DNA of 64,000 nt, from positions 62,001 to 126,000 of the forward strand of contig NZ_JAVJSQ010000014.1 of assembly GCF_040219335.1 (NCBI RefSeq). Direction: 5' to 3'. The notes beneath the pieces were generated by a model, which worked only from the letters and a program-made list of their open reading frames with translations, searched no databases and had not been told where the DNA came from. Shown in pieces: positions 1-64,000 of the stretch; position 1 is the first letter of the stretch; each line of letters opens with the position of its first letter. Origin of the DNA: Gimesia sp. Lineage in GTDB: Bacteria; Planctomycetota; Planctomycetia; Planctomycetales; Planctomycetaceae. The translations under genes were made by a program, and so were the position numbers.

Positions 1-258
1 CTCAAATCAGCTTCGATCCTGCATCTGCCGGGTGAACTGTTCATCGAATATCAGCTGAAAGCACAGGAACTGGCTCCCGGCCGAACGGTCTGCCTGGCGG
101 CCTACGGTGACTATGGTCCGGGCTACATCTGCACCGAAATCGCTTACAGCCAGGGAGGCTATGAGTCGAGCCCCCGCGCCAGCCGGGTTGCACCACAAGT
201 CGAAACGGTATTAAATACCGTGATCGAAAAACTGCTCAAGTCGGCACCGGAGCAGTAA
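1..258 (+). CDS. C-terminal fragment of a ceramidase-like/hypothetical protein (5' end outside window)
   Basis: The frame is open from the first base and ends with TAA at 256-258, giving the last 85 residues of a larger protein. The fragment reads LPGELFIEYQLKAQ, then AAYGDYGPGYICTEIAYSQG, then a C-terminal helix. This resembles the C-terminus of planctomycete secreted proteins annotated as neutral/alkaline non-lysosomal ceramidase-like. I recall that resemblance and have not tested it. The catalytic part lies outside the window, so the function cannot be confirmed. The next gene is convergent, on the minus strand. Confidence 0.75.
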   Translation, partial: LKSASILHLPGELFIEYQLKAQELAPGRTVCLAAYGDYGPGYICTEIAYSQGGYESSPRASRVAPQVETVLNTVIEKLLKSAPEQ

Positions 259-287
259 GCTCACAACTCCGGTAGCCGGCTCCCTCT

Positions 288-1823
288 TCAGTTCGCCATG
301 GCCGAAAGTTTGGGAAGCAGAGTTACTGATCGTCGCATCACTTCTACACCCTTCGATTTGACGGAAATATAATATTTCCCGGGTGCCAGGATCTCCTCGG
401 GATAGAACTGGAAGATGGCCCGCAAGTTTTCCCGGGTCGCAATCTGACCGGTGCGATATACGATGCGGCCACTCTCTTCACAGAGATGACAGTCCACCCA
501 GAGATCTTCATGAGGCGGGTTCAGACTGCATTGAACGAGAATTGATTCTCCCAGTTCAAATTCAGATTTGCGGTTGATCAACCAGCCACCCACCATCTGC
601 GTTCCGACATCGACAGAGAGAAACTTGTCTTTTTCACGCATCGTCTGTTCGGGCCTGAGCATCTCCGCTACAAGTTCCGGCTCGACTTCGTGCAGCGTCA
701 TCCGGCCTTCGGGGCGACGGATTCCATACAGATCCTGCTCGTATTCAGCATAAACTCCCAGAGCCAGTACTGCCGCGATTCCGGTGACCCAGGCAGTGGG
801 TGATTTCCAGCTGGCAACCGGCTGGGGGCGGAACTGTTCAATCAGAGCTCTGCAACGGTCCAGGTTACGCTGGAACCAGCCTCCCCGGCGATAGAGTCTC
901 CGCAGACGGGCAGACACCCATTGCACATCCGATTCTTTCAGGAAACAGAAATAGATCGCGATGGAAATCATCGGGAAGATGTAAAGCCCTAGTGAGAACA
1001 GCGTACCGATATGGAACGACGCTCCCAGAGCCAGTGCGATGGGACGTCCCCATTTACGCCAGACTACAAAGATGAAGACAATTTCCCAGACAATCGCCAC
1101 GTAGGACATCACCGATACAATAATCGGGTACAGCGTGAGATATTCTCCCAGTGGATGCGGGTTATTATAGCGGGACATGGCCCAGTAAATGATCTGATCC
1201 CCTTCCAGGTACCCAGGCGTATGCAGCTTTGTAATCGCAGCACCGAAGTAAATCAGGGCGATCAGAATCTGCATCAATCGCTGCGGCCAGACTTCAAAGC
1301 GGGGTGGATCCAGTTTCGCATACTGGGGCCAGTTGCGTGCTGCTCTCTTCCCTTTCAGCCAGCTGTCAACCGACCAGACGGCACCACAATGAGACAGGGA
1401 GAGAATAAACAGGACATGGGTAGAGATGGCCGAATATTTGGTCGCCATGCTGATACAGTCCATAAAACAGAAGTAGGTATAGAGGATCAGGGACGCAACC
1501 AGCGAGAAGCGCGTCATCCAGCCAATACTGCTGCAGAACAGGAAGAATGCCAGGGCGGTAAATAGTCCAACGGCGACCGTGCCGGGCAGCACGGGAAGGT
1601 AGTCATAATAACGAAACAGGTCTGCCAGTGGTGCAGGAGCGCCATCTGCAGAAAACAGTTCCCGGGCAAAAGGCCAGCGGGTGCAGACGGTTCCCAGCAG
1701 AACCAGGGGAACCAGCATCCGGACAATCGCCAGTCCATAAGGTACTTCTTTTGCAAAAAAGAACTGACGGAAGCGATCACGAAGTTTTCCGGTTTGTGTT
1801 GAAATCACTTCTGGAGCATCCAT
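288..1823 (-). CDS. HTTM-domain integral membrane protein (vitamin K-dependent gamma-carboxylase-like fold)
   Basis: A 511-residue membrane protein with an ATG start at 1823. Hydrophobic segments run from about residue 30 to 300, beginning near VPYGLAIVRMLVPLVLLGTV. The pattern fits the HTTM family (horizontally transferred transmembrane domain), which is related to the membrane part of vitamin K-dependent gamma-glutamyl carboxylase. After a further membrane segment near residue 345, the last ~125 residues form a soluble beta-rich domain ending in an APGKYYISV strand. HTTM proteins are common in Planctomycetes, but their substrate is generally unknown. The 222-residue gene just upstream on the same strand, 76 nt away, is probably co-transcribed and may be a partner subunit. 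Confidence 0.75.
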   Translation of the reverse strand: MDAPEVISTQTGKLRDRFRQFFFAKEVPYGLAIVRMLVPLVLLGTVCTRWPFARELFSADGAPAPLADLFRYYDYLPVLPGTVAVGLFTALAFFLFCSSIGWMTRFSLVASLILYTYFCFMDCISMATKYSAISTHVLFILSLSHCGAVWSVDSWLKGKRAARNWPQYAKLDPPRFEVWPQRLMQILIALIYFGAAITKLHTPGYLEGDQIIYWAMSRYNNPHPLGEYLTLYPIIVSVMSYVAIVWEIVFIFVVWRKWGRPIALALGASFHIGTLFSLGLYIFPMISIAIYFCFLKESDVQWVSARLRRLYRRGGWFQRNLDRCRALIEQFRPQPVASWKSPTAWVTGIAAVLALGVYAEYEQDLYGIRRPEGRMTLHEVEPELVAEMLRPEQTMREKDKFLSVDVGTQMVGGWLINRKSEFELGESILVQCSLNPPHEDLWVDCHLCEESGRIVYRTGQIATRENLRAIFQFYPEEILAPGKYYISVKSKGVEVMRRSVTLLPKLSAMAN

Positions 1824-1899
1824 GCTTGCAATCCTGTTTATTGTAGCGAATCGAAATCAAAAGAATGGGAAACGGCAGATACCGCTGAAATCAGGTTTC

Positions 1900-2568
1900 T
1901 CAGTTACCGACGGGCGAAGAGAGATGCACGGGAACATCCGGATCATGCTGGAAGCCGGCATCCATGACCTGCTGACCGACGGTTGTCGCGAAGAACGAAC
2001 GCCCACGATTCATATCTGATAAGAGACGTGGATTATCACTGACCTGCAGCGTTCGCTGACGCGTCAACCAGGGCACATAGGTTTGTGCGACCATCCCATC
2101 CGGAGTAATGACTTTTCTCAGACGATAATAGTTCTGAAAGTCCTTCTGCTCCTCATAGCGTTGATCCCAGACGGCATCGGGCAGATTATATTTCTTGCAC
2201 CAGGCTTCCTCGATGCACATGATCCGCAGCATCGGTTCGTGATCCGTTTTATCGAGCGTATTCATCGCCATGCGGACCCAGGCATCCCCTGTCGTATCGT
2301 AGTGACGACGTCCCAGTCCTCCATAGGGGTAGTAATCACCCCAAGGCCCGGGAGACAGTTCGTAATACTTGCCGCTGATCCCTTCCCCAATGATGTGTGT
2401 GCGGATCGAATAAGCGGACCAGCCACAGAACATATCCCAGACGATGTAGTACATCCCGGGATGACTGCCGGTACGAAATGTGAATGTGTGACAGAAAATG
2501 CCAAACAGCAAAATACCGATATATCCGGTGATTGTCAGACAGCTTAAGCCGCGTTTTAATAATCGCAT
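1900..2568 (-). CDS. Small membrane-anchored hypothetical protein, probable partner of the HTTM protein
   Basis: A 222-residue protein with an N-terminal hydrophobic segment (about residues 13-30, TGYIGILLFGIFCHTFTF). This is followed by a soluble domain rich in Trp and Tyr (MYYIVWDMFCGWSAY, then GPWGDYYPYGGLGRRHYDT). No catalytic motif is recognisable. It reads in the same direction as the downstream HTTM gene with a short spacer, so a two-gene operon is likely. Paired HTTM and small anchored proteins suggest a membrane complex, but this is inference from position only. Confidence 0.65.
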   Translation of the reverse strand: MRLLKRGLSCLTITGYIGILLFGIFCHTFTFRTGSHPGMYYIVWDMFCGWSAYSIRTHIIGEGISGKYYELSPGPWGDYYPYGGLGRRHYDTTGDAWVRMAMNTLDKTDHEPMLRIMCIEEAWCKKYNLPDAVWDQRYEEQKDFQNYYRLRKVITPDGMVAQTYVPWLTRQRTLQVSDNPRLLSDMNRGRSFFATTVGQQVMDAGFQHDPDVPVHLSSPVGN

Positions 2569-2792
2569 CAGTGTCGCCTTCCCTGGCTCAACAGTGAGAT
2601 CAATTTTTGTAAGACTTTGTCAAAACGAAGATTACAAGCACGTGGATTCGGCAGCTTCTGCCGGAAATCGCCTGGAATCTTCGTTCTCAGAGGCGGCAAT
2701 ATCGCTGATCTTGGATCTCAGGTCAATAGCAACCTCTTTGTCCGATTTAAGTCACTAATGAGATAGCCATTGAGAGGATTCAAAGGGCTGCA

Positions 2793-4316
2793 TCAACGGG
2801 AAACGTGCTTTTGAATCGCAGCAAAGATCCCGTCCCAGAGATACTCTTCCGCTTCTGCATCAATCTGCAAACCGACGTCTTTCGCAGCCTGAGTTGTCAC
2901 GGGGCTGATACTGACCAGACGGGTTCTACTTCCCAGATGCTGACGGATATTATCAGTCAACAGCCGACTGAAATTACGGGCAATCGAAGGGCTGCTGAGT
3001 CCAATCCAGTCGATCTCTCCTGATTCCAGCAGTTCCAGGCTCTCAATTTCCCAGCTGGCGACATCGTGATTTTCGTAAACCACAATCTTATCGACCGTCG
3101 CGGAAACTTCTGCTAGCTCTGTCTGCAAGACTTCACGGCCCCGGTTGGCTCCCGCCCAAAGAATCTTCTGACCTTGGACCAGTGGCTTCAGGGCCGCGGC
3201 CAATGCTTCGGCCCGGTACTGATCGGGAATCAGATCCGCCCGCAAATGAAACTGCTGCAGCGCCTCCGCAGTCGAGGGACCGATGGTCGCGATCTTGAGC
3301 CGGGCTAGTTTCCGCGCATCATAGCCTGTTTCCCACAAGCGGTTCAGAAAATAGTGAACTCCGTTCGCGCTGGTAAAGACCAGCCATTGATATTCATCTA
3401 AACCCGCGATGGCGGCATCCACTGGTTCCCAGTCCGCGGGAGGACCGATTTCGATGGTCGGTAACAGTACCGGTTGCGCCCCCAGTTCCAGAGCCCGTTT
3501 GATTTCTGGCTCTGACTGTTCTTCAGCACGGGTAATTCCAATCCGCAGACCGAATAAGGGTTTTTGTTCGAACCAGGCAATCTGATCGCGCAGGGAAACA
3601 CAATCGCCGATGACGATCAGTGAGGGGGCCACCAGGCCTGCCTGTCTGACCTGTTCGGGAAGTTGCGAAAGTGTACTTTGAACGGTTTTCTGAAAGGGAG
3701 TCGTCCCACGACTGATAACCGCAGCAGGCGTCTCCTCTGCTTTTCCGACCTGCATCAGAGATTCGACAATCCGCTCCAACTTATGCAGCCCCATGTAGAA
3801 CACCAGCGTTCCGGGGAATTTTGCCAGGACGTCATAGTCCAGTGAAGAATCTGGCTTGGTGGGGTCTTCATGACCGGTGATCAGTGCGACCGCAGATGCA
3901 TGTGCCCGATGGGTCACCGAGATCCCGGCGTAGCCGGCGGCAGCGGTTGCTGCTGTAATTCCTGGTACGACCTCAAATTCGATGCCCGCATTCCGCAAAG
4001 CAGCGGCTTCTTCACTGCCGCGACCGAATATAAAGGGATCTCCCCCTTTGAGGCGAACGACGGTCTTTCCTTCCAGGGCAGCGGAAATCAGACGCTGGTT
4101 GATTTCGTCCTGCTGCAGTACGCGTCGGTTTTTACAACCTTCCGAGACGCGACAGGTTCTTTCAACTTCCGAGGAAACATGCTGCAGGATCAGGGGATTC
4201 ACTAATCCGTCATACAGAATCAGGTCTGCCTTTTGCAGGCACTCTATCCCCTTGAGGGTAATCAACCCAGGGTCGCCCGGACCGGCGCCCACTAAATAAA
4301 CTTTCCCCCCTGCCAT
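2793..4316 (-). CDS. cobA-hemD: Fused uroporphyrinogen-III C-methyltransferase / uroporphyrinogen-III synthase
   Basis: A 507-residue bifunctional tetrapyrrole enzyme. Residues 1-~245 are a SAM-dependent uroporphyrinogen-III methyltransferase: VGAGPGDPGLITLKG at the N-terminus, then VVRLKGGDPFIFGRG, then PGITAATAAAGYAGI. These are the standard CobA/SumT signatures. Residues ~255-507 form a HemD-type synthase (LFGLRIGITRAEEQS, then LVFTSANGV, then IGPSTAEAL). HemD closes hydroxymethylbilane to uroporphyrinogen III. CobA then methylates it at C2 and C7 toward precorrin-2, for siroheme or cobalamin. CobA-HemD fusions are known in several phyla. No other heme gene is adjacent. Start is ATG at 4316. 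Confidence 0.93.
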   Translation of the reverse strand: MAGGKVYLVGAGPGDPGLITLKGIECLQKADLILYDGLVNPLILQHVSSEVERTCRVSEGCKNRRVLQQDEINQRLISAALEGKTVVRLKGGDPFIFGRGSEEAAALRNAGIEFEVVPGITAATAAAGYAGISVTHRAHASAVALITGHEDPTKPDSSLDYDVLAKFPGTLVFYMGLHKLERIVESLMQVGKAEETPAAVISRGTTPFQKTVQSTLSQLPEQVRQAGLVAPSLIVIGDCVSLRDQIAWFEQKPLFGLRIGITRAEEQSEPEIKRALELGAQPVLLPTIEIGPPADWEPVDAAIAGLDEYQWLVFTSANGVHYFLNRLWETGYDARKLARLKIATIGPSTAEALQQFHLRADLIPDQYRAEALAAALKPLVQGQKILWAGANRGREVLQTELAEVSATVDKIVVYENHDVASWEIESLELLESGEIDWIGLSSPSIARNFSRLLTDNIRQHLGSRTRLVSISPVTTQAAKDVGLQIDAEAEEYLWDGIFAAIQKHVSR

Positions 4317-4404
4317 CAGATCTGTTTCGCTCCCTGACTGTAAAAATACCTGGTTTAACGGTCAGCCGAGTATTATAGCAGAGAATCTGAGGATAGCGAG
4401 TTGC

Positions 4405-5649
4405 TTAGAAATCGTACCAGGTACCAAATCCAAAGAACTGTTCGGAGTTATTATAGAACTGATACTGGATGGTTTTTCCGTCGATATACTGCAGACCAAC
4501 GCGGAACAGGTGATTGTTCCGGTCACCACGCCACTGCCAGCCGACCATCATACTGACGTTACCACCCCAGTTGACTTCCTCGCGCAGATATGCGTTCACA
4601 GCCCAGAAGGGGGCTCCCTGAAAGCCATTGTGTTCGACAGGACTGAACTCAGCACCAAACTGCAGTTCCCAGGGCTGTGCCCCACCATCGACGTTAAAGG
4701 CGTATCCAAGTTCGGCATACAAACGTAAATCGGGATCCGGGAAATAACCGCCCCCCAACACAAACGCATCACGTACGTAATTGATGCGCTGAAAGCTGGG
4801 GTTGCGCACCATGTATTCATCGCCGGCATGCGAACTGGTATGATAATAGGCGAGCTTTGCCTGATAGGCACCACGTCTCCAGGTCAAAGGGACCCCAACG
4901 CGATAATCGGTCGCTTCAACATCAAATTCTTCTTCCAGATTCAGACGGGGAGGGCCTGCGCCTTCTACATCCAGCTGCCAACCTTCCAGCACATCATCGT
5001 TTAATGAACCATAACGCAGAATCCCGACGCGGGCCCCTGCTTCCAGTTCCAGCTGCCAGCCGATGTCTTTTTCATGCAGCACGGCCATGGCCATTCGAGG
5101 TTCTTTGGGCCCCGCCAGATACGAAGTATACAGCAGGTCTGTCGGCAGGACGGTCCAGCCCCAGCAGTTTTCCTGACAGAGTTGTTCAATCGAGTCCGTG
5201 TAACTGCCAGCTGGCTCTGGGATGGTCTCCAGGGTGGAAAATTCTGGATCTTCCGCCAGCAGGTCGGGACCGTAAAGAGTATCCGTCGCCTGAACCTGTC
5301 GAATCTGGGTCACGCTTTTACGCGAACTGACACTGTCCTGGGCATAAAGTGGAGGCAAGCGATCTGCAATTCCCCGGTTCCAGTCTGCGGACCGGACCGG
5401 CGAGGACTCATGTAGCGGAGCACCTAACTGTATCGGGTTACCAGCCGGTGATGCATATTGTTTTTCCAGAAACGCTTGAGCCTGTGTGGGATGCGAAGGG
5501 GGCTGTCTCTGCTGAATGGCATGCGGTGAAGGAGCCAGAAAGGGCCTTTGACTGTTTGGCTGCTGTGCCTGCAACTCCGTTTGAGCAGCGCAGAAAGACA
5601 GCACCAACAGCATCATTGTCTGTATGGATGATGGATAAAATAACCTCAC
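4405..5649 (-). CDS. Secreted DUF1207-like outer-envelope protein
   Basis: A 414-residue protein with a signal peptide (about residues 1-28, MMLLVLSFCAAQTELQAQQ) and a Gln/Pro-rich linker. From about residue 165 a beta-strand-rich domain begins with WTVLPTDLLYTSYLAGPKEP. That opening resembles DUF1207 proteins of Planctomycetes. Repeated amphipathic strands ending in a terminal aromatic (FGFGTWYDF) suggest a beta-barrel-like envelope protein, which is inference. The start is GTG at 5649, chosen because AAGGAG lies 8 nt upstream. The gene is monocistronic as far as can be seen. Confidence 0.7.
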   Translation of the reverse strand: MRLFYPSSIQTMMLLVLSFCAAQTELQAQQPNSQRPFLAPSPHAIQQRQPPSHPTQAQAFLEKQYASPAGNPIQLGAPLHESSPVRSADWNRGIADRLPPLYAQDSVSSRKSVTQIRQVQATDTLYGPDLLAEDPEFSTLETIPEPAGSYTDSIEQLCQENCWGWTVLPTDLLYTSYLAGPKEPRMAMAVLHEKDIGWQLELEAGARVGILRYGSLNDDVLEGWQLDVEGAGPPRLNLEEEFDVEATDYRVGVPLTWRRGAYQAKLAYYHTSSHAGDEYMVRNPSFQRINYVRDAFVLGGGYFPDPDLRLYAELGYAFNVDGGAQPWELQFGAEFSPVEHNGFQGAPFWAVNAYLREEVNWGGNVSMMVGWQWRGDRNNHLFRVGLQYIDGKTIQYQFYNNSEQFFGFGTWYDF

Positions 5650-5984
5650 CTGTGAGGCTCCTTAGGTGAACCTCAGCAGAAGATTGCTGAGACTGTATTG
5701 TAGTTATGAGTGAGAGAGGATCAGGAGATCTGAAAATTGAGAGAGAGGTGGTTACAGATGAGATGATCCGTGGAAGTGGGACGGAGTATAGCGAGATGTG
5801 CAAGGTCAGAAAAGGCGAATTCGGCCTGGATCCGGAATCAGACAGTTCCCTGTCTGATTCCGATATATATCTGATAAGTCATTACTGAATAATCACTTGC
5901 ATGCCGAACCAATTTATGCAATCCCCAGATCGCACCGGGCATGACCGACAAGAATTTTCAGAAAAAAATGATTCTGAACGCAAA
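5650..5984. other. Intergenic region with one perfect hairpin
   Basis: This region lies between two minus-strand genes. I see no convincing gene; the 60-codon plus-strand frame at 5706-5888 has no recognisable product. The only structured element is the 13-bp perfect inverted repeat listed separately. The part nearest 5649 should hold the promoter of the DUF1207-like gene. Confidence 0.6.
5833..5862. repeat. Perfect 13-bp inverted repeat with 4-nt loop
   Basis: The arms are CGGAATCAGACAG and CTGTCTGATTCCG with loop TTCC. It lies about 120 nt beyond the stop of the 220-residue secreted protein and upstream of the DUF1207-like gene. Neither side has a U-tract, so it is not a textbook intrinsic terminator. 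It may terminate, stabilise an mRNA 3' end, or bind a protein. Confidence 0.75.
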
Positions 5985-6647
5985 TTACTTGATATGTAGA
6001 CTGTCTTTATCACTCATCTGCAGAACCTGACCATGGTGCAGCGTTTTGACGACTAATCCCGCATCGGTAAAGAATCGGATCTGAGCGGTATAATGAAATT
6101 CGTGTGATTCTCCCGCTCGCAGGCGATACGGCCCTGTCCAGGGCATGGAAGGTCCCTTCAATTCATATAACAACGGAGTCTTCGTCGTATTGACAATTTT
6201 GGTAGCTGGAACCTGAGTTCCTTCCAGAATTGTGAAGAAGTAAGAATTATGTACCGGGTCTCTCTCCACAAACCAGTGATCCCGCACCTGGTTCAGCCAT
6301 TCAGCCTGAGCCCGTTCCTGGTCTTCTGTCAGTTCAGCAAAACGAGAATATTCTGCCAGTAAAAGTTTGGCGATTTTGGCAGATTCCGATTTCGGATACA
6401 GGCGAATCACCTTGGCGGCAATCCGCTTCTGTTGTGAAAGCACCAGCTTCTCCACACCTTTCAGAAGTTCCTGAGCAGCCTGCTCCTGCTCCTCGGGAGT
6501 CAGTTCGGCCGGCTTGGCATCTGTGGCAAACGGATCTTTTTGGGCATAGACAGATGGTGAAATGAGTGTCACCCCGACCAGCAGCACCAGAACAGAGAGC
6601 ACAGAATGTTTGAAAGACTGTTTTTTCGAGTAGATGACCGGGGTCAT
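5985..6647 (-). CDS. Secreted hypothetical protein
   Basis: A 220-residue protein. A longer frame opens at 6731, but the ATG at 6647 is preferred. It is preceded by GAGGTGAG at good spacing and starts a clean signal peptide (SVLVLLVGVTLISPSVYAQ). The mature part has a helical, charged first half (ELTPEEQEQAAQELLKG) and a beta-like second half (NSYFFTILEGTQVPATKIVN, then YRLRAGESHEFHYTAQIRFF). No catalytic motif or known family was recognised. It is divergent from the ABC-2 permease gene. Confidence 0.7.
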   Translation of the reverse strand: MTPVIYSKKQSFKHSVLSVLVLLVGVTLISPSVYAQKDPFATDAKPAELTPEEQEQAAQELLKGVEKLVLSQQKRIAAKVIRLYPKSESAKIAKLLLAEYSRFAELTEDQERAQAEWLNQVRDHWFVERDPVHNSYFFTILEGTQVPATKIVNTTKTPLLYELKGPSMPWTGPYRLRAGESHEFHYTAQIRFFTDAGLVVKTLHHGQVLQMSDKDSLHIK

Positions 6648-6979
6648 AGATCTCACCTCAGCAATAACAACACGGATATCAAAACACGTACCTTTAATGT
6701 ACACGGTAAACCGGAGGTGAGCCGATTTCACCTGTTGAAACCAGTCGATTTTTTATACAGAATCGAGCTGACGTCGATTTCTTTTCCGTCAGAGGTGTCT
6801 TCCGTACATTCTTCACAAGCACATTATCCCCAATAAGTTAACAATCGAATGGAAATTCATGTTTCTGATCAGGTGGCCAGAGCAGACATCTCCGGTCAAA
6901 TCGCATAAAATAGACACGACGACTGGGAAGAGAAATTGTCCTTGGGGCAGTTCAGATTTCATAGAAAGATTATCTACCA
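6648..6979. other. Divergent intergenic region
   Basis: It separates the minus-strand secreted protein from the plus-strand ABC-2 permease. It should hold both promoters. I see no ORF with a product and no strong hairpin. An AT-rich ATAAAATAG near 6905 is a possible -10-like element, but it cannot be assigned confidently. Confidence 0.4.
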
Positions 6980-7876
6980 ATGGCCAGCAACTCCCGCCCT
7001 CAATATGGGCGTGTCTGGATTACTTTTCTGCGTAACTCACTGATTCGTGAAATGACCTTTCGTGGTAACCTGATAATCACGATTGTCACCCGTGGATTCT
7101 GGTTCGCAGCGCAGTTGATTCTGTTCGATATCATTTACCGCAACGTCAATTCCATTAATGACTGGACACGCGAAGAATATTTCGCGTTCATGGCGACCGG
7201 GATGTTGATCAATGCGATCGTGGAAACATTTTTCATGCCCAACTGCGCCAACTTCAGCGAATTGATCAGGAATGGAAATCTGGACTTCGTCCTGCTTAAG
7301 CCCATCGATACGCAGTTCCTGGTTTCATTTGAAAAAGTTAATCTGGCAATGTTAAATCAGATTGTGCTCGCGGGAGCCCTGCTGCTCTACGCGCTGGCAC
7401 ATACGACGCAACTCGAACCGGCGCTGTCAGTACTGCAGTATCAGATTCAGGCGGGACAATGGAGCTGGCTGCTCCACCTCTGTCTGCTGGGCACGGGACA
7501 GATCCTGATGTATTGTCTGCTGCTGATGATTGGTGTCGCCTTTTTCTACAGCCTGATGATTGCGCTGGCCAGCAGCAGTATCTGGTTCGGGCGGAATCAG
7601 GGCCTGTATGACTTCTGGTTTTATATTACCGTGTTTGCCCGTTATCCACGCAGTATTTATAGTGGCTCTCCCACTGGAGAGATCCTGCAGTTCGCCTTTT
7701 CGTATGTAATCCCGATCCTGCTGGTCGTTACAATCCCAGCTCGTCAATTACTTTCTAAAGCGCTTGAGCCATCTTGGATTACACTGGTCTCTATTTCAAT
7801 TACCCTGGTGCTGCTGTTTGTTTCGCGTTGGATTTTCAAATGGTCTCTGAACAGTTATCGCAGTGCCAGCAGTTGA
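6980..7876 (+). CDS. ABC-2 type transporter permease subunit
   Basis: A 298-residue membrane protein with six likely transmembrane segments. The N-terminal part ([21 protein letters not shown]) and the motif [16 protein letters not shown] match ABC-2 family permeases of the DUF990 type. In known systems these pair with an ATPase and often a second permease to export substrates. No ATPase or second permease is adjacent, because the upstream gene is divergent and the downstream gene is trkA. Its partners must therefore be encoded elsewhere or be absent. The gap to trkA is 49 nt, so co-transcription is possible. Confidence 0.85.
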
Positions 7877-7925
7877 TATAGCGAGCCTGACCACTAGACT
7901 GAAACTGTTTACTGTTGAGTAGAAT

Positions 7926-9269
7926 ATGAATATTGTCATCATGGGTGCGGGAACTGTGGGCACATTTGTCGCTGACACGCTCTGCGCCGAACAACATAAC
8001 GTCACCATCATTGACCAGTCGCGCCGTGCCCTGGAACAGATTGAAGAACGGGTCGACGTGCAGACCATCTGTGGCTCTGCCTGTGATTCCGCCATCCTCT
8101 TTCAGGCAGGTGTCCTGGGAGCAGACCTGTGTCTGGCGGTAACCAGCCAGGACGAAGTCAACATGGTTGGCGCCAGCCTTGCCAAAGCCATGGGTTCCCG
8201 ACGTTGTGTCGCCCGGGTGTTCAATCACGCCTATCTGAATCTGAGCACCTTCGACTACCAGCGGCATTTCAACATCGACCGACTGCTCAGTCTGGAACAT
8301 CTGACGGCCCTTGAACTCGCAAAGCAGATCGGAGAGCCGGGCCTGTTTGCGGTGGAGAACTTTGCCCGCGGCGAAGTTGTGATTCAGGTGCTCGACGTAC
8401 AGCCCGGGGTCAAAGCGGACGGTGTGTTGCTCCGGAATCTTAAGCTGCCCAGCGGTGTACGCGTAGGCCTGATTTCGGACGGCAACAGTACGTCTATCGC
8501 TGGTGCAGATAATGTGATTGAAGCCGGGCAGATTGTGACGTTGATCGGCACCCAGGAGAACATCGATAAAGTACATCGCATGTTCCAGCACAAGCGGGCC
8601 TTGAAGTTCCGCGTCATTATCGCCGGCGGTGGAAATATCGGTTTCAACCTGGCGCGTATTCTGCAGAAGAAAGAATACTCGGTAACAATTCTCGAAACCG
8701 ATCCGCAACGTTGTGAATTTCTCTCCCGACACCTGAGTTCCACAACCGTTCTGCACGCGGACGCAACCCGCCGCACGGAAATGGAAGAGGCTCGAGTCGG
8801 AAAGGCTGATGTTTTCGTCGCCGCGACCGGACGGGATGAGGATAACATCGTGTGTGGTGTGGAGGCCAAAGAGCTGGGAGCAGACCGCATCATGAGTATT
8901 GTGCGTCGGCCCGATTATGCCAACGTGCTGGAAAAACTGGGGATCGATGTCGCCGTCAGTCCCCGGGAAGTCATTACCCGTCAGATCATGGGAATGGTTC
9001 ATTCCGGACCTGTGATCAGTCACTCAGAAATTGGCGGGGGCAACTCGCTGATCCTGGAAGTCGAGGTTCGAAAGAATTCTCCCATTACCCAGGCCAAGCT
9101 GAAGGATATCAAATTGAAGCAGGCACTGATTGCTGCGGTCGTGAAAGAGGACTGTGTCCGTGTACCCGGTGCCGATGATCAGATACAGTCGGGCGATACC
9201 GTAATTCTGTTGTGTGAGAAAGACAATCTGAACGAAATCCTGCCGCTGTTTAAAACGGTCAAACAGTAG
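7926..9269 (+). CDS. trkA: Trk potassium uptake regulatory subunit TrkA
   Basis: A 447-residue cytoplasmic NAD-binding protein with two tandem RCK modules. The first Rossmann motif is at the start ([19 protein letters not shown]) and the second near residue 232 ([17 protein letters not shown]). Each is followed by a C-terminal RCK_C domain. Length and architecture match TrkA, which gates the TrkH/TrkG potassium channel in response to nucleotides. No trkH/trkG is visible in the window. ATG at 7926 follows TTGAGTAGAAT, a weak ribosome binding site. Confidence 0.95.
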
Positions 9270-9438
9270 AATCGGCACAGACTGCCCGGGTGTGATCTCC
9301 AGCAGAGATTCTCAAACTCTCTCCCATCCCGCTGCCGAATCTAGTCTATACTTCATATGCAGTGTTCTTAAACTTGGTCCCGGGATCTCTCTGCATAGAC
9401 TGATTCTGATTTTCGAATACAGACAGCGGGTTGCGTTC

Positions 9439-9843
9439 ATGATCGATCGTAGAAGTTCCAATAACCGGCGTTCCGGAGATGAACGTCGTAATTATGAGAG
9501 ACTGGAAGCAGGCATCGAAGTCCGCCTGCTGAGATCCGGCAGCGGTTCAGGTCATGAACCTTTAGAGGGAACTGTAAGTGATGTTTCCGTTGACGGTCTG
9601 CGCATGCTGCTGGACGTGGCTTTGACCATCGAAGAGACACTGCTGGTACAGGTCCATAGTGCAGGCGAGCATCTATTTAACTCGACCGCTCGAGTCGTCT
9701 GGCAGAACCAGAATGGTTCCGGAAAATACGTCACAGGCTGTGAGCTGTGTGTGTTTCTGACCAACAAACAGTTTAAAACTCTCAAAGAGTTCATCGGTAA
9801 CCAAATCACTCCTGTCTCACTGTCGCATGATCGACGTGGCTGA
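9439..9843 (+). CDS. PilZ-domain protein (putative c-di-GMP receptor)
   Basis: A 134-residue protein. The frame is open from 9292, but ATG 9439 is preferred because the PilZ domain begins immediately after it. The c-di-GMP-binding pattern is visible as ERRNYERL (RxxxR-type arginines) followed by VSDVSVDGLRM (D/NxSxxG). PilZ proteins bind cyclic di-GMP and change partner activity or behave as stand-alone receptors. There is no attached output domain. It is convergent with the SDR gene, 18 nt away. Confidence 0.8.
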   Translation: MIDRRSSNNRRSGDERRNYERLEAGIEVRLLRSGSGSGHEPLEGTVSDVSVDGLRMLLDVALTIEETLLVQVHSAGEHLFNSTARVVWQNQNGSGKYVTGCELCVFLTNKQFKTLKEFIGNQITPVSLSHDRRG

Positions 9844-9861
9844 AACTTGGACTGACCGGTT

Positions 9862-10614
9862 TCAACCAATCGTATAGCCACCATCGACTACGATTTCCTG
9901 CCCGACAATAAAGCGCGCTGCATCGGAAACCAGAAACACGGCTGTTTCTGCGATGTCTTCCGGCTTCCCGAAACTACCGGATATTAAGCGCTGACTGATC
10001 TGCGTCGCGACTCCCGCCAGCTGTTCCTCATTCAGACCGACCTGACTCCAGATGGGAGTCTTGATCGGCCCCGGCGCGATTGAATTGACGCGAATGCCGC
10101 GCGGGCCCAGTTCCGCAGCCAGGGTCTGTGCCAGAGATTTTACCGCAGCCTTCGACGCCGAGTAGGCAGCCAGCCCTGGAAAGCCGACCTGAGTGAGAAA
10201 AGTGGAGATAAACAGAATCGAAGCGCCTTCGCTCAAATCCGGCAGGAAAGTGCGCACGGTCTGCAGGGCACCATGAAAATTCACATTAAAGGTTTCGTCG
10301 ATTGCTGAACGCGAGGAGTCTTCAATCGGGATCACCCGTGCCAGCCCTGCGTTGGGCACCAGAATATCGACCCGCCCGAAGCGGCGCTTGGTTCCCTCGG
10401 AGAGTCGCAGCAGATCCTCGTCACTGGTCACATCCCCGTCGATAACCAGCGTTCGTGCCGGATAGCGGGCTTCCAGTTCTTCCAGCAATTCGCTCCGGCG
10501 GGCGAACACAACGACCTTGGCCCCTTCATTCAGAAAATGCTCTGCAATGGAGCGTCCAATGCCACTGCTTGCGCCTGTGATAACGGCAACCTTATTAAAC
10601 AGACGATCGGTCAT
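9862..10614 (-). CDS. SDR family NAD(P)-dependent oxidoreductase
   Basis: A 250-residue classical short-chain dehydrogenase. It has TGASSGIG for cofactor binding near residue 13, then VPNAGLA, then the catalytic Ser in ILFISTFL and YSASK (Tyr-x-x-x-Lys). The C-terminus IVGQEIVVDGGYTIG is typical of FabG-like SDRs. The substrate cannot be told from sequence. A strong GAGGGAG precedes ATG 10614. It is likely a single-gene unit. Confidence 0.9.
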   Translation of the reverse strand: MTDRLFNKVAVITGASSGIGRSIAEHFLNEGAKVVVFARRSELLEELEARYPARTLVIDGDVTSDEDLLRLSEGTKRRFGRVDILVPNAGLARVIPIEDSSRSAIDETFNVNFHGALQTVRTFLPDLSEGASILFISTFLTQVGFPGLAAYSASKAAVKSLAQTLAAELGPRGIRVNSIAPGPIKTPIWSQVGLNEEQLAGVATQISQRLISGSFGKPEDIAETAVFLVSDAARFIVGQEIVVDGGYTIG

Positions 10615-10756
10615 GAGCTCCCTCTGTGAGTCAAATCGCAGTCCGCGCTGCAGTAGTCCTCTCCTGCAGGGGTGAACGGTTCTCGCCGGAGAGAGTAGAA
10701 AACCTGCGATCAGCTATACCAGTTCATTCTTGCAATCGCAAGCTTCGGATCGCTGC

Positions 10757-12901
10757 TTAGTGGATGAGAATGAACTCATTGGAGTTGAGGTAGGCCCAGT
10801 AGACATCCTGGTAGCTCTGCTGAACTGCGATCTGGGGAGGCACGTTGCGGGAGGTCAGATACCGGGTCCGCTCCTTGACCAGCCGTTTGAGTTCGGTCAG
10901 TTCTCTGGATGTGGGATAACGCGTCAGCGCAGCCAGACTCAGTTTCTTGATGCGGGCATCAGGCGAGCGTTCTTTGATTGCCGAGGCCAGGATGGTATCT
11001 TTCCGATTATAATCCAGGCTATTCTGTACCAGGGGACCATTCATCATCAGCAGAGCCTGGGTGATGGTACCGTCGAAGGTGGTCGTTTCGTCATTCTCTT
11101 CATTCTGATGAGTGTAGACAAACTGCTGCAGCCATTGATCGCGTTTCTGCATCTTCTTCCAGGCCGACTGATAGTCAGTAACGATCTCCGCCGGATTGGT
11201 TGTTACCAGCAGTGAATCATAAAGCTGCTCTACCGTCATCTGCTTTACATACATCCGGCTGAAATTGGGAGTGCTGCCGTCATCCGGATCGTCGGATGCG
11301 TTATCGGCAGTAAACTGACTGCTGAGTCGATAGGCGTCTGACAGGCAGATCCACTGAATCAGCTGTTTGATGTTATAGTTACTATCAGCAAACTGCCGGG
11401 CCAGTTCGTCCAGCAGTTCGGGATGTGTGGGTGAATTGTGGTAGCCCATATCGTCGATCGGTCGAGTGAAACCGTAAGCGAAAAAGTGAGCCCACATCCG
11501 GTTGACCATCGCCCGCGCCAGTTGATCGGTTTTGCCGGAGGTCATGAGCTTCGCCAGCTCCTGACGACGATTTACATTCGGACCTTCGGGAATTTTCACA
11601 CCGGCAAATTTAGGATAAGCGGGCTGCATCAATCCCTGTCGGGTTTCGTAAAACGTCGTACCGCCATCACGCAGGGAGACCAAAGCCAGTTGAGTCTGAT
11701 CCTTTTCCCCTTTTTTGTCAGTCCGTTTTTTGCGTACGATCTTCGTCTGCTTGAAAAAACTGTTGATTTCCCAGAACTGACTCTGGGTGGCATCATTGAA
11801 GGGATGATTATGGCACTGCGTGCATTGAATCTGCGTTCCCAGGAACAGACGGGTTGTGATTGCGGTCGCTGGAACAGCCTGGTTGTTCAAATGAGCCAGC
11901 AGAAAGTTTGTGGCGCCGTTGCTATCGGCGTCACCTTCAGCAGCCACCAGATCGAATACGATATCATTCCAGGGACGGTTATCATCAAAGCTCTGTACCA
12001 GGAAATCCTGTAATGCACGGCGGTTAATTCCGCGCGAAGTGGACCGACCAATTAACAGACGGGTCCAGATCGTCGACCAGTTCGTTACGTAAGAGGGATT
12101 TTCCAGTAGCTTCTGAACCAGTTGCTGGTGTTTGTCAGGCTGTTTGGACTTCAGGAAGTTTTCGGCCTCTTCAGGTGTTGGAATGCGACCAATCACATCG
12201 AGGTAGACCCGACGGACCCACTCCGCGTCAGTGGCAGCAGGAGAAGGTGTAATATTCGCAGCCTGCCAGCCATCCTGAATCCGATGGTTGATAAAAGTAA
12301 CGATCGCTTCATCAGACGCATCCGCAGGGAGCTTCTCTACCGGTGGTAATGCTTTCGGCTTGGCTGCCACCAGAGGCTGGTCTGTAAGCTGAGTGACGGT
12401 TCCATCCTGACGCAGTCGCAGCATGGGATGCTGTGAAGAATCGAACCGGGGAGACCGCCGTGTACCATCTTCAGTGACCAGCGTTTCCTCAGGCCCTGGT
12501 GTCAATTCAGACGGGGTTTGCTGGTTGTCAGCCAGTTGAGGTTCGGTGGAGGGTCCTCGAAATACATACCAGACCACAACCACCAGCCCCAGAACTGCAG
12601 TCGCTGCCAGCCCGGCCCGGGACAGCGATCTACGACGAACCTGATCATGAGGCTGCTTCAGCACCGGCAGCTCTGCGTCAGTAACAGGGGATGCAACGGC
12701 CATCTCAGCGTCGGAGCCTAGTGCCTGATCCCAGTACAGTGTTCCATGCAGGTGCGCATAATTCAGGTAGTACTGCATCGCGTCCGGATTGGAGAGAACG
12801 ATCTCTTCCAGCCTCTGCTGCTCTTCAGCAGTCAGACGCTCCTCGCACAATGCTTCCATAAGCAAAGAAAGCTCAGCTAATTGTACTTCCTGCTTACTCA
12901 T
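10757..12901 (-). CDS. Transmembrane anti-sigma-like protein fused to DUF1549 and DUF1553 domains
   Basis: A 714-residue protein starting at ATG 12901, which overlaps the end of the sigma factor gene by 8 nt. The frame extends upstream, but those codons lie inside the sigma gene. Residues 1-~60 (LLMEALCEERLTAEEQQRLE, then LNYAHLHGTLYWD) match the cytoplasmic N-terminus of planctomycete FecR/LamG-type anti-sigma partners. A membrane segment follows near residues 95-115 (LAATAVLGLVVVVWYVF). The exported part holds DUF1549 (WVRRVYLDVIGRIPTPEEAE; CxxCH in QCTQCHNHPF) and DUF1553 (MVNRMWAHFFAYGFTRPIDD). Inference: a membrane anti-sigma whose sensor is a DUF1549/DUF1553 module, perhaps haem- or metal-binding through CxxCH. 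No other anti-sigma gene is adjacent. Confidence 0.85.
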   Translation of the reverse strand: MSKQEVQLAELSLLMEALCEERLTAEEQQRLEEIVLSNPDAMQYYLNYAHLHGTLYWDQALGSDAEMAVASPVTDAELPVLKQPHDQVRRRSLSRAGLAATAVLGLVVVVWYVFRGPSTEPQLADNQQTPSELTPGPEETLVTEDGTRRSPRFDSSQHPMLRLRQDGTVTQLTDQPLVAAKPKALPPVEKLPADASDEAIVTFINHRIQDGWQAANITPSPAATDAEWVRRVYLDVIGRIPTPEEAENFLKSKQPDKHQQLVQKLLENPSYVTNWSTIWTRLLIGRSTSRGINRRALQDFLVQSFDDNRPWNDIVFDLVAAEGDADSNGATNFLLAHLNNQAVPATAITTRLFLGTQIQCTQCHNHPFNDATQSQFWEINSFFKQTKIVRKKRTDKKGEKDQTQLALVSLRDGGTTFYETRQGLMQPAYPKFAGVKIPEGPNVNRRQELAKLMTSGKTDQLARAMVNRMWAHFFAYGFTRPIDDMGYHNSPTHPELLDELARQFADSNYNIKQLIQWICLSDAYRLSSQFTADNASDDPDDGSTPNFSRMYVKQMTVEQLYDSLLVTTNPAEIVTDYQSAWKKMQKRDQWLQQFVYTHQNEENDETTTFDGTITQALLMMNGPLVQNSLDYNRKDTILASAIKERSPDARIKKLSLAALTRYPTSRELTELKRLVKERTRYLTSRNVPPQIAVQQSYQDVYWAYLNSNEFILIH

Positions 12902-13472
12902 GACTATACGACTCAGCTGCAATGTAACGGTTAATGCATTCAAATAATGTGCGACGAACCCGGCCCAGTGACTGATAAACCGAATTCACAGGGCGTCCCA
13001 GATCGTCAGCCAACTCTTTTCCCTGATTACTTCCCTGATAACGTCTTTGAATCAGTTCACGGTCTTTTTTACGTAATTTCGCGAGGCAGAATGTCAGGGC
13101 ATTCCGCCGTAGTTCGAACAGGTCCTGGTTCTCTTTGACGGCTTCTGCCACCTGTGAGACAAACTCATCACTGAACTGGTGCTTGTCGCGACCACGCTTT
13201 TTCCGATATTTCAGAATTTCATAATGTGCGATCTGGCAGGCCCAGGCAAAAAAATTGGTTCCGACCTCAAACTGATCTGCCTTCTTCCAGATAACCAGAT
13301 TCGTATTCTGCAGAATCTCTTCCGCTTCCAGTGGATGTGGAATCATCGAGAGAATGTAGAGGTAGATACGTCGCTGATGCCTGGTAAACAGCGAAATGAA
13401 TTCCCGACTCTCTTCCGATGACGTATCTGGAAAAGCAGGTAGATCGGTCGAACTGGTCAATGGACTGCCCAA
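12894..13472 (-). CDS. ECF-type RNA polymerase sigma factor (Rhodopirellula/Verrucomicrobium family)
   Basis: A 192-residue sigma-70 family protein. Region 2 is visible as LFTRHQRRIYLYILSMI, then PLEAEEILQNTNLVIWKKA and FFAWACQIAHYEILKYRKK. Region 4 follows as ALTFCLAKLRKKDRELIQRR and GRPVNSVYQSLGRVRRTLFE. It matches the small ECF group typical of Planctomycetes and Verrucomicrobia. The only plausible start is TTG at 13472, just after an in-frame TGA. It overlaps the downstream anti-sigma-DUF1549 gene, so the two are translationally coupled. Targets are unknown. Confidence 0.9.
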   Translation of the reverse strand: MGSPLTSSTDLPAFPDTSSEESREFISLFTRHQRRIYLYILSMIPHPLEAEEILQNTNLVIWKKADQFEVGTNFFAWACQIAHYEILKYRKKRGRDKHQFSDEFVSQVAEAVKENQDLFELRRNALTFCLAKLRKKDRELIQRRYQGSNQGKELADDLGRPVNSVYQSLGRVRRTLFECINRYIAAESYSHE

Positions 13473-13518
13473 TCTTTTACATCAATTTCAAATATCACTT
13501 TCCAGCAGAAACGAGACT

Positions 13519-13554
13519 AAAACAGCGGAAGCCCCTGCGAGCATCCGCTGTTTT
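13519..13554. terminator. Intrinsic terminator downstream of the DUF1501 gene
   Basis: The arms AAAACAGCGGA and TCCGCTGTTTT form a perfect 11-bp stem with a 14-nt loop. On the minus strand the stem ends in a U-run. It separates the DUF1549/DUF1501 unit from the sigma factor gene that starts at 13472, so the sigma factor probably has its own promoter. Confidence 0.85.
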
Positions 13555-13586
13555 ATGGCTTCATTCAGCTGATCATCAGACTGAGA

Positions 13587-14861
13587 CTAACCGATCAGTT
13601 CTTTAATCGGAGTTCCACCATTGGCCAGCTTCATCGGACGACCTCGTTTTGAGGTATGTACGATATCCAGCGGAATACCCAGAGAGTGAGCTACAGTTGC
13701 CCACAGATCGCCGGGCAGGTAGCTCTTGCCTTCGATGCCGATACCATCGCTGTCGGTCTTACCGATGGCCTGACCGTTCTTCAGTCCGCCACCACCGACC
13801 ATGGCGGTCCAGCTGGCGGCCCAGTGGTCACGACCGACGTTCTGGTTGATCCGCGGTGTACGACCAAACTCACCCATACAGACGATGGTCACATCATCCA
13901 GCATGCCGCGCTGTTTCAGGTCAGTCACCAGAGCAGAGATCCCTTTATCCAGCTGAGGCAGGTTCTGATTCTTAAGTGAATCAAATACGCCCTGATGCAG
14001 GTCCCAGCTGCCAACCGAAGCGGAGACTTCAACGAAAGGCACACCAACCTGGACCAGACGACGGGCCAGCAGCAGTCCCTGTCCGAAGTTGCCGGTACCG
14101 TAGGCGTCTTTGACAGCAGCTGGTTCCTGATCAACTTTGAAGGCTTCCATCTGGCTGGAAGTCATCAGGTTGACGGCTTTCTTGTAGATGTCCTTGTGAG
14201 AGTTGGCGGACTCACCACGCTTGGATTTAATGAATCCGGACTCCAGAACCTGGAGCATATCCAGCCGCTGACCCAGACGCTGTTTTTCAGCCATGTTGAT
14301 ATCAGCGTTCTGAATAGTTCCATTGCTGGACACTACGAATGGCGAGTGAGCCATTCCCAGGAAGCCGGCACTACCCCGGCTGCCCCCGACGGAAATGAAC
14401 GAGGGGATATCCAGTTCTTTACGACGTGAACCGAGTTCGTAGCTGACCACCGAACCGAAGGTCGGGTGTACCACGGTGGGGTTAGGTACGTATGCAGAGT
14501 GCATGTAGTAGGTACCACGGGCATGGTCGGCTTCACGAGTACTCATGGAGCGAATCAGAGACAGGTTGTCCATGACCTGGGCGGTCTTGGGCATATGCTC
14601 AGAAATCTGCATATCACCTTTGGTGCTGATCGGCTTGAATTCACCGCCGTTCTTGGAACCTGGTTTCAGGTCCCAGATGTCTATCGTTGGTGGTCCACCC
14701 GGCATCCAGATCAGGATACAGGCTTTCTGCTGCTTCGTAACCTGAGCAGCATTGGCTTCCAGATGTGACAGGAAGTTCATGGTCGGAATCGCGGTCGCTG
14801 CGCCTGCGACGTGCTTCATGAAGTGCCGACGCGACATTCCGTAAGGGTTCATAATAGTCAT
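13587..14861 (-). CDS. Secreted DUF1501-family protein
   Basis: A 424-residue protein with a twin-arginine-like leader ([20 protein letters not shown]). Inside are motifs of the DUF1501 family (sulfatase-like fold): [51 protein letters not shown] and [16 protein letters not shown]1501 genes nearly always sit beside DUF1549/DUF1553 genes in Planctomycetes, as here (63 nt downstream of one). The biochemical role is not established; secreted polysaccharide or sulfate chemistry has been suggested. A strong terminator follows. Confidence 0.92.
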
Positions 14862-14924
14862 GATAGTGGCCTTTTGCGAATAGGATCTTTGTTTATTGAT
14901 TTGTCTTTAGCACGACGCTGTAGT

Positions 14925-16571
14925 TTAGTGATTGAAAATAAATTCGTTGGAATTCAGCAGAGCCCAATACAGGTCCTGGTAGGCGGCCAGTTTATCCGGA
15001 GACCGGGCAATCAGTCTCTGGGCACTGGTCACTTCCCGACGATCAGGATATCGGCTCAGAGTCGAGAGGAACATTTTGCGGATCTTATCCTGATCGTTCC
15101 CCTTCGACAGCAGCATCTGGTTCAGATAGCTGCCGCTCTCGGCGCTAATCGCGTTCTTGGTTAATTCTCCGTTCATCATCATCAGAGCTTGAGGAATAGT
15201 GCCGTTAAATGTGGTGGTGTCATCCCCGGAATCTGTATCGAAGGCAACCATAAACTGATTCATCCACTGACGACGCTGCTGTTCGGCCCGTTCCCAGTTG
15301 GACTGTCCGGACTTGTGAGCGCCTGTGGCGACAATGAGTGAATCATACAGCTGTTCGGCAGTCATATTCTTAACGTACATATGAGAGAACAGAGGAGTCT
15401 CTCCACGTTCAGGACTGTCAATTTCATTCTTGCCACCATACTGGCTGGTCAGGTTGTAAGCTTCACTGTTACAGATCCAGCGGGCCAGTTGCTTGAGGTC
15501 GTAATCTTTTTTGACCAGTTCTTCGGCCATTTTATTTAACAGTTCAGGGTGTGAGGCAGGGTTATGAGGCCCCATGTCATCCACGGGACGAGTGAAACCG
15601 TAGCCCATAAAATAACCCCACATCCGGTTGACAATCGCAGTGGCGATCAGAGGGCGATCTCCCTTTACGATCAGCTTGGAAAATTCCTTACGCCGTTCAA
15701 CACCTGAATCAGGGCTGACTTTGACTTCTTCAAAGATCGGATAAGCAACCTGCATCAGACCCGAACGTTTTTCATAATAGACGGGACCATCAAATCCGGT
15801 GGCTACGATTTCCGAATAATCGTCAACCTGACGACCGGTTTTCGGGTCGGTCTTACGATGGTTCACACGTCGCATCTGACGGAAGAAACTGTTGTATTCC
15901 CAGAACTGGTTCTGTTTCCAGTCGTTAAACGGATGATTGTGACACTGGGTGCACTGCACCTGAATCCCCAGGAAGAGACGCGTTGTGGCAGCCGTGACCT
16001 GCACTGCTTCATCGTTATTCTGCATCTGGGCCAACAGGTAGTTAACTGCCCCGTTTTCCTCAAAATGCCCTTCCGCAGTTACGAGATCCTGAACGGTTTC
16101 ATCCCAGGGGCGGTTTTTGGCAAACGCCTCACGCAGGAACTTTTGCATCCCGTTGCGGCTCACCCGTCGTGGAGTACGACGACCGATGAGCAGGTTTGTC
16201 CAGACATTCGTAAAGTTCTGCACATAGCCGGGATCGTCCAGCAACTGATCAATCACCTTAGATCGCTTGGCAGGGTCACGATCTTTGACAAATTTCTCAA
16301 CCGTTTCTGCGGAAGGGATTTGACCTATCAGATCCAAGTGTACTCGACGAATCCACTCCTCGTCGGAAGCGACGGGAGAAGGATCGACTTCGTTGTCTTC
16401 CCAACCCTGACGCACCCGCTGGTTGATGAAGTCGATAAATGGATCAAAAGCCCCGGTGGAAAATGCCTTCGTTCTGCTCTCCGGACCTGCAGCATTGACG
16501 GCAGGCGACAGAGCGCTGGCACAAAGTAATAATGTGAAAACAACACTGAGTTGTTTAGAAAAACGACGCAT
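14925..16571 (-). CDS. Secreted DUF1549/DUF1553 protein with CxxCH
   Basis: A 548-residue protein. The frame opens at 16724, but ATG 16571 is chosen because it starts a clean signal peptide (SVVFTLLLCASALSPAVNAA) and has GGAG upstream. DUF1549 runs from about residue 45 (WIRRVHLDLIGQIPSAETVE) and includes QCTQCHNHPFND with CxxCH. DUF1553 follows (IVNRMWGYFMGYGFTRPVDD, then LARWICNSEAYNLTSQY). It is clearly paralogous to the 714-residue fusion at 10757-12901 but lacks the anti-sigma part and membrane anchor. It heads a unit with the DUF1501 gene. Confidence 0.92.
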   Translation of the reverse strand: MRRFSKQLSVVFTLLLCASALSPAVNAAGPESRTKAFSTGAFDPFIDFINQRVRQGWEDNEVDPSPVASDEEWIRRVHLDLIGQIPSAETVEKFVKDRDPAKRSKVIDQLLDDPGYVQNFTNVWTNLLIGRRTPRRVSRNGMQKFLREAFAKNRPWDETVQDLVTAEGHFEENGAVNYLLAQMQNNDEAVQVTAATTRLFLGIQVQCTQCHNHPFNDWKQNQFWEYNSFFRQMRRVNHRKTDPKTGRQVDDYSEIVATGFDGPVYYEKRSGLMQVAYPIFEEVKVSPDSGVERRKEFSKLIVKGDRPLIATAIVNRMWGYFMGYGFTRPVDDMGPHNPASHPELLNKMAEELVKKDYDLKQLARWICNSEAYNLTSQYGGKNEIDSPERGETPLFSHMYVKNMTAEQLYDSLIVATGAHKSGQSNWERAEQQRRQWMNQFMVAFDTDSGDDTTTFNGTIPQALMMMNGELTKNAISAESGSYLNQMLLSKGNDQDKIRKMFLSTLSRYPDRREVTSAQRLIARSPDKLAAYQDLYWALLNSNEFIFNH

Positions 16572-16979
16572 TTTCGAGTACTCCACTGTTGTAAAAAAAT
16601 GAGAGACTGAAGACGCTACAGCAGTCGCACCGGTATTGCTGTGCTCCACCAAATTGCGAAAAGAAAGCTGTCTCGCTACTGTAATAACTAACTCAAAGCG
16701 CAAAACATTCGAGGCGACTCTCAATAATATCTGGAAATTATGCCAATTACCTTACTATAGAGTACACGATTTTCCACAATTTCCAATGCGAATATCAATC
16801 ATTTTTGATGCTAACTCTGAATCCCCGATGTAGCACATATCGACATAACACCCTGATATTATATACCTTATAAACGGTACCACCCATACATTTATCCCTC
16901 TTCAGGGAACCAGCGTCTTTATCCACCCGGGCCAAATGCAACACATGTATACATCAACCTAGAAAATCGAGATAAATCC
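16572..16979. other. AT-rich divergent intergenic region
   Basis: It lies between the minus-strand DUF1549/DUF1553 gene and the plus-strand SDR gene. It is noticeably AT-rich, with TATTATATACCTTATAAAC around 16855-16874, which could contain a -10 element. A 10-bp palindrome ATGTATACAT sits about 30 nt before the SDR start and could be an operator. I see no gene. Confidence 0.45.
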
Positions 16980-17774
16980 ATGCCAAACCAGTATCAGTTC
17001 CAAGACCAGGTAGTCATTATTACAGGTGCAGGAAACGGAATTGGTCGCGCTACCGCAATCATGATGGCGGAAGCCGGGGCTCACGTGTTCGCAGGGGACC
17101 TCAAACATCTCGCAGAAAACCGGGAACTGTTCGAGCGACTGGGAATCGTGGAAGTGACCTGTGATGTACGTCAGGAATCAGACGTACAGACACTGATCGA
17201 ACAGGCCGTCAACCAGCATGGTCGCATAGATGTGCTGGTAAACAATGCCGGCATCGGCATGGTCAAACAGATCCATCTCGTCTCTGAAGAAGAGTGGGAC
17301 GCCTGTATAGACACCAACCTGAAAGGGACCTTTCTGGGTTGCAAACATGCCATTAAACACATGCTGACCACTGGAGGGGGAGCAATTGTCAATACCGCCA
17401 GCAACGCGGGGCTGCTCCCGCGGGCGCATGACCCGGTTTACTCAATCAGCAAACACGCGGTCGTTGCCCTGACTGAAAGTCTGGGACTATGCCATGGAAA
17501 AGACAACATTCGAATCAACTGTGTCTGCCCGGGCCCGGTCGGAGAGACTGGCATGATGAATGATGACATAGCCAGAGCCGCTGACCCGGATGGGCTGACA
17601 CAGTCCATGATCAACGCCAGCCCGATCGCTGCCGCCAACAAACGAATGATCAGCCCACAGGAAGTTGCATCTGCCATCTGTTACCTGGCCAGCCAAGACG
17701 CCCTGATGGTTTCCGGCACCGCTCTCCGCATTGATGGTGGCAAATCGCTGGGAGTACCACCACAGGCAAAGTAG
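16980..17774 (+). CDS. SDR family NAD(P)-dependent oxidoreductase
   Basis: A 264-residue classical SDR. It shows TGAGNGIG near residue 16, VNNAGIG, catalytic Ser in NTASNAG, YSISK, and the C-terminal SGTALRIDGG. The residue after the first glycine motif (AGDLKH) has an acidic Asp, which favours NAD+ over NADP+. The substrate is unknown. It ends 2 nt before the convergent PilZ gene. Confidence 0.9.
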   Translation: MPNQYQFQDQVVIITGAGNGIGRATAIMMAEAGAHVFAGDLKHLAENRELFERLGIVEVTCDVRQESDVQTLIEQAVNQHGRIDVLVNNAGIGMVKQIHLVSEEEWDACIDTNLKGTFLGCKHAIKHMLTTGGGAIVNTASNAGLLPRAHDPVYSISKHAVVALTESLGLCHGKDNIRINCVCPGPVGETGMMNDDIARAADPDGLTQSMINASPIAAANKRMISPQEVASAICYLASQDALMVSGTALRIDGGKSLGVPPQAK

Positions 17775-17776
17775 TT

Positions 17777-18388
17777 TCAGCCTGCAAAACAGGAGGGAAC
17801 GTGCTCTTTGAGCAACTGGATCTGCTGATCGGTCAACGGGGTCACCAGTTTGCAGTCGACGCGACGGAATTCGCTGTCCAGCGATTCACACCGTAAGACC
17901 TCTGCAGAAACATTCAATGTAAAATTCAGCTGCGTTTCTTCAACGCACAACTGGAGCTGTTCCCGCGGTTGAAATTCAGATCGGGCAGCGAAGGAAATCC
18001 CGTTGCGACTGACATTAATCGCATAGCCTTTTTTACCAGTCGCTTCCCCTGCAGAAGTCAGACCTGGTTCGTCCTGATTGAAGGCCAGAATGATGGCATC
18101 GCTTGCATGCCGGGGAAAGGCACGACGTTCACCGGGGTGCCCCTGCGAATGCTCGAAATGCCCTGCTTCGGGAGCGACAGGAGATTTTCTCTGTTCCAGT
18201 TTCTGCAGCAGACTTCCCCAGGTTCGACCCGTCGAAGTGGTGGCCACCCGAGTCGTCAACCCAGCAGCTCTTCTGCAATTGCGAAAAGAAACAGGTTCAC
18301 TTTTTCGAGAGATTCCCGACGGTAAAATCTCCTCAATCGCCTGTTTTCTCAAATTAACTTCCGGCTGACTTTCTGTGACTATACTCAT
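17777..18388 (-). CDS. PilZ-domain protein with N-terminal extension
   Basis: A 203-residue protein. The C-terminal ~115 residues form a PilZ domain: ERRAFPRH gives the arginine pattern and AINVSRNGISF gives N-x-S-x-x-G. The first ~85 residues (basic, low complexity) have no recognised domain. It is likely a cyclic di-GMP receptor. It is a second PilZ protein 8 kb from the first, but the two are not close relatives by eye. Confidence 0.78.
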   Translation of the reverse strand: MSIVTESQPEVNLRKQAIEEILPSGISRKSEPVSFRNCRRAAGLTTRVATTSTGRTWGSLLQKLEQRKSPVAPEAGHFEHSQGHPGERRAFPRHASDAIILAFNQDEPGLTSAGEATGKKGYAINVSRNGISFAARSEFQPREQLQLCVEETQLNFTLNVSAEVLRCESLDSEFRRVDCKLVTPLTDQQIQLLKEHVPSCFAG

Positions 18389-18933
18389 TTTTGTAAACCC
18401 GTTACAGGATGAAAGATCTGTTCTTATTAACAGGTCCGGATATTCGCATATCGAACCTGATTCTTTCTAAACCTAGGTCACAAAATGGGTCACGTCAAAG
18501 CTGAATTGACAATCATTCACCTCTTACAGACGCCTGCCGACCAAACAATATTCTCCCGCATTACATCAAGATCCATTTAAATTGGCTTCTGCCTGGTCGA
18601 CTGGTTTCCCGAACCCAGCCTAACCTACGTATCCTGTTCCATGAATTACACTTACGCCCATTTCTAATGAAACGTGGAATTTTCAGGGGATTTCGGGTTT
18701 GTCTGGTGAGCAACAAGCTTGAGAAACCAGTATCAGGCAATTATACTGCCACGTTTCCAATGACTCTGAAGAAACGAATGAAGTTTTCCGGACGGATCAT
18801 CGATAGGGGATTCTATATTTCAATCCGATTGATCATGACCGCAGGATGAGTGCCCTGAAGATCTCAGGAACGCCTCTGCTCTCCGGTTATCCCGAGAACA
18901 CCTTTCCCTGACAGGTAGCGAGATAATACAGAC
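18389..18933. other. Long divergent intergenic region before the fatty-acid-like cluster
   Basis: About 545 nt lie between the minus-strand PilZ gene and the plus-strand dehydratase. The short open frame at 18667-18849 has no recognisable product. The region probably carries the promoter of the five-gene cluster. I could not identify a specific promoter or operator. Confidence 0.45.
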
Positions 18934-19422
18934 ATGCGATTTTCGCTCGTCGATCAAATTAAAGAACTCGAGAAAGGCAAGTCGATCACGGCTGTCAAAA
19001 ACCTTTCTCTCGCCGAAGAGTATTTGCAGGACCACTTTCCCGGCTTCGCTGTCATGCCGGGGGTACTCATGGTCGAATCCATCGTACAGGCGGGTGCCTG
19101 GCTGATGCGATATACCAATGACTTTCAATACAGCACTGTCCTGTTGAAACAGACCAAGGCCATTCGCTTCAACAGTTTCGTTACCCCCGGCAAACAGCTG
19201 CGGGTTTCGCTCAGCATTCAGAAGTGGGAAGACAACCTCTGCACACTGAAAGCTTCGAGCGAAGTCGAAGGGGAAGCGGCTGTCAGCGGACGAATCGTTC
19301 TGGAGCAGTTTAATCTGGCTGATAAGAACCCGTCGATGGCCGACAAGGATGCAGACCGGATCAAGGATCTGAAGACTCAGTTTGCCCAGCTTTGGAATCC
19401 GGCTAAACAGGTTACCTCCTGA
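18934..19422 (+). CDS. 3-hydroxyacyl-ACP dehydratase, FabZ-like (first of two)
   Basis: A 162-residue hotdog-fold protein. The FabZ active-site pattern is intact: catalytic His in DHFPGFAVMPG and catalytic Glu in VLMVESIVQAG. FabZ removes water from 3-hydroxyacyl-ACP to give trans-2-enoyl-ACP. It begins a plus-strand run with FabG, ACP, a second dehydratase and FabF. The C-terminal ~25 residues (charged, helical) are longer than in minimal FabZ. Confidence 0.87.
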   Translation: MRFSLVDQIKELEKGKSITAVKNLSLAEEYLQDHFPGFAVMPGVLMVESIVQAGAWLMRYTNDFQYSTVLLKQTKAIRFNSFVTPGKQLRVSLSIQKWEDNLCTLKASSEVEGEAAVSGRIVLEQFNLADKNPSMADKDADRIKDLKTQFAQLWNPAKQVTS

Positions 19423-19497
19423 AAGCAGAGAGATCCGGAATACGACTTCTGTCAAAGCACTAACAAATCTTGTTAACTATTTAGATTGGATTGAGGA

Positions 19498-20250
19498 ATG
19501 AAACTGGAAGGAAGAGTAGCGTTGGTAACCGGCGGCAGCCGCGGTATTGGAAAAGCCGTCGTGCAGGCCCTGGCCCGGGAAGGGGCTAAAGTTGCCTTTG
19601 TGTACCGTTCCAGTGCGGAAGCTGCAGAGCAGATCGTCAAAGAACTGGCTGACGAAAACTGTGAAGCCATTGCCATTCAGGCTGATGTCGCCAACAAAAG
19701 CGAGACCGATGCCGTTGTGGAACAGGTCCTCGAAAAATGGGAAAAGATTGACATCCTGGTCAACAACGCCGGTATCATCCGCGACGGTCTGCTGGCCACC
19801 ATGTCTGCTGAAGACTGGCAGGCTGTCATCGACACCAACCTGACCAGCGTCTACAACTTCTCCCAGGCAGTGACACGTCCGATGATGTCAAAACGTTATG
19901 GTCGCATCATCAACATGTCCAGCGTCGCTGCTCACTTCGGTAACGCAGGACAGTCCAACTATGCCGCCAGTAAAGGGGGAATCATCGGATTCACCCGCTG
20001 CCTGGCCACCGAAGTTGCCAAGCGGGGTATCACCGTTAATGCGGTCGCTCCCGGGTTTATTGAAACAGACATGACCGTTGACGTGCGTAATGCCGCCGGC
20101 GATCAGATTAAGAAACACATTCCCGCCCGCCGTCTGGGTCTTCCCGAAGACATCGCTAATGCTGTGCTGTTCTTTGCCAGTGAAGACTCATCCTACGTCA
20201 CCGGTCAGACTATGGCCGTGGACGGTGGTCTGACTCTGGGTGGAATTTAA
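19498..20250 (+). CDS. fabG: 3-oxoacyl-ACP reductase FabG
   Basis: A 250-residue SDR with the full FabG signature: TGGSRGIGKAV near residue 11, NNAGIIRDGLL, catalytic Ser in NMSSVAAHFG, YAASK, and the C-terminus YVTGQTMAVDGG. RDGLL and YAASKGG are characteristic of FabG proper. It reduces 3-oxoacyl-ACP with NADPH. It is followed by a 192-nt spacer containing three hairpins before the ACP gene. Confidence 0.92.
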   Translation: MKLEGRVALVTGGSRGIGKAVVQALAREGAKVAFVYRSSAEAAEQIVKELADENCEAIAIQADVANKSETDAVVEQVLEKWEKIDILVNNAGIIRDGLLATMSAEDWQAVIDTNLTSVYNFSQAVTRPMMSKRYGRIINMSSVAAHFGNAGQSNYAASKGGIIGFTRCLATEVAKRGITVNAVAPGFIETDMTVDVRNAAGDQIKKHIPARRLGLPEDIANAVLFFASEDSSYVTGQTMAVDGGLTLGGI

Positions 20251-20305
20251 TAAGCGTAAAATTCGAAGCAGCTCGTGGCTGTGACGAATCGAGATATTTT
20301 GTTTT

Positions 20306-20425
20306 GTCGACCATTCCGGAATTGGGTCAATTCCGATCGTCGACACGGAAATTGTCAAAACTATTCCTCTCGCCGAATAGTTTTACACAGGCTGGGTCGG
20401 CGGGAATAATCGACCTGCGGGTCGA
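20306..20425 (+). promoter_or_regulatory. Three consecutive stem-loops between fabG and the ACP gene
   Basis: Hairpin 1 (20306-20344) has outer GTCGAC/GTCGAC arms and an inner CGGAATTG-GGT-CAATTCCG stem. Hairpin 2 (20357-20384) is AAAACTATTC-CTCTCGCC-GAATAGTTTT, a perfect 10-bp stem that could act as a weak terminator. Hairpin 3 (20410-20425) is TCGACC-TGCG-GGTCGA, ending about 5 nt before the AAGGAG of the ACP gene. Together they suggest transcript processing, attenuation or mRNA stabilisation between the genes. The function is inference. Confidence 0.6.
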
Positions 20426-20442
20426 AATCAAGGAGTAATTAG

Positions 20443-20829
20443 ATGCCAACTAGAGATGAAATCTTCGATTCCGTTCGTGAAACCCTCGTGGATGCCCTCG
20501 GACTGGATGACGACGAAGTAGTGCCCGAAGCGACCCTGATGGGAGACCTCGGTGCAGAATCCATTGACTTCCTGGACATCGCGTTCCGTCTGGAAAAAGC
20601 ATTCGACATCAAGATTCCCCGTGGGGAACTCTTCCCGGAAAACATTGCTTCTTCCGATTCCGGTTTCGTGAAAGATGGCGAATTCACCGAAGCAGGGATT
20701 GCAGAACTGCGTGAAAAAATGCCACACGCAGACATCGATTCTTTTGCCGACGATCCCAAAGTCGAAAAGATGCAGGATCTGTTCACCGTCGAGATGCTGG
20801 TTAACTTCCTGGATGCCCGTCTGAAGTAA
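20443..20829 (+). CDS. Acyl carrier protein with extended C-terminal half
   Basis: A 128-residue acidic protein. The phosphopantetheine site is GDLGAESIDFLDIAFRLE, with Ser as the attachment residue and ESI in place of the usual DSL. Normal ACPs are about 75-85 residues. Here about 40 residues are inserted after helix III (roughly residues 65-105, including KIPRGELFPENIAS and ADIDSFADDPK) before the final helix (FTVEMLVNFLDARL). The gene follows AAGGAGTAATTAG. Its place between FabG and a dehydratase suggests a carrier dedicated to this cluster. Confidence 0.85.
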   Translation: MPTRDEIFDSVRETLVDALGLDDDEVVPEATLMGDLGAESIDFLDIAFRLEKAFDIKIPRGELFPENIASSDSGFVKDGEFTEAGIAELREKMPHADIDSFADDPKVEKMQDLFTVEMLVNFLDARLK

Positions 20830-20867
20830 GCCAGAGTTATCTCTGATTAGAAAAACTGTCGAATGCA

Positions 20868-20894
20868 GCACAGCTCACTCCGGGTGGGCTGTGC
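20868..20894 (+). repeat. Stem-loop after the ACP gene
   Basis: GCACAGC and GCTGTGC form a 7-bp stem with a 13-nt loop, 38 nt beyond the ACP stop. No U-run follows, so it is not a classical terminator. It may stabilise the ACP transcript, which is often abundant. Confidence 0.45.
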
Positions 20895-20972
20895 CGCTTC
20901 GTCTGATCGAATCGCATTCAGAGCTGTTCGGTCTGCTTTAGCTTTAAGTCACCTGCAATAAGGTTCGCTGAA

Positions 20973-21461
20973 ATGCGCTGGTTCTGGATTGACCGCTTTA
21001 TTGAATTCGAGAGCGGCTCTTACGCCAAGAGTGTCAAAAACGTGACACTGGCCGAAGAGCATCTGCACGACCATTACCCCGGTTTTCCGGTGATGCCCGG
21101 ATCCCTGATGATCGAAGGCATGGCCCAGACGGGGGGAATTCTGCTGGGCGAGATCAATGATTTCGAACACATCGTGATTCTGGCCAAAGTGCCCCAGATG
21201 ACGTTCCACAGCTGGGCCTGCCCGGGAGATCAGCTCATCTATACCGCAAAAATCACCAATGCCGGTGAGGAAGGGGGCGCTGTCGATGTCACCGCCATGG
21301 TGGGAGACCGCCTGGTTGCCGAGGGAAGCATCATCTTTGTCCACCTTGACCAGAGTGATTCCGAATTTGGCAAGATCGACCAGAAAAACTTCGTCTTTTC
21401 CATGAATCTGCTGGGAATTCTGGACGTGGGTCAGGCTGGAACAGGTGAAGAACAGGCTTAG
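20973..21461 (+). CDS. 3-hydroxyacyl-ACP dehydratase, FabZ/FabA-like (second of two)
   Basis: A 162-residue hotdog-fold protein. The active site is present: His in DHYPGFPVMPG and Glu in SLMIEGMAQTGG. It is a clear paralogue of the gene at 18934 (same start region, F-x-E-xx-Y-A/T-x-x-V-K-N). HFPG becomes HYPG and PGVLM becomes PGSLM, so substrate range may differ. Two dehydratases in one cluster could act on different chain lengths, or form a heterodimer as seen in some aryl polyene systems. Both options are inference. Confidence 0.86.
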   Translation: MRWFWIDRFIEFESGSYAKSVKNVTLAEEHLHDHYPGFPVMPGSLMIEGMAQTGGILLGEINDFEHIVILAKVPQMTFHSWACPGDQLIYTAKITNAGEEGGAVDVTAMVGDRLVAEGSIIFVHLDQSDSEFGKIDQKNFVFSMNLLGILDVGQAGTGEEQA

Positions 21462-21636
21462 AGCGGCTATTTTTGAAACCTTGGTATGGAAGCCTTGATT
21501 CCAAATGGGCTACAATAATAATTCATTGATCGAAGCATCAAACTAATTACGGGCTGCAAATCATACTCGCTGGGTCAAACAACACTCTGATTTGCCTGCT
21601 GTTACCAATTTCAATTTAAAACAAGAATTCAAAGCT

Positions 21637-22920
21637 ATGAACCGCCGCGTTGTGATCACAGGTATTGGGGCCATCACTCCTTTAGGGAAAACCGTGGAAG
21701 ATACCTGGAAAGCTCTCCAGGAGTCCAAGTGCGGAATCTCCAACATCACTCACTTTGACGCTTCCAATTTTCCCACCCGCTTCGCAGCCGAAGTCCACGA
21801 CTTCCACCTCGAAGATTATGTCGATAACCTCGACCGCTTTGAATACTCAGGACGCAACATCCGCTACGCCATCGGCGCTGCCACCCAGGCCGTGAAAGAT
21901 TCGGGCATCCTGGACGAAGACTTCGATCCTTCCACTTTCGGTGTTTACCTCGGTGCCGGGGAAGGTCAGCAGGACTTTTACCAGTTCATGAAACTGATCG
22001 CCCAGGCCCAGAATGACGGACACGTCGACCTGGAAAAGTTCACCAAAGCCGGTCTGGAACAGCTGAATCCGCTGTTCGAACTGGAACAGGAACCCAACAT
22101 GCCCGCCGGTCACCTGGCGAGCCTGTTCAATGCCCAGGGCCCTAACCTCAACTGTCTAACCGCGTGTGCCGCTTCCAGCCAGGCGATTGGCGAAGCCTCG
22201 GAACTGATCCGTCGTGGCGATGTCGATATCATGCTCTCGGGTGGTGCCCACAGCATGATTCACCCCTTCGGCGTCACCGGGTTCAGCCTGTTGACGGCTC
22301 TTTCAACGCACAATGAAGATCCGGCCAAGGCATCGCGTCCCTTCGACCGCAACCGCGATGGTTTCGTATTGGGAGAAGGTGCCGGGATGATGATCCTGGA
22401 AGACCTCGAACGGGCTCAGAAACGGGGTGCCAAGATTTATGGCGAACTGGTTGGCTATGGTTCCAGTGCCGATGCTTACCGCGTGACCGACATTCATCCT
22501 GAAGGTCGCGGGGCGATCAAATGTATCAAGATGGCAATGAGCCACGCCCAGCTCAATCCCGAAGACATTCACTACATCAATGCTCACGGAACGAGTACTG
22601 CGGTCAACGATAAAGTGGAAACCCGGGCTATCAAAGGCGCGCTGGGCGATACTGCTTACAAAGTCCCTGTTTCCAGCATCAAAAGTATGATGGGCCACCT
22701 GATCGCCGCAGCAGGCAGCGTGGAAGCGATCACCTGCCTGATGTCGATTCGTGATAACGTCGTGCCCCCCACGATCAACTACGAAACCCCCGATCCGGAT
22801 TGCGACCTGGATTACATTCCCAACGAAGCCCGCCAGCAGAACGTCACGTCAGCACTCTCCAACAGCTTTGGATTCGGTGGTCAGAACATCTCTCTGATCT
22901 TCTCTGAATTCAATGGCTAG
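21637..22920 (+). CDS. fabF: Beta-ketoacyl-ACP synthase II, FabF-like
   Basis: A 427-residue thiolase-fold condensing enzyme. The start is ATG 21637 (RRVVITGIGAITPLG follows directly), not the upstream ATG at 21592. The Cys-His-His triad is visible in NCLTACAASSQAIGE, NAHGTST and MMGHLIAAAGSVEA. It catalyses chain elongation with malonyl-ACP. It closes the cluster. No malonyl transferase, enoyl reductase or thioesterase is next to it, so those activities must come from elsewhere. Confidence 0.93.
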   Translation: MNRRVVITGIGAITPLGKTVEDTWKALQESKCGISNITHFDASNFPTRFAAEVHDFHLEDYVDNLDRFEYSGRNIRYAIGAATQAVKDSGILDEDFDPSTFGVYLGAGEGQQDFYQFMKLIAQAQNDGHVDLEKFTKAGLEQLNPLFELEQEPNMPAGHLASLFNAQGPNLNCLTACAASSQAIGEASELIRRGDVDIMLSGGAHSMIHPFGVTGFSLLTALSTHNEDPAKASRPFDRNRDGFVLGEGAGMMILEDLERAQKRGAKIYGELVGYGSSADAYRVTDIHPEGRGAIKCIKMAMSHAQLNPEDIHYINAHGTSTAVNDKVETRAIKGALGDTAYKVPVSSIKSMMGHLIAAAGSVEAITCLMSIRDNVVPPTINYETPDPDCDLDYIPNEARQQNVTSALSNSFGFGGQNISLIFSEFNG

Positions 22921-23134
22921 GCCGCTGCTGATCTGTACGGGTTATTTCACAATATCCCGCAAACCATCCAGATTGACAGAGACGCTCAGACAAAAACTGA
23001 TTACACTGTAAGCAGCCCCAGGATCTCCCTCAAAGAGAGACCTGTGGGTGGTACGTCATCAAGATTCCAACAACGTATGATCATCGTCGCTGCTGCAGGC
23101 TTAGGCAGCGACTTCGCTTCCCAGGGAGACGGTA

Positions 23135-24166
23135 GTGAATTGGTTGTTCTGGTGCCTGTTGATGCTGATCGGCATCGAGTTAATCATCCAATATTGTATT
23201 ATCCGGGCTGCTTATCCCGTCCTCTATGCGCCCCTGCCAGATCGTTTTCAGTTGGCCGGTACGCTCAGTTGCCTGCCGGACAAAGACTCCGGGATTCAAA
23301 TTGAGTCAGTCTCCTTTCCTTCCGTCGACGGCCTGACACTGCGAGGTCTGCTGGCGCTTCCGGCGCAATCCCCACCGCGGGGAGTCATTTTGTTCTGCCA
23401 CCCGTTCCGACTGTCGGGACAGATTGGACTCTACCAGTGTCGCGGCTTACTGGATGCTGGTTTCGCGGTGTTTACGTTTGACTTTCGCAATCATGGCGAG
23501 AGCGACCAGGACCCGAATTACAAGTCCGTGCACTGGCTGTCGGAACACGAACTCAATGATACCCGCGCAGCCATCAGATATCTCCGCCAGCATGCGGAAC
23601 TCAAAGAGCTTCCTCTCGGCTTACTGGGGATGTGTCGCGGCGCAGCAGCGGCCCTCGCGGTTGCGACCAGAAAACCCGAAATCCAGTACATCGCCTGCGA
23701 AGGCGCGTTTATCAACGAATCCCTGTTCCTCGATCATGCGATTCGCTGGGGCGAACGTTTTCTGCCACGCCTGTTCATTCAGCTGGTTCCAACGTGGGAG
23801 GTGACCCGGGCATTTCGCATTATGGTCTGGTTCACTCAACGGCGTCAGGGGTGTCGCTTCTTTAATCTCAAACCCCTGCTCCGCAATCTGAAGAATAGAA
23901 AACTGCTGTTCTTCGTCGGAGAGAAAGATCAGAGTGTCGTGCCTTGCATGTCAGATCAGATCATCGGCCGCATCCATCACTCTGAGACCACGCTATGCTC
24001 ACTCCCAGGGGCGGTGCACAACGCCGGCCGTTTCGCTCAACAGGAACTTTACGATCAACGGCTCGTTGAGTTCTTCACACAGATGGTCGAGACGCAAGAG
24101 AAAACCACCTCTGACGCTGCTGATCCTACAGTGAAATCGGAATCTGCGCTCGTTTCACACCAGTGA
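23135..24166 (+). CDS. Membrane-anchored alpha/beta hydrolase with cysteine nucleophile
   Basis: A 343-residue protein. The start is GTG 23135 with GGGAG 6 nt upstream. An N-terminal hydrophobic helix (LFWCLLMLIGIELIIQYCII) is followed by an alpha/beta-hydrolase fold: strand VILFCHPF, FTFDFRNHGESD, nucleophile elbow LGMCRGAAAAL, acid GEKDQSV, and His in PGAVHNAGR. The elbow carries Cys instead of the usual Ser (GxCxG), as in dienelactone hydrolases. The substrate is unknown. It may act at the membrane. It follows fabF by 214 nt, so a link to lipid metabolism is possible but unproven. Confidence 0.82.
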   Translation: MNWLFWCLLMLIGIELIIQYCIIRAAYPVLYAPLPDRFQLAGTLSCLPDKDSGIQIESVSFPSVDGLTLRGLLALPAQSPPRGVILFCHPFRLSGQIGLYQCRGLLDAGFAVFTFDFRNHGESDQDPNYKSVHWLSEHELNDTRAAIRYLRQHAELKELPLGLLGMCRGAAAALAVATRKPEIQYIACEGAFINESLFLDHAIRWGERFLPRLFIQLVPTWEVTRAFRIMVWFTQRRQGCRFFNLKPLLRNLKNRKLLFFVGEKDQSVVPCMSDQIIGRIHHSETTLCSLPGAVHNAGRFAQQELYDQRLVEFFTQMVETQEKTTSDAADPTVKSESALVSHQ

Positions 24167-24491
24167 ACCGGGGCAATTCGGCAACCAAAACGGCGGCAGA
24201 TCAACAGCAGTGCGAGCCTTATTCTTTATGCATCTCTGCCTATTTGACAGAGATTAAGCGTGTCCTCCCTGGAAAATTAACAGTTGAAAACGCTGTCATC
24301 AAAATGCAATAATCATATAACCACCGCTTGTGTAAGAACTTAACACCACTAGTCTGAATACAACTGACATTGGTATCTCATTTGCTTATGTTTTCGCTGT
24401 CGAATCACTATTTGCCCCATCCCGATTTTGAGATAGGGTTAGCATAAATCTCCCCCGACAATGGGGCTCTGTCTTTCCGGTGAGCTGTGTT
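24167..24491. other. Intergenic region before the response regulator
   Basis: No gene is seen. A TTGACA at about 24246 resembles a -35 box but lacks a convincing -10 partner at the right spacing. It probably contains the response regulator promoter. Confidence 0.4.
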
Positions 24492-24911
24492 ATGGTCAAA
24501 GCCAGATCGCAAACTCCTTATCAATTACTGATTGCTGATGACGACTCCGGTTTCCGTGAAGTCCTCAGAGAGGTATTGGCCCCTTACTTCCAACTGTTTG
24601 AGGCGGAATCGGGAGAACAGGCGATTGAGCTTGTGGAACAGACACACGTCGACATTGTTCTACTCGACATGCATATGGACATTCTGACAGGTTTGGAAGC
24701 CGTCCGAATTTTGAAACAGATCAATGCACTGCTCCCCTGCATTCTGATTACCGCCGATGCAACAGACGAATTGCGTCAGGATGCCAGCGCCGCGAATGCC
24801 TACGAAGTACTGTCTAAACCTGTCAAGCGACAGGAGTTAGTCACGACCGTTTCACATGCTCTCGTCGACACCTACCAGGATCCCAACGTCCCTTTCTGGC
24901 TGGGTAACTGA
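24492..24911 (+). CDS. Single-domain response regulator (receiver only)
   Basis: A 139-residue CheY-like receiver domain. It has the acidic pair in IADDDSG, phospho-acceptor Asp in VLLDMHMD, Thr in LITADAT and Lys in LSKPVKRQE. No output domain is present. The start is ATG 24492, with GGTGAG about 8 nt upstream; a GTG at 24480 is the alternative. No histidine kinase is adjacent. It may act by protein-protein contact in a phosphorelay. Confidence 0.88.
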   Translation: MVKARSQTPYQLLIADDDSGFREVLREVLAPYFQLFEAESGEQAIELVEQTHVDIVLLDMHMDILTGLEAVRILKQINALLPCILITADATDELRQDASAANAYEVLSKPVKRQELVTTVSHALVDTYQDPNVPFWLGN

Positions 24912-25052
24912 GCCAACAGCTTTTTGAACATCCTGGTGATCCTGGCAATCTGCACAACGGATTTTTGCAGACTCGACTTTTCTTAAACTGCACAGTGAAG
25001 TACACTTCGGCCCGAAATTATTTTCTGGAATGCTGACCTGTCTTCGGCGCTC

Positions 25053-25072
25053 CTCCGGGCCACGGAGTTTTT
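25053..25072 (+). terminator. Probable intrinsic terminator before the YhaO-like gene
   Basis: CTCCG-GGCCA-CGGAG is followed directly by TTTTT. The stem is short but GC-rich with a clear U-run. It lies about 140 nt after the response regulator stop and 37 nt before the next start. Confidence 0.55.
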
Positions 25073-25108
25073 GAGCCAGACAGGTTATGCGGCGGAAAGG
25101 AGTCTGCC

Positions 25109-26440
25109 ATGTCATATGTACCAACCCGCTTTATTCATGCTGCGAACCTGCGCCTCGATCATCAGCCGCAGGGAGTCGCTACCATTTCGGAAGCAGCGCA
25201 GCATCTGCTCGAAGACTGCACGCTGAACTCTTTTGCCAATCTGGTTCAGTGTTGCCTCGACCAGAGTGTCGACTTCCTGCTGCTGACGGGAAATACGTTC
25301 GTCGAATCAGATCACAGCATCCGTGCCCGTATCGCACTCATCGATGGCTTTCAAAAGCTGGCCGCACACAATATTCCGGTACTGGTCATTCCCGGTGAAT
25401 CAGATCCCCTCAGTGCCTGGGACCTGCAATATCACTGGCCCGAGAATGTCACCTTCTTCTCCCCCGGCGATCACGAACGGTTCGACATTCTCCGCGAAAC
25501 GGAAACGGTGGCAACTCTGCAGCTCTTCGGATCTGCGCCGGCGAAAACCTACCAGACACTGAAACTGAAACAGCGGAATCAACTGTTTAACAAACAGAAC
25601 CAGCGTCCCCTGTCAATCGGCTGCATGACGCCCGCTTCCTCCACCACCGTTGAGGAATCCGCGACCTTCGAACTCGATTCTTTCTCGCTGGCCGTCCCGG
25701 ATGCTTTCCAGAGCGACGATGACAGCAGCGAAGTGGCCGTGGATTACCTTTCGCTCTCCAAGGGGACCAGTCACCATACGTTTGAAATGCAGCCTGGTGT
25801 CGCTCATCATCCGGGAACGGCCCAGGGATTGAACTTTGGTGAGTACCAGAAAAATGGCGTCACGCTGGCCATTGTCAGTCCCGAAGCGCCGCTGGAACTC
25901 AGACGAATCAAAATCGCCCCGGTACGCTGGCTCCCCGTTGAGCTGGAACTGGAGCCACACACGTCAACAGCACAACTGCGACAGCAGATGAAATCCGCAC
26001 TGTTATCGCGGAAACCAGGCAAACACGAACGACTCTGGATGGTCTGCTGGAAACTGTCCGGCAGTGAATCCCTGCTCGATGCACTGGAAGACATCACACA
26101 ACAGGCGGAGCTAATTTCTGCACTGCAGCAGGAACTCAAACAGCAACAACTCCCCCAACTGGAGCACACATTCCAGCTGGAATTCATCCCCATTCAACAG
26201 CACCGGGAATCGGGCACCGAACTGACCGATTCCTATCTGCGACAGGTGGAATCCTTTCGCACGCGCTTTGATGCCCCCCTTGAGCGACTGATCTCCCGCG
26301 CCGGTCATCTCGACCCGCAGTGGCAGCAGCGGTTAACGTCCATCGCTGCAGAACTCGATGCAGCGCAGATCTTCAACACAGCCATCCGCAACGGACAGTC
26401 CTGGCTCAACATCTCGACGGATGAGGAACATCACTCATGA
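25109..26440 (+). CDS. Mre11/SbcD/YhaO-like phosphoesterase-fold protein with lost catalytic motifs
   Basis: A 443-residue protein following GGAAAGGAG. The layout matches Mre11/SbcD/YhaO proteins, but each metal-binding motif is altered. D-x-H at residues ~13-15 is N-L-R (HAANLRLD). GD is GN (LLLTGNTF, ~residue 60). GNHD is GESD (VIPGESDP, ~residue 97). The late GHxH region reads LSLSKGTSHH. The usual HPGSxQGLxFGE-like motif survives (HHPGTAQGLNFGEYQK). Enzyme activity is therefore unlikely and a structural or adaptor role with the next gene is likely. The last four bases overlap the ATPase start (ATGA), indicating tight coupling. Confidence 0.85.
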   Translation: MSYVPTRFIHAANLRLDHQPQGVATISEAAQHLLEDCTLNSFANLVQCCLDQSVDFLLLTGNTFVESDHSIRARIALIDGFQKLAAHNIPVLVIPGESDPLSAWDLQYHWPENVTFFSPGDHERFDILRETETVATLQLFGSAPAKTYQTLKLKQRNQLFNKQNQRPLSIGCMTPASSTTVEESATFELDSFSLAVPDAFQSDDDSSEVAVDYLSLSKGTSHHTFEMQPGVAHHPGTAQGLNFGEYQKNGVTLAIVSPEAPLELRRIKIAPVRWLPVELELEPHTSTAQLRQQMKSALLSRKPGKHERLWMVCWKLSGSESLLDALEDITQQAELISALQQELKQQQLPQLEHTFQLEFIPIQQHRESGTELTDSYLRQVESFRTRFDAPLERLISRAGHLDPQWQQRLTSIAAELDAAQIFNTAIRNGQSWLNISTDEEHHS

Positions 26441-29400
26441 AAATCACTCGCATTCACGTCGACCGGTTTGGAAACTGGCATGATCTGGATCTGGCCTCCC
26501 TGCAGGCGGGAATCAATGTCTTTTACGGTCCCAATGAAACGGGCAAGTCGACCCTGATGCGCATGATCCGGGGCATCCTTTACGGATTTCGTCCCGAGGA
26601 AAATCGCGAACAGGCACGCGTACCGGATTCAATCCCCTGGTCTGCACTGCTGGACATCAAACATCAGGGACAGCGGTACGAGATCCGTCGCCAGTCCAGA
26701 GCCGGCGGTCGCGGACAGTTCTCCTTCCAGGCAGAAGCACGTGGTATTTCCAGCCAGGAACTACTGAGCTCACTCCACGCGGGAGTCAAAGAGAGCGTTT
26801 ACGAGAATGTATTCGCCATTGGTCTGAACGAACTGCAGGAGCTCGGTACGTTGCACGGCGAGCAGGTTGCCCGCCACATCTATGGTCTTTCCCTCGGCCC
26901 CGAAGGTCAGGCGATTCTCGATGTATCACAGCAGATCTCAGCCAACAGACAGACCTGCCTGAGCCACAATCTTAAATCGGGCTCACTGGTCGACCTGTAT
27001 CGTAAGTTGGATGATGTCAACAGCAAGCTCACCAGCTTAAAGCAACAGTCGCAGCGATTCTTTCAGCTGTCTAACGAACTCCAGCAGCTCCGCGAAGAAT
27101 CCGACAGTCTGAAGAAACGAAAGTCAGGCCTGCAGTACCAGATCCGCGGACATCGTTTCCTGGAACGGGTCTTCAAGCCCTGGCAGGAAGTTCAGACCCT
27201 GCAGCACAAACTGAAACAATTGCCCGTTGTCCATGACTTCCCCGTCGATGGCATCGCTCAACTTGATGAATATGATCGTAAAATTAAACAAACCGAATCC
27301 CGGTTAATCGAAGTCAAAGCCGAAATCAAACGGCTTCGCAAGGAAATCGAACAATACGAATCGGACAATGAGCTGCTGGAACATGCAGCCCAGATCCAGA
27401 GCCTGGCAGACCAGAAAGACTGGATCGCTTCCCTGGAGCAGGATTTCCAGGAAGGTCAGACCGAAGTCCGCAGGCTGGAACAGATTCTCGAACAGTATCG
27501 TCCTCAGAACCTGTCGGTCGATGCCCTGGCACACATTCAAACCACGCCGGACAATAATCAGCGACTGATTCAGGCAGCCCGTGAATACCGGATGGCGTCA
27601 CACAAACGCAAACAGGCTCACTTGCGTTATAAGAAGGCCTCCCGCCGCTACCAGAAAAAACTGGCTGAGTTGCAGGATAAATCGGGACGCCTGCTCAATG
27701 GACAGTCCATCGAACAGGAACTGAAACGAGCCCGCGAACGCATGCAGCACCTTGAGCGACTCAGCCAGCTGCGGTTCCGTGAATCTGAATTTTCGATTCG
27801 CCAGGAAGCCGTCCGCGAACAACTGGATCGTCTGCAGACCCACTCCCGCATTCCGGGTTGGGCCAAAAAAACACTCTTCGGTTTTGCCATCGCCGGCACG
27901 CTGCTATTACTGGCAGGGATCTGGCGTGGCGTCACCGATGCCTCCCTGGTCGGTCTTATCTACTGTCTGACCGGCCTGTTTCTGGGGGGACTTACCTGGG
28001 CGATCAAGAAACATTTCGAAATCGATGTCAACGACCAGGCGGATGAGCTGCAGGATGAAAACTGGGCTCTCGACGTTCACCTCCGAGAAACGCGTCAGGA
28101 AATCGACCGCCTGCTGGAAGACGAGTACTTCTCTCTCAAGCTGGTCAAAGAAGGCCATTCGCTGAGCAACCCTCGTCATCGCGAACAGGTACCCGCGCTA
28201 AGCTTCAATGACGAGAATGTCCTGCGAACTGAGCTGCTGCACGACCTGGCATTCAAAATCTCAGAGCTGGAACAGCTGCAGGCTTCGCAGGAACAGGTTC
28301 AGAAAACCCGACAGCGACTGGTGCGACTTCGCAACCGGTCGCAGGAAATCCAGCGCGAGTTCAGCAGCAAGCGTCATGAATGGTGCGAATGTCTGAAACA
28401 GCTGGGCCTCACCGAAACACTGAAAATTGAAGACGCCTTCCGCATGTGGCACCAGGTTTCCAATGCCAGCCTGTATGCCACCCAGCGCGAACAGGAACTG
28501 AGACGAATTAAGCCACTGGGTGACATCGTCAACATGTTCTACCGCCGCGTACGGGAACTCGGTCTGAAACTGAACCGGAATCAGCAACAACTCGATCGCC
28601 CGTTTGAAGTGGTCGGGGAATGGGAACGCGAACTTGAACTGCTCTCGGGACAGCGGAAAGAGCGGGCTCGACTGCGGAAAGAAGAAAAGCGTCTGCGTCA
28701 GGAAGCAGATACCCTGCAGCTCTCCCTCGAAGAGTTGAAGCATCAGCGTTCGTCTCTGCTGATTCAGGGCGGTGCCGCTAATCGCGAGGAATTCCTGCAG
28801 CGGGCGAACTCAATTGATGAGCGTCTGCAACTGGAGGAACTGCTCGCTGATGCCCAGGCGGAACTCGAGAAAATCAGTCGCAGCGAACAGGAAATGGCTA
28901 TCGTCGAAGAGGATCTGCTCAACTTCGATCTGCAGCAGAATACCGACCACCTGGACATGCTCAACCTGGAACTGGAAGACATCGAACGTGATCTGGTCAG
29001 CGTCGCCGAGAACATGGGGCGACTTAAACAAGACTACCAGAATGCGAAAACGGATCGTTCTTCCGCACAACTGCGCTTCCAGCGGGAACAGATTCAGGAA
29101 CAGATCCGGCAGGCAGGGTCTCTCTGGTTCTCGACCGAACTCTCCGCCGTTGGCATCAATCAGCTGCGTTCTGAATTTGAACGAACCAGTCAGCCCGAAA
29201 CGCTGGCGATCGCCTCAGACTACCTGCGTCAGCTGACCAACGACAAATACACCAACATCTGGACTCCGCTCGGCGAGCAGTTCCCCAAGATTGACGACGA
29301 TCAGGGGCACACACTGACGGTCGATGAACTCAGTAGCGGCACCCGTGAGCAGTTGTTTCTGGCAATCCGCCTGGCGATGGTAGAACGCTTCCGGAACCAG

Positions 29401-30693
29401 GGAGTACAGCTCCCCATGATCCTGGATGATGTCCTCGTGAATTTCGATCAGGAACGGACCCGGGCTGCGATCAAAACGTTGAATGCCGTTGCGGCCAAGG
29501 GACAGCAGATCCTGCTCTTCACCTGTCACCTGCACCTGACGCAGCTCTTCGGAGAACAGGATATCACCGCCGTTCGCCTGCCGGCTTCCGATGTGGCGCG
29601 CAGTCACACCCCCGAAGTGATCCCGACAACCGTAATTGAAGAAGTTGTTGATGAGGAGATCGAAGAGGACGAATATTCGGAGCTCACAGAGGAGCCGACC
29701 TATGAAGAACCAGCCACGCTCGAAGTACTCTCTTACGAGCTCGACTGGTCAGATCCGCTGGACTGCCTTTCCGGGTTGAGTGACTCACAGATGCAGTCGC
29801 TGACGGAAGCGGATATCTGGACGATCCGCGATCTGCTTACCTTCTCTGCCGACGAGATCGCTGACGGGGTCGACGACGACAGTCTGACCGCTGGTCTGAT
29901 CTTCGAATGGCAGAGCCAGGCTCGACTGGCTGCCTGTATCCGCGGTCTGGCACCCACTCACGCCTTGCTGCTTGTCTCCTGTGGCATCACCGAACCCAAC
30001 GAAATTGCGGAGATGTCGTTTGCGGAACTCTGGTCGCTGGTGGAAGCCTGCCAGGATTCAACAGACATTCCACAGCAGTCTGTCATTACAGAAATCCGTG
30101 TGGAACAATGGATCCTCGGCGCACAACAGGCGCGTACGTTTACGCCAGAAGCCTCTGAGCCCCTCTCACAAACAGAGCAGGAACCGCATCAGGAAAAACG
30201 GGAATATCGGCACGATGGTTCACACCCCACCCCCGATTCACAGGGACCGAACATTCCCCCCTTTTACCTGAATCGTTCGATGCCCGTTGAAGATGCGCCT
30301 TCCATCGGACCGAAGACAGCCGAACGCCTGGAAGCGGCAGGCGTCTTTACCGTGAATGATCTGCTGGAATGTAATCCCGAGTTCGTTGCGAACAAACTCA
30401 ACGTGCAGCACATCAGAAAGCAGACCATCCGCAAATGGAAGAAACAGACGAAGCTGGTCTGCTGTATTCCCGGAATCCGCGGACACGACGCCCAGATTCT
30501 TGAAGGGTGCGGCCTGACCGAACCCGAAATAATCGCCCGGGCGATTCCTCAGGATCTGCTCGGGAAGGTCAATTCGTTCCTCAAAACCAAAAAGGGGCAA
30601 CGCATCCTCAGAGACGCCAAACATCCCGATCTGGAAGAAGTCTCTGACTGGATTCACTGGTCACAGAAAGCCCGCAAGCTGCAGACCGCCTGA
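26437..30693 (+). CDS. YhaN/SMC-like ATPase with two C-terminal DUF4332 modules
   Basis: A 1418-residue protein. Walker A is GPNETGKST (residues 31-39). Long coiled coils (about 180-470 and 540-930) flank a membrane-like hairpin at ~478-524 (AIAGTLLLLAGIW, then LVGLIYCLTGLFLGGLTWA). The second ATPase half has the ABC signature LSSGTREQ (~964) and Walker B MILDDVLVNFD (~992). After an acidic linker come two DUF4332 (helix-hairpin-helix-like) modules at about 1098-1225 and 1280-1415; the second has SIGPKTAERLEAAGVFTVND. YhaN-type proteins are Rad50-like partners of YhaO. The modules suggest nucleic-acid binding. It forms an operon with the degenerate Mre11-like gene. Confidence 0.88.
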   Translation: MKITRIHVDRFGNWHDLDLASLQAGINVFYGPNETGKSTLMRMIRGILYGFRPEENREQARVPDSIPWSALLDIKHQGQRYEIRRQSRAGGRGQFSFQAEARGISSQELLSSLHAGVKESVYENVFAIGLNELQELGTLHGEQVARHIYGLSLGPEGQAILDVSQQISANRQTCLSHNLKSGSLVDLYRKLDDVNSKLTSLKQQSQRFFQLSNELQQLREESDSLKKRKSGLQYQIRGHRFLERVFKPWQEVQTLQHKLKQLPVVHDFPVDGIAQLDEYDRKIKQTESRLIEVKAEIKRLRKEIEQYESDNELLEHAAQIQSLADQKDWIASLEQDFQEGQTEVRRLEQILEQYRPQNLSVDALAHIQTTPDNNQRLIQAAREYRMASHKRKQAHLRYKKASRRYQKKLAELQDKSGRLLNGQSIEQELKRARERMQHLERLSQLRFRESEFSIRQEAVREQLDRLQTHSRIPGWAKKTLFGFAIAGTLLLLAGIWRGVTDASLVGLIYCLTGLFLGGLTWAIKKHFEIDVNDQADELQDENWALDVHLRETRQEIDRLLEDEYFSLKLVKEGHSLSNPRHREQVPALSFNDENVLRTELLHDLAFKISELEQLQASQEQVQKTRQRLVRLRNRSQEIQREFSSKRHEWCECLKQLGLTETLKIEDAFRMWHQVSNASLYATQREQELRRIKPLGDIVNMFYRRVRELGLKLNRNQQQLDRPFEVVGEWERELELLSGQRKERARLRKEEKRLRQEADTLQLSLEELKHQRSSLLIQGGAANREEFLQRANSIDERLQLEELLADAQAELEKISRSEQEMAIVEEDLLNFDLQQNTDHLDMLNLELEDIERDLVSVAENMGRLKQDYQNAKTDRSSAQLRFQREQIQEQIRQAGSLWFSTELSAVGINQLRSEFERTSQPETLAIASDYLRQLTNDKYTNIWTPLGEQFPKIDDDQGHTLTVDELSSGTREQLFLAIRLAMVERFRNQGVQLPMILDDVLVNFDQERTRAAIKTLNAVAAKGQQILLFTCHLHLTQLFGEQDITAVRLPASDVARSHTPEVIPTTVIEEVVDEEIEEDEYSELTEEPTYEEPATLEVLSYELDWSDPLDCLSGLSDSQMQSLTEADIWTIRDLLTFSADEIADGVDDDSLTAGLIFEWQSQARLAACIRGLAPTHALLLVSCGITEPNEIAEMSFAELWSLVEACQDSTDIPQQSVITEIRVEQWILGAQQARTFTPEASEPLSQTEQEPHQEKREYRHDGSHPTPDSQGPNIPPFYLNRSMPVEDAPSIGPKTAERLEAAGVFTVNDLLECNPEFVANKLNVQHIRKQTIRKWKKQTKLVCCIPGIRGHDAQILEGCGLTEPEIIARAIPQDLLGKVNSFLKTKKGQRILRDAKHPDLEEVSDWIHWSQKARKLQTA

Positions 30694-30709
30694 TGGCATA
30701 CCTTGTGAA

Positions 30710-31912
30710 TTAACGTTCAATCTTCAACAGCTTGCGCCGCAACAGATCCAAAGCCGCTTTGGAAATGCGGCTCTTGGCGATAGCACGATTGACAGTTAAA
30801 CCGATTTCCTCCACCCAGGCTCCGTCGTCGCTCGCGAGAGCCACGAAGGCCTGCGGAGCATTTTCACGATCCTGCCAGGACTGATTCAGATCCAGCAGAA
30901 TGGCGAGACCAAAATCGCTGGCCTGCGTTTCCCGCGTGGATTTCGCCAGGGCCAGTGCGCCGTCTGCAGAAAACGCATCTACACTCGCCAGCACGGTCCC
31001 CCCTTTGAAACAGTCCGCCGCACCCGCAACCTCGGTCAATCGATAAGACAGCAGTCCTCCGGTGCCACATTCGCTGGCCGCCACACTGAGCTTGCTCTCG
31101 TTCAACAGGGTCACCACCACGTGTTCGAGCTCTTCATCTTCGTAACCGAAAATGTAGTCTCCCAGTCGTTCGCGAATCTGTTCATAGGTGGCTGATATCT
31201 TCTGCTCGCAATCATCGTTGGACTCACCCCTCGCTTTGATTCGCAGCGTGATGGTCGCTTCATGGGCTGTGATGCCAACCTCCGGATCGCGGCCCCGACT
31301 GGTGATATCCCCCAGCAGTTCTTCGGTCTTTGACTCCCCCACTCCGAAGCAGTTGATGCGGGCAAAGCGAATGATCCGCGTTCCACGAACCAGCCGCGGA
31401 AGGATGGACTCAAAAAACATCGGCTTCATTTCGGAAGGTACGCCTGGCATCGCCGCAATATGACAGATCCCCTCTCCCCCATCGCGGGGAACCGTCATCC
31501 AGATTCCCGGTGCCGTCCCATGTTCATTTTTGATGGGCTCTGCCCCCTCGGGGAACATCGCCTGAATCCGGTTCCGCTCGGGCATTTCGCGATACCGTTT
31601 CCGAAACATGCTTTCGATGATCGCCAACGATTCTGCATCGAGCACGAGATCCGCGCCCGTCAGACCTGCCATCGCCTGCCGCGTCAGGTCGTCCAGTGTG
31701 GGGCCCAGCCCCCCCGTGATCAAAATCAGATCGGAGCGGGAAGCCGACAGTCGCAGCTGATCGATGATCTCATCGAGGTTGTCAGCAATCGTCGTATGAA
31801 AGTGCGTCGCAATCCCTACCGCCGCGAGCTCCGTACTCAACCACTGGCTGTTCGTATCCAGCTTTTCGCCGTTTGTCAGCTCACTGCCGATTGCAATAAT
31901 CTCTGCTTGCAT
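30710..31912 (-). CDS. cinA: CinA family protein with degenerate C-terminal amidohydrolase domain
   Basis: A 400-residue protein. The N-terminal ~170 residues are a clear CinA/MoaB-like domain (EIIAIGSELTNGEKLDTNSQ, ITGGLGPTLDDLTR, MPGVPSEMKPMF). In the C-terminal part, the usual AESCTGG of nicotinamide-nucleotide amidase reads ASECGTGGLL, and the GIAGP segment is missing (AILLDLNQSW instead). The amidase half may be inactive or altered. CinA proteins take part in pyridine-nucleotide salvage and ADP-ribose pyrophosphate hydrolysis. It ends the minus-strand run from nfeD and converges with the ATPase gene (16 nt gap). Confidence 0.88.
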   Translation of the reverse strand: MQAEIIAIGSELTNGEKLDTNSQWLSTELAAVGIATHFHTTIADNLDEIIDQLRLSASRSDLILITGGLGPTLDDLTRQAMAGLTGADLVLDAESLAIIESMFRKRYREMPERNRIQAMFPEGAEPIKNEHGTAPGIWMTVPRDGGEGICHIAAMPGVPSEMKPMFFESILPRLVRGTRIIRFARINCFGVGESKTEELLGDITSRGRDPEVGITAHEATITLRIKARGESNDDCEQKISATYEQIRERLGDYIFGYEDEELEHVVVTLLNESKLSVAASECGTGGLLSYRLTEVAGAADCFKGGTVLASVDAFSADGALALAKSTRETQASDFGLAILLDLNQSWQDRENAPQAFVALASDDGAWVEEIGLTVNRAIAKSRISKAALDLLRRKLLKIER

Positions 31913-31974
31913 TCTTAATTTCCATCTCGGGTGGAACAGTCCGTCCCGCCTGCTGCTATTATATAGAATGTGCC

Positions 31975-33081
31975 TCAGGCACTTCCCGTACTGACTGCAC
32001 CCTGCACAGCCAGTTGATATTGTTCGACTGTTTTCTCGACCATCGTCTCCACCCGAAACTGCTGTCGTACCAGTTCCCGCGCCGACTCACCCATCGCCCG
32101 GGCTTTCAACGGATCATTGAGCAGTTTGAGAATGCTGTTGGACAGTGACTCGCTGTTGGACGGAGGAATCACCAGCCCGGTTTCGCCATCGCGAATCACC
32201 GAGTAGACGCCCCCAACCCCGGTAGCGATGACCGGCTTGGCCAGCGCCATCGCTTCCAGCATGATCGTTCCCAGCCCCTGACGTAATGAGGGCAGACAGA
32301 ATATATCCATTGCTTCCAGCGAGATGGCGAAGTCATACAGGTTGGGAACAAAAGTCACATTCGCCGTAATTTCCAGGTCACGAGCCAGATGCCGCAGGTT
32401 CCCTTCCTCGGGACCGGCGCCTGAAATCAGAAACTGCACATTGGGATTTTCTGCCAGCACACGACTGGCGGCCCCCAGGAAATAAGGGAGCCCCTTGATG
32501 GCTTCCAGCGGACCGGCCGTTCCGACTACCGGTTGATGATCAAGTGACAACACTGGTGACAGGTGGGAAACATCGGGGACATCCACGCCACTGGAAATCA
32601 CGAGTACGAAATCTTCCGGGAGTCCTGTGCGGGCGATCAGATCTTTTTTGACCGACTCACTGACGGTAATGATCCCGCGGCACCATTTTAAATCGATGCG
32701 CAGCTTTTCATCGCTCTGCAGATAGTCATTCACGGTCAGCAAGAACGGACGCTTTAATTTTCGCGCCATCCACTGTCCCTGCGGCAGCACATGTCGCGAC
32801 TGGATGTGAATCAGATTCGGGATGTTCTTCTCGGCTTCCTGTTTGACCAGACGCAGAACAGCCTGCCCCAGAATCGGCACATTCAGATTCCGATACTCGG
32901 TGATATCCAGCTTACTGCGGATGCCCGGATCGACTTTCGACGCATCAGGACAGACCACGCGTGCCCGAATTCCATAATCGGCGGTATAGTGGGCCAGTCG
33001 CAGGGTATAGGCAGAGGTTCCCCGCAATTCAAACGGCCCGGCAAACAGCAAAACTTTCATCGAGGAATCAACTTTACTCAT
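31975..33081 (-). CDS. Glycosyltransferase family 4 protein
   Basis: A 368-residue GT-B fold transferase. N-terminal: VLLFAGPFELRGTSAYTLRL. C-terminal donor domain: VGTAGPLEAIKGLPYFL, FLISGAGPEEGNLRHLARDL, and the EX7E-like segment LPSLRQGLGTIMLEAMALAK followed by PVIATGVGGV. It transfers a sugar from a nucleotide donor; acceptor and donor are not deducible. It lies between the FloA-associated hypothetical and cinA with short spacers (62-67 nt), so co-transcription is likely. Confidence 0.9.
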   Translation of the reverse strand: MSKVDSSMKVLLFAGPFELRGTSAYTLRLAHYTADYGIRARVVCPDASKVDPGIRSKLDITEYRNLNVPILGQAVLRLVKQEAEKNIPNLIHIQSRHVLPQGQWMARKLKRPFLLTVNDYLQSDEKLRIDLKWCRGIITVSESVKKDLIARTGLPEDFVLVISSGVDVPDVSHLSPVLSLDHQPVVGTAGPLEAIKGLPYFLGAASRVLAENPNVQFLISGAGPEEGNLRHLARDLEITANVTFVPNLYDFAISLEAMDIFCLPSLRQGLGTIMLEAMALAKPVIATGVGGVYSVIRDGETGLVIPPSNSESLSNSILKLLNDPLKARAMGESARELVRQQFRVETMVEKTVEQYQLAVQGAVSTGSA

Positions 33082-33148
33082 TCACTCTTTTTCCAGCGCT
33101 GTATTGCTTCTGTGAGTTTCGGGGAGACGAGACCGCCTGAGACACTCA

Positions 33149-33865
33149 TCAGGAACGACGTCGTGACTTCGGTGGGGAGAGAATCTCGCTCAGGATATAA
33201 GCCTGGCGAAATGACTGTTTGTCCTTGAGTGCATCGCGCAGAAGCTGGGCTGCCCCAATCCGCGGGCCAAGCTTGCTGCCTCCCGAACGACTACCAAAAG
33301 TGTCTGATAGATGCTGGCCGACTTTACTGTCGATCTGGCTATGCACCCGGGACTGCATATGTTTCTTCTGAGTCTTTTCAATCCGATCACGCAGCGATCC
33401 GCCCAGTCGCTTCTGCCGCTTCTGCTCTTCCAGTTCGTTGCGCTCGCGATGGGTGACTTTTTTCTTCCTGGGCTTCTGCTCAGGGGGTTTGCTGGCGGCC
33501 TGCTGCATCTTCTGCTGATAAGTGCTCGAAGCTGACGGTAATGGTTTTCTCTGACGGCGCTGTCGACGCGGCGTCGATGCAGCCGCTTCAATACCATCAT
33601 CCTCAAAGAAATCGATCTCCGCCGGTTCCGCTGCCCGGGCCTGCTGTGCTCGCGGTTCCTGTTTCTTTGCCTGCTGGGGATTCATCGCGTCCTGCAGAAA
33701 TTTTTCCAGCTCTTTCTGCAGTTGCGCTTTCTCTTTAGCCTTGCCGGGCTGTGCTTTATTCTTTTCCTTGGCGGCATTCGCGATTGCACTGGCGGCACTG
33801 ATCAGCAGAAACAGGATCCCGATTACGGCGCCCACCCAGTCTGCTGCTAAGATCGGAAAATTCAT
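33149..33865 (-). CDS. Membrane-anchored basic hypothetical protein next to floA
   Basis: A 238-residue protein with one N-terminal membrane segment (WVGAVIGILFLLISAASAIA). A long hydrophilic Lys/Arg/Gln-rich region follows with low complexity (RQRRQRKPLPS, EQKPRKKKVTHRERNELEE). A short conserved-looking C-terminal helix (RDALKDKQSFRQAYILSEIL) ends in basic residues. No family was recognised. Position directly after floA suggests a membrane-microdomain partner, which is inference. Confidence 0.65.
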   Translation of the reverse strand: MNFPILAADWVGAVIGILFLLISAASAIANAAKEKNKAQPGKAKEKAQLQKELEKFLQDAMNPQQAKKQEPRAQQARAAEPAEIDFFEDDGIEAAASTPRRQRRQRKPLPSASSTYQQKMQQAASKPPEQKPRKKKVTHRERNELEEQKRQKRLGGSLRDRIEKTQKKHMQSRVHSQIDSKVGQHLSDTFGSRSGGSKLGPRIGAAQLLRDALKDKQSFRQAYILSEILSPPKSRRRS

Positions 33866-33948
33866 AATTTACCCCAGTCGCTCTTAAATCCCGTCCAGTG
33901 GCATCGGCCTGGCTGTGAATCCCTTTCACAATCAAACAAGGCTCATGC

Positions 33949-34998
33949 TTAGCTGGTTGTAGATGGTTCCCGTTCGGGAGTCCCGATCATGTCACGCATC
34001 TTGGTATCGGCCTGTACGTTTTTGAGTTCATAGTAATCCAGGATCCCGATTTTTCCGGAACGAAACGCCTCGGCGATCGCTTCGGGCACCTTGGCTTCGG
34101 CCAACACTACCTGGGCCCGGTTTTCCTGGGTCAACGCGACCATTTCCTGCTCGCGAGCCTTCTGTTCTGCTCGTCGCTGTTCTGCTTTCGCCTGTGCCAC
34201 ACGCATTTCCGCTTCAGCGTGATCCGCCTGCAACCGGGCTCCGATGTTCTCACCCACATCAATGTCTGCGATATCGATCGAAACAATCGTGTAAGCGGTC
34301 TGCTTTTCCAGACCTTCGTTCAACACGATCTGCGTAATTTTATCCGGATTCTCCAGGACCTGTTCGTAAGTAGAAGTCGAACCGATGGCCTGCACAATCC
34401 CCTGTCCCACACGGGCGATCACCGTCTCTTCGGTTGCACCACCAACGAGCTGTTTCAGGTTGGTTCGCACGGTAACCCGGGCCCGTACATTCAACTGAAT
34501 TCCATCACCAGCCACTGCATCCAGAGTGCTGTTGGTCTTCCGGGGATCGGGACAGTCAATCACCTTGGGGTACACGCTCGTCCGCACGGCGTCTAAAATA
34601 TCGCGGCCCGCGAGGTCGATCGCCTGGGCAGACTGCCAGTCCAGATCGATTTTCGCCCGCTGGGCGGCAATCAGGGCGCGAATCACATTCGGTACATTTC
34701 CCCCGGCGAGGTAATGGGCTTCCAGATCACGCGTCGAAATATCATACGACTTGGTGACCCCGGCCTGAATCGCCATGATTTTACTACGGACGATAATGGT
34801 CGGGTTGACTTTACGAATCGTCATCATCACCAGATCGAAGAAACCGATTTTGGCTTTCGTCAACTTACACTGAATCCACAAACCGGCAAACCGGGCAAAC
34901 AACGCGAATATAAACAGCGCAAACAGAAAGACGACGATCCCCACAATCCAGATGATTGTGGTGTTATCATCGGCCGCTAATAGATTCAAGGTGCTCAT
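33949..34998 (-). CDS. floA: Flotillin-like protein FloA
   Basis: A 349-residue protein with an N-terminal membrane hairpin ([20 protein letters not shown]). The SPFH/flotillin region matches Flo[32 protein letters not shown]-like strand [18 protein letters not shown], then a coiled Ala/Glu-rich tail ([20 protein letters not shown]). FloA forms oligomeric membrane microdomains. nfeD is directly upstream (138 nt), the usual partnership. AGGA lies just upstream of ATG 34998. Confidence 0.94.
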
Positions 34999-35136
34999 TC
35001 CTGCTTTCCTGTCCTGAGAAAAAGTAGATCCTGGTGTTGTTTGCTACGGCGGAACTCGACTTGGCAACCTGTCGGCTATCCGGATTTGATCATTGTAGAG
35101 AATTTTCGGGCTCGACTCCAGAGCCTGCCGACAGAA

Positions 35137-35733
35137 TCAGGTTTCGGGAACCTCAAAATCGAGAGAACCATCGGCCAGCGATTCGCGCTTTGGAGCAGTT
35201 TTTTCCTCTGTATCGGAACTCTCTTTAGCGGGTTTCTTAATCATTTTCACGACCAGACGCGTCCCTTCCACGGCTATGATCTCTACATCCACACGCGGAT
35301 CGATGATCATGCCCTGGCTTTCACAGTGGTGCCGCTCATGATCAACGATGACAAACCCACTGGGGTTCAAAAGAGTTTGCGTTTTTCCTGTTTTCCCGAC
35401 TAATGACCGCAGATGATCGGTCTCAGCCTGGAAACCACTGACTTCTTCCAGTGTCGGTACTTCGTGAATAAACTTCTTGCCCCAGGCGGTATTCGGAAAG
35501 ATTTTGACTGCCATGCCAATCGTTGTGGGTATCAGCACGATAATACTGGCGATATAAGTCCACCAGAAACCGGGGCTGGTTCCCCACCAGGCCATCCAGG
35601 CCCCCCAGAGCGAGGCAGCCATGCTCGACAATGCCAGCACGGCGATCAGCCCTCCCGAAGGAATGAAGATCTCAGCCACGAACATCATCAATGCTACGAT
35701 CAAGCCCAGAATGGCAATCAGCGAATAATCCAT
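35137..35733 (-). CDS. nfeD: NfeD family membrane protein
   Basis: A 198-residue protein with three membrane segments near the N-terminus (YSLIAILGLIVALMMFVAEI, IAVLALSSMAASLWGAWMA, WWTYIASIIVLIPTTIGMA). A C-terminal OB-fold-like domain carries SLVGKTGKTQTLLNPSGFVI and VEGTRLVVKMI. This is the short NfeD1b form without a protease domain. It normally partners with flotillin/FloA, which is the next gene. Confidence 0.9.
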   Translation of the reverse strand: MDYSLIAILGLIVALMMFVAEIFIPSGGLIAVLALSSMAASLWGAWMAWWGTSPGFWWTYIASIIVLIPTTIGMAVKIFPNTAWGKKFIHEVPTLEEVSGFQAETDHLRSLVGKTGKTQTLLNPSGFVIVDHERHHCESQGMIIDPRVDVEIIAVEGTRLVVKMIKKPAKESSDTEEKTAPKRESLADGSLDFEVPET

Positions 35734-35983
35734 CAGACCTCTCGACTCTCCTTGCGATCAGCTCACCCGACTTGGAATCCCGCAAGGAACAGCTGGGACC
35801 GACAGGTGAATCACACGGGGCATCAATATCGTATGCCTGTGCCAGACAGCAGCTTACGACACCGCTTTCCTATTGTACCTGCTTTGATCGGCAAGACAAG
35901 ACGCGAACGGAAATATCCCGCTCTACCAGCTGCGCGTATTCTCAGCGCAGCCGGGATGAGACAGACGAGGCACTGAAACCTGC

Positions 35984-37045
35984 TTATTTGTCACACAACA
36001 GTGACTGGCAGGGAAAGCAGTACTGCGGATCAGGCTGGTCGCTCAGATCCTCGATCCAGATGTTGCGAAAACGGACCGGATTGCGGTGATCCTGCAGCTT
36101 GATCGGATACAGCTCCGGTCCTTCCTGTTTACCTCCGCCGGTCTTGGCGACAATCGCATAATCCTGATGGACAGGAACCCCATTCAACAGCACGGTGATG
36201 TAAGCATCCTTGATCTTCTTCCCGTCCGCATCGAATTTGGGAGCAATAAAGCCGATGTCATAAGTCTGCCAGGACAAAGGTGGAAAACACATGTTGATGC
36301 GGGGACGCTTCTGCTTGTACAGACCACCGCACTCGTTCTCGACCCCTTCCAGGCCGAATGAATCCAGCACCTGGACTTCGTAGCGGCTCTGCAGATAAAT
36401 CCCACTGTTGCTGCGTGCCTGTCCGACAGCGTAAGGCATATAAGGCAGACGGAATTCGACATGCAGTCGATAGCTGCGATAGGTATGCTTGAACTCGGTT
36501 CCTTCTTTCAGCAGTCCCCCGGGAGTGATCTCGCCCCCGGTCAGCTCATCCACGGAAGAACCATTGAAAATCACAGTTGCCCCCGGTGGTGGCGTTGCGC
36601 CCAGTGTCACACTGCTCCGCTGGTATTTAGTCAGCTGCCCCAGCAGATGTCCTCTGTGATCCAGAATTTCTACAGGACCGTTCTTGTAAACCTGCAGCGT
36701 CAGGTCTTTTCCCTGCAGTGTCAGTACGTCCCCGTCCCGGGTTCCTTCCAGTTCTTCACGGGGAGAAAGGTTCCAACCGTTACCGGGCAGTCCGCCCTGG
36801 TAAAGTGAGGCGATGAAATGTCCATCGCCGCGGGCGACCACCTGCAGACCCAGAGCAGCCGAGCCACACCAGTTGCAGTCGGATCCGAGCGATCCATAGT
36901 ATTCACCCTGATAGAAAAAATCATCGTCGACATTCTTCAGATCGACCACGGCATAGTTCTTGTCGCCTTTAGGGGCCTGAGCAAATGCTGCGGATGTCAT
37001 CACGCAGCCTAAACAGCACAATCCTACGAACGCCTGACGCAACAT
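35984..37045 (-). CDS. Secreted DUF1080 (3-keto-disaccharide hydrolase-like) protein
   Basis: A 353-residue protein. ATG 37045 is preferred because AGAGAGGAT precedes it; the ATG at 37072 has no ribosome binding site. Signal peptide: QAFVGLCCLGCVMTSAAFAQ. The C-terminal concanavalin-like DUF1080 domain shows YRLHVEFRLPYMP, NSGIYLQSRYEVQVLDSFG, and LQDHRNPVRFRNIWIEDL. DUF1080 proteins include 3-keto-glycoside hydrolases and are greatly expanded in Planctomycetes. A Cys-rich tail (CFPCQSLLC) is unusual. It is divergent from the symporter pair. Confidence 0.9.
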   Translation of the reverse strand: MLRQAFVGLCCLGCVMTSAAFAQAPKGDKNYAVVDLKNVDDDFFYQGEYYGSLGSDCNWCGSAALGLQVVARGDGHFIASLYQGGLPGNGWNLSPREELEGTRDGDVLTLQGKDLTLQVYKNGPVEILDHRGHLLGQLTKYQRSSVTLGATPPPGATVIFNGSSVDELTGGEITPGGLLKEGTEFKHTYRSYRLHVEFRLPYMPYAVGQARSNSGIYLQSRYEVQVLDSFGLEGVENECGGLYKQKRPRINMCFPPLSWQTYDIGFIAPKFDADGKKIKDAYITVLLNGVPVHQDYAIVAKTGGGKQEGPELYPIKLQDHRNPVRFRNIWIEDLSDQPDPQYCFPCQSLLCDK

Positions 37046-37415
37046 TGATTCTCTATCCTCTCTATAAGCCATAGTCGAAATAGTCCGACCCTTTTATGTA
37101 AGCCCCCATTCTGAGGAGACTCACCCCGATTTGCAAGCCTTGAATTCAGGATTGGCCTATCTCTCACTCGGCTCCTGTAGGGCAGTTCCGGTGTTAACGA
37201 ACATTAACATTTCCGTGAAACAGCAGGTACGATCAGCAGGATTATGACGACAAAACGAACCGGTATGTTGTGACCTCACTTCATTTTTGGCACAATAGTT
37301 CAACAGTGCGATTCTGCAGGTCGTCGCTTGAGCCTGCTTCCCGCCGAAATCGGTTCTGCTCCGGCAGAGCCTGACCCACCCAGTCATGACTCTTGCAACA
37401 CAGAAAAGATGACCT
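37046..37415. other. Divergent intergenic region
   Basis: It separates the DUF1080 gene from the DUF3311/symporter pair. A small inverted repeat GTTAA-CGAACA-TTAAC at about 37194-37209 could be an operator. No gene is supported here. Confidence 0.4.
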
Positions 37416-37700
37416 ATGAGATACGCCGTTTATGGATTGGTTGTCATACTAATCATTCTCCACCAGGACAACTGGCTCTGGGATGACAAAAGACTCATCT
37501 TCGGATTCATGCCGATCACCCTGCTCTACCAGGCAGGAATCTCTGTCGGCGCCGCCATTGTCTGGTTTCTGGCGACCAAGTTTGCCTGGCCGCACCATCT
37601 GGAAGAAATCGCCCAGGATTCCCCCGCCCCGGCACCTGCTCCCACAGCAGCCCTCAAATCTGCCCCAGAACCTGACCAGGAAACAGGAGATACAGAATAA
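37416..37700 (+). CDS. DUF3311-like small membrane protein, symporter partner
   Basis: A 94-residue protein with two membrane segments (VYGLVVILIILHQ; FMPITLLYQAGISVGAAIVW) and a proline/alanine-rich soluble tail. Small DUF3311-type proteins commonly precede sodium:solute symporter genes. Its TAA overlaps the symporter ATG by one base (TAATG), so the two are translationally coupled. It is likely an accessory subunit. Confidence 0.82.
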   Translation: MRYAVYGLVVILIILHQDNWLWDDKRLIFGFMPITLLYQAGISVGAAIVWFLATKFAWPHHLEEIAQDSPAPAPAPTAALKSAPEPDQETGDTE

Positions 37701-39706
37701 TGATTCAGTTGGTAATTATTGGAATCTACTTGAGTTTGCTGCTGTTTCTGGGCGTGTTCTCCAGTCGTCTGTTTAAAGGAACCAGTAAGGACTACATGCT
37801 CGCCAGTCATTCGATTGGGCCCTTTCTGCTGCTGATGTCGATCTTCGGCACCACGATGACCGCCTTCGCACTGGTCGGCTCCAGTGGTGAAGCCTACAAA
37901 GAAGGGGTCGGCGTCTATGGGATGCTCGCCTCCTCCAGCGGGATCATCCACTCGCTCTGCTTCTTCCTGCTCGGAATCAAACTCTGGTCCTGGGGACATA
38001 AATACGGTTACACCACCCAGATTCAGTTCTTCCGCGAACGTCTGGAAAGCGACAAGATCGGTGTGATCCTCTTCCCGATTCTCGTCGGCCTGGTAATTCC
38101 TTACCTGCTGATCGGTGTCATGTCTTCGGGCGTGGTCATCAGCAGTATTACGGAAGGCGCGTTCGACAGCGCTTTCGCCGCCTACGATTACGGCATTCCT
38201 CCCTGGCTCGGTTCGCTGGTCATCAGCCTCGTCGTGCTGATCTACGTCTTCTTCGGCGGGATGCGGGGAACCGCCTGGGCTAACACATTCCAGACCATCG
38301 TGTTCATGATACTCGGCGTCGTCACCTTCTTCGTCATCTCCACCAAACTGGGTGGCCTGCAGGCTGCCAGCGACGCGGTGCTTGAAAAGAACCCCTCGAA
38401 GCTCATGCGAGCCGTCGATCCCAAAGACCGCGCCGCTTATGCGAAACGCTACGAGATCTGGACCCTGATCGCGAAATACAATTACGCGACCCGCGTCCTC
38501 AAAACACTGACACTCACTCCCGAGCAGAAAGCCGCAGCTTATGAGGAATTCAAACCCCGTATGCCCAACTGGCAGATGACTGCCGAAGCCGTCTACGCTG
38601 CCAAGAACGGTCTCTACGAACTGACCACCGAACAGACCAACAGAGCCCTGCTCAAACAAGACGACCGCGTCACGCCGGACCCCTTCCCCGAGAAGTGGAC
38701 CACCGACCTGATGTCGCATCATGCCCTGCAGGAGTATCCGCGGAAAGCTAACGCGGAAGACGAACAGGCGATGCTGATCTTCGGCGATAAAATCGGTCAC
38801 CCCAACCACGACCTGGATCCCAACGATCCTTCCAAAGGTAAAAAGTGGACGATCAAAAAAGCGCTCGGCGTTTACCGGGCCACCAACTGGGCTCCCGATG
38901 CACCGCATCCGATGAGCAAGCTCGTCTTCTTTACTTACTTCTTCGTTCCCCTCTCGGTCGGGATGTTCCCCCACCTGTTCCAGCACTGGCTCACCGCCCG
39001 TTCTGCAGGGACGTTCAAACTTCCCGTGGTCGCACACCCGCTGTTCATCATGATTGTCTGGGTTCCCTGCGTCCTGGTCGGTGTCTGGGCAACCTCCGCC
39101 ACCTTCAACGGGGCACCGCTCTTCCCGCCACACTTCCCGGCGAACGCGGTCCTCGCGGCGATGGTAAAGAAGATGACTTCCCCCGTTCTCGCCGGCTTCC
39201 TGACAGCAGGGATTCTGGCGGCCATCATGTCTTCGCTGGACAGTCAGTTCCTCTGTATCGGCACCATGTTTACCGAAGACATTGTCGTACATTATGGAGG
39301 AAAAGACCGTTTTACAGATAAACAGGTTGTCCTCATGGCCCGGACCTTTATTATTCTGGTGGTAGCCATCACCTATGGTTTCAGTCTGCTGGAACCGCGG
39401 CGGGTCTTTACCCTGGGTGTCTGGTGCTTCAGCGGGTTTTCCAGCCTGTTCCCCATCATCTTTGCTGCGGTCTACTGGAAACGCCTCACCAAGCCCGGCG
39501 CTTATGCAGGTGTCCTGGTCGCCTTCGGTACCTGGCTCTACCTGTTTAAAGAAGCCGGTTACGCCTTGAAGCCGAACTACACCTTCCTGGGCATGATGCC
39601 GGTAGCCACCATGGTTGTCGCCTCTGCGGTCGCCATGATCCTGGTCTCCCTGGTCACCAGACCTCCCAGCAAGGAAACCCTCGTGCGGTTCTTCCCGGAA
39701 GACTGA
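37700..39706 (+). CDS. Sodium:solute symporter family transporter with large soluble insertion
   Basis: A 668-residue SSS-family transporter. Core helices include IYLSLLLFLGVFSSRLFKG, LLLMSIFGTTMTAFALVGSS and GFLTAGILAAIMSSLDSQFL, the last being a typical SSS motif. Family members usually have about 480-560 residues. Here about 190 hydrophilic residues (roughly 214-403) interrupt the membrane helices before LVFFTYFFVPLSVGMFPHL. The substrate is unknown. It pairs with the preceding DUF3311-like gene and ends in a strong terminator. Confidence 0.9.
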   Translation: MIQLVIIGIYLSLLLFLGVFSSRLFKGTSKDYMLASHSIGPFLLLMSIFGTTMTAFALVGSSGEAYKEGVGVYGMLASSSGIIHSLCFFLLGIKLWSWGHKYGYTTQIQFFRERLESDKIGVILFPILVGLVIPYLLIGVMSSGVVISSITEGAFDSAFAAYDYGIPPWLGSLVISLVVLIYVFFGGMRGTAWANTFQTIVFMILGVVTFFVISTKLGGLQAASDAVLEKNPSKLMRAVDPKDRAAYAKRYEIWTLIAKYNYATRVLKTLTLTPEQKAAAYEEFKPRMPNWQMTAEAVYAAKNGLYELTTEQTNRALLKQDDRVTPDPFPEKWTTDLMSHHALQEYPRKANAEDEQAMLIFGDKIGHPNHDLDPNDPSKGKKWTIKKALGVYRATNWAPDAPHPMSKLVFFTYFFVPLSVGMFPHLFQHWLTARSAGTFKLPVVAHPLFIMIVWVPCVLVGVWATSATFNGAPLFPPHFPANAVLAAMVKKMTSPVLAGFLTAGILAAIMSSLDSQFLCIGTMFTEDIVVHYGGKDRFTDKQVVLMARTFIILVVAITYGFSLLEPRRVFTLGVWCFSGFSSLFPIIFAAVYWKRLTKPGAYAGVLVAFGTWLYLFKEAGYALKPNYTFLGMMPVATMVVASAVAMILVSLVTRPPSKETLVRFFPED

Positions 39707-39740
39707 TTCCCCGGAATCGCCTGTAACAGGTTTTAATCTC

Positions 39741-39779
39741 ACAGCAGACTGCAGGTTTAAGGCCGCAGTCTGCTGTTTT
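39741..39779 (+). terminator. Intrinsic terminator after the symporter gene
   Basis: ACAGCAGACTGC and GCAGTCTGCTGT form a perfect 12-bp stem with a 12-nt loop, ending in a short TTTT run. It lies 34 nt after the symporter stop. Confidence 0.85.
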
Positions 39780-39800
39780 CTGATTTCTATTGAGAGATGC

Positions 39801-40232
39801 ATGTCCTGCACTTTTAAAACAATTCGCCGTGTGGAATTTCACGAAACGGACATGGCCGGCATTGTCCACTTCTCCAACTTCTACAAATATATGGAACAGG
39901 CCGAGCACGAATACTATCGCTCACTCGGCATGACCATCGTCGATAAACAGCCCGACGGCTCCGTCATCGGCTGGCCGCGGGTCTCCGCCCAATGCTCTTT
40001 TGAATCTCCCGCTTTCTACGGTGATCTCCTCGAGATTCGTCTCACCATCGAACGGGTCGGCGTCAAATCGCTGACTATCGAATACGACTTCTGGCGGGAC
40101 GAAACCAAAATCGCCAAAGGACGCATGAAAACCGTCTGCTGCCATTTCACGCATGGCGAACCGATGAAGTCCATCGAGATCCCCGAGTGGATTCAACAGA
40201 AAATTGAAGACTCACAGCATCCCACAACCTGA
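39801..40232 (+). CDS. Acyl-CoA thioesterase, YbgC/4HBT family
   Basis: A 143-residue hotdog-fold protein. The 4-hydroxybenzoyl-CoA thioesterase pattern is clear: FHETDMAGIVHFSNFYKYME, with Asp as the catalytic residue. It hydrolyses acyl-CoA thioesters; the chain type is unknown. It is 20 nt upstream of the ABC ATPase gene, so they may be co-transcribed. Confidence 0.88.
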   Translation: MSCTFKTIRRVEFHETDMAGIVHFSNFYKYMEQAEHEYYRSLGMTIVDKQPDGSVIGWPRVSAQCSFESPAFYGDLLEIRLTIERVGVKSLTIEYDFWRDETKIAKGRMKTVCCHFTHGEPMKSIEIPEWIQQKIEDSQHPTT

Positions 40233-40252
40233 CTCTACCGGCAGGGACTGAC

Positions 40253-40945
40253 ATGAATGACGCTCCCGAGCAATTAGTTGTCCGCAACTTAACCAAACAG
40301 TTCACCCTCGCCGATGAATCGCTGTCGATTCTCGCCGGCGTGGATCTCACCCTCAACCGCGGCGAGGCGCTCGCCATTACCGGCCCCTCCGGTTCCGGCA
40401 AAAGCACGCTGCTCTACATCCTCGGCGTGCTCGATCAGCCCACCGCGGGTGAAGTCATCCAGTTCAACCAGAATCCGTTCGTCCTCAGCGCCAAGGAACA
40501 GGCCGAGTTTCGCAACCAGAATATCGGTTTCATCTTTCAGGACCATCACCTGATGCCTCAGTTCTCGGTTCTCGAAAATGTCCTGATTCCCACCATGGTT
40601 CACCAGGGATCATCCAGCGACGCCGAGGAACGTGCCCGCCATCTGCTGGAACGTGTCGGGCTCAAAGATCGACTCAATCATCGTCCCGCCCAGATTTCCG
40701 GCGGCGAACGCCAGCGGGTCGCAGTCTGTCGGGCGTTGATCAATAATCCGCGTCTGCTGCTCGCTGACGAACCCACAGGAAACCTGGACCGGGCCAATAC
40801 CGAATCCATCGGCAAACTGCTGCTGGAAATCAACCAGGAACAGAACACCATTCTGATCTGCGTCACCCACAGCAGCGAACTGGCGGCCCTCTTTCCGCAA
40901 CATCAAAGATTACGCGACGGTCTCCTCGTGACCGAATCGGTCTGA
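40253..40945 (+). CDS. ABC transporter ATP-binding protein, LolD/MacB type
   Basis: A 230-residue ATPase. Walker A GPSGSGKST (residues 44-52), Q-loop FIFQDHHLMPQFSVLENV, signature ISGGERQRVAVCRAL and Walker B LLLADEPTGNLD. The LMPQ/LTVLENV style and size match the LolD/MacB/FtsE group, which partner FtsX-like permeases. The large FtsX-type permease follows 34 nt downstream. Confidence 0.93.
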   Translation: MNDAPEQLVVRNLTKQFTLADESLSILAGVDLTLNRGEALAITGPSGSGKSTLLYILGVLDQPTAGEVIQFNQNPFVLSAKEQAEFRNQNIGFIFQDHHLMPQFSVLENVLIPTMVHQGSSSDAEERARHLLERVGLKDRLNHRPAQISGGERQRVAVCRALINNPRLLLADEPTGNLDRANTESIGKLLLEINQEQNTILICVTHSSELAALFPQHQRLRDGLLVTESV

Positions 40946-40979
40946 AATCGAATGTTCTAACTGCAGAAGAGTTCGAGTT

Positions 40980-43900
40980 ATGAATCAAGCGCGCTTTGTC
41001 ATCAAAAGTCTGACTTATCACTGGCGCACCAACCTCGCCGTACTCCTCGGAGTCATCGCGGCCACCGCAGTGATCGGCGGCGCCCTCATCGTCGGCGATT
41101 CCGTTCGCGCCAGCCTCAGACAGATGACACTCGACCGTCTCGGCAAAATCGACTACGTCGTCTCCGGTCACCGCTTCTTCCGCGAACAGCTGGCCGACGA
41201 TCTGCAGAAATCCTCCGCTCTCCCGGAAAGCATCGAAACCATCGCCCCGGCGCTCGTGCTTCGTGGCGCGCTGGAAAAGAACCGGGAAGACCTGCACCTC
41301 CGCGTCGGCCAGGTCAACATTTTCGGCACCGATGAACGTCTCTGGTCGCTCCTCGATCATGGCGACATCCCTGCCCCCGAAGACGATCAGGCGATCCTCA
41401 ACTCCCGCGTCGCAGAGCAGCTCGAAGCCTCGGTTGGCGATCAGATTACCCTCTGGATCGAACTCCCTTCCGCCATTCCCCGCGATTCGCTCCTGGGTGA
41501 GAAAGAAGAACAGTCGGTCGAAATCACCCTCACCGTCAGCCAGATTCTCGACGAAGACTCCAAGGCCGGACGCCTCGCTCTGCTCCCCAATCAACAGCTC
41601 CCGCTCGACCTGTTTCTCTCGCTCGACACTCTGCAGGCCGCGCTCGACCTCGATGAGATTCAACCCTCTCGCCGCGATCCGAAACAACGGCCCACCCGGG
41701 TCAACTCCCTCTTTTTCAGCTCCCACGCGGAATCGATCCCTGACTCCCCCCAGTCCCGCATCGTCGCGCAGGGCCTGGAAGCGGCTCTCAAACAGAACCT
41801 CACTCTCGCAGACCTGAACCTCAAAATCATCCCCCACGCGGAACGGAACTACCTCTCGCTCGAAAGCGAGCAGATGATCCTCGACCCGCAGATCGAACAG
41901 GCCGGCCGTGCAGCTGCGAAAAAACTCGGCGTCGCCACCTCGCCCGTCATGGTTTACATCGCCAACGAATTCAGTCCGCTGAAAACCCCCACCGGCGAGG
42001 AAAAAACGCCCTACTCCATGTATTCCATCGTCGCTGGCCTCGACTTCCCCGAGCAGCCACCGTTCGGCCCTTTTAAATTCATCGGCGCTAAACCAAAACT
42101 TCCGCTCAAGGAAAACGAAATCGTCCTCAACGAATGGCTGGCCAACGACCTTAAGACCAAAGTCGGCGATCAACTGCGGATGAAATACCACGTCGTCGGC
42201 TCCCGGGGAGAACTCCCCGAAGTCGAACAGAACTTCACCGTCGCCGGCATCGTTGCCCTCGATGGCACTCCCGCTGCCGACCGCAAGCTGACGCCCGACA
42301 TGGAAGGCATCACCGATGCAGACACCTTCGGCGACTGGGAACAGCCCTTCCCCATGAAACTCGATAAAGTCACCGACCGCGATGAAGAATACTGGGACAA
42401 ATATAAAGCCACTCCCAAAGCGTTCCTCGCGCTGGAAACCGCCCAGACGCTCTGGAACAGCCGCTACGGCACTTTGACATCGCTCCGCTTCGCAACCCTG
42501 CCCGACAAGAACACGGAGGAAACATCGTCCGCGTTCGCCGCGTCTCTGCTCAGCAATATCGACGTTCTCAAAATGGGGCTCGCCGTTCAGCCCATCAAAT
42601 TTCTCGGACTGGCTGCCGCCAGTGGAACCACCGATTTCAGTGGCCTGTTTATCGGTTTCAGCTTCTTCATCATCCTCTCGGCCATCATACTCATTCGGCT
42701 GCTGTTCAAGCTGGGCGTCGATCGTCGCGTCTCTTCCATCGGCCTGCTCTCTGCTATCGGCTTTACCCCCGCACAGGTCAGGCAGATCATTTTCAAGGAA
42801 GCCCTCCTCGCCATCCTCTCCGGAGGCATCCTCGGTATCCTGGCTGCCATCGGCTATGCATCGCTCATGTTGTATGGTCTCAGAACCTGGTGGATCGGCG
42901 CCATCGGCACCCGCTTCCTGTTCGTTGACCTGACTCCCCAGAGTCTCGCCATCGGCTTTCTGATCGCGGTCTTCTTCTCTGGCTTCGTGATCTGGAAATC
43001 GATGTCCGAACTGAAACAGATCTCGATTCGCGGCCTCCTGTCCGGCGTGAACAGTCCCGACCAGGAACCGGCTCGCGCCGCAAAACGCGTCGGCCTCACC
43101 TGGAAGATCTCCACGGTCCTCGCGCTCGTACTGGTCCTCGCCACCGTGACCGGAATCATTCCCAAACAGGAAGCCTTTTCCGGCTTCTCCCTGCAGACGG
43201 TCTGCTTCTTCCTGGTAGGAACGCTCTCGCTGGTCGCCAGCCTCAGCTTCCTCTCCAGTTTTCTCCGCACCGATTCCACCACCCCCATCCAGGGGAACGG
43301 CGGCTTCGCTCTGATGAAGCTCGGCTTCCGCAACGCCGGCCGCTTCCGTCAACGCAGCGTCCTCACCACCGCACTCATTGCCTCGGCCACCTTTGTTCTA
43401 GTCTCCGTCGCCGCCGGACATCGTAACCCCGCCGTCGAAGAACCCGACAAAGACTCCGGTAACGGCGGCTTCACACTCGTCGCGGAAACCTCGTCCCCGC
43501 TGATCTTTGACCTCAACACAGTCGACGGTCGTGATAAAATGCTCGTCAACGCTCCCGACGATCCCGAAACGAAACGGCTGCTCAAGGAAATGCAAGCGAT
43601 CCCCTTCCGCGTCAAGCCGGGCGAGAACGCCAGCTGCCTGAATATCTATCAAACCACCGTCCCCACTATCCTCGGCGTACCGCAGGAACTCATCGAGCGG
43701 GGCGGCTTCAAATTCGCCGACACCCCGGGCGACAATCCCTGGGAACTGCTCAACCAGCCGCAGGAAGATGGTTCCATCCCCGCGCTGGGTGATATGAATA
43801 CGCTCATGTACAGCCTCCATAAAGGCATCGGCGCCAGTGTCGGCATTCCTTCCGACGAACGCCCCGAACACGAATTGAAAATCAAAGGCATGTTCGATGG

Positions 43901-44489
43901 CAGCATCTTCCAGGGCGTCCTGCTCATCTCGGAACAGCACTTCCAGCAGCTCTTCCCCGAACAGGCCGGCTTCCAGTATTTCCTGATTGAAGTCCCCACG
44001 AAAGATGCCATGCAGCTCTCCTCCATCCTCGAGACTGGTCTCACCGAATACGGCTTCGATGCCGACCTCGTCGCCAATCGTCTCGCTGACTTCCTCGCCG
44101 TCCAGAACACGTACCTCTCCACATTCCAGACACTGGGCGGCCTCGGTCTCCTCCTCGGCACCCTGGGGCTGGCAACCGTCATGCTGCGAAACGTCGTAGA
44201 ACGAAGAAGCGAACTGGCCCTGCTCCGCGCCGTCGGGATGACTGGCTCCAATGTCGCGTTGATCGTCCTCGCAGAAAACGCCTTCCTGCTGATCTGGGGA
44301 CTCGCGTCCGGCATCGTCTCAGCTCTGCTGGCGATGCTGCCACACCTGCTCTCGACTGGCGCGGATATCCCCTGGTTCAGCGGCATGCTGATCCTGCTCG
44401 CGGTGCTGATTACCGGTATGCTGTCTGCCTTTTTCGCAGTCCTCTCCGCGGTCCAGGCTCCCATCCTGGCGACGCTGAGATCGCATTAA
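40980..44489 (+). CDS. Large FtsX-like ABC transporter permease
   Basis: A 1169-residue membrane protein. An N-terminal anchor (NLAVLLGVIAATAVIGGALI) precedes a long extracytoplasmic region (~45-545). A first FtsX-type set follows (SGLFIGFSFFIILSAIILIR, with RRVSSIGLLSAIGFTPAQVR), then a second soluble region. A second FtsX set lies at the C-terminus (TLGGLGLLLGTLGLATVMLR, with RRSELALLRAVGMTGSN). Such two-half permeases are used for mechanotransmission or lipid/macromolecule export. The substrate is unknown. The ATPase gene is directly upstream. Confidence 0.9.
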   Translation: MNQARFVIKSLTYHWRTNLAVLLGVIAATAVIGGALIVGDSVRASLRQMTLDRLGKIDYVVSGHRFFREQLADDLQKSSALPESIETIAPALVLRGALEKNREDLHLRVGQVNIFGTDERLWSLLDHGDIPAPEDDQAILNSRVAEQLEASVGDQITLWIELPSAIPRDSLLGEKEEQSVEITLTVSQILDEDSKAGRLALLPNQQLPLDLFLSLDTLQAALDLDEIQPSRRDPKQRPTRVNSLFFSSHAESIPDSPQSRIVAQGLEAALKQNLTLADLNLKIIPHAERNYLSLESEQMILDPQIEQAGRAAAKKLGVATSPVMVYIANEFSPLKTPTGEEKTPYSMYSIVAGLDFPEQPPFGPFKFIGAKPKLPLKENEIVLNEWLANDLKTKVGDQLRMKYHVVGSRGELPEVEQNFTVAGIVALDGTPAADRKLTPDMEGITDADTFGDWEQPFPMKLDKVTDRDEEYWDKYKATPKAFLALETAQTLWNSRYGTLTSLRFATLPDKNTEETSSAFAASLLSNIDVLKMGLAVQPIKFLGLAAASGTTDFSGLFIGFSFFIILSAIILIRLLFKLGVDRRVSSIGLLSAIGFTPAQVRQIIFKEALLAILSGGILGILAAIGYASLMLYGLRTWWIGAIGTRFLFVDLTPQSLAIGFLIAVFFSGFVIWKSMSELKQISIRGLLSGVNSPDQEPARAAKRVGLTWKISTVLALVLVLATVTGIIPKQEAFSGFSLQTVCFFLVGTLSLVASLSFLSSFLRTDSTTPIQGNGGFALMKLGFRNAGRFRQRSVLTTALIASATFVLVSVAAGHRNPAVEEPDKDSGNGGFTLVAETSSPLIFDLNTVDGRDKMLVNAPDDPETKRLLKEMQAIPFRVKPGENASCLNIYQTTVPTILGVPQELIERGGFKFADTPGDNPWELLNQPQEDGSIPALGDMNTLMYSLHKGIGASVGIPSDERPEHELKIKGMFDGSIFQGVLLISEQHFQQLFPEQAGFQYFLIEVPTKDAMQLSSILETGLTEYGFDADLVANRLADFLAVQNTYLSTFQTLGGLGLLLGTLGLATVMLRNVVERRSELALLRAVGMTGSNVALIVLAENAFLLIWGLASGIVSALLAMLPHLLSTGADIPWFSGMLILLAVLITGMLSAFFAVLSAVQAPILATLRSH

Positions 44490-44570
44490 ACACCGATAGA
44501 AACCCCCGTCTGGTGGGTGCTGATTGTTCAGAACGGCGAGAGCATGTCAACAACGGTTACCAGCAACGGC

Positions 44571-44813
44571 TCACGATGCGGATTTGCGCTCCAGTAGTTT
44601 GGCGACGATGTAGGCGAGTGTACCTGCACTCAAAGCAGACAGCACGACCGCAATCCCCAACGATCCCCAGTCGCCCGCCGATTCTCGAAAGGCCTCACGA
44701 ATTTCCCGGCTGACAACGAAACCGAAAAAGAGACCGATGGATAAAGCCACCATCTGATATTTAGGCACCGCCTGGTTCACATCGGCTTTGCTCTCTTCTG
44801 ATTCATTCGTCAT
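44571..44813 (-). CDS. Small two-helix membrane protein
   Basis: An 80-residue protein starting at ATG 44813 (AAAGGG upstream); an upstream ATG at 44849 lacks a site. Two hydrophobic segments are visible: YQMVALSIGLFFGFVVS and LGIAVVLSALSAGTLAYIVA, joined by a charged loop. No family was recognised. Confidence 0.55.
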   Translation of the reverse strand: MTNESEESKADVNQAVPKYQMVALSIGLFFGFVVSREIREAFRESAGDWGSLGIAVVLSALSAGTLAYIVAKLLERKSAS

Positions 44814-45142
44814 CACAAGCCCTTTCAACTCCAGTCCGTCAAACGACACTCAGCTGTAAGTAATCCTAACACATCCCGATCACTGCACGAAACATTTTTT
44901 CAGAACGGCCCCTGCGCCACTGAACTTTCCGCACTCCCAGCTGAACAGACTCCCCTTGTTCCCCACCTGCCGAAGCGTATGCTGTTCCCTTTCTGGCTCG
45001 CGCGCGAGGCACGTCAACACACACGGGAACATCCAGCATCACTGTCTCAACAACACCTGAATCACCATCGATTTTCACTCTGGTTTCAGGGGAACAATTC
45101 GCACCAGCTCGCAATTTCCCCCCTAGGCAGCCAGGCCACAGC

Positions 45143-45229
45143 GGGACAAACGCCGGACAGATCGGGACAAAATCCGAGACACACCAGGACAAAATCCCGG
45201 ACACAAGAGGACAAAATTCTGTCTTGACC
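45143..45229. repeat. Imperfect 21-22 bp tandem repeat with GGGACAAA/AGGACAAA cores
   Basis: The core begins at 45143, 45164, 45186 and 45208 (periods 21, 22, 22). Each of the first three is followed by a CCGGACA-like half-unit. The repeat does not match any coding frame with a product. It could be a protein-binding array. Confidence 0.75.
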
Positions 45230-45358
45230 CCCACGCGCCCTTCCACACAATCAGCCTCACTCCGGGAAACGGTTAACATGCCCGGAAGCACTTTAGAAAA
45301 CCAGCAAGAGAAAAGGATCAGTTCCATCACAAACACTCGACGATCAATTCCACTAAAC

Positions 45359-45384
45359 GTAGGGGCGACCCTGTGTGGTCGCCC
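45359..45384 (+). repeat. GTAG-plus-hairpin REP-like element (copy 1)
   Basis: GTAG is followed by GGGCGACC-CTGTGT-GGTCGCCC, a perfect 8-bp stem. The copy at 57668 has the same GTAG, the same flank AAAC, the same loop size and a different but fully paired stem. GTAG next to a hairpin is the hallmark of REP elements mobilised by Y1 (RAYT) transposases. Confidence 0.75.
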
Positions 45385-45468
45385 GCCTCGCGACAGCCCG
45401 CATGCTCTGATTCATGATGGGAATTCATAGAACACCCCCTCATGAGCGCCTTGCCGCTCATAGAATCG

Positions 45469-45516
45469 AGCGAGCCCGAATGCCATCCGGGCCGAGCACA
45501 GCGTGCAGGCGGTCGC
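45469..45516 (+). repeat. Half REP-like element (divergent copy)
   Basis: AGCCCGAATGCCATCCGGGC forms a near-perfect hairpin followed by GCAC-AGC-GTGC, another tri-loop hairpin, then CAGGCGGTC. It matches the left half of the inverted REP pairs at 47966 and 50095 with several changes. Confidence 0.6.
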
Positions 45517-45568
45517 AACAACCTGCCCCAACCCAAAACCGAAGCTCCCCACAGCAAAGGATTCACCC

Positions 45569-46015
45569 ATGACCGAACCCACAACTCCTCCCCGCAGATA
45601 TCTCTCCCGAGACGAACAGACCGTCGTCGTCCGCCTCATCCAGAAAATGATCGCCCTCGGCAGATACGCGTCCGACATCAAAACCGCGATCGCCACCCGT
45701 TACAATCTCAGCCGTCGCTCCGCCACACGCTATCTCCACCGTGCCCGTCGCGAAATGCAGGAATTCGTCGAACGCAAAGACGACGAACACCGCACCGATT
45801 CCTTTTACTTCTACCGCAGCATCATCGAAGACCCGGAATCATCCCGGCACGAACGCCTCCGCGCCTGCGAACGCATCGACAAACTCCTGGGCATCGAACT
45901 CACCGTCAAGTACACCCAGAGCCGAAACTTCAACAAGTCCATCGAAGAGATCGAGAACATGACCGACGAAGAGCTCAACGACTACTACAACAAGCTCAAG
46001 AAAAAATACAGCTGA
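45569..46015 (+). CDS. HTH protein resembling phage terminase small subunits
   Basis: A 148-residue basic/helical protein. The start is ATG 45569 (TEPTTPPRRYLSRDEQ); the frame upstream overlaps the half REP element. A helix-turn-helix is visible at about residues 35-65 (DIKTAIATRYNLSRRSATRY). Later come ERIDKLLGIE and a Lys-rich tail. The architecture (N-terminal HTH, central helices) resembles terminase small subunits or homeodomain-like DNA-binding proteins. No large terminase or capsid gene is near, so it is an orphan. Confidence in a DNA-binding role is fair; in a phage origin, low. Confidence 0.6.
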   Translation: MTEPTTPPRRYLSRDEQTVVVRLIQKMIALGRYASDIKTAIATRYNLSRRSATRYLHRARREMQEFVERKDDEHRTDSFYFYRSIIEDPESSRHERLRACERIDKLLGIELTVKYTQSRNFNKSIEEIENMTDEELNDYYNKLKKKYS

Positions 46016-46215
46016 CCCCGAATCCTAACCAAAGGCACCCCCCAGGCGAGGTACACCTGCAGCACCAGTGAAAACCGAGCATAAGGTTCAGATCCCCAGT
46101 GATGCCAGGTAATGTGCATGAGGGGCTTTACAACACGATGCGCAGATTCACCCACATGGCTCTACAACAGACCTGCAGAAAACACAGCGCCAGCACAACA
46201 GACCCATTAGCCGCA

Positions 46216-46253
46216 GGGCCTTAGCCCCGGTTGAAACAACTTTGGTATCAACC
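46216..46253. repeat. Two adjacent hairpins
   Basis: GGGC-CTTA-GCCC at 46216-46227 is followed by GGTTGA...TCAACC at 46229-46253. The flank CATTAGCCGCAGGGC looks like a repeat class, but no second copy is present in this window. Confidence 0.5.
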
Positions 46254-46284
46254 GTTCAAATAAAAAACACAACCTGGCCACCAC

Positions 46285-46313
46285 TTTCGTGTCTTTCGTG
46301 CTTTTCGTGGTAG
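46285..46313 (-). repeat. CACGAAA-type 9-bp array, copy 1
   Basis: Three TTTCGTG units at 9-bp spacing end in GTAG. Read from the neighbouring gene it is CTACCACGAAA..., starting 5 nt beyond the stop of the zinc-ribbon gene. The flank TGATTGTACTACC includes that stop codon. Confidence 0.8.
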
Positions 46314-46318
46314 TACAA

Positions 46319-46783
46319 TCAAAACCCACATTGTTTGAGTTCATTCTCCAAAGCCAGAAGTTTCTCTGCCTGATTCAGCGCATTCCACCGGTGATGTGTC
46401 ACGTGAGGAATCTCCAGATCAACAATTCGGGGTGGCTCGGCGGCTACATAATGGATGATCTCCTCACCCTCGCAATCAGGACAACGGGGCAGCAGATTCA
46501 TTTGGAATAACCCACCATCCGCATCCGGATCACAGGCCACCCCAAAAATGGTTTGCATAATATCGGACTGTTCCCTGTCACTCAGACTCCTAACACTCGT
46601 TTCCAGGCGAAGTAATCGAGCGACTTCCTCATACACCGGGTCAGTGAGCCCATTTAAATAGCGTTCCGCCCGCCGCGTTTCACTCCGCATCAGAAACTCA
46701 CCATAGACAACGGGAGTCATCTCGTAATGCTCAAACCAGCACTGACAACTACCACACTGATAGCGGTAAATCAGAAAATTCAT
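46319..46783 (-). CDS. Zinc-ribbon hypothetical protein
   Basis: A 154-residue protein. Two Cys pairs (CGSC near residue 10 and CPDC near residue 100) suggest a split zinc ribbon. The middle is helical and charged (RRAERYLNGLTDPVYEEVAR). No family was recognised. The C-terminal residues C-G-F and the TGA stop come from sequence shared with the dispersed repeat that follows, so the 3' end has probably been rewritten by repeat insertion. Confidence 0.6.
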   Translation of the reverse strand: MNFLIYRYQCGSCQCWFEHYEMTPVVYGEFLMRSETRRAERYLNGLTDPVYEEVARLLRLETSVRSLSDREQSDIMQTIFGVACDPDADGGLFQMNLLPRCPDCEGEEIIHYVAAEPPRIVDLEIPHVTHHRWNALNQAEKLLALENELKQCGF

Positions 46784-46926
46784 GGCTCAGAAATTATGTC
46801 CTTCAGAACGACGAATCAATCAGGTACGCCCAAATATAACCTGAGTTCGAGAGCAACAAACCAGAAGTCCCAGTTTCTCTCACAACAACCAGAAAGACAT
46901 TTCCCACTCAAACCGGGTCCCACCAC

Positions 46927-46955
46927 TTTCGCGCCTTTCGTGCCTTTCGTGGTAG
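46927..46955 (-). repeat. CACGAAA-type 9-bp array, copy 2
   Basis: Three units (first degenerate, TTTCGCG) end in GTAG. It lies 18 nt beyond the stop of the HEAT-repeat gene. The flank on the gene side (GGGTTTTGATTTTACTACC) matches that of copy 1 almost base for base. Confidence 0.8.
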
Positions 46956-46973
46956 TAAAATCAAAACCCACGC

Positions 46974-47849
46974 TTACTTCTTCAACCCCTCGCAATACTC
47001 GTGAATTTGATCCAGCTTTGCCTGACGTGCTTTCGCAGCAGCACTCTCATCAGGGGCCTGTTCGATGCATTCGATTGTCTGCTGGACCCGTGTTTTCAAT
47101 TGTTCGTCTTCTGTCTGCATTGCCTCGCGCAACGCCGGCAACAGCGGCTTCGCCTGCCAGCCATAAGTCGCCAGCGCCCCGGCTGCATTCAGCCGCACCC
47201 AGTTCTGTTCGTCCTTCAGTAATTTCGCGATCGCGTTCATATTCGATTCACTATAGCGGTTCACCGTCGCCAGGTAGCCGGTACTCCAGCCGCGCACAGT
47301 TCGATCAGTACTGCTCAGGGCCCGGGCATAACGTTTTTCCAGATCGGCCTGTTCGAGCACGACCACCCCTTTGGGGATCTGCAACTGGTCAAACTGGATT
47401 TCCCCCCCGATATAAATCGTCAGGATCGGATGCTCATTCCAGATCTGCTCTCCCTGATCCCACGATGCCATATGTTTTGCAATCCCGCCGACCATTTGCA
47501 GTTTCCAGTTGAACTTGAATGTCTTGTCTTTCATAAATGAGTTAATTTCAGCCGGTCCCGGTAGCAGCACAACTTCATGCACCTTCTCCGGGGTCGCCGC
47601 GAAGTGCTTTAACGCCGCGTTGACTGCTGCAGTATCGCCTTGATAGAAACAAGCCTCGCTGCCATTCACCCAGTAGTGGTACACCCGGTGCGTATCATTC
47701 ACCACCGGCATGATCCCCGGCCACTCCTGGAAGTTCCCCGCATTCAACGGTTTATTGCCAAAGTCCTCCATGCCCAGCGCCCACACCGGCCCTGTCAGAC
47801 AGCCCAGCAGCAACAGACAACCACCCCAATTCAGGAACTTCACACGCAT
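46974..47849 (-). CDS. Secreted HEAT-repeat-like hypothetical protein
   Basis: A 291-residue protein. ATG 47849 is chosen because AAGGAG precedes it and a signal peptide follows (GGCLLLLGCLTGPVWA). The middle resembles no known enzyme. Near the C-terminus HEAT-like helices appear (MNAIAKLLKDEQNWVRLNAA, then LPALREAMQTEDEQLKTRVQ). It is likely exported, with a protein-binding role. Confidence 0.65.
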   Translation of the reverse strand: MRVKFLNWGGCLLLLGCLTGPVWALGMEDFGNKPLNAGNFQEWPGIMPVVNDTHRVYHYWVNGSEACFYQGDTAAVNAALKHFAATPEKVHEVVLLPGPAEINSFMKDKTFKFNWKLQMVGGIAKHMASWDQGEQIWNEHPILTIYIGGEIQFDQLQIPKGVVVLEQADLEKRYARALSSTDRTVRGWSTGYLATVNRYSESNMNAIAKLLKDEQNWVRLNAAGALATYGWQAKPLLPALREAMQTEDEQLKTRVQQTIECIEQAPDESAAAKARQAKLDQIHEYCEGLKK

Positions 47850-47965
47850 TGCCGTCTCTCCTTCTGAAAGAATTCGCCCCACTCCTGATAGAGACGACCA
47901 CAACTGCACTTTGGTTTCCAGAAATCCCCACAGATTGAATTTTCAGGCAAAATAAACAAATACCC

Positions 47966-48147
47966 GGGTGGGCTCGAATGCAATTCGAGCCGAGCGCAGC
48001 GAGCAGGAGGTCCCAGCTCACTCACACAAATCAGAACAACCTGCCCTACCTGTAACAGACCAGTGAGGTTCAACTCATCAACAAACAACCTTCACACCGA
48101 GACCTCCTGTTGCCTCCGGCAATCACGGATGACATCCGCGACCACCC
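47966..48147. repeat. Inverted REP-like pair, copy A
   Basis: The left end is GGGTGG, then hairpin GGCTCGAAT-GCA-ATTCGAGCC, then CAGGAGGTC. The right end mirrors it: GACCTCCTG, then TTGCC-TCC-GGCAA, CGGAT-GAC-ATCCG and finally CCACCC. The two ends thus form an inverted pair of tri-loop hairpin units. It is about 90% identical by eye to copy B, and the identity continues into the adjacent TTTCGTG array. Confidence 0.8.
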
Positions 48148-48169
48148 AGGTTCTTTTCACAAGCACCAC

Positions 48170-48198
48170 TTTCGTGTTTTTCGTGCCTTTCGTGGTAG
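48170..48198 (-). repeat. CACGAAA-type 9-bp array, copy 3
   Basis: Three units ending in GTAG, 43 nt beyond the stop of the SseB-like gene. It is joined to REP pair copy A as one ~233-bp block. Confidence 0.8.
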
Positions 48199-48241
48199 AT
48201 AAACTACCATTAACAACGTCATCCCCGCCTCGACGCGCGTC

Positions 48242-48679
48242 TCAACGAACCCCGATCTCCCAGCTCCGTTCGCTGAAAAGATTCAGATCTATAAAATCAA
48301 CGTCTGCTCCCTGGACGACGTCCGACATCAGCACTTCGACATAGCCTGCTCCAAATACTTTATTTAAATCCTGGGACACCCGGGCCGCAAAGGTCTGCAG
48401 TTTCTTCTCACTGGAAAACGCAGGCAACCGTTTCTGGCCGTCAACATCCAGAATCCAGAGCTCCAGCTCATCGCTGGCCAGTTCCCTGGCATCCTCTTCC
48501 AGCAACGCCAGTAACTCCTCCTGGGTAAAGTCATTCGCATCGAGCATTCGACGCGGCCGTTTGGGAAACAGCAGTCGCCGCGTCTGCAGATAGGCGTTCA
48601 GCTTCTGCGGATCATCCTTGCAGGCCACACGCTCCAGATCATCTTTTCCGGTAATCCTCTCCAGCAGACTGGATAACAT
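48242..48679 (-). CDS. SseB-like hypothetical protein
   Basis: A 145-residue protein. The stretch ELELWILDVDGQKRLPAFSS followed by EKKLQTFAARV resembles the SseB N-terminal domain, in which a strand is followed by F-T/S-S-E. The first ~75 residues are helical and charged. SseB-like domains occur in secretion- and toxin-immunity-related loci. Assignment is tentative. Confidence 0.55.
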   Translation of the reverse strand: MLSSLLERITGKDDLERVACKDDPQKLNAYLQTRRLLFPKRPRRMLDANDFTQEELLALLEEDARELASDELELWILDVDGQKRLPAFSSEKKLQTFAARVSQDLNKVFGAGYVEVLMSDVVQGADVDFIDLNLFSERSWEIGVR

Positions 48680-48744
48680 TGATCGGAACCTTCAAAAAGG
48701 CGAACATGATTTTTAGAACGGCGCTCTCATCCACTACGCCCCGC

Positions 48745-49467
48745 TTACGTATGACACAGCGTCTGATCCCAGTCTGTTCCGTCCGCACAGATCCATTCCA
48801 GCGCCAGATGACGCTCATAGCAGATCGAAGCAAAATTCCCCTTGGTTTCTCCATCCAGATCAACCAGGCGTTGCCCGTCGATCAGCAGGTCCACCCCATC
48901 ATGCTCTACGTTGATCCCTTCCTGTTCGATTCCGTCCAGGGCCCGGCTGACCGTCGCTGCATAACTGTCCCCCGGCGGTGGCTCCATCCCCTGCAGACGC
49001 ATCACTTCAGTACGGGCCCGCCAGTTCAGAAACTGGGCCTGATGGAGTTCCGCATCCAGTGTTTCTTTCCCGCGAATTGCGGCACTATCCAGGAAGCCCT
49101 CGATCGGCTGATTGATGGGAACCATAGAATAGATCTCATTCGGATTCCCCACATCATAATAGCTCGGCATCTCCTCGATCACACCAATCGACCAGAGTAA
49201 TGCTTTCAATGCCTCAACACGCCAGAACGTCTCAAAGATCGCACTGCGATCCCAGTCTCCCAGCGGCTCATCGTGCAGTTTGAGTTCAGCTGAAGAGAGT
49301 GCGTCGGCAATCCCATATTCGCCAACCCACTGCAAGAGACTTTCACCAAACTCCCGATAACGGTCTGCCTGGTCCGGAATATTCGAAATCCCGTTTTCTG
49401 CCTGGGCGCGCATGGCCATCAGCCCCACACACAAAGCACGTTTCGCCACACTCTCCGTCGTCTGCAT
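48745..49467 (-). CDS. DUF4272-like protein
   Basis: A 240-residue protein. AKRALCVGLMAMRAQAENG at the N-terminus and FWRVEALKALLWSIGVIEEM in the middle fit DUF4272. The function of that family is unknown. AGGAGAGACGA precedes ATG 49467. It lies between two other small minus-strand genes with 60-65 nt gaps, suggesting one transcription unit of three genes. Confidence 0.65.
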   Translation of the reverse strand: MQTTESVAKRALCVGLMAMRAQAENGISNIPDQADRYREFGESLLQWVGEYGIADALSSAELKLHDEPLGDWDRSAIFETFWRVEALKALLWSIGVIEEMPSYYDVGNPNEIYSMVPINQPIEGFLDSAAIRGKETLDAELHQAQFLNWRARTEVMRLQGMEPPPGDSYAATVSRALDGIEQEGINVEHDGVDLLIDGQRLVDLDGETKGNFASICYERHLALEWICADGTDWDQTLCHT

Positions 49468-49530
49468 TCGTCTCTCCTGTCGTGATTCTCAATTAACCCT
49501 CTGCCACTCTGTATCCAGTGACCACGGTAC

Positions 49531-49956
49531 TCAATCAAAGCTGATCGAAACCGGATCACCAGTCTCGATGCTTGTCTGCAGCGCGATCTTGAGATCGTGC
49601 AGACAATAGTATTGCCAGCCGATCCCCTCTCCCCATTTGGCATCGAGCGAGTTAACGCCGCGTTTCTCATCCAGCTGCGGTGCATCACAGGGCTCCGGAT
49701 ATCCCAGTTCCTCTCCATAGCGGGCATACAGCGTCTCGACCGGAGGCAACATCCGCGGCGCCAGGTCCGATTCAATCAGAAAATGATCTTCCGTCTCTTC
49801 GAGCATTTCTGCCAGCGGGTCAAGCACATCCAGAATGAACGACTCGCGTTCTTCCTCGGGTAGACATTCAGGAAGCGTCGTGAACACACCGGAAATCGCA
49901 GATCCCGATTTGTCTTCACCCATAAACTTGCCGCAGGAAATATACCCACCCGACAT
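49531..49956 (-). CDS. Small acidic hypothetical protein, immunity-like
   Basis: A 141-residue acidic protein following AAGGAG. The C-terminus GWQYYCLHDLKIALQTSIET resembles the helix-plus-strand end of small cytoplasmic immunity-like proteins. No specific family was recognised. It is first of three minus-strand genes ending at 48242. Confidence 0.55.
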   Translation of the reverse strand: MSGGYISCGKFMGEDKSGSAISGVFTTLPECLPEEERESFILDVLDPLAEMLEETEDHFLIESDLAPRMLPPVETLYARYGEELGYPEPCDAPQLDEKRGVNSLDAKWGEGIGWQYYCLHDLKIALQTSIETGDPVSISFD

Positions 49957-50094
49957 GCTGAACTTCTCCTTCGCTCTGTTTTAGATTGAATTAGCCTGCT
50001 CCATTGAAACCACTGTCTCATTGTTCCCTGGATCGTACAGTAGTTCCTGCTCCATCGCGAACAATTTCCTTAATTATTTTCACACTTGTCCACC

Positions 50095-50277
50095 GGGTGG
50101 GCTCGAATGCAATTCGAGCCGAGCGCAGCGAGCAGGAGGTCCCAGCTCACTCACACAAATCAGAACCACCTGCCCCACTTGAAAAAAACAGGGTGAGGCT
50201 CAAATCATTAACCAACAACCTTCACACCGAGACCTCCTGTTGCCTCCGGCAATCACGGATTACATCCGCGACCACCC
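50095..50277. repeat. Inverted REP-like pair, copy B
   Basis: It has the same structure as copy A: GGGTGG, GGCTCGAAT-GCA-ATTCGAGCC, CAGGAGGTC, then GACCTCCTG, TTGCC-TCC-GGCAA, CGGAT-TAC-ATCCG, CCACCC. Differences from copy A lie mainly in the middle and in hairpin loops. Confidence 0.8.
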
Positions 50278-50299
50278 AGGTTCTTTTCACCATCACCAC

Positions 50300-50328
50300 T
50301 TTCGTGATTTTCGTGTCTTTCGTGGTAG
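50300..50328 (-). repeat. CACGAAA-type 9-bp array, copy 4
   Basis: Three units ending in GTAG. The nearest upstream gene in the same relative orientation is ilvD, 87 nt away with its terminator between. Confidence 0.78.
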
Positions 50329-50357
50329 ATAAAAACAGCTGCACCCTGCCAACAAAA

Positions 50358-50389
50358 AAACGCCCGCAGCCAACCGGCTCCGGGCGTTT
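50358..50389 (-). terminator. Intrinsic terminator of ilvD
   Basis: AAACGCCCG and CGGGCGTTT form a 9-bp stem with a 14-nt loop. Read on the minus strand it is followed by a run of seven U. It lies 26 nt after the ilvD stop. Confidence 0.92.
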
Positions 50390-50415
50390 CTGATTTCAAC
50401 AGTTCAAGCCAACGC

Positions 50416-52107
<1,692 letters not shown>

Positions 52108-52186
52108 CGACGGTTTTCCTCTGTTGTGTAGTACAATATCGTTCAATGATGGGAGACACGGAGCCGCACGCAGGCACGCTCCTGAT

Positions 52187-52477
52187 TTATTCCACCAGCA
52201 GTTTCACCCGGTGGGGCACCCGTTCGACACGGGGCAGCACCTGCGGTTCGTAGATTTCTTTAAACGCCTTTGCTTCGCGGTGGTCCTGCCAGGCCTGTTC
52301 GCTGGCCCAGTGTTCCACGAGTACGAAGGTCGCCGGATCGGCTTCCGCATGATAGACGTCAAATCGCAGACAGCCCGGCTCTGTTCGCGACAGGCGACAG
52401 GCTTCCGCCAGCAGACCTTCGATTTCGGTCGCGTCCGCTGCGTCTTTCAAGGTCAGAATCACATTGAGACAAAACAT
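52187..52477 (-). CDS. Antibiotic biosynthesis monooxygenase (ABM) domain protein
   Basis: A 96-residue ferredoxin-like-fold protein. It has [11 protein letters not shown] at the start, [15 protein letters not shown] in the middle, and [19 protein letters not shown], all typical of ABM proteins. These often dimerise as quinol/haem monooxygenases or act as small stress proteins. It is 79 nt upstream of ilvD on the same strand. Confidence 0.85.
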
Positions 52478-52914
52478 AAGCGCTCTCACTCGCGACAGGG
52501 AATGAAACATTGCTGTTTGAGAAGTCAGACCTCAGACTCTCTTTAGTTCCCATACAGTAACACTCCGCCGCCTGAAGTGACAGTAAAGCGCGATTCATTC
52601 ACAACACCCTGCGTCAAATCGCCCCCGCAGACGCCGCATCACCCCACCTGAACTATTCACCAGTACACACGCCACACACAACAGGATAAGCAGACTGGCG
52701 AAGCTTTGCCGATCACCCCAAGCTTCCCGCCTCGGCAAGCTACAGTGGGCTTTCATCAAGGCGTGCGGAAAAAAACGCAAATTGAGTCCACACTTGGATG
52801 ACGCATTCCCAACCTTCTGTTATCATTCCGACAAGAAAGAGCAGCGAATGGATGACAAAACCTGCCCCTTCCATCACGAAAGAGGCTCTTTTGATTCTTT
52901 TGAGGGAGTATCCG
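52478..52914. other. Divergent intergenic region before the sigma-54 activator
   Basis: No gene is seen. The open frame from 52798 into the activator lacks a ribosome binding site and is treated as untranslated. It should contain the promoters of the ABM gene and the activator. Confidence 0.45.
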
Positions 52915-54921
52915 GTGAGTAAAATCGAAACAGTGGAATGGCTGGACTGGAAGCGACTGCCATTATTTTCCCGCTTTGATGACGCAGCCTCTCTGATCCA
53001 GCTGGGCGACCAGCTGCTCGAAGAAGCGACCCAGCAGACCACGGCCGCCGACTACCTGCGCCAGTTTCTGCCCCAGCTGGCCACCGAACTCTCCTGCCAG
53101 TGGTGTACCCTCATCGAACGCACGCCCGAGTGGGAAACCCTCTTCGAATTCGGACGCAATTCCGCCGCCAGCTTCCCCACTAACCTCTGTAATGAAGCCC
53201 TCGACCGCGACGCCGCCGGCCTCGGTGCCGATGAGAAAAAGGCCGACTGGTTCTACATCGCCGCCCCCCTGGGCGACGTCCGTCCCGGCACGGTACTCCT
53301 CGTCGGCGGTCGCGACCTGACCAGCGAAACCCTCAGCAACGCCGTCGTCGCGGCCCGCGTACTGGGTTACGCCCTGTCGATCGTGGAAAAACGTGAAAAG
53401 CACGTCAAACGGATCGGCCGCCTCGAAACCACACTGCACATCGCCTCCAGCTTTTCGTCCGCCCGCGATACCCAGTCGCTGCTGGAACTGATCGCCAAAG
53501 AAGCCACCCGCCTGCTCGCCAGCGAACGCTCCAGTATCTTCATCTGGGACCAGGAACACAAACAGGTCGTCGCCTGCCCCGCCCTGGGTGTTGAAGGCAA
53601 CACGCTCCGCCTGCCCGATGATGTCGGCATCGTCGGCGAAGTCATTCACAGCGGCAAGACCGTCACCGTGGACGACGCCTACAATGACGACCGCTTCGAT
53701 CCCAGCGTCGACAAATCCAGCGGCTTCCGCACCCGCAACCTGCTCTGCGTCCCACTCCGCAACAACGCCGGCGAACTGATCGGCGCGTTCGAAGTCATGA
53801 ACAAGCAGGCCGGCAAGTCCGACTTCGACGACGATGACGCACAGAGCCTCGAAGAGCTCGGCGTGCAGGCCGCCACCGCACTGGAAAACACTCGCGAACT
53901 CGAACAGCTCTCGCGCAGCCGCGACCAGCTCACCGAACAGGCCAAACAGAAAGTCCGGATCATCGGCAAGAGCTCGGCCATCGACGCGCTCCGCTCGACC
54001 ATCGAACGTCTCGCCAGCACCGATCTCCCCGTACTGATCCTCGGCGAAAGCGGAACCGGGAAAGAAGTCGTCAGCCAGTCCCTGCATTACCAGGGCCCCC
54101 GCGCGAATACACCGTTCATCGCCGTCAACTGTGCAGCGTTGACCGAAACCCTGCTCGAAAGCGAACTCTTCGGCCACGAGAAAGGTGCCTTCACCGACGC
54201 CCACGAAACCCGCATCGGCAAGTTCGAACTCGCCGAAGGGGGCACACTCTTCCTCGACGAGATCGGCGACATGAGCCCGGGCGGCCAGGCCAAACTGCTG
54301 CGGGTTCTGGAACAGAAAGTCATCACCCGCGTCGGCGGTTCCGAAAGCATCCCGATCAACGTCCGCGTCGTCGCTGCGACCAATGCGAAGCTCGCCGATG
54401 CCGTCCGCGATAAAAAGTTCCGCGAAGACCTGTTCTACCGGCTGAGCGTCGTCACCCTCGAACTGCCGCCCCTCCGCGAACGTCCGGAAGACGTCATCCT
54501 GCTGGCCGAGTTTTTCCTCACCCAGTTCTGCGGTCAGGCCAACCGCCGCGTGCTGAAGATGTCCGCTGAAGCCAAAAAACGCCTGCAAGCGCACCTCTGG
54601 CCCGGTAACGTTCGCGAACTGCGCAACCTGATGGAACGCGTCGCCTTCCTCTGTGCGGGCGACCGCGTCGAAGTCGAAGACCTCGCCTTCATCCTCAGCC
54701 CCAGCCGCGACTCCGTCGTCGACATGTCATCCGACCTGAGCCTCAAAGAAGCGACCCGCCTCTTCCAGCAGGAATACATCCGCCGCACCATCAAACGCGT
54801 GGGAGGCAACATGAGCGAAACCGCCAAGTGCCTGGGCCTGCACCGCTCCAACCTCTACCGCAAAATGGGCCAGCTGGAAATGCAGGAAGCCAGCGACATG
54901 TCCGAAGAAGACGACGACTAA
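52915..54921 (+). CDS. Sigma-54-dependent transcriptional activator with GAF sensor domain
   Basis: A 668-residue regulator. The start is GTG 52915, 6 nt after GAGGGAG; the in-frame ATG at 52798 lacks a site. A GAF-like region lies at ~45-150 and a clear GAF domain at ~165-320 ([34 protein letters not shown]). The AAA+ domain runs from ~347: Walker A GESGTGKE, sigma-54 contact loop GAFTDA (canonical GAFTGA), Walker [13 protein letters not shown]. The C-terminal Fis-type HTH is [20 protein letters not shown]. It activates sigma-54 promoters in response to an unknown ligand. Targets are not evident here. Confidence 0.93.
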
Positions 54922-54928
54922 GGGTCGG

Positions 54929-56722
54929 TTACTCTGGCAATCTTGAATTGAATGAAAACACGCGCTGGCCATCTTTGAGTGACAGACATTCGATGCCGAT
55001 GGAACTGGTATTACAATGAAACAGGAAGACTTTGCCCTTCCTGACCCGGAATTCGGAGAACCAGTCACCCAGCTTGGTCCCTACCCACATCGTATCCAGC
55101 TTTGTCTGCCAGTATAATTTAGGATGCTCCTGATTGTCTTCTGTCGCAATACACGTCAAGACGGGATTGACCGGTCCATCCTGATGTAGAACAAAAACAG
55201 CACGTCCCTGGCTGGCAATCCCCGTCACGCGAATGGGATCTTCCTCTTTCAATGCTTTTTCGATTCTGCCTTTTAGTTCCTCTGGATAATCGGCATGCGC
55301 AGATTCTCCTTCGAAAGCTTTCTCGTCTTCGTCAAAACTTGCGGTTCCGGTATAGCTGATGAATTCTCTGTCTGCATATACATACGGAAAAGTATGCAGT
55401 CCTTTCTTCTGATAGTCTGAAAATGGCCGGTACCTGACATCAAATATTGTTTTCACCTCAGAGTTGAAACTTGCTCTTAACAGATTTCTGGACCAGGCAT
55501 GAGGAATAGAAACTTTGAGCCGCCCCTCGACAAAGCCCAGAAACTCGCGTGAGTATTTTTGCGGTATGGGGATATTTGCGGCCCCTCTGTCAGGCCCCAA
55601 TAGAAGCGCATCCGTCTGCTTTTCCAGTCGCTGCCAGGCAGCTGAAAGGGCAACCGAATCAGATTCGTCATAGCAGAGCCCATTTATTTCACTGGCAGTC
55701 CGCGACAGAAACAGCTTTCGAGCTGCTTCTCCTTTGGAATACCCCGACGCAGCTCGCAGGAATTTTAGACGCAGTCGCTCCACTTTAGATAATTCTGACT
55801 CATCAACCTCAGGGACCTTAGCTTCTTCACCGGGTTGCCTTGCTCCCGCCACCAGGAATAATTTTCTGATCTTCTTTTTTTCCAACGCTTTCTGTTTCTC
55901 AGTCTCGTCATATAACTCATACAACTCGGGGTCCACCAGACCGGGCATTGCGGTAAATCCGCGCTTATCTTTAATATTCAGATTCGCCCCAGCCTCGATC
56001 AGCAATTTCACACTTTCCGCATTGGTTTCCGAGACGGCCCAATGCAGGGGCGTCTCTCCCTCACTATCTTGTACATTGAGCCGGGCTCCCCGTTTGATCA
56101 TTGCCTTGAGCACTGGGGGACTTTTTGTCGCTCGATGTAACGGAGTAATACCATCCGTTCCATCGATATAAACCCCCGTTTTCGTATTGGGATCTGCTCC
56201 CGCTTTGAGTAAAGCCAGCGAAAGCGGATCGTGCCCCTGATAAATTGATGTACTCAGCGCGGTTGAGCCATACCCATCATCCAGGTCAAGTTTCGCCCCT
56301 TGATCGATCAACAACTTTGCAATAGCCACACGTCGCTTGTCGCGTTCCTGAATTAATCGAGGATTTATCTGTTTGCGTTTTTCTTCCGCACGATCACGAG
56401 CTTCAGAAGTATTCTCTGTCATTTTCTCCGGCTGAGGTTCGCGGTGACTGTGGGCAACCGCCAGTAGAGGCGTCCATTTATCAGAGCCGTAAGGCGAATA
56501 ACCCAGCGACCATATGTCCTGAAATAGCTCACCATCATAAAAACCAAGACGGGCATCAGGTTTCGCTCCCGCCTGCAGCAGGCTCTTCACCTGTGCCACA
56601 TCCAGTTGGAACGCAGCGATTACAAGTCGTTGATCGCGCGTGTATTTCCGTGGCTCCTCTTCTGCCCAGGCATTTGTAGTGATCAGGAGAAACAATGTAA
56701 GAAAAGAGAGGCGGCTGAGCAT
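54929..56722 (-). CDS. Secreted ankyrin-repeat protein
   Basis: A 597-residue protein with a signal peptide (FLTLFLLITTNAWA). Ankyrin repeats run from about residue 30 to 270: VAQVKSLLQAGAKPDA, IAKLLIDQGAKLDLDDGYGS, LALLKAGADPNTKTGV, GITPLHRATKSPPVLKAM, GETPLHWAVSETNAESVKLL. The C-terminal ~300 residues have no recognised family. Repeats likely mediate protein binding in the periplasm or outside. It is convergent with the activator gene (7 nt gap). Confidence 0.88.
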   Translation of the reverse strand: MLSRLSFLTLFLLITTNAWAEEEPRKYTRDQRLVIAAFQLDVAQVKSLLQAGAKPDARLGFYDGELFQDIWSLGYSPYGSDKWTPLLAVAHSHREPQPEKMTENTSEARDRAEEKRKQINPRLIQERDKRRVAIAKLLIDQGAKLDLDDGYGSTALSTSIYQGHDPLSLALLKAGADPNTKTGVYIDGTDGITPLHRATKSPPVLKAMIKRGARLNVQDSEGETPLHWAVSETNAESVKLLIEAGANLNIKDKRGFTAMPGLVDPELYELYDETEKQKALEKKKIRKLFLVAGARQPGEEAKVPEVDESELSKVERLRLKFLRAASGYSKGEAARKLFLSRTASEINGLCYDESDSVALSAAWQRLEKQTDALLLGPDRGAANIPIPQKYSREFLGFVEGRLKVSIPHAWSRNLLRASFNSEVKTIFDVRYRPFSDYQKKGLHTFPYVYADREFISYTGTASFDEDEKAFEGESAHADYPEELKGRIEKALKEEDPIRVTGIASQGRAVFVLHQDGPVNPVLTCIATEDNQEHPKLYWQTKLDTMWVGTKLGDWFSEFRVRKGKVFLFHCNTSSIGIECLSLKDGQRVFSFNSRLPE

Positions 56723-57086
56723 GGTACAGTCCTCATGGTCAGTGAGCAGAAGGGTTCTCGGAAAAACTACCGGTAGTGTATCAGGTTCGTGCCCCCCTCG
56801 TCCAAAACTATTTCAGCAAAGCAGGTGTGATGAGAGACGTAATTTAACCAGTCCAGAACCTACCCGCCCGTCAACAAATCCACAAAACAGCAAATCCAAA
56901 TGTAACATCCGGGTGCCGCACCCTGTAATTCTTTCACATCAGGAGGCATCTCACCCCGCTGACTTCACCCCTCAGCTTGCCAGCTTACCAGGATTATCGT
57001 TTTTCAGAACTGGCACTCGATTTGCCTTACATCCTCCCCAGACTGCGGGCATTCGAAAACCATCTGCATTCAAGGAGGATCAGGTT
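56723..57086. other. Divergent intergenic region
   Basis: It lies between the ankyrin gene and a small secreted protein. The frame from 56640 runs through it but overlaps the ankyrin signal peptide on the other strand and is not considered real. No gene is seen. Confidence 0.45.
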
Positions 57087-57647
57087 ATGGAAATCATGCT
57101 GACCATGTTACTGGGTGTGGCCACGGCAGCAGGCCCCACAGTCATCAACGCAGACTTCGAACAGAAAGACGTCCGCACCGGCCTACCAACCGGCTGGTCT
57201 TACACTTCGCTACCGGGCAGACAGCACCTGGTGAATTACCAGTCCACGCAGGTCACTGCAGCACAAAAACAGGGCAGCGCACTGTCCATCACCGTCGCCT
57301 CGGATCACCCCGAGCAGATCGTCGCCTACAACATTCACCAGGACCTGCAAGGGCTGACTCCCGGCAAAGCCTACCGCGTCTCCGCCCGCGTCTGTACTAA
57401 GGGATTGAAAACCATGCCCATGATCGTCGTCCAGTGCATCGACGCCAGTGGCAGAAAATTCGTCGGCATGGCACGTTCTCCGCAGCGTGATCTCCCCGGC
57501 GACTTGGATTCCTGGGAACAGATTCATACCGACATCTTCATCCCCGAAGGGACGTCAACCGTTCGACTGCGCATCGGCATCCCCGCAGCAGGCAACGCCG
57601 GCGGCACCGCCATCATTGACGACGTCGACATCGTCGAGATGAATTAA
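57087..57647 (+). CDS. Small carbohydrate-binding-like exported protein
   Basis: A 186-residue protein starting at ATG 57087 with AAGGAGGAT 6 nt upstream. A short hydrophobic start (IMLTMLLGVATAAGPTV) may be a signal peptide. The rest is a jelly-roll/CBM-like beta domain: NADFEQKDVRTGLPTGWSY, GLTPGKAYRVSARVCTKG, STVRLRIGIPAAGNAGGTAI, IDDVDIVEMN. Such domains bind carbohydrates or serve as adhesion modules. Confidence 0.75.
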   Translation: MEIMLTMLLGVATAAGPTVINADFEQKDVRTGLPTGWSYTSLPGRQHLVNYQSTQVTAAQKQGSALSITVASDHPEQIVAYNIHQDLQGLTPGKAYRVSARVCTKGLKTMPMIVVQCIDASGRKFVGMARSPQRDLPGDLDSWEQIHTDIFIPEGTSTVRLRIGIPAAGNAGGTAIIDDVDIVEMN

Positions 57648-57667
57648 GGTTCGCGCCCCAGAGAAAC

Positions 57668-57693
57668 GTAGGGGCTGGCCTTTGTGCCAGCCC
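57668..57693 (+). repeat. GTAG-plus-hairpin REP-like element (copy 2)
   Basis: GTAG is followed by GGGCTGGC-CTTTGT-GCCAGCCC. Compared with copy 1 at 45359, three stem positions differ and all are compensated, which points to selection for the hairpin. Confidence 0.75.
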
Positions 57694-57730
57694 GCATTCA
57701 ACGCCCCTTATTTGAAACCACTCTGTCAGC

Positions 57731-57890
57731 GGGTGGGCTCGGATCAAATCCGAGCCGAGCGCAGCGAGCAGGAGGTCCCGGTTCTCGCGTCCCCATCAGA
57801 GCAGCCTTTCCCAACACTCAAAACCTAAAGAGCAAGGCTCATCTCATCAACGGACGACATTCACACCGCGACCACCTGTTACCTGCTGCA
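57731..57890. repeat. Inverted REP-like pair, copy C (right end degenerate)
   Basis: The left end is GGGTGG, then GGCTCGGAT-CAA-ATCCGAGCC, then CAGGAGGTC. Relative to copies A and B, one stem base pair is swapped from A-T to G-C on both arms. The right half (GACCACCTG...) is only partly recognisable. Confidence 0.7.
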
Positions 57891-57911
57891 GTTAAAGATT
57901 AATTCAGGAAC

Positions 57912-57944
57912 AAAAAAACCGGCCCCAATGAGCCGGCTTTTCTT
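57912..57944 (-). terminator. Intrinsic terminator of the RraA-like gene
   Basis: CCGGC and GCCGG form the core stem with an 8-nt loop. On the minus strand it is followed by seven U. It lies 24 nt after the RraA-like stop. The plus-strand side also has a T-rich run, so it may be bidirectional. Confidence 0.82.
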
Positions 57945-57968
57945 TTATTACTTCGCGACGAGTATCAA

Positions 57969-58703
57969 CTACTCACCCCGCAACCGTTTGCCCAGCTTGC
58001 CGACTTCGGCCGCCAGTTCCTTGCGGGCTTCGCCCAGACCTTCGGGAGTCAGGTTGCCCCCCTTGAGGTAGTCCAGCACGATGTCTTCAGCTTTCATCAG
58101 ATCCTTGCACGCGTCCGCGATTTCGGAAGCAATCTCGTGAGGAATCGTCGTCACGCCGTTCAAATCGCCGTGCAGCAGGTCGCCGGGAAAAATCGGAATG
58201 CCACCCACGGTAATCGGCACATTGACCGCCAGCGTGTGACAGTAACCGTGCGCACAGATCGCCCCGTTCGTAAACGCGGGGAAGTCGAGAGCTTCAACCT
58301 GGTCCAGGTCACGACCGGCGCCGGAGGTGATGATCCCTTTCGCACCGTATGCTTTATAAGTGCTGCACATCACTTCGCCGAACGTGGCGGAAGCGGTTGG
58401 CTCGTCCATATCCTGGTAAACGACAACCGGTGCACCCGGCAGTGATTCAAAAGCAGCGACCTGGTTATCCAGACCGGCGTAAACGTCTCCACTGCGGGGC
58501 GGTGCCATGCTGCGGAAAGTGGAAGTCAACGCGTAGCCAACCATGGGAGGCATCTTGGGGAAACAGGCTTTGATCGTATCGTTCATAAAGCCGACGTTCC
58601 GCGGACGGATGTTCCACAGCTCGATCACATTACAGACGGTCGGGGTGTCATACTTGGCAAGTTCATCCAAAGCTTCGTTGGAGAGGCCTTCAGTCGTGGA
58701 CAT
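57969..58703 (-). CDS. RraA family protein (aldolase-like)
   Basis: A 244-residue protein of the RraA/HMG-aldolase fold. Typical segments: YDTPTVCNVIELW, GYALTSTFRS, GDVYAGLDNQ, FGEVMCSTYKAYGAKGIITS, GAGRDLDQ (the G-x-x-RD motif), VGGIPIFPGDLLHGDLNGVT. Members act as 4-hydroxy-4-methyl-2-oxoglutarate/oxaloacetate lyases or related lyases; RNase inhibition is limited to some gammaproteobacterial members. It follows the DUF2088 gene by 24 nt, so the two probably act in one pathway. Confidence 0.87.
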   Translation of the reverse strand: MSTTEGLSNEALDELAKYDTPTVCNVIELWNIRPRNVGFMNDTIKACFPKMPPMVGYALTSTFRSMAPPRSGDVYAGLDNQVAAFESLPGAPVVVYQDMDEPTASATFGEVMCSTYKAYGAKGIITSGAGRDLDQVEALDFPAFTNGAICAHGYCHTLAVNVPITVGGIPIFPGDLLHGDLNGVTTIPHEIASEIADACKDLMKAEDIVLDYLKGGNLTPEGLGEARKELAAEVGKLGKRLRGE

Positions 58704-58727
58704 GAATGGGTTCCTGTTGGTTAAATT

Positions 58728-60008
58728 TCAGTGTTGCGGTTTCTTAAAAACGGAGGCCAGATTCCCTTCCGCATCGAAAGGCAAGTCGAACGGCCCGGAA
58801 ATGATTTCCAGGTCGTCGCGGCTGTTGATCTCCTCCAGGTACGTTTCGCTGACGACAACTTCGCTCAGTTCAAGCGTGTCGTAAATCTGTACGATGCCAC
58901 TGGTTTCGGGTTCCACCAGCCCCACAGTCTGCAGGGCCGCTTCAATGGCTTCGCGGTCATTCGGATACACCAGAGGAACCATTCCGGCGGTAGGATGACT
59001 CCCTGTAATCGTATTAATGCGGGTGCTTTGCCAGTCCACCCCCGCCACGGTCCGCTCGTTCGTGAACTCGGCCAGACCGATGCCGCACGCGTTGCCATGC
59101 GTCTCTTCGGTCAAACCACGAATCATAATTCGTTTGCAGGCGACGACATCCCGTTCCGTGGCGGCATGGTCATTGAACTTCCGTCCGACCACGCAGGCAT
59201 CCATTCCCGAACCGCTGATGTTCTTCCCGATCCGATCCACGATCAGCAGATCGATCTTCGGGAAAGGCAGTCGAGGGAGCCACTGGCGGGCAATCTCCAG
59301 CAGTTCCTTCTCCCGTTCGTAAAAGTTCTCCGGCGCCACAGCTTCGATCATGCCGGTTTCGTCGTAGGAATTCTCGACAATCGCCAGGCCACCGATCACA
59401 CTGCATTTTTTCAATACCGACGCTGCCACCGCCTTGATGATCTCTTCAAAACTGTGATCTTCAATCGCCCGATGATAAATCTTGGCCCCCTCATGCTTCC
59501 CCAGGCCGATCAACATCATCTTATGCAGACCCGATTCAATATCCCCCACAAACCGGGTGTGCGGTTTGACCCGTCCACAGACCAGCACATGATCCGCAGC
59601 GTAGGCGTTCTTATCAAAATGCACCGGAATCCCGTGCGGCGTCTGGTCAACAATCACCGTTTCCATCGAGGAACGGATCTCCACCCCCATCGCTGCTTCC
59701 GTCACCCCATACGAGGCAATCACCTGCGCCTGACCTTCCGCGGTCCCGCCGCCATGACTGCCCATTGCCGGGACGATAAACGGTTCCGCGCCGAGTGACT
59801 TCAGGTAATCGACAGTCGACTTGATAATCAGCGCAATATTGGCAATTCCGCGGCTTCCCACAGGCACCGCCACAGAATCCCCCGGTCTGACTACTTCCCC
59901 CAGATTCAGCTTCGACAACGTCGATTGAACTGCTTCCGCCACATCGTCAACGCGCGTCGTGGGGAAGTGCTGGCGGACCCGGTAAGCCTGGGGCAGATTC
60001 ATGTTCAT
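58728..60008 (-). CDS. DUF2088/lactate-racemase-domain-like protein
   Basis: A 426-residue protein. ATG 60008 is preferred because the longer frame would begin with TTG at 60026. N-terminal: GDSVAVPVGSRGIANIALII, then FIVPAMGSHGGGTAEGQAQV. Middle: VCGRVKPHTRFVGDIESGLH. These fit the DUF2088 (LarA N-terminal-like) family. Whether a nickel-pincer cofactor is used is not clear. Adjacent RraA-like gene suggests sugar-acid or hydroxy-acid metabolism. Confidence 0.75.
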   Translation of the reverse strand: MNMNLPQAYRVRQHFPTTRVDDVAEAVQSTLSKLNLGEVVRPGDSVAVPVGSRGIANIALIIKSTVDYLKSLGAEPFIVPAMGSHGGGTAEGQAQVIASYGVTEAAMGVEIRSSMETVIVDQTPHGIPVHFDKNAYAADHVLVCGRVKPHTRFVGDIESGLHKMMLIGLGKHEGAKIYHRAIEDHSFEEIIKAVAASVLKKCSVIGGLAIVENSYDETGMIEAVAPENFYEREKELLEIARQWLPRLPFPKIDLLIVDRIGKNISGSGMDACVVGRKFNDHAATERDVVACKRIMIRGLTEETHGNACGIGLAEFTNERTVAGVDWQSTRINTITGSHPTAGMVPLVYPNDREAIEAALQTVGLVEPETSGIVQIYDTLELSEVVVSETYLEEINSRDDLEIISGPFDLPFDAEGNLASVFKKPQH

Positions 60009-60410
60009 AGTCGTAATTCGATCCAATCAGTTCCGGGGGCGGGCAAGCGGGATGGTATCCATGCGTCTGATATATGAAGAGTCTGTTATTGTACGGTATT
60101 CTGATCCAATTCCGCTACACTCCCGACCCTCCGCCTGTCAGAATCAGGGCAGATCGGTAATCGCCGCCGGTTCTCCGGCTGCAGCCCGGAACAGTCTTGT
60201 TCTAAAGTCTCGATTGCGATACCTTTACCAATGGTCCATCCCTCCCACACCGGCCGAACCCGGATTGGCCGACAACCAGCGTCCGCCGCAAGTGTCAGAC
60301 ATCAAGGCACACGCGTCAGATCAGGTCTGAGAGGGAAACCATCTGATTACCCAAGAACAATCAGCAGGTCGAAACTGGAAGTCGAGCCTTGTTGCTGCAA
60401 GGAAGCAGAT
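60009..60410. other. Divergent intergenic region
   Basis: It lies between the DUF2088 gene and the FlgG-like gene. The frame from 60231 continues into the latter but lacks a ribosome binding site and codes for a basic, low-complexity stretch; it is not included. No gene or hairpin is seen. Confidence 0.4.
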
Positions 60411-62033
60411 ATGAGAAAAAACTTTGAACGGATTATCTTTGCAGTCTCTGTTTGTGTGCTGGCAGGGGTCCTCTTCATTCAGGGCATCCTGTATCTGAGA
60501 GATCTGGGATTCACAGACGAGTCCACCCCCGTCACACTCTCGCTCTCGCAGGATCCGAATCCTGTCGCTGAACCGGAGCCGGCGCTGACTGAGAGCGAAC
60601 TGGCTCCCCTGCCGGCTCTGCCTCAAATCGAGCTCGCACTCGCCGAAGCCAAGGACGGAACAGAACTCGCAGCAGACGAAGTGGAAGCGCCCACACTCGA
60701 CGGTCCCCGGCTGTCAGTTCCCGAAAGCGGCCAGGGCAAGATTCTCGCGAACCCCGAGAGTGCCCGGCCCGCACTGCCACTGCTGCCCGCACTGGAAGCC
60801 GAACATCCCCAAACACCCGGCCCGCTGATGCCGCCCCTCAATGCAGAACCGCTGGTCGAGAAACCCCGACACGATGATGCCGCTGCTGACAAACTGATCC
60901 GCTCGATCATCAAAGAACATCTACCCCACGCCACTCCGGAAGAACTCCAGATCTGGTTTGAAGAACTCAGAGGCGTCCCCCCCAAAGTCGCGAATGACAT
61001 GCTCGCCATTCGCAAGCTCCTGCAGCCCAAAACCGCGCTGCGGATGCCCATCGAAAAATGGGAGGAGCTGAATCCGACACTGGAACTTGCACCGCCGCAA
61101 CAACAGCCCGTCTCTTCGACACACAACCGGGGCAGCGACCAGGGAGGCTTCATCGGCTTCTCGTCACAGGCCGACCGGGACGAACTCCTGCAGCGTCTAA
61201 GGCCCACCGTCGATGCCCTGCGGATGTCGCGGGATGTGATCGTCAACAACATCGCCAATGCAGGCACCGTCGGCTTCAAACGATTGAACGTGGAATTTGA
61301 AGCACTCCCCTACGAATACATTGAAACGCCTGCCAGCGAGAAAAACTCGGCTGCACCGCCGATCGCAGTCGGCATGGGCAGCCAGGTCCTGCAGACCCGA
61401 CTCTCACAGACTGCCGGCGAACTGATTAGAACCGGCCGCAAACTCGATGTCGCCATCGAAGGTCAGGGCTTTCTGCAGGTCAGCCTCGGAGAACAGACTC
61501 TGTTTACCCGCGCCGGCCGCCTGATGATCGACGACCAGCGTCGCCTCTGCCTGCGGGGTTCTCAACAGAATTTCCCACTCGCACCCGAAATCCTCATTCC
61601 GGAATCGGCACACTCGGTGCAGATCCGTGAGAACGGCGCCGTCGTCGCGATTGTTACCAACAAAGAATCAGCCGACGCAGAACAGCAGCTGGGCACCATC
61701 CAGCTGTCCTGCTTTGCCGATGACACCGAACTCTTTCCACGCGAGTCCTGCCTGTTTGAAGCGACTGCCCGCTCGGGGGTTCCCCGCGAACTGACGCCGG
61801 GAAAACAGGGGGCCGGCCTGCTCGTGTCTGGCATGCTCGAGGCGTCTAATGTTTCCATCGCAGAAGAACTGGAAGCACTGGCCTCGATCAAACAGCGCGT
61901 CGATGCGCTGCAGACCATCTATCAACTGGATACCCTTGAACCGGTACAGGCTGATCTCGGTCCCCCTTCTGATCGTATCGCTCGACCGGAAGGTCAGCGA
62001 CTGCCCCGCGGCAATCGCCCGATTATCAAATAA
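60411..62033 (+). CDS. Membrane-anchored FlgG-like (flagellar rod/hook-type) protein
   Basis: A 540-residue protein starting at ATG 60411 after AAGGA. One N-terminal membrane segment (IIFAVSVCVLAGVLFIQGIL) and a Pro/Glu/Ala-rich region (~residues 40-165) precede a small helical module. From ~255 it resembles FlgG/FlgF: LRMSRDVIVNNIANAGTVGF (N-terminal rod helix), GRKLDVAIEGQGFLQV, LFTRAGRLMID, and C-terminal MLEASNVSIAEELEALASIK. Real FlgG is about 260 residues and has no membrane anchor. No other flagellar gene is nearby. It may be a repurposed appendage protein. Confidence 0.78.
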   Translation: MRKNFERIIFAVSVCVLAGVLFIQGILYLRDLGFTDESTPVTLSLSQDPNPVAEPEPALTESELAPLPALPQIELALAEAKDGTELAADEVEAPTLDGPRLSVPESGQGKILANPESARPALPLLPALEAEHPQTPGPLMPPLNAEPLVEKPRHDDAAADKLIRSIIKEHLPHATPEELQIWFEELRGVPPKVANDMLAIRKLLQPKTALRMPIEKWEELNPTLELAPPQQQPVSSTHNRGSDQGGFIGFSSQADRDELLQRLRPTVDALRMSRDVIVNNIANAGTVGFKRLNVEFEALPYEYIETPASEKNSAAPPIAVGMGSQVLQTRLSQTAGELIRTGRKLDVAIEGQGFLQVSLGEQTLFTRAGRLMIDDQRRLCLRGSQQNFPLAPEILIPESAHSVQIRENGAVVAIVTNKESADAEQQLGTIQLSCFADDTELFPRESCLFEATARSGVPRELTPGKQGAGLLVSGMLEASNVSIAEELEALASIKQRVDALQTIYQLDTLEPVQADLGPPSDRIARPEGQRLPRGNRPIIK

Positions 62034-62063
62034 CCCGCTCGCAAATCAGCGAGTGCGTTCTGC

Positions 62064-62510
62064 TCAGGAGAAGATTTCCTTGAGCTTGTTGTGGCGGTGA
62101 TAGAAGCCTTCGTCGAACACATCGAGCAGCTTGGATTCCGTCACGATGAATCCGAGCAGACCTCCCGGGGGTTGAAATTCGAGCCGGTCAATCACGGTCA
62201 CCAGGTTATCGCCGCTGGGTACGATTTCGTGTTCGTGGATGTAATGCTTGAGCGGACCGGAAATCTGTTTTTCGGTAAACAACTTCGGTTCATCGAAAAC
62301 GGTGATCTCGTGGACCCCTTCCTGCACCTGCCCGAAGCCCTGAATACGAAATTCAATCGTCGCCCCTTTATAGAGCTTGTCCGGTTTTTTCGTAAATGTC
62401 AGGCCGGCATCCGGAGGACTGATCTTCAGAATATTTTCGGTATCGATCAGAAACTCGAATACCTGTTCGGGGGTGGCGGTCAGCTGCACGCTGGCTTCGA
62501 AGTTCGCCAT
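62064..62510 (-). CDS. SRPBCC family (START-like) protein
   Basis: A 148-residue protein with the helix-grip fold: FEASVQLTATPEQVFEFLID at the start, LYKGATIEFRIQGFGQVQEG in the middle, and YIHEHEIVPSGDNLVTVIDR. It binds a hydrophobic ligand or acts as a cyclase/dehydratase. It is convergent with the FlgG-like gene and divergent from miaA. Confidence 0.87.
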   Translation of the reverse strand: MANFEASVQLTATPEQVFEFLIDTENILKISPPDAGLTFTKKPDKLYKGATIEFRIQGFGQVQEGVHEITVFDEPKLFTEKQISGPLKHYIHEHEIVPSGDNLVTVIDRLEFQPPGGLLGFIVTESKLLDVFDEGFYHRHNKLKEIFS

Positions 62511-62682
62511 GGTCTCTCTCTTTCGACTTTCAACGCGGATAAATATACTTTACAACAGTACGTTTTCTAAGCGGTCAGAGCCGCCGCGCCTATCCTAGCT
62601 GAATGTTTTCGAAATAACGAGTCCCCCAACACCCCGGATCGGGTTTCCCCGCGATCTGGGGTCTATCTGAAGCGAATTCCCC

Positions 62683-63615
62683 ATGCAGTTTTCCCCGGAA
62701 GTCCTGAAACAGTGCTGGTTTCTGGCTGGTCCCACCGCCTGCGGCAAGACCGAACTCAGCCTGCAGCTGGCCGAACATCTGGATGCGGAAATCCTGGCCC
62801 TCGACTCGATGTCTCTCTACCGGGGCATGGACATCGGCACCGCAAAAGCTTCGCCTGAAGAACAGCAGAGAATTCCCCATCATCTGATCGACGTCATCGA
62901 CCCACACGAGGAATTCAGCGTCGCCGATTACCTGACCGCCGCCGAACAATGTTGTCGGGAAATCATCGACCGCGGACATGTTCCCCTCTTCGTGGGAGGC
63001 ACCGGCCTTTACCTGCGGGCCGTCTTACGCGGCGTCTTCGAAGGCCCCGCCGCCGACTGGGATTACCGCCGCGAACTCGAACAGTTCGTCGAGGCCGAAG
63101 GCAACCTGGCTCTGCATGCGAGACTGGCCGAAGTGGATTCGGTCTCCGCAGAAAAACTGCATCCCAACGATCTCCGCCGCGTCACGCGGGCCCTGGAAGT
63201 TTACCACGTCACCGGCCAGCCGCTTTCGTCCCAACACCAGGAAACCGCCCTCCCCGCAGACGAAAGACCGCAGCACGTCTACTGGCTCTCCCCCGATCGC
63301 GACTGGCTCTACGCCCGCATCAACGCCCGCGTCGACCTGATGCTGCAGGCTGGACTGCTGGACGAAGTCAAAACGCTGCTCGCCGCAGAACAGCCACTCA
63401 GCCGCACCGCCCGACAGGCGCTCGGTTACAAGGAACTGATCGACCACCTGGAAGGCGACATCGCTTATGACGACGCGGTCGAAACCCTGAAAGTCCGCAC
63501 CCGCCAGTTCGCCAAACGCCAGCACACCTGGTTCCGCAACCTCGAAGAATGCCACGCACTCGAAGTCACTACCACAGACACCACAAACGACCTGCTCGAT
63601 AAACTGCTGAAGTGA
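62683..63615 (+). CDS. miaA: tRNA dimethylallyltransferase
   Basis: A 310-residue enzyme that adds a dimethylallyl group to A37 of tRNAs reading UNN codons. Walker-type loop AGPTACGKTELS, DSMSLYRGMDIGTAKAS, HHLIDVIDPHEEFSVADY, GGTGLYLRAVLRGVFEGP and QALGYKEL are diagnostic. The TGA stop belongs to a TGATTTTACTACCACGAAA stretch shared with the dispersed arrays, so the 3' end abuts the repeat. Confidence 0.95.
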   Translation: MQFSPEVLKQCWFLAGPTACGKTELSLQLAEHLDAEILALDSMSLYRGMDIGTAKASPEEQQRIPHHLIDVIDPHEEFSVADYLTAAEQCCREIIDRGHVPLFVGGTGLYLRAVLRGVFEGPAADWDYRRELEQFVEAEGNLALHARLAEVDSVSAEKLHPNDLRRVTRALEVYHVTGQPLSSQHQETALPADERPQHVYWLSPDRDWLYARINARVDLMLQAGLLDEVKTLLAAEQPLSRTARQALGYKELIDHLEGDIAYDDAVETLKVRTRQFAKRQHTWFRNLEECHALEVTTTDTTNDLLDKLLK

Positions 63616-63620
63616 TTTTA

Positions 63621-63658
63621 CTACCACGAAAAGCACGAAAGACACGAAAGACACGAAA
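63621..63658 (+). repeat. CACGAAA-type 9-bp array, copy 5 (four units)
   Basis: CTACCACGAAA starts 5 nt beyond the miaA stop and continues as four units. Orientation relative to the preceding gene matches the other copies. Confidence 0.8.
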
Positions 63659-63802
63659 TTATTCTTTCTGAGAATCGCCAGCAGTAATGAGAAGTAAAAC
63701 ACTCAGAAGCTGGAACCAGTCCTGTTAAAAACTACTTCTGTTTCACCTGCCAAAAATATCAGGCTGGCAATGACGTGCAGGCACCAACATCAAGTTTTAA
63801 AT

Positions 63803-63830
63803 TTTCGTGCTTTTCGTGTCTTTCGTGGTT
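63803..63830 (-). repeat. CACGAAA-type 9-bp array, copy 6
   Basis: Three units ending in GGTT rather than GGTAG, 24 nt beyond the stop of the GxxExxY gene. It is inverted relative to copy 5, since the two flanking genes converge. Confidence 0.8.
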
Positions 63831-63854
63831 AAATAATTTCGAATCATAAGCGAT

Positions 63855-64000
63855 TCACAAAACATAGCGTTCAACGGTGACTTTAGGATAACTCCCAAAG
63901 TTGATCAGCAGCCCCAGCTTCTTCTCGGCTGCTTTCTGATAATTGATTAGTTGTGCTGCATGCTCAGATCCCAGTGATTTCACAGCTTTCAGTTCCAGAA
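63855..64000 (-). CDS. GxxExxY-family protein, C-terminal fragment (5' end outside window)
   Basis: The frame enters from the right edge and ends with TGA at 63855-63857. The visible residues read [20 protein letters not shown], then [20 protein letters not shown]. This is the C-terminus of GxxExxY proteins, a PD-(D/E)xK-like family whose E-L-K element is part of the nuclease-like core. The gene family is common and poorly understood. Convergent with miaA. Confidence 0.85.

Follow-up and report, generated by a model that had tools for sequence, protein, structure and literature searches.

SbcCD and Mre11-Rad50 each pair a nuclease with an ATPase, and whether Mre11-Rad50 complexes act mainly as cutters or as DNA-holding machines has usually been probed with engineered nuclease-dead mutants. 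In the nuclease-deficient SbcCD(H84Q) the ATPase activity is reported to be down by only about 15% (PMC6265447), so that cutting and ATPase are separable. Among YhaO/YhaN pairs, the Sphingobium plasmid pSCLO_3 encodes a YhaO-like "DNA repair exonuclease" and a "YhaN family protein" (WP_020819392/WP_020819391) in the same gene order as the locus described here, with an adjoining ATPase. A conserved, monophyletic lineage of inactivated enzymes has been described for archaeal B-family DNA polymerases (PMC2527604).

The window is the whole stretch of Gimesia DNA that was analysed (64,000 nucleotides), and its source genome (G000, genus g1) was 7.93 Mb and 99.99% complete. As in SbcCD and Mre11-Rad50, a nuclease-type gene is paired with an ATPase gene and the canonical relatives have profile homology to Mre11 (1II7), but the window protein lacks the metal ligands and falls below the sbcd cut-off, and the window ATPase lacks CxxC. 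Compared with YhaO/YhaN pairs, the window orthologues match canonical planctomycete relatives at the superfamily level, whereas the Sphingobium and Microvirga pairs keep GD, GNHD and GHxH and have ATPases without an apex hairpin. Canonical planctomycete pairs (L098, L099, L123, L215, L217-L220, L225 and L234) and the Deinococcus actinosclerus and Natrinema zhouii plasmid pairs share with the window pair a hairpin ATPase, adjacent genes and the same larger clade; they differ in their intact motifs, with 7/7 ligands in the planctomycete pairs, and GD, GNHD and GHxH in those of Deinococcus and Natrinema. The archaeal polymerases differ in being another enzyme, with an active paralogue proposed as the partner (PMC2527604).

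On balance, the gene is best read as encoding a pseudonuclease, conserved as a subunit of a YhaN/Rad50-like ATPase that is probably anchored in the membrane; it may serve as a DNA clamp or tether and not as a cutter. The parts are of known kinds; what appears to be new is a family-wide pseudonuclease with a single origin in the class, combined with a membrane-hairpin ATPase. A prior description of this combination was not found among CC-licensed PMC papers, which is no proof of absence. Annotation pipelines presumably could mistake proteins of this type for repair exonucleases or metallophosphoesterases.

The 443-residue protein and its lost metal ligands

The open reading frame at 25109-26440 (+) starts with ATG and overlaps the ATPase reading frame (26437-30693) by 4 bp; an overlap of the two genes had been mentioned in the first-pass annotation of this DNA. 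Its features are as follows.

25109-26440, + strand: degenerate YhaO/SbcD/Mre11-like protein (pseudonuclease), 443 aa (open reading frame; hhalign of orthologues to the canonical family)
25145-25153, + strand: motif I, N13-L14-R15 replacing D-x-H (Mre11 D8, H10), by alignment
25289-25294, + strand: motif II, G61-N62 replacing GD (D49), by alignment
25394-25405, + strand: motif III, G96-E97-S98-D99 replacing GNHD (N84 and catalytic H85), by alignment
25628-25630, + strand: motif IV, T174 replacing His (H173), by alignment
25757-25768, + strand: motif V, S217-K218-G219-T220 replacing GHxH (H206, H208), by alignment
25808-25843, + strand: HPGTAQGLNFGE, counterpart of canonical PGNxQGR, by alignment

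The Mre11 ligands, which we take to be D8, H10, D49, N84, H173, H206 and H208 with H85 as the catalytic histidine, were located in the window protein by alignment to the canonical/1II7 register. All seven ligands and the catalytic histidine were replaced (D8>N13, H10>R15, D49>N62, N84>E97, H85>S98, H173>T174, H206>K218 and H208>T220). This bears out the earlier claim that every metal-binding motif is altered, and the non-catalytic motif HPGTAQGLNFGE, described there as retained, is present. The same annotation had taken a GTSHH stretch for the equivalent of GHxH, which was wrong, as GHxH aligns with SKGT; the histidines of that stretch (H222/H223) vary within the genus (GTQRHTF, GTQSHTF, GTQRQTF and GTQRYTF). 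The loss of the fourth-motif histidine (LLH to CMT) had been overlooked. Judged from these replacements, nuclease activity is very probably absent from the protein.

Single-sequence searches placed the protein only remotely. A Pfam scan gave no match to Metallophos, NCBIfam sbcd (TIGR00619) matched at E 0.0031 (17.3 bits, under the cut-off of 77.65), and phmmer against the PDB matched Mre11 weakly (E 0.038). A match to PF04042 (DNA_pol_E_B, E 0.031) was below cut-off and was set aside as an analogy only. Comparison of profiles with hhalign gave a probability of 100 and E 7e-47 between 19 window-type orthologues and 20 canonical YhaO-like planctomycete proteins; the 331 aligned columns span the phosphoesterase and cap regions. 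The window-type profile also matched that of an intermediate group of 5 rows (E 5e-50, 404 columns), and the canonical profile picked up Mre11 of P. furiosus (1II7; E 5e-20) with all five motifs in register (D-x-H, GD, GNHD, LLH and GHxH). By these profiles the protein is firmly indicated to be a member by descent of the SbcD/Mre11/YhaO superfamily. An AF2 model of it, built from a 2-sequence alignment, had a pLDDT of 42 and a pTM of 0.28, too poor to reveal the fold.

Distribution and ligand retention among relatives

Relatives were typed, at first by eye from the motifs and afterwards by the profile that scored best, as A1 (window-type orthologues), A2 (a sister group) or A3 (canonical). The window protein was matched in 157 of the 170 genomes of its family, some of the weak matches being canonical copies, and an A2-type copy above 230 bits was found in 100 genomes outside the family and in G064, G065 and G088 inside it. 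A search of genome contigs returned one relative (L002), 57% identical. The ligand count covered 126 distinct sequences (65 A1, 37 A2 and 24 canonical from the class). The 65 A1 genes read were all from the window's family, among the 157 genomes with a match. Of the 37 A2 sequences, 34 came from the class but outside the window's family and 3 from within that family; they were sampled from 33 of the 100 outside-family genomes, G214 (171 bits) and 3 family genomes.

Among the A1 sequences no ligand was kept in 39/65, one in 23/65 and two in 3/65, and the catalytic histidine column of GNHD held His in 14/65. The first-pass annotation had proposed checking whether the ligand changes are fixed in ATPase-paired orthologues, and in the 65 family orthologues read they are; intact ligands at shifted positions, which it had named as evidence to the contrary, were not seen in the aligned motif stretches of these 65. 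The A2 sequences kept between 0 and 5 of 7 ligands (5 in 9/37); by alignment, Asn84, His85 and His206 were kept in 0/37. All canonical copies from the class (24/24) had 7/7 ligands and the catalytic histidine.

For a test of retention, the 42 columns with at least 95% conservation among 45 canonical proteins were divided into 7 ligand columns and 34 others, with the catalytic His set aside. Taking columns as independent, retention in A1 was 6% for ligand columns vs 56% for the 34 others (one-sided Mann-Whitney p 0.001), and p was 0.037 against the 12 polar non-ligand columns. In A2, on the same assumption, retention was 43% vs 70% (p 0.03), with p 0.10 against polar non-ligand columns only. 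Since ligand columns were retained less than other conserved columns, the loss is preferential, and most clearly so in A1. Non-ligand invariant columns were eroded too (canonical H178, D255, E338 and W197), and so the earlier statement that the scaffold is kept stands only in part.

A repurposed site, which would catalyse another reaction or hold one metal through other residues, was considered in the light of these counts. An altered one-metal site is thinkable in A2 because up to 5/7 ligands are kept there, and the replacements Asn/Arg/Asn recur in A1 (N in 40, R in 38 and N in 43 of 65). However, the residues invariant in A1 (19 rows: H10, D17, G61, D99, P235, G236 and R273) mostly match canonical structural residues, no new conserved His/Asp/Glu cluster was seen by eye, and H222/H223 of the window protein are variable within the genus, so that repurposing is regarded as unlikely.

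Canonical copies in the same genomes bear on a second alternative, in which the protein would regulate an active Mre11/SbcD paralogue through mixed dimers or competition for the ATPase. A canonical copy above 400 bits was present in 66 of the 170 family genomes, and there is a precedent in the inactivated archaeal PolB, which was suggested to act together with an active paralogue (PMC2527604). In the window genome, however, no canonical copy was found, both matches to the canonical profile being pieces of the window gene, and among 17 same-genus genomes only G032 had one; the 24 canonical genes read from the class have their own downstream ATPase. With no canonical copy detected in the window genome and the genus mostly without one, regulation of an active paralogue is quite improbable. 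Two other SbcD-profile matches in the window genome were other phosphoesterases, from a reading of their open reading frames.

Beyond the class, every genome in the phylum sample with a match to the A1 profile was read (34 genomes, 36 genes). Of these genes, 32 kept 7/7 ligands, 30 of them with the catalytic histidine and two (L238 and L242) without it. The exceptions were L245 (6/7), L247 (5/7), L246 of G706 (1/7) and L250 of G571 (1/7). No ATPase was picked up beside L246 or L250 in the stretch read, G706 being only 54% complete.

The ATPase partner, gene pairing and neighbourhood

The reading frame that overlaps the pseudonuclease gene has the following features.

26437-30693, + strand: YhaN/Rad50-like AAA_27 ATPase, 1418 aa, in 4-bp overlap with the pseudonuclease (Pfam AAA_27 58.2 bits, cut-off 22)
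26527-26553, + strand: Walker A GPNETGKST, intact (motif scan)
27877-28005, + strand: hydrophobic, transmembrane-like hairpin at the coiled-coil apex, aa 481-523 (hydropathy scan, at least 1.6)
29329-29430, + strand: ABC signature LSSGTREQ (29329-29352) and Walker B PMILDD (29413-29430), intact (motif scan)
29431-30693, + strand: C-terminal tail of 420 aa with two DUF4332 (helix-hairpin-helix-like) stretches (Pfam DUF4332 E 9e-35)

AAA_27 had 7 matches in the window genome, of which the window ATPase was the best (63.9 bits); two of the others, in frames of 448 and 570 aa, were barely above the cut-off (26 bits). Walker A was present in 23/24 and Walker B in 24/24 full-length A1 partners, and each in 21/24 A2 partners. 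The coiled-coil apex of Rad50 is the site of the zinc hook, and no CxxC hook was found at aa 200-900 of the window ATPase. This lack was common to all 55 ATPases scanned and is therefore no mark of dead pairs, the name used here for pairs whose nuclease gene is of the ligand-losing type A1 or A2.

A hairpin was scored where the maximum 19-residue hydropathy within aa 231-700 was at least 1.6. By this measure it was present in 39/40 A1 partners (the 40th at 1.58), 28/31 A2 partners and 3/22 partners of canonical genes in the class (L098, L099 and L123). Outside the class, it was present in 8/15 plus 4/7 of the ATPases long enough to judge. Judged from hydropathy alone, there is a good probability that the window ATPase is inserted in the membrane. 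The link between ligand loss and hairpin is imperfect, because the ATPases at the A2-type loci L152, L153 and L154 (G064, G088 and G087; GPNG Walker A, 936-1170 aa) have no apex hairpin and that of L247, with 5/7 ligands, reaches a hydropathy of 1.2. L152-L154, from members of the window's family that carry an A2-type dead copy in addition, are possibly a further derived pair.

DUF4332 was found in 4/4 other same-genus ATPases scanned (2, 2, 1 and 1 stretches) and in 0/5 family ATPases scanned from other genera (L164, L175, L202, L173 and L182). All 13 other same-genus ATPases read had 246-420 aa after Walker B, and among 23 full-length A1 partners of other genera this length was 59-68 aa in 21 and 106 and 127 in two. 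Most full reads of A2-partner ATPases (e.g. L126, L138 and L149) had about 140-370 aa after Walker B, and Pfam gave no match on the tails of L126 and L138.

An ATPase gene lay downstream of 101 of the 102 distinct dead genes, the 102nd (L017) having 1 base left in its contig. The pairing was read by motif scan in 93/102 (at most 425 bp apart; 41/93 with an overlap of exactly 4 bp) and by profile in 8 more. Among 13 finite dN/dS comparisons of dead genes, 10 gave 0.06-0.15. The four that involved the window orthologue gave 0.06, 0.09, 0.11 and 0.12; of the nine other pairs, seven gave 0.08-0.20 and two, which were close pairs with few synonymous changes, gave 0.27 and 0.40, one further dead pair being saturated. 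Two canonical pairs gave 0.08 and 0.17.

These values were set against the idea of a decaying gene kept only through linkage to the ATPase. The pseudonuclease does evolve faster than its neighbours (at L193/L194, about 53% identity for the pseudonuclease, 70% for its ATPase, 84-85% for the response regulator and 95% for the ketosynthase), but its open reading frame is retained over the whole family, the pair is kept at 101/101 decidable loci and dN/dS is low, on which ground decay was rejected as hardly credible. The ligand loss is fixed in the 65 family orthologues read and monophyletic on the trees, and the gene evolves under purifying selection in company with that of the ATPase, all of which fits an inactive partner. 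The first-pass suggestion of an inactive structural or regulatory partner of the ATPase is thus supported in part, as regards a probably inactive partner, and regulation of an active paralogue is unlikely.

A ketosynthase, a response regulator, a CinA-like gene and a glycosyltransferase adjoined the pair in each of the 13 further genomes of the genus that were read, and the hydrolase at 23135 was kept near it in 11/13. The response regulator (24480-24911) is a single-domain protein just upstream of the pair. At 7 other family loci the pair was kept in 7/7 and, with nine window genes searched including the pair, none of the remaining genes was matched.

An anti-phage defence pair, in which a Lamassu-like sensor ATPase would act with a dead nuclease, was weighed against this neighbourhood. 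The ATPase weakly matched PADLOC LmuB (E 1e-12, no curated cut-off), but PADLOC, run on the two proteins, gave no match for the pseudonuclease, and one peptide pattern, scanned against viral contigs, brought up no relative. A defence island is judged improbable because the gene order is fixed, in the window and the 13 other same-genus genomes, and the prevalence in the family is wide, some of its 157 matches being through canonical copies.

Elsewhere in the window genome, two PDDEXK_1 open frames (1130 and 1185 aa) lie close together and are probably AddAB-like, so that end resection would not need to depend on the pair. A small fatty-acid/polyketide-like cluster, labelled by eye, occupies 18934-22920 of the window, with two FabZ-like genes, a FabG-like gene, an acyl carrier protein and the ketosynthase.

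Phylogeny and proposed role of the pair

Near-identical rows were thinned before tree building (129 to 118 in the nuclease tree and 120 to 108 in the ATPase tree). Nuclease trees built without the ligand columns recovered A1, A2 and A1+A2. In the 118-row tree A1 and A2 formed one clade (91 rows, SH-aLRT 99) adjoining canonical L098, L099 and L123. In a tree of 55 chosen rows, 30 of them dead, the dead clade (100/98) was nested in a hairpin-type clade (100/99), and one change each explains "hairpin" (L153 left out) and "dead". With 10 distant rows added (65 rows) the dead clade (100/98) and the hairpin-type clade (100/100) were recovered, and the dead clade had no resolved sister group. Ligand loss in the dead clade has one origin within the class.

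The tree of ATPase heads united the A1 partners (98) and requires 2 changes for the dead set; the partners of the dead clade fell together with the Deinococcus and Natrinema ATPases and the partners of L098, L099 and L123 in a single group supported at 99. No outside-class exception joined the dead clade in the 65-row tree, where L250 fell inside the L234 group and L246 beside L247. From these placements, L246 and L250 are separate ligand losses within the larger hairpin-type clade. The simplest order would place the hairpin before the loss of the site. This order holds if the root lies among the hairpin-less canonical rows, on which it depends because the outgroup, canonical proteobacterial rows, is not one group in the trees.

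In the mechanism proposed here, the di-metal centre would have been erased in a YhaO/SbcD/Mre11-type subunit while the ATPase motifs stayed intact, and the hydrophobic hairpin at the apex should anchor the YhaN-type ATPase in the membrane. Like Mre11/SbcD, the pseudonuclease would most likely still bind DNA and the heads of the ATPase, and a place as its head-binding subunit is likely. It may then couple ATP binding and hydrolysis to the holding or remodelling of membrane-associated DNA, be it ends, forks or nucleoid, with no cutting; a role as a DNA clamp or tether is put forward tentatively, and the pair might instead organise forks or the nucleoid or act as a scaffold in repair.

A more speculative scenario covers the history of the whole group. 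A clade of the class could have turned an Mre11-Rad50-type end processor into a nuclease-free, membrane-anchored, SMC-like machine that would clamp or tether chromosomal DNA to the membrane. The anchor would have come first, in a lineage that was still active, and the cutting site would have been lost once in the class and at least two more times elsewhere in the hairpin-type branch. The Gimesia ATPase would later have gained its helix-hairpin-helix tail, with no active SbcD-type copy found beside it in the window genome.

The separation of cutter from holder, if so read, was made here by evolution and has lasted throughout a bacterial family; sister families supply graded intermediates, and intact relatives are there for comparison. 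The natural series of intact pairs with a hairpin, partly eroded pairs and fully erased pairs makes a structural role of the Mre11 subunit testable and ties it to membrane anchoring of the ATPase. In a genome of another class (G486), two canonical nuclease/hairpin-ATPase pairs were observed in one 16-kb stretch (L234).
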